A stretch of 12,788 nt of DNA. Origin: JBHIBR01 sp046759145 [NCBI: Nitrospinota bacterium] (GTDB lineage: Bacteria; UBA8248). A program made the translations under genes and the position numbers. Shown here piece after piece: positions 1-12,788 of the stretch. Location of the stretch: positions 1 through 12,788 of the forward strand of contig JBHIBR010000018.1 of assembly GCA_046759145.1 (NCBI GenBank). Direction: 5' to 3'. The notes under the pieces are model-generated. The model saw nothing but the letters and a program-made list of their open reading frames with translations. It ran no database searches and was not told the origin of the DNA. The stretch's first letter is position 1. Each line of letters starts with the position of its first letter.

Positions 1-1
1 C

Positions 2-97
2 CGCCTGGGGGCGGACGACTACATCACGAAACCAATTGACTTGGGTCATCTGGAGGTGAGCGTCCTGGCGAAGGTCCTCGATCGCCTGGGAGACTGA
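2..97 (+). CDS. Response-regulator receiver protein, C-terminal tail only (5' end outside window)
   Basis: The reading frame enters from the left edge and gives 31 residues before TGA at 95-97. They match the end of a CheY-like receiver domain: LGADDYITKP holds the acidic loop after alpha-4 and the invariant Lys-Pro of beta-5, followed by an alpha-5 helix (about LGHLEVSVLAKVLDRL). The protein ends directly after the receiver, so no DNA-binding output domain follows. It could be a single-domain regulator or a protein whose other domains lie upstream. The Lys-Pro-x-Asp-Leu-Gly-x-Leu-Glu pattern recurs in the next gene, so the two may be tandem paralogues. The family call is firm; the partner and output are unknown. 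Confidence 0.8.
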   Translation, partial: RLGADDYITKPIDLGHLEVSVLAKVLDRLGD

Positions 98-173
98 CGG
101 GAGGGACGGACCCCGTTCATTTCGACATGGGGAACAGGCCCATTTGGCCTGCGGGAGGCGAGGAGAAGGAGAT

Positions 174-542
174 ATGGCGAAGGTCTTAGCGGTGGATGAT
201 GAGCCGGAGACTCTCACCTTTCTGGTCCGCTTTCTCCGGGAGCTCGGCCACGAGGTAGTGACGGCGGCCAGCGGGGCGGAGGCCCTGGAAAAGGCAGAGG
301 CAAATCCCCCCCACGTGGTCCTTCTGGACGTCAAGATGCCCGGACTTGACGGCCTGGAGGTCTTGCGCCGCCTGCGGGGCCGAGGGGTGCCCGTGATCCT
401 GGTGACAGCGATGGCGGAGGAGGCCTTGCGCCGCCGGGACCGTTGCGCCCTCGAGGGAACGCCCTATTTGGCGAAGCCCGTGGACTTGGGCTCCCTGGAG
501 ATGGCCCTGGGAGGCGCCATCGCACCTAGGCCCCCTTCATGA
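174..542 (+). CDS. Single-domain response regulator (CheY-like receiver)
   Basis: A 122-residue stand-alone receiver that should accept a phosphate from a histidine kinase. Visible family residues are the acidic pair D8-D9 after beta-1, the phosphoacceptor D52 in LLDVKMPGLDG, the switch Thr T78 in ILVTAM, and K101 in LAKP. The loop before K101 reads CALEGTPYLAKP and lacks the usual GADD, so this end is diverged. There is no output domain; it probably acts by protein contact or in a phosphorelay. ATG174 is chosen because AGGAG/AAGGAG at 161-170 sits just upstream; an in-frame TTG at 144 lacks this. A 6-bp inverted repeat (135-140/146-151) precedes it. Its stop overlaps the next start as ATGA, which implies translational coupling to the GAF sensor. 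Confidence 0.88.
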   Translation: MAKVLAVDDEPETLTFLVRFLRELGHEVVTAASGAEALEKAEANPPHVVLLDVKMPGLDGLEVLRRLRGRGVPVILVTAMAEEALRRRDRCALEGTPYLAKPVDLGSLEMALGGAIAPRPPS

Positions 543-727
543 CCATCGGGCCATCCTGGCGCGCGCTCGCGGGACTCAGCCAGCTCATCTCCTCCTCCCT
601 GGACACCGAGGAGGTCCTCCAGGCCATCTGCCGCTCTGCGGCCGAGGTGATGGGCGTGCCCTGGGCGCGCCTCTGGGTGATGGATGAGGGGAGGGAGACG
701 CTCCGGCTCGCGGCGGCCGTGGGCTTC
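539..727 (+). pseudogene. GAF-domain sensor (probable histidine kinase), 5' fragment cut at the junction
   Basis: About 63 codons read like the start of a GAF sensor domain: a helix LAGLSQLISSSLDTEEVLQAI (residues 11-31), then MGVPWARLWVMDE and LRLAAAVGF. Proteins with this start, next to receiver genes, are often sensor kinases, but no kinase domain is present here. After residue 63 the frame stays open to a stop at 875-877, yet the remaining 49 residues are the antisense of a cyclase gene and have no GAF character. The gene is therefore truncated, and the 112-residue fusion reading frame is probably not a natural protein. The ATG overlaps the receiver stop and has no Shine-Dalgarno site of its own. 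Confidence 0.65.
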
Positions 728-826
728 GTGGTCCCAGTACGTGATGACCTGCTCCTGGGGCTCCATGGCGCCGTTCATGATCGGCACGCCGAGGTCCACG
801 ATGCGACACTTGGGCCACTCGACCAT
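710..826 (-). pseudogene. Cyclase-family protein (kynurenine formamidase-like), 5' fragment cut at the junction
   Basis: Read from ATG826 the minus strand gives MVEWPKCRIVDLGVPIMNGA, then a VITYWDHEAHGRR stretch. This resembles the N-terminus of cyclase-family metal-dependent hydrolases (IVDLS-x-P-I-x-NGM, then (I)TYxDHxxGAR). Known relatives hydrolyse N-formylkynurenine or cyclic amides and esters. The catalytic HxGTHxDxPxH motif should come further on but is missing, because the sequence switches to an antisense GAF gene after about residue 39. The frame stays open to 464 without cyclase character. The start lies 77 nt after the SDR stop, so this was probably the next gene of the same operon. 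There is no clear AGGAGG; a run of nine G on this strand (plus-strand C9, 833-841) lies six bases upstream of the ATG. Confidence 0.6.
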
Positions 827-903
827 GGCGGTCCCCCCCCCGCGCCGCTCGGCGCTTGTGAAGGTTCTTCCCTCTGACTCTCCTATCCGCGGCCCACGGG
901 TGG

Positions 904-1650
904 CTAACCCATCACGAGTCCGCCGTTCACGTCCAGGCACACTCCCGTGATGTAGGACGCCTCATCGGACGCCAGGAAAAGAGCCGCAGCGGCGACATCC
1001 TCCGGCTGGCCCAGGCGGCCGAGCGGGATCTGAGCCAGGAGCGCCTCCCGGCGGCTGGGCAGCCACTCCTCGGTCAGGGGGGTGACCGTAGGGCCGGGCG
1101 CGATGGCGTTGACCGTGATGCCGTAGGGTCCGAGCGCCTTGGCCAACGACCGCGTGAGCCCGATGACGCCCGCCTTGGAGGCAGCGTAGGGGGCGCCCGC
1201 AGCGACGCCGCCCGAACGCCAGGCCGAGGAGGAGAGGCTCACGATGCGCCCGTAGCGCCGGGCCATCATGGGCTCCGCCACGGCGCGGCTGAAGAGGAAA
1301 GCCCCTTTGAGGTTCACGCCCAGCACCCGGTCCCAGTCCTCTTCGGTGTACTCGAGAAAGGGCTTCTTCGGGGAGATGCCGGCGTTGTTGACGAGGATGT
1401 CCACCTGCCCGAACTCGGCGAGGGTCGCCTCGACAACCCGCCTGGCGTCGGCCGACCGGCTTACGTCGGCCGCCTGCGGGACGGCCTGGTGGCCCGCCGC
1501 CACGAGCTCGCGGCAGAGGGCCTCCGCTGCCGCGCTGTTCTGGTCGCAGGCCACGACCCGCGCTCCCTCCCGGGCAAAGGCGAGGGCGATCTCGCGTCCG
1601 ATGCCGCGCCCGCCGCCGGTGATGAAGGCCACTCGGTCCGCCAGTTTCAT
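904..1650 (-). CDS. SDR-family NAD(P)-dependent oxidoreductase (FabG-like)
   Basis: A 248-residue classical short-chain dehydrogenase/reductase interconverting an alcohol and a ketone; the substrate is unknown. The Rossmann motif TGGGRGIG is at 11-18. D36 at the end of beta-2 suggests NAD(H) rather than NADP(H). NNAG is at 88-91, N113, the serine cluster 138-142 supplies the catalytic Ser, and YAASK at 155-159 gives Tyr155/Lys159. NAIAPGPTVT (181-190) and the C-terminal SYITGVCLDVNGG are typical. There is no signal peptide, so it is cytoplasmic. The start is supported by AGGAGG (1656-1661), five bases upstream. It lies 111 nt after the ligase, in the same direction. FabG itself is unlikely because no other fatty-acid synthesis genes are present; a catabolic role is inferred. 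Confidence 0.93.
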   Translation of the reverse strand: MKLADRVAFITGGGRGIGREIALAFAREGARVVACDQNSAAAEALCRELVAAGHQAVPQAADVSRSADARRVVEATLAEFGQVDILVNNAGISPKKPFLEYTEEDWDRVLGVNLKGAFLFSRAVAEPMMARRYGRIVSLSSSAWRSGGVAAGAPYAASKAGVIGLTRSLAKALGPYGITVNAIAPGPTVTPLTEEWLPSRREALLAQIPLGRLGQPEDVAAAALFLASDEASYITGVCLDVNGGLVMG

Positions 1651-1719
1651 GGGTTCCTCCTCACGTTGACGAATTCGCGGCGATCTCGAGGCACTTCTCT
1701 GCGTTGGGCGGCATGCCGA

Positions 1720-1742
1720 GGCCCGCCCGCCCCTCGCGGGCC
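1720..1742 (-). repeat. Inverted repeat (7-bp stem, 9-nt loop) between ligase and SDR genes
   Basis: GGCCCGC (1720-1726) and GCGGGCC (1736-1742) are perfect reverse complements around a 9-nt loop. In minus-strand RNA the stem lies just after the ligase stop (1762) and before the SDR ribosome binding site. No T-run follows it, so it is not a normal intrinsic terminator. It may be an mRNA-protecting or attenuating stem. In such GC-rich sequence a 7-bp stem could be chance. Confidence 0.4.
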
Positions 1743-1761
1743 CTTTAGGCTCTTAGCTCCG

Positions 1762-3333
1762 CTACTTCAGCGCCCTCCGGAGGATCTTCCCGCTTCGCGA
1801 CTTGGGGACGGCCTCGATGAACTCCACTTCCCGAATCTGCTTGTAGCCGGACACCCGCTCGCGGACGAAGGCCATGATCTCTTCCGGTGAGGGTCTCTCC
1901 CCCTCCCTGCTCACGATAAACGCTTTGGGGACCTCCCCTGCTTCGGGGTCGGGTTTCCCCACAACCGCTGCGTCGGCCACCTGCGGATGTTGATGGAGCA
2001 ACGCCTCCAACTCCGCCGGGGCGACGGAGAAGCCTTTGTACTTGATCATCTCCTTTTTCCGGTCGGCTATGAAGACGTAGCCGTCCTCGTCCACGCGGAC
2101 GATGTCGCCCGTGTAGAGCCAGCCGTCCCGCAGGGCCCGGGCCGTCTCCTCGGGGGCGTTCCAGTAGCCCTTCATGATATGGGGCCCCCGGAGGATGAGT
2201 TCGCCGACTTCGCCGGGGGGAAGCTCCTGTTCGCCCGTCTCCAAGTCCACCACCTTCTGCTCCTCGTCCGAGACGGGGGGACCTACCGAAGCCTCCTTCA
2301 CCCACTCCCTGACGGGCGGGTTCATGTGGGTGAGCGGCGACGCCTCGGTCAGGCCGTAGCCCATGAACGTGAGGACGCCGGTGCGCTCCTCGACGCGCCG
2401 GCGCACCGGGGGGGGCAGGTGCGCGGCCCCGCTCATGATGTAACGCAGCGAGGAGAGGTCGTACTCCTCCACGTCGGGATGGTCGGCGATGGCCAGCAGG
2501 GCAGGCGGGACGCCGTACAAGAGGGTGATCCGGTGGCGCTCGATCAGGCGGAGCACCTCCTCCACCTCGAATCGGCGCATCAAGACCTGCTTGGCGCCCG
2601 CCAGCACGAGGCCGCCCATGATCATGGTCCCGTAGATGTGGTAGAGCGGCAGGAAGAGCAGGCCGCTGTCTCGTTCGGTGATCCGGTGGTTGGCGACGAA
2701 CTGATGGTAGTTGGCCACCAGGTTGCGGTGCGTCAGCATCACTCCCTTGGGGAACCCCGTGGTGCCGCTGGAGTAGGGGAGCGCCATGAGGTCCTCGGCG
2801 GCATCCAGGGGGGGTTCGGGAGGCGGGTCGGGCGGATGGGCCAGGATCCACTCCTCGAAGCGCGGGAAGCCGCGCCGCTCTCCGCCCACGGCGATCACTT
2901 CCCGGAGCGCGGGCAGCTCCTTCCGGATGGCCTCGACGATGGGGATCAGCTCGCCGGCCGCCACGAGGAGCTTTGCACCCGAATCGCGGAGCTGGTGGGT
3001 CGCCTCGGCTTCCTTGTAGGAGGGGTTGAGCGGGGTGAACACCGCGCCCGCCTTGGAGCAGCCGAAGGCGGCGATCTCGAACTCGGCCGAGTTGGGAAGG
3101 AACAGAGCCATCCGGTCGCCGGGAGCGACGCCCGCTGCCCTGAGGGCGTGGGCGAACGCGTTGGAGAGGCAATCCAGCTCGCGGAAGGTGAGTTCCGCCT
3201 CCCCCTCCCCCTCCACCAGGGCCACGCCGTCGGGCCTGCGCTCGCAGGCCGTCCGGAGGAGCCCGTGGAAGGGATAGTCCGGGTAGTGGAGGGGCGGCCG
3301 GGAGTACGGAGGCAATTCTCGAGAGGAGCTCAT
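1762..3333 (-). CDS. AMP-forming acyl-CoA synthetase/ligase (ANL superfamily, 4-coumarate-CoA-ligase-like)
   Basis: A 523-residue adenylating enzyme expected to activate a carboxylic acid with ATP and form the CoA thioester. The AMP-binding P-loop YSSGTTGFPKG is at 187-197. LPLYHIYG (228-235) and YGLTEASP (326-333) line the acid and adenine site. TGD is at 408-410. The hinge region ADRKKEMIKYKG (423-434) carries the ribose-binding region and R425. The C-terminal lid ends in PKSRSGKILRR with catalytic K516. Length fits 4CL-type enzymes (about 520-560). ATG3333 is chosen because the 4CL-like N-terminus begins there. Its ribosome site is poor (GGGGGA upstream), and in-frame ATGs at 3378 and 3396 are no better. 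The frame is open further upstream, up to 3888, but that part is not ligase-like. The acid substrate is unknown, probably a product of the neighbouring hydrolase. Confidence 0.93.
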   Translation of the reverse strand: MSSSRELPPYSRPPLHYPDYPFHGLLRTACERRPDGVALVEGEGEAELTFRELDCLSNAFAHALRAAGVAPGDRMALFLPNSAEFEIAAFGCSKAGAVFTPLNPSYKEAEATHQLRDSGAKLLVAAGELIPIVEAIRKELPALREVIAVGGERRGFPRFEEWILAHPPDPPPEPPLDAAEDLMALPYSSGTTGFPKGVMLTHRNLVANYHQFVANHRITERDSGLLFLPLYHIYGTMIMGGLVLAGAKQVLMRRFEVEEVLRLIERHRITLLYGVPPALLAIADHPDVEEYDLSSLRYIMSGAAHLPPPVRRRVEERTGVLTFMGYGLTEASPLTHMNPPVREWVKEASVGPPVSDEEQKVVDLETGEQELPPGEVGELILRGPHIMKGYWNAPEETARALRDGWLYTGDIVRVDEDGYVFIADRKKEMIKYKGFSVAPAELEALLHQHPQVADAAVVGKPDPEAGEVPKAFIVSREGERPSPEEIMAFVRERVSGYKQIREVEFIEAVPKSRSGKILRRALK

Positions 3334-3640
3334 GCCTGTCCCCCACGTTTCCCCGCCTGGGGCAACCTGTTGAAACATGAGGTGAACAAAGTGCATCCCG
3401 GTGCGATAAGAATAGCCACGGCCGCCTCCGTCCGCAAGCCGGGTTCCCGACGACGCGATGGGGGGGCACGCCTCGCGGAGCCTGCGGGCCAGGGGGGCCA
3501 TCTGCTCGAGGAAGACGTCGTCGGGAAGCTGAGGGGCGTGGGCGCAAGCCTGCGCCACGAGGAGAAAGTCTCGGCGCGCGCGGGGCGGCCCCCTGCGTCC
3601 GGTCCGCCCGGATGGCGGCGAGCCCCTCTCCCTTTCCGCC
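3334..3640 (-). other. 307-nt gap between hydrolase and ligase, with a coding-like stretch of unknown origin
   Basis: This is the longest gap inside the minus-strand cluster; no complete gene is visible. In the ligase frame about 40 codons (3570 down to about 3450) read like ordinary protein: DFLLVAQACAHAPQLP, then DDVFLEQMAPLARRLREAC. Nearly all third positions are G or C, as in the genes around it. No independent start or stop frames it. It could be the relic of a lost gene, an N-terminal ligase extension, or chance openness in GC-rich DNA. I do not recognise the family. The rest of the gap shows no promoter or terminator that I can defend. Confidence 0.4.
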
Positions 3641-4879
3641 TCAGCCGCGGAGGGCGCGGCGGCTGTCCCACCAGGGCGGGCGGGCGTCGCCTTCAGTGAT
3701 TCGCCCGTCCTTCTCGAAGTAGATTTGCCGGCTGTGGTTGCGCCCAAACTTGCCGGCCAGGGCGGCGACGAGCCAGTCCGCGCCCAAGGAGAGGAAGTCC
3801 TGTCCCACCCCGCCGAGGGGGTGATACTCATTGCCGAACACCCACAGCTCGCGCGGCTTGGGGATCTCCTCCCAGTTCTTGAGGACATGGTCGAGAGGCG
3901 TGAGCTCGTCGAACTCGCCGTGCATCCAGAGCAGCGGGCACTCGACCCTGGGCAGCACCTCCCGCAGGTTGAGCTGGGGCATGAGTTCCTCGTCGAACCT
4001 CCTCTCGTCCGTGTAGCCCGCCATGTTCATGTAGTTCGCCTTGAAGTTGGGCTGGGCGACGTTGAAGATGATGTGCAGGTCGTAGCCCGTGCAGCCCATG
4101 GCCGTGGCGCTCGCCCGGATGCGCGAGTCGTGGGCGCAGATGCGGGCGCCCCAGTAGCTGCCCATGGAGACGCCGAAGTGGACGATCCTGCGGGCGTTCA
4201 CCTCGGGGCGCCTCACCAGCCAGTCGATGAACCTGCTCCCCGCCCGCTCGTAGTTCGTCGCATCCACCTTGCCGCCGATGGTGAGCGACTCGCCCTGGCC
4301 GGGGCCGTCCATCGAGAGGGCCGCGAAGCCCCGCGGGATGTAGTGGCGCATGATGACGGCGTGCCAGTCCTCCTTGAACATGTCCATCCCGGGGCCGAGG
4401 AGGATGCAGGGGAAGGGTCCCCTCCCCGGCGGGGCGTAGTAGATGCCGAAGATCCTCTTGCCCTTCTCGAAGGGAAGCTCCACCCGCCGGATGCGGGCCT
4501 CATCCGTGTGCTGGGCCACCTTGGTGTGGCAGGCGGCGACCTTGCGCTGGAAGTGGCGCTTGCGCGCGTCGTCCTGGTAGTAGCTGTACTGGGCCCGCCC
4601 GTAGAGGAGCATGGCGCGCGCGTAGAAGTCGCGCGCGGCCAGGGGGTAGCCCCGCCGCTCGGCCCAGATGGCCTTGCGCTCGATCTCCTGGGCCGTCTCG
4701 GCGAAGGCCCGCGGGAAGTGGAGCGTCGAGCCGACCTTGCCGAAGACCCGGTCGACGTCGGAGTGGTAGTAGCCGATCTCCTCGAAGATGCCGCGGACCT
4801 CGGGGTGCAGGACGTCCCAGCCGCCCAACGTCACCAGCGCGTCCAGGACCCACCGCTGTCCTTGCCGTTGCGTCGCCAT
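3641..4879 (-). CDS. Alpha/beta hydrolase, 2,6-dihydropseudooxynicotine hydrolase-like/FrsA-like
   Basis: A 412-residue serine hydrolase with a long N-terminal helical region (about 1-135) before the alpha/beta core. The nucleophile elbow GVSMG is at 236-240 (S238). D324 in MHGEFDELTP and H353 in GNEYHPLGG complete the triad. An oxyanion-type LLGPGMDMFKEDW is at 160-172, and SMDGPGQGES at 189-198. The helical cap-like N-terminus and triad spacing resemble the group containing 2,6-dihydropseudooxynicotine hydrolase, which cleaves a C-C bond in nicotine breakdown; relatives are esterases or amidases, so the reaction is not settled. No signal peptide: cytoplasmic. GGGAG lies about seven bases before ATG4879. 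It follows the ABC ATPase by 70 nt in the same direction, so its substrate may be what the importer delivers. Confidence 0.85.
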   Translation of the reverse strand: MATQRQGQRWVLDALVTLGGWDVLHPEVRGIFEEIGYYHSDVDRVFGKVGSTLHFPRAFAETAQEIERKAIWAERRGYPLAARDFYARAMLLYGRAQYSYYQDDARKRHFQRKVAACHTKVAQHTDEARIRRVELPFEKGKRIFGIYYAPPGRGPFPCILLGPGMDMFKEDWHAVIMRHYIPRGFAALSMDGPGQGESLTIGGKVDATNYERAGSRFIDWLVRRPEVNARRIVHFGVSMGSYWGARICAHDSRIRASATAMGCTGYDLHIIFNVAQPNFKANYMNMAGYTDERRFDEELMPQLNLREVLPRVECPLLWMHGEFDELTPLDHVLKNWEEIPKPRELWVFGNEYHPLGGVGQDFLSLGADWLVAALAGKFGRNHSRQIYFEKDGRITEGDARPPWWDSRRALRG

Positions 4880-4949
4880 GGGCTTTCTCCCGTTTGAAGA
4901 GAGCGCGCGAGGAAGGATGTCTGCGAGAGCGCGTGCGCCCCCGCGGGGG

Positions 4950-6023
4950 TCAGCGGATCCGTTTCCCGTCCCCGTCGAAGAGGTAAAGGCGATCGGGGTC
5001 GAACGAGATGCCCAGGCGGTCGCCCTCGCGGAAGGGCTTCGTCCCCTCGACGACGGCGATGAGGGGCCTCTCGCCGCCGTGGTCGAAATAGAGGAGGGTG
5101 TCCTTCCCGAGGGGCTCGACCAGCCGGACCTCGCCCTGGAAGGCTCCCGCGTCCTCGCCCACCGAGAGGTGCTCGGGCCGGAAGCCGAGGGTGGCCGCGC
5201 CCGGAGCCACGGCCGGAATCTCGGGCGGCAGGTCGACCGTGAACGTCGGCCCCCGGAAACGGGCGGCCTCTCCCTCTTTGTGGATCTGGCCCGGGATGAG
5301 GTTCATCGAGGGGCTGCCGAAGAAGTCCGCGACGAAGTAGCTGACCGGGTCGCCGTAGATCTCCAGCGGTCGCCCCACCTGCTCGATGACGCCGTCGCGC
5401 ATGACGACGATGCGGTCGGCGAGGGTCATCGCCTCCTCCTGGTCGTGGGTCACGTAGATGAAGGTCTTCTCCAGCTCCTGGTGGAGGCGGTCGACCTCGG
5501 CCCGCATCTCCCGGCGCAGCTTGGCGTCCAGGCTGGAGAGGGGCTCGTCGAGGAGGAAGGCCGAGGGCTCGGTGATGAGGGTGCGCGCCACGGCGACGCG
5601 CTGGGCCTCGCCGCCCGAGCACTGGCCCGGCAGCTTGTCGAGGAGGTGGCCGATCCGGACCATCTCGGCCACCTCCCGCACCCGTCTTCTACGCGTCTCC
5701 CGGTCGACTTTCTTCATCCGCGGTCCGAACTCGATGTTCTCGGCCACCGTCTTGTGGGGGAAGAGGGCGAGGTTCTGGAAGACCATCCCGAGGTTCCGCT
5801 GGCCCGGCTCGAGGTCGTTGACCAGGCGGCCGTCGATGTAGACCTCCCCGGCGGTGGGCTCCTCGAAGCCGGCGATCATCCGGAGCGCGGTCGTCTTCCC
5901 GCAGCCCGAGGGCCCGACGAGGACGAGGAACTCCCCCTCCTCGACGACGAGGTTGAATTCCTTGACCGCCTCGACCCCCCCGGCGAACACCTTGCGCAGG
6001 TTCTTGATCTCGATCCGCGCCAC
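4950..6023 (-). CDS. ABC transporter ATP-binding subunit (MalK/UgpC-like, carbohydrate-type importer)
   Basis: A 357-residue cytoplasmic ATPase that powers the adjacent permeases. Walker A GPSGCGKT is at 37-44, Q-loop Q83, signature CSGGEAQR at 135-142, Walker B AFLLDEP at 155-161, D-loop SSLD at 163-166, and switch H193. A C-terminal regulatory/OB (TOBE-like) region from about 240 carries FGSPSMN (235-241) and GFRPEH (280-285), typical of CUT1-class ATPases. The signature departs from the usual LSGGQQQR (Leu to Cys, QQ to EA) but keeps SGG. The start is GTG6023, five bases after the upstream permease stop, with GAGGTAGG before it; no ATG fits the family N-terminus (ARIEIKNLRKVF). Substrate specificity cannot be read from this subunit. 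Confidence 0.95.
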   Translation of the reverse strand: MARIEIKNLRKVFAGGVEAVKEFNLVVEEGEFLVLVGPSGCGKTTALRMIAGFEEPTAGEVYIDGRLVNDLEPGQRNLGMVFQNLALFPHKTVAENIEFGPRMKKVDRETRRRRVREVAEMVRIGHLLDKLPGQCSGGEAQRVAVARTLITEPSAFLLDEPLSSLDAKLRREMRAEVDRLHQELEKTFIYVTHDQEEAMTLADRIVVMRDGVIEQVGRPLEIYGDPVSYFVADFFGSPSMNLIPGQIHKEGEAARFRGPTFTVDLPPEIPAVAPGAATLGFRPEHLSVGEDAGAFQGEVRLVEPLGKDTLLYFDHGGERPLIAVVEGTKPFREGDRLGISFDPDRLYLFDGDGKRIR

Positions 6024-6028
6024 GGCAC

Positions 6029-6904
6029 CTACCTCTTCACCATGCCGAAGCTGAAGCCCCGGACGAGGTGCTTCCGGATCACGCACCCGATGATGATGAG
6101 CGGGAAGGTGATCCCCACCGCGAGGGCCGCCTGGCGGCCGTAGACGCGCCCTTCGGTCGCTCCCTCGTACTTGGCGAGCTGGATGGGCAGCGTCACCACG
6201 TCCGTCTTGGAGAGGATCAGGGCCATCAGGTACTCGCTCCACGTCAGGATGAGGACGAACAGGAAGGTCGCCACCACGCCCGAGCGCACGAGGGGGAGGA
6301 TCACCTCCCAGATCGTCCGCCATCGGCTCGCCCCGAGGATAGCGGCCGCCTGCTCCATCTCGAGGGGGATCTCGTCTATGAAGCTCTTCGTCATCCAGAC
6401 GGAATAGGGCAGGGTCGTGATTATGTACACGATGGCGAGGCCCGTGACGGTGTCCAGGAGGTGGATGGCCGAGTAGTAGAGGGTGAGCGGGACGGCCACC
6501 ACGATGGGCGGGATCATCCGGAGCATGAGGAGGTTGAACATCCGCACCTCCGAGAGGACCCGGTAGCGCGAGACCCCGTAGGCCAGAAGCGTGCCGAAGA
6601 ACACCGAGATTGCGGTGGAGGTTGTCGCGATCAGGAGGCTGTTCCTGAACGCTTCCCAGGGCGTTTGAAGCGACATGGCATATTGGGTGGTCGTCGCCTC
6701 CGTGGAAGATCCCCAGACCGCCCGATAGTTGTCCATCGTGGGCGTCCTGGACCAGTAGACGGGCGGCCAGGCAAACCACTCGTGGTCGGGTTTGAAGGAG
6801 GTCGCCACGATCCAGTAGATGGGGAAGGCGACGATCAGGAACCAGATCCCCAGCAGGGTGAAGCGGAGGAACCCGTGCATCCTGCGCTTGGTCTTGCGCT
6901 TCAC
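6029..6904 (-). CDS. ABC transporter permease, MalG-type (second membrane subunit)
   Basis: A 291-residue inner-membrane protein with six probable helices (about 12-34, 88-110, 122-143, 152-170, 206-230, 258-276). The EAA loop that docks on the ATPase is E184-QAAAILGASRW through LP at 203-204. The N-terminal SFKP (36-39) is typical of MalG-like CUT1 permeases. The start is GTG6904, which overlaps the preceding permease stop as GTGA and has GGGGGAG six bases upstream. A later ATG at 6880 (residue 9) is the alternative. The product begins with a very basic stretch (KRKTKRR), consistent with the cytoplasmic side. It should pair with the 6901-7845 permease as a heterodimer. Confidence 0.94.
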   Translation of the reverse strand: MKRKTKRRMHGFLRFTLLGIWFLIVAFPIYWIVATSFKPDHEWFAWPPVYWSRTPTMDNYRAVWGSSTEATTTQYAMSLQTPWEAFRNSLLIATTSTAISVFFGTLLAYGVSRYRVLSEVRMFNLLMLRMIPPIVVAVPLTLYYSAIHLLDTVTGLAIVYIITTLPYSVWMTKSFIDEIPLEMEQAAAILGASRWRTIWEVILPLVRSGVVATFLFVLILTWSEYLMALILSKTDVVTLPIQLAKYEGATEGRVYGRQAALAVGITFPLIIIGCVIRKHLVRGFSFGMVKR

Positions 6905-7845
6905 GTTTGCTCCCCCCGCGCCTGGTACATCGCGTCCAGCGCCCTCTTCTCCCTCCGGAGCACGCGTATGGCGGCGAGGACGATGACGATCATGAGCAGC
7001 ATGACGATGTAGGACATCGCCGCGCCCTTCGAGATGTGGAAGTATTCCCAGGTGGTCAGGTAGAGGTAGACGGGGATCGTCTCGGTGGCCGTGCCGGGTC
7101 CGCCCTGGAAGAGGGCCCAAGTCTTCGGGAACTCAGCGATCGCCTCGAGGAACCGCAGGATGAGCGCCAGGAAGATGACGGGCCGGAGGAGGGGGAGCTG
7201 GACCTCGCGGAAGATCCGCCAGCGGCTCGCGCCGAGGTTCTGCGCCGCCTCCGTGAGTTCTTCGGGCAGGGCGGCCAGGCCCGCCAGCATGATGATGAAG
7301 GCGAAGGGGGTCCAGTTCCAGATTTCCAGGAGGACGATGGTGAGGACGGCAATGTCCGGGTCTGTGAGCCAGATGACGTTGATGTCGGCCCCGAGGATCG
7401 CGCTCAGGATGCCGTTGACGGGTCCCTTCTGGTAGAGGAGCATCTCGGCCGTGTAGGCGATGACGATGGGCACCGTGAGCATGGGGAGGATGAAGAAGGC
7501 GTAGAAAAAGCCATTCCCTTTGAAGGGCCGATACATCAGGAGCGCGAGGCCGAAGCCGATGACGAAGCAGCCCAGGGTCGAGAGGCCCGCGAAGAAGAGG
7601 GAGCGCAGGATGGACCAGAGGAACCGCTCGTCGGTCAGGACCTCGAGGAAGGAGTCGAACCAGACGAACTCGGCGTCCCACCAGCTCGTCAAATAGACGG
7701 TCCAGGAGTGGAAGCTGAAGTAGATCTGAAGCAGAAACACCGGGAGTATGAACAAGAGCAGGGCGACGAGGGGCGTCAACAGGGTCCACTTGAAGACGGA
7801 GACCCCGGGGATTCGCCTTCCTCTGAGCTCTGCGGTTGTGGCCAT
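6901..7845 (-). CDS. ABC transporter permease, MalF-type (first membrane subunit)
   Basis: A 314-residue inner-membrane protein with several hydrophobic spans (about 20-42, 78-105, 112-135, 165-190, 222-238, 276-296). The EAA loop runs from E199 (EAAQNLGASRW) to LP at 217-218. FQGGPGTATETIPVY (246-260) is the conserved loop of MalF/UgpA-like permeases. Length fits the smaller CUT1 partner without the large MalF periplasmic domain. ATG7845 has no visible Shine-Dalgarno site. A strong hairpin (7859-7890) lies just upstream, so expression may depend on RNA processing or coupling. The 3' end overlaps the second permease by four bases. Confidence 0.94.
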   Translation of the reverse strand: MATTAELRGRRIPGVSVFKWTLLTPLVALLLFILPVFLLQIYFSFHSWTVYLTSWWDAEFVWFDSFLEVLTDERFLWSILRSLFFAGLSTLGCFVIGFGLALLMYRPFKGNGFFYAFFILPMLTVPIVIAYTAEMLLYQKGPVNGILSAILGADINVIWLTDPDIAVLTIVLLEIWNWTPFAFIIMLAGLAALPEELTEAAQNLGASRWRIFREVQLPLLRPVIFLALILRFLEAIAEFPKTWALFQGGPGTATETIPVYLYLTTWEYFHISKGAAMSYIVMLLMIVIVLAAIRVLRREKRALDAMYQARGEQT

Positions 7846-7858
7846 GGCGATGGGTTGC

Positions 7859-7890
7859 GTCCGGGGCGGGCCTTCCGGCCCGCCCCGGAC
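7859..7890 (-). promoter_or_regulatory. Perfect 14-bp RNA stem with GGAA loop between binding-protein and permease genes
   Basis: Arms 7859-7872 and 7877-7890 are exact reverse complements, with a four-base loop. On the transcribed minus strand the loop reads GGAA, which fits the stable GNRA tetraloop class. The stem begins about 28 nt after the binding-protein stop and ends 13 nt before the permease ATG. No T-run follows, so full termination is unlikely. In many importer operons a stem here protects the binding-protein mRNA and lowers expression of the membrane subunits. That role is inferred, but the stem itself is unambiguous. Confidence 0.85.
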
Positions 7891-7918
7891 CCGCTCAAGG
7901 CGCGAGGGTTTGCCTGAA

Positions 7919-9370
7919 CTAGCTCGGGACGTCGACCTTCGGGAAGGCCGCCTTGTAGCTGGCGAGCTCGGCCTTGAGCTTCCGCTTGCCGATCTGCCGG
8001 ATCAGCCTTCCCCAGGCGGCCTCGGTCTTCGTCAGGACGTCCTTCGCCTTGAGCTGCCCGACGTAGGCCTCGGAGATGTGCTTGCCGAGCACGTCCTGGA
8101 ACTCCCGGTGGCCCGTCAGGTAGACGGGCGGCGCGGTCACGAGCAGGCAGTCGCGGATGGCCTTGACGCCCTGGGGCGTGTAGGCCTCCTCGACCGCTTT
8201 GCTGGTGAAGTGGCCCGCATGCCAAGGGTCGTGGAAGAAGAATTTCCGGTCGGCGACGATGGTGGTGCTGTTCTCCCGGGTCCCCCAGTACGTGGCCATG
8301 TAGGCGGCCTGGCGCTTCCGCGGGCTGTAGCGGTTGACCATGACCGCCGTGAGCGGCGAGGAGATCGACCGGTGGACGAGCTTGCCGCTGAGCCTCGACC
8401 CCGGAATGAGGCCGTAGGCCCACTTCCCGCGCGTTTTTGATTTCGGCGACTCGACCCCCGAGATGAGGCCATCCCAGTACTGGGAGGAGAAGATGTGCCC
8501 GAGTTGATGCTGGGGGATCATCTGGGGGGTGCCCCAGCCGGGCGCTTCAGGGGGGGAGACCTTCTTGAGCTTGAGGTAGACGTCCATGGCGTACTCGCCG
8601 GCGGGGGTGTTCAGCGTCGGCTCCATGTCGTCGTCGAAGGGGAATCCCCCGGCGCTGTAGAAGTACATGTACCACCAGGTGACGCCGTTCGCCCGGTTGC
8701 GCAGGCTTCCGGAGCCCCAGATGTGTGGTTTCTGGTCGGGCCGGTGGAAGAATTCCAGGACCTCCTGGTGGTCCTCCCAGGTCACGGGCCACTTGAGGGG
8801 CTTCCCGTGCTTGTCGGCGAAGGCCTTCTGCTCGTCGGGGTTCTCGAAGAGGTCTTTGCGGATGAACTGGTTGTGGACGTTTCCGTCCGTGGGGATCGCG
8901 TAGGTCTTGCCCCTGTACCTCATGAATGAGGCGAAGTTCCCCACCATGTCGAACTTGAAGCCGGCCTCCTCCATGTACTCGTCGAGGGGCTCGATCAGGC
9001 CGGCCGAGGCCAGGGAGGGGATCATGTTCGAGTCGAGGTGGAAGAAGTCGAACTTGGGGGAGCGGGCGACCGCCTCGGCCATGGCGCGCTGGGGGATCTG
9101 GAAGACGCTGATGTCCTGGATCTTGCCGACGCCGACGCCCGCTTTCTTTTTGAATTCGGCTGCCAGGTTCCTCATCGGACCGTTGTAGTAGAGCCCCCAG
9201 ATCATGCCGCTCAAGTCGGCGGGCTTGGCCTTCCTCGCCGCCCGGATGATCCGGTCTTCCTCGGGCCCGGCCTCGGCCAAGCGAGGATGGCGGAGCACCC
9301 AGGGCCCGGCCACAGCGGCCGCCAGCCCGGCCTTGATGAAACTGCGCCTGCTCAACCTGCGCTCGCTCAT
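7919..9370 (-). CDS. Tat-exported extracellular solute-binding protein of the ABC importer
   Basis: A 483-residue protein expected to capture the solute outside the inner membrane and pass it to the permeases. The N-terminus carries a twin-arginine signal: SRRSFIK (7-13), a hydrophobic stretch (14-24) and a likely cleavage site after AEA (32-34). Export through Tat implies folding, and possibly cofactor binding, in the cytoplasm. The mature part has features of family-1 (UgpB/MalE-like) binding proteins, such as LIEPLDEYM (125-133) and GKTYAIPTDGN (154-164). It is somewhat longer than the usual ~420-450. ATG9370 is chosen for a near-perfect GAGGAGGT (9378-9385) and the signal peptide beginning there; an in-frame GTG at 9430 would add 20 residues ahead of the signal. 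Ligand unknown; many aromatic residues around 214-240 could suit a sugar or aromatic ring. Confidence 0.92.
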   Translation of the reverse strand: MSERRLSRRSFIKAGLAAAVAGPWVLRHPRLAEAGPEEDRIIRAARKAKPADLSGMIWGLYYNGPMRNLAAEFKKKAGVGVGKIQDISVFQIPQRAMAEAVARSPKFDFFHLDSNMIPSLASAGLIEPLDEYMEEAGFKFDMVGNFASFMRYRGKTYAIPTDGNVHNQFIRKDLFENPDEQKAFADKHGKPLKWPVTWEDHQEVLEFFHRPDQKPHIWGSGSLRNRANGVTWWYMYFYSAGGFPFDDDMEPTLNTPAGEYAMDVYLKLKKVSPPEAPGWGTPQMIPQHQLGHIFSSQYWDGLISGVESPKSKTRGKWAYGLIPGSRLSGKLVHRSISSPLTAVMVNRYSPRKRQAAYMATYWGTRENSTTIVADRKFFFHDPWHAGHFTSKAVEEAYTPQGVKAIRDCLLVTAPPVYLTGHREFQDVLGKHISEAYVGQLKAKDVLTKTEAAWGRLIRQIGKRKLKAELASYKAAFPKVDVPS

Positions 9371-9377
9371 GGTGTGC

Positions 9378-9412
9378 ACCTCCTCTGCCTCTGTGGCGGG
9401 GCTACAGAGGCA
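9378..9412 (-). promoter_or_regulatory. Ribosome binding site plus 27-bp dyad in the binding-protein leader
   Basis: The minus strand carries GAGGAGGT at 9378-9385. Directly abutting it is an inverted repeat, TGCCTCTGT (9386-9394) and ACAGAGGCA (9404-9412), perfect over nine bases with a 9-nt centre. In RNA it forms a stem ending at the first base of the ribosome site; in DNA it has the size of a dimeric-repressor operator. It lies about 60-87 bases downstream of the inferred transcription start. It could therefore act as an operator roadblock or as an RNA element tuning translation. Confidence 0.6.
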
Positions 9413-9479
9413 TTGAGAGACACTCGGCACTCACTCTCGCGCCGGAGCGACAAAGCAATTCTCCTCTTTTATCAATATA

Positions 9480-9507
9480 ATAATAGGGGAAGTTGGAACC
9501 GTGTCAA
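9480..9507 (-). promoter_or_regulatory. Sigma70-type promoter for the ABC importer operon
   Basis: On the minus strand TTGACA (9507-9502, full consensus) is followed after 16 bases by TATTAT (9485-9480, five of six). It sits in a small AT-rich island in otherwise GC-rich sequence. The expected start is near 9473, giving a leader of about 100 nt before ATG9370. Genes from the binding protein to the cyclase could all be read from here. Confidence 0.7.
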
Positions 9508-9544
9508 CCGAGCGAGCGGAAATTTTCCCCATCCTCTCACGGGC

Positions 9545-9611
9545 AAAAGACGCGGGGCGCCTTCGCGGGGAGGCGTCCCCGCGGGGCCGGCCCGGCGCCT
9601 CCTGGGCCGGC
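9545..9611 (-). terminator. Tandem hairpins, possible terminator of the CocE transcript
   Basis: In minus-strand order, stem 1 pairs 9604-9611 with 9586-9593 (8 bp, 10-nt loop). Stem 2 pairs 9576-9583 with 9564-9571 (8 bp, 4-nt loop), extendable through 9561-9586 with wobble pairs. TCTTTT (9550-9545) follows about ten bases after stem 2, a weak U-tract. The hairpins lie 150-200 nt after the CocE stop and just before the importer promoter, so they would separate the two units. The remaining intergenic stretch, 9612-9761, shows nothing I can name. Confidence 0.35.
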
Positions 9612-9761
9612 AGCCGAGGTGCTTGATCCCTCCTGTGGGGGGATGGTATAGAGCCTGCCGATCCTGGTTTTCCGTTTTCGGACCCCTGCCGGGGGGGCGA
9701 CTTCCGTCGGCGCGCCGCGCGACCCCTCCGGCCAGCGCTCGCGCCGACCCGACGGCGAGGG

Positions 9762-11516
9762 CTACGCGGCGGAGCGCTTCGGCGGGATGATCGGGAGGAG
9801 CACGTACGCAGCCCGGTCAGGACCGACGTGGAGCCTGCTCTTGCCGCTGAAGATCTCCGGCGGGCGGTCGCGCGGATCGTCGTGCAGGAACGGCCCGCAG
9901 CCCCTGAGCTCGTTCTTGAAGTTCGAGAGCCTCCCGCCGCTCGGGCCGGGGTACTCGTAGTCCTTCCCGCGCACGGTCAGGGCGATCCGGTAGCCAGCCG
10001 GCACCACGATGGAGGTCGGCCAGATCTCCACGTCGAGCTCGACCACCCCCCCCGGGGTCAGCGGCTGCAGCTCGTCGTGGGTGTGGTACGGGCGGTACTC
10101 GGTGCTGAGCTCGGGGTCGAGCTTGCGGTGCGACGCCCGCAGCCAGCCCTGGCCGACCGGGGTGTGGGGATCGATCGCCCCTTGGAAGACCGCCTCTTTC
10201 CCGTCGGGAGCGAAGGCGCGCAGCACGAGGAAGATGTCGGCGTCCGTCGACGACGAGGACACGAACAGCTTGGCCGCCGAGGGCCCGGTGATCTCCGTCT
10301 CCTCCTCCAGCGGGGGCGAGGTGAAGGTGACGCCGTCGCCGGGGCCGTCGTACTCGATGCTCCCCTCAGCGGCGACCGGCTCCCGGCTGAGGCTGAGGTC
10401 GGCGGGGTTGAGGTAGAGCCGGGTCCAACGGGTCCGGGCGATCGGCCACTCGTTCTCCATGCGCTCGGCGAAGCCGTCGAGCCTGCGGACCTGGAGCTGG
10501 ACGCGCGGCCGGTCCTGCCAGCCGTTGTCGAGCCCTCTCAGGAAGTGGTCGAAGAAGCGCTTCTGGAGCTTCACCCCGTAGTCGGTGTAGAACTCGGTCC
10601 AGTGCTCGAGCCCGTGCGCCTCGAGCCACTTCTGCTCCGAGGCGGCGCGCACGAAGCCCTCGAAGTTCCCGCGCGGGTGAAGCCCCTGGCCGCCCCAGTT
10701 CGCCGCGGAGAGAAAGGGCACGGTGACCTTCGACCATGCGGGCGACCGCGCCTTGTGGTAGTCGTCGTCGAGCGGGTGGGCGAGGATCTCTTTCCCTAAG
10801 TCGCACCGGTTCCTGGCCAGCTCCTCGTCGGAGAGTGTCTCTGCGCCGCAGACGAGCTCGCCGGTCACGCGACTGCGCGGGCCCCGCTCACCCAGGCCGT
10901 ACTGCACGGTCTTGACCTGCATGTCGTACCAGTTGGCCCAGAACGTGCAAACGATGCCCCCGTGGTAGGTCATGTCGCGGTACCAGTCGGCGGCGCCTTC
11001 CCAGATGCACATCGCCGCCAGGTGGGGCGGCTGTAGCGAGGCCACGTGCCACTGGTTGATCGCGTAGTAGGAGACGCCGTTCAGGCCCACCTTGCCGTTG
11101 CTCCACGGCTGGGTTCCCGCCCATTCGATGCAGTTGTGAAGGTCCTGGGTCTCCCGGGGGGAGAAGTGGTCGATGTACCCCGGCGAGCGGCCGCAGCCCC
11201 GGGAGTCGACCCGCACGCAGACGTAGCCGTCGGCCACCCACTTCTCCGGGTCGACGACCTCCCAGTTCTGGTACTTGTTGGTCGAGCCCGCCGTCACGTC
11301 GGGGTGCTCTGCGGCCATCCGCTCCCACGCGCTCGGGTAGCCGTCCTGGAAGGCGAGACCCTTGGCGTAGGGGCCGTAGCTCAGGATCACTGGGTACTGG
11401 CCATCCTCCATCGGCCGGTAGAGGTCGGCGCGCAGGACGAGGCCGTCATCCATCGCGATCGGGACATCCCAGTCGATCCGCATCCCGTCCCTGATCTCGC
11501 TTTTCTCCTGACTCAT
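9762..11516 (-). CDS. CocE/NonD family hydrolase (S15-type alpha/beta hydrolase with C-terminal jelly-roll domain)
   Basis: A 584-residue esterase/acylaminopeptidase-like hydrolase; known relatives cleave cocaine's benzoyl ester, glutaryl amides or X-Pro dipeptides. Residues about 15-330 form the catalytic domain: SYGPYAKG (46-53) supplies the oxyanion Tyr region, RVDSRGCGRSPG is at 102-113, and nucleophile S149 lies in NGVSYY. H305 in GLEHWTEFY is the likely catalytic His. Where CocE has GW-x-D, this protein reads NWGG (273-276), so the usual acid is not in its usual place. The C-terminal beta-rich PepX_C-like domain starts near 335 and runs to the end. No signal peptide: cytoplasmic. ATG11516 has GGAGG four bases upstream; an in-frame ATG at 11546 lacks a ribosome site. 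Natural substrate unknown. Confidence 0.92.
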   Translation of the reverse strand: MSQEKSEIRDGMRIDWDVPIAMDDGLVLRADLYRPMEDGQYPVILSYGPYAKGLAFQDGYPSAWERMAAEHPDVTAGSTNKYQNWEVVDPEKWVADGYVCVRVDSRGCGRSPGYIDHFSPRETQDLHNCIEWAGTQPWSNGKVGLNGVSYYAINQWHVASLQPPHLAAMCIWEGAADWYRDMTYHGGIVCTFWANWYDMQVKTVQYGLGERGPRSRVTGELVCGAETLSDEELARNRCDLGKEILAHPLDDDYHKARSPAWSKVTVPFLSAANWGGQGLHPRGNFEGFVRAASEQKWLEAHGLEHWTEFYTDYGVKLQKRFFDHFLRGLDNGWQDRPRVQLQVRRLDGFAERMENEWPIARTRWTRLYLNPADLSLSREPVAAEGSIEYDGPGDGVTFTSPPLEEETEITGPSAAKLFVSSSSTDADIFLVLRAFAPDGKEAVFQGAIDPHTPVGQGWLRASHRKLDPELSTEYRPYHTHDELQPLTPGGVVELDVEIWPTSIVVPAGYRIALTVRGKDYEYPGPSGGRLSNFKNELRGCGPFLHDDPRDRPPEIFSGKSRLHVGPDRAAYVLLPIIPPKRSAA

Positions 11517-11603
11517 CGCGCCTCCATCACCTCGTCTCTCCGTCATCACGCGGCTCGGTCCGACGCCCACCCCCCGCGGGCTCTCCTGCTGCTCGTCGGA
11601 CAC

Positions 11604-11626
11604 CGCTGGGCAAGTGCGACCCAGCG
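11604..11626. repeat. 23-bp dyad at the inferred CocE transcription start
   Basis: CGCTGGG (11604-11610) and CCCAGCG (11620-11626) are perfect reverse complements around nine bases. The dyad starts two bases downstream of the minus-strand TATAAT box and covers about -5 to +18 of the inferred start, a classical repressor position. It may equally form a stem at the 5' end of the RNA. Confidence 0.5.
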
Positions 11627-11627
11627 C

Positions 11628-11656
11628 ATTATAGTGACCTTGCCCGGCCCGATCCA
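11628..11656 (-). promoter_or_regulatory. Candidate promoter of the CocE hydrolase gene
   Basis: A full-consensus TATAAT lies on the minus strand at 11633-11628. The hexamer 17 bases upstream, TGGATC (11656-11651), matches TTGACA at only three positions, so activator help or another sigma factor may be needed. The expected start is near 11621, with a leader of about 105 nt. Confidence 0.45.
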
Positions 11657-11700
11657 GATAACCCTCACCCCTTCAACCGCCACCCTCCGACACCGGCGCA

Positions 11701-11728
11701 GGCCCTCGCTGAACCCCAGGCGAGGGCC
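11701..11728. repeat. 28-bp inverted repeat in the divergent control region
   Basis: GGCCCTCGC (11701-11709) and GCGAGGGCC (11720-11728) pair perfectly over nine bases with a 10-nt centre. It lies about 45 bases upstream of the CocE -35 region and about 35 bases upstream of the right-reading -35, so one dimeric regulator bound here could affect both genes. Its sequence differs from the 11604 dyad. Confidence 0.45.
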
Positions 11729-11763
11729 CCTCCGTCTCACATGTCATGAACCGGTACGCGTGC

Positions 11764-11792
11764 TTGACGGCCGGGCGGAAAAGGGTTATCGT
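11764..11792 (+). promoter_or_regulatory. Candidate promoter of the molybdenum hydroxylase gene
   Basis: TTGACG (11764-11769, five of six) and TATCGT (11787-11792, four of six) are spaced by 17 bases. The start would be near 11799, leaving an unusually long leader of about 247 nt before ATG12046. The match is modest. Confidence 0.35.
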
Positions 11793-12045
11793 CGCCGGAA
11801 CGAGGCACAGGAGATAGGTCCCTGGAGGCCGCTGGGCCATGGGGGTGGAGGGGGGGAAGAGGTTTCTCCAGCTCTCCGGGCGGGAGCGGGAAATCGGTGT
11901 GATCCAAGGAAGCGGCCTTCGGGCAGCGGAGTGGGAGAAGCGGGGGGGACAGTTGCCTTCTCTATCCCCAAGTCTGGGTCGCCCGCCCCCCCTGTCGCTC
12001 CTTCCGGATTAGCGCGGGGATCTTGCCCACAGGGAGGGCGAGGGA

Positions 12046-12788
12046 ATGGCGGAGCTGGCCTATATCGGGAAAGACGCGACTCAGGTGGACGCCCACGTCA
12101 AGGCCACGGGCGAGGCCCGCTACACGGCGGATCTCTACCTCCCGGGGATGCTCTACGGCTGTCTTCTTCGGAGCCTCCTCCCTCACGCCCGGATCGGGGA
12201 GATCCGGACGGGCCGCGCCGAGCGGGTGCCCGGCGTCAAGGCGGTCATCACCGGCTCCGACACCCCCTACAAGTTCGGCGTCTCCCACTACGACCAGAGC
12301 CCCCTCGCCGTGGACAAGGTGCGCCACATCGGCGACCCGGTGGCCGCCGTGGCGGCGACGAGCCTGGACGCCTGTGAGGAGGCCCTCTCCCTCATCGAGG
12401 TGGACTACGAGGAGCTGCCCGCCGTCTTCCACCCCGAGGGGGCCATGGAGCCGGGCGCGCCCCTCATCCACGAGGACAAGGAGCGCAACATCGCCGCGCA
12501 CATCCAGTACAACGCGGGGGACGTGGAGGAGGCCTTCCGGCGGGCCGAGCACGTGTTCGAGGACCGGTTTGAGACCCAGCGCCAGGCCCACATGTGCATG
12601 GAGCCCCACGTGTGTGTCGCCCACGTGGAGCCCTCGGGGAGGATCACCTTCTACTACTCCACCCAGGCGCCCTCTTACTCCCGCACGCAGATGGCCAAGA
12701 TCCTCGGGGTTCCCGAGAGCCAGATCCGGGTGGTCACCCACAACGTGGGCGGGGGGTTCGGCAGCAAGGCCACCGGCAAATTCTGCAT
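12046..12788 (+). CDS. Xanthine dehydrogenase/CoxL family molybdopterin-binding subunit, N-terminal part (runs off window)
   Basis: 247 codons of a protein whose family is usually 700-800 residues. It should be the catalytic large subunit of a molybdenum hydroxylase, which inserts an oxygen from water into a C-H bond of a (hetero)aromatic ring or aldehyde. KATGEARYTADLYLPGMLYG (19-38) and RSLLPHARI (42-50) open the a/b hammerhead domain. VPGVKAVITGSD (61-72), VRHIGDPVAAVAA (92-104) and VDYEELPAV (119-127) follow. The molybdopterin-binding domain begins with ERNIAAHIQYNAGDVEEAF and reaches GGGFGSK (235-241), the conserved Mo-cofactor loop. Active-site Glu and substrate-defining loops lie beyond the window. 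GGAGG at 12033-12037 and an in-frame stop (TAG at 12010-12012) support ATG12046. FAD and iron-sulphur partners are not seen and may follow. Confidence 0.93.
   Translation, partial: MAELAYIGKDATQVDAHVKATGEARYTADLYLPGMLYGCLLRSLLPHARIGEIRTGRAERVPGVKAVITGSDTPYKFGVSHYDQSPLAVDKVRHIGDPVAAVAATSLDACEEALSLIEVDYEELPAVFHPEGAMEPGAPLIHEDKERNIAAHIQYNAGDVEEAFRRAEHVFEDRFETQRQAHMCMEPHVCVAHVEPSGRITFYYSTQAPSYSRTQMAKILGVPESQIRVVTHNVGGGFGSKATGKFC

What the first reader, a model, noticed from the sequence alone, without database searches (positions are those of the whole stretch)
700..740. Two unrelated genes cut at one point: head-on GAF sensor/cyclase junction
Left of about 720 the plus strand encodes a GAF sensor; right of it the minus strand encodes the first ~39 residues of a cyclase. 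The stretch 710-727 reads plausibly in both (AAAVGF one way, EAHGRR the other), so the join may sit in short shared sequence. Nothing like an insertion element is present. Either an inversion or deletion joined two loci here, or contigs were wrongly joined. If real, the cluster lost its cyclase and the regulators lost their kinase.
Basis: partly seen in the sequence, partly recalled or inferred. Interest (0 to 1): 0.6.

Follow-up and report, generated by a model that had tools for sequence, protein, structure and literature searches.

The report
Two broken genes joined head-on
Near the start of this stretch the front part of a sensor gene runs straight into the front part of an unrelated enzyme gene on the other strand; this is most likely a wrong join made during amplification or assembly, and less likely a real rearrangement.

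Summary
On the plus strand a GAF-domain gene (539 to about 724-727) stops matching its family after about 40 of about 130 profile positions. On the minus strand the first 33-38 residues of a probable PF04199 'cyclase family' hydrolase (start codon at 826) stop at about 728, at most 713, before the HxGTHxDxP stretch. A codon model puts the strand switch at 727-735, with under 3 bits lost back to 698; 0 of 843 antisense windows of the training genes reach 22 bits, against 24.6 here. Full-length relatives of both halves continue past the break. The two similarities leave at most a few bases between them, so there is no room for an inserted element. A shared stretch at 713-724 is possible, not proven. 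I favour an artefactual join (0.72): no genome is held for the window, the join lies about 720 bases from its left edge, and two genes break at one point. A real rearrangement (0.25) is not excluded: no reads, parent genome or close relative could be examined. 'Regulators lost their kinase' is not supported: of the two GAF relatives found, the one scanned (L093) ends in GGDEF, a diguanylate cyclase domain.

The parts
2..97 (+). C-terminal end of a first response regulator, cut by the window edge
   Evidence: translation; weak Response_reg match to profile positions 91-108 of 111, E 0.11
174..542 (+). stand-alone response regulator receiver protein
   Evidence: PF00072, E 9.3e-23
539..727 (+). 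5' part of a GAF-domain sensor gene, truncated at the join
713..730 (.). interval that holds the join: GAF similarity runs to 724, cyclase similarity to 728 and possibly to 713
728..826 (-). 5' part of a probable cyclase family (PF04199) gene, truncated at the join before the HxGTHxDxP stretch
904..1650 (-). short-chain dehydrogenase gene upstream of the cyclase start, same strand
   Evidence: adh_short_C2, E 1.4e-70
1762..3546 (-). AMP-binding acyl-CoA ligase gene, same strand (start not determined)
   Evidence: PF00501, E 2.5e-100

Best explanation
The join is an artefact: two stretches that are not neighbours in any cell were fused at about 713-730 during whole-genome amplification, library making or assembly, perhaps by way of a short matching G+C-rich word. 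The intact GAF sensor gene and the intact cyclase gene lie elsewhere. Shown: two genes on opposite strands both break off at one point. Inferred: that the fusion is not biological, and how it arose.
For: Both genes break off within 713-730, which leaves no room for an inserted element; no long repeat lies at the join (one 24-base, 75% inverted pair, 681-704 with 12447-12470, is near it and looks like chance). The join is about 720 bases from the window's left edge, and no whole genome is held for the window; whether the window is a whole contig is not known. In a single-cell amplification, 85% of 475 chimeras were inverted joins, with matches of up to 21 bases (PMC1855051, passages). Chimeric contigs are a known fault of short-read metagenome assembly (PMC7299287, passages).
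Against: No reads were available, so nothing tests the artefact directly. Third-position G+C is high on both sides (0.80 and 0.94 left; 0.88 to 0.95 right), so nothing shows two source organisms. The overlap supported by conserved residues is 12 bases at most, shorter than the words of about 21 bases that assemblers usually need (recalled). Head-on genes do not by themselves show that one piece was inverted relative to its source. The 30-base junction word was not found in viral contigs nor a 22-base one in 214 fetched loci, which tells little.
Confidence: 0.72

Rival explanations
1. A real rearrangement: an inversion, or a deletion with an inversion, broke both genes in this strain and joined their 5' parts head-on. 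The cyclase would be non-functional, and the GAF frame would run on through 49 residues of antisense reading to a stop at 875-877.
For: Frames are intact on both sides, and codon usage and third-position G+C of both sides fit one G+C-rich genome. The plus frame stays open to 877.
Against: No mobile element fits between the two similarities and no long inverted repeat lies at the join. No relative with the same join was seen, but close relatives were not reached: the 40-residue query matched in 2 of 1606 genome searches, at 45% and 43% identity.
Confidence: 0.25
2. One or both genes are naturally short and merely meet head to head, so that nothing is broken.
For: Each half has a plausible start codon and an open frame. 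The 40-residue piece has no Pfam match of its own.
Against: All 11 cyclase relatives in the alignment continue for about 215 residues beyond the break; GAF similarity stops in mid-domain while both relatives continue; codon scores flip at the same place.
Confidence: 0.03

Closest known systems
Chimeric join from multiple displacement amplification or metagenome assembly
   Same: two unrelated stretches fused at a point or over a short match, no mobile element between them
   Different: source, library type and reads of this record are unknown, so the cause cannot be assigned, and whether one piece is inverted relative to its source is unknown
Cyclase family (PF04199) hydrolase; nearest solved relatives of L081 are isatin hydrolases (5nnb, E 4.8e-9)
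   Same: N-terminal 33-38 residues, with D11, Y30 and H33 of the alignment
   Different: the remaining about 215 residues, with HxGTHxDxP, are absent
GAF-domain sensor (as in L093 and L094)
   Same: first about 40 positions of the domain; 37% and 35% identity over residues 9-62
   Different: the rest of the domain and any output domain are absent

Membership tests
Cyclase family PF04199 | N-terminal block with conserved D, Y and H | tested here: met
   D11, Y30 and H33 invariant with 11 full-length relatives; profile of ten relatives scores the fragment above all 2000 of its shuffles, 7.9 against 6.5 bits
Cyclase family PF04199 | HxGTHxDxP stretch (metal binding: recalled) | tested here: not met
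   absent; past the join the minus strand is the antisense of the GAF gene
Cyclase family PF04199 | Pfam match of the fragment itself | tested here: not met
   no match for the 40 residues at E up to 10; full-length L081 and L092 match at 5.5e-36 and 1.4e-36
GAF domain | N-terminal third of the profile | tested here: met
   GAF_3 positions 2-39 of 129, E 0.0038, 18.1 bits, under the cut-off of 27; two relatives align over residues 9-62
GAF domain | complete domain of about 130 positions | tested here: not met
   extending the frame to 874 carries only the weak GAF_2 match on, to residue 66
Amplification or assembly chimera | abnormal read depth or pairing at the join | not testable with these tools
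   no reads held
Amplification or assembly chimera | both source genes intact elsewhere in the organism | not testable with these tools
   no whole genome is held for the window

The most novel reading that the evidence does not exclude
A real inversion fixed in an uncultured bacterium removed a catabolic-cluster hydrolase and cut a regulator gene, leaving an expressed hybrid reading frame (GAF start plus 49 antisense-coded residues).
Probability: 0.04. Interest if true: 0.25.

Novelty: not a real feature. Interest (0 to 1): 0.08.

Why it matters
Mainly a caution: gene neighbourhoods read across 713-730 (two-component genes beside a cyclase, dehydrogenase, ligase and transporter cluster) should not be trusted. 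If real, it would be an ordinary gene-breaking rearrangement.

Tried and rejected
Considered and rejected: naturally short genes (see rivals); an inserted element at the join (no room between the two similarities; no search with insertion-element models was run) and a long repeat there.

Led nowhere: the window's own genome (none held); viral contigs with the solute-binding protein, a permease and the S15 hydrolase (no relative, 13 stretches matched a pattern and none held up); the 30-base junction in viral contigs (none); plasmids with the 40-residue cyclase piece (none at E 1) and the 63-residue GAF piece (none at E 0.01); plasmids with the dehydrogenase (best listed 47%) and the solute-binding protein (28-30% in the rows listed). 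Gene order could not be checked in close relatives: the best dehydrogenase relatives were 64% (L001) and 54% (L216; 2 of 190 genomes at E 1e-70, one of them the genome of L001). None of 82 dehydrogenase loci (80 plus L215 and L216; L215 is the same place as L001; many loci have short flanks) holds a cyclase homologue at E 1e-8, so the pairing of this dehydrogenase with a cyclase is not confirmed by relatives. I fetched 10 of the 189 plasmid records with a cyclase match; 9 are annotated, and of these one (L084) has a dehydrogenase on the same strand with two genes between it and the cyclase, and one (L089) has a dehydrogenase on the other strand. One search was given 32 of the 80 loci, of which 2 were not held. 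My guess that the organism is a soil lineage such as Rokubacteria is recalled and was not tested. Of the papers, two were seen as passages and the rest only in search listings.

Full report
The observation. The plus strand from 174 carries a stand-alone response regulator (PF00072, E 9.3e-23), then, overlapping it by four bases, a gene that starts at 539 and begins a GAF domain. The minus strand carries, from right to left, an S15-type hydrolase, a solute-binding protein, transporter parts, an esterase-like protein, an acyl-CoA ligase, a short-chain dehydrogenase (904-1650) and then a start codon at 826. The two strands' genes meet at about 720.

The right-hand fragment. The 40 residues read from 826 down to 707 match nothing in Pfam, NCBIfam or the PDB on their own. 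In whole genomes they matched in 2 of 1606 genome searches (a few genomes were searched twice): L081 at 45% identity over residues 8-38, E 0.0022, and L092 at 43% over residues 6-35, E 0.0014. The misses were 30 of 30, 251 of 251 at a stricter limit of 0.001, 397 of 398, 2 of 2, 39 of 39, 295 of 296, 247 of 247, 145 of 145 and 198 of 198. The E-values are for one genome, so over about 1600 genomes a few hits of this strength are expected by chance. It is telling, though, that both fall on the N-terminus of full-length PF04199 proteins (E 5.5e-36 and 1.4e-36). An alignment with L081 and ten plasmid relatives shows D11, Y30 and H33 invariant; all 11 relatives continue for about 215 more residues, with the HxGTHxDAP block, and the fragment does not. 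Reading the minus frame on past the join gives no such block. As a control, a profile of the ten plasmid relatives, which were not chosen by the fragment, scores it at 7.9 bits; the best of 2000 shuffles reaches 6.5. With L081 and L092 added, which were chosen by the fragment, it is 11.9 against 7.1. Among 196 open pieces of the window the best with that larger profile is the piece that contains the fragment; with the ten-relative profile that piece comes second, 4.1 against 4.4 bits. So the cyclase identity is probable, on modest scores. Residue 33 lies at 728-730; R38 (713-715) is shared with L081 and L084 only.

The left-hand fragment. Residues 23-60 match GAF_3 profile positions 2-39 of 129 (E 0.0038, under the curated cut-off). 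With the frame extended to 874 the GAF_3 match ends at residue 61, GAF at 59 and GAF_2 at 66 (E 0.087). Of 140 genomes of one phylum searched with the 63 residues, 2 matched at E 1e-4 or better: L093 and L094, 37% and 35% identical over residues 9-62, in open frames of 536 and 540 residues. Both continue without a break past residue 62. L093, the one scanned, has a complete GAF domain followed by GGDEF. So the lost part need not have been a kinase.

Is it chance? A codon model trained on seven other genes of the window, all on the right-hand side, gives 23.0 bits for the plus frame over 539-724 and -15.8 for the antisense frame; over 728-826 it gives -14.4 and 24.6. The best change points are 730, 733, 727 and 734-735, with a loss of under 3 bits back to 698. 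In the training genes 0 of 843 overlapping antisense windows of 33 codons reach 22 bits, the highest being 17.7.

Where exactly is the join? GAF similarity runs to G62 (722-724). Cyclase similarity runs to H33 (728-730) and possibly to R38 (713-715). A blunt join at 725-727 and a shared word of up to 12 bases at 713-724 both fit.

What made it? The two similarities leave at most a few bases between them, so nothing can be inserted there, and no long repeat lies at the join. In one amplified single cell, 85% of 475 chimeras were inverted joins, with matches of up to 21 bases (PMC1855051, passages), and chimeric contigs are a known fault of metagenome assembly (PMC7299287, passages). No genome is held for the window, and the join is about 720 bases from its left edge; I do not know whether the window is a whole contig. 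I therefore favour an artefact at 0.72, by inference and prior, not by a direct test. A real rearrangement stays at 0.25: third-position G+C is high on both sides (0.80 and 0.94 left, 0.88-0.95 right), and no reads or close relatives could be examined. Against a simple reading of the cluster: none of 82 dehydrogenase loci carries a cyclase nearby, so the lost gene's place here rests on strand and spacing, and on 1 of 9 annotated plasmid loci with a dehydrogenase on the same strand (L084).

Noticed in passing
12046-12786: Plus-strand start of a xanthine dehydrogenase family molybdopterin-binding subunit (Ald_Xan_dh_C E 1.2e-27, MoCoBD_1 E 7.6e-34), cut by the window's right edge.
   Followed up: partly
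1762-11603: Minus-strand cluster of acyl-CoA ligase, FrsA-like esterase, ABC transporter parts, solute-binding protein and S15/PepX_C hydrolase; by inference, uptake and breakdown of an organic acid or ester.
   Followed up: no
L086, L088, L090: Full-length plasmid relatives of the cyclase sit close to a CocE/NonD hydrolase, xanthine dehydrogenase family genes or a prolyl oligopeptidase family protein; S15-type hydrolase and xanthine dehydrogenase family genes are also present in this window.
   Followed up: no
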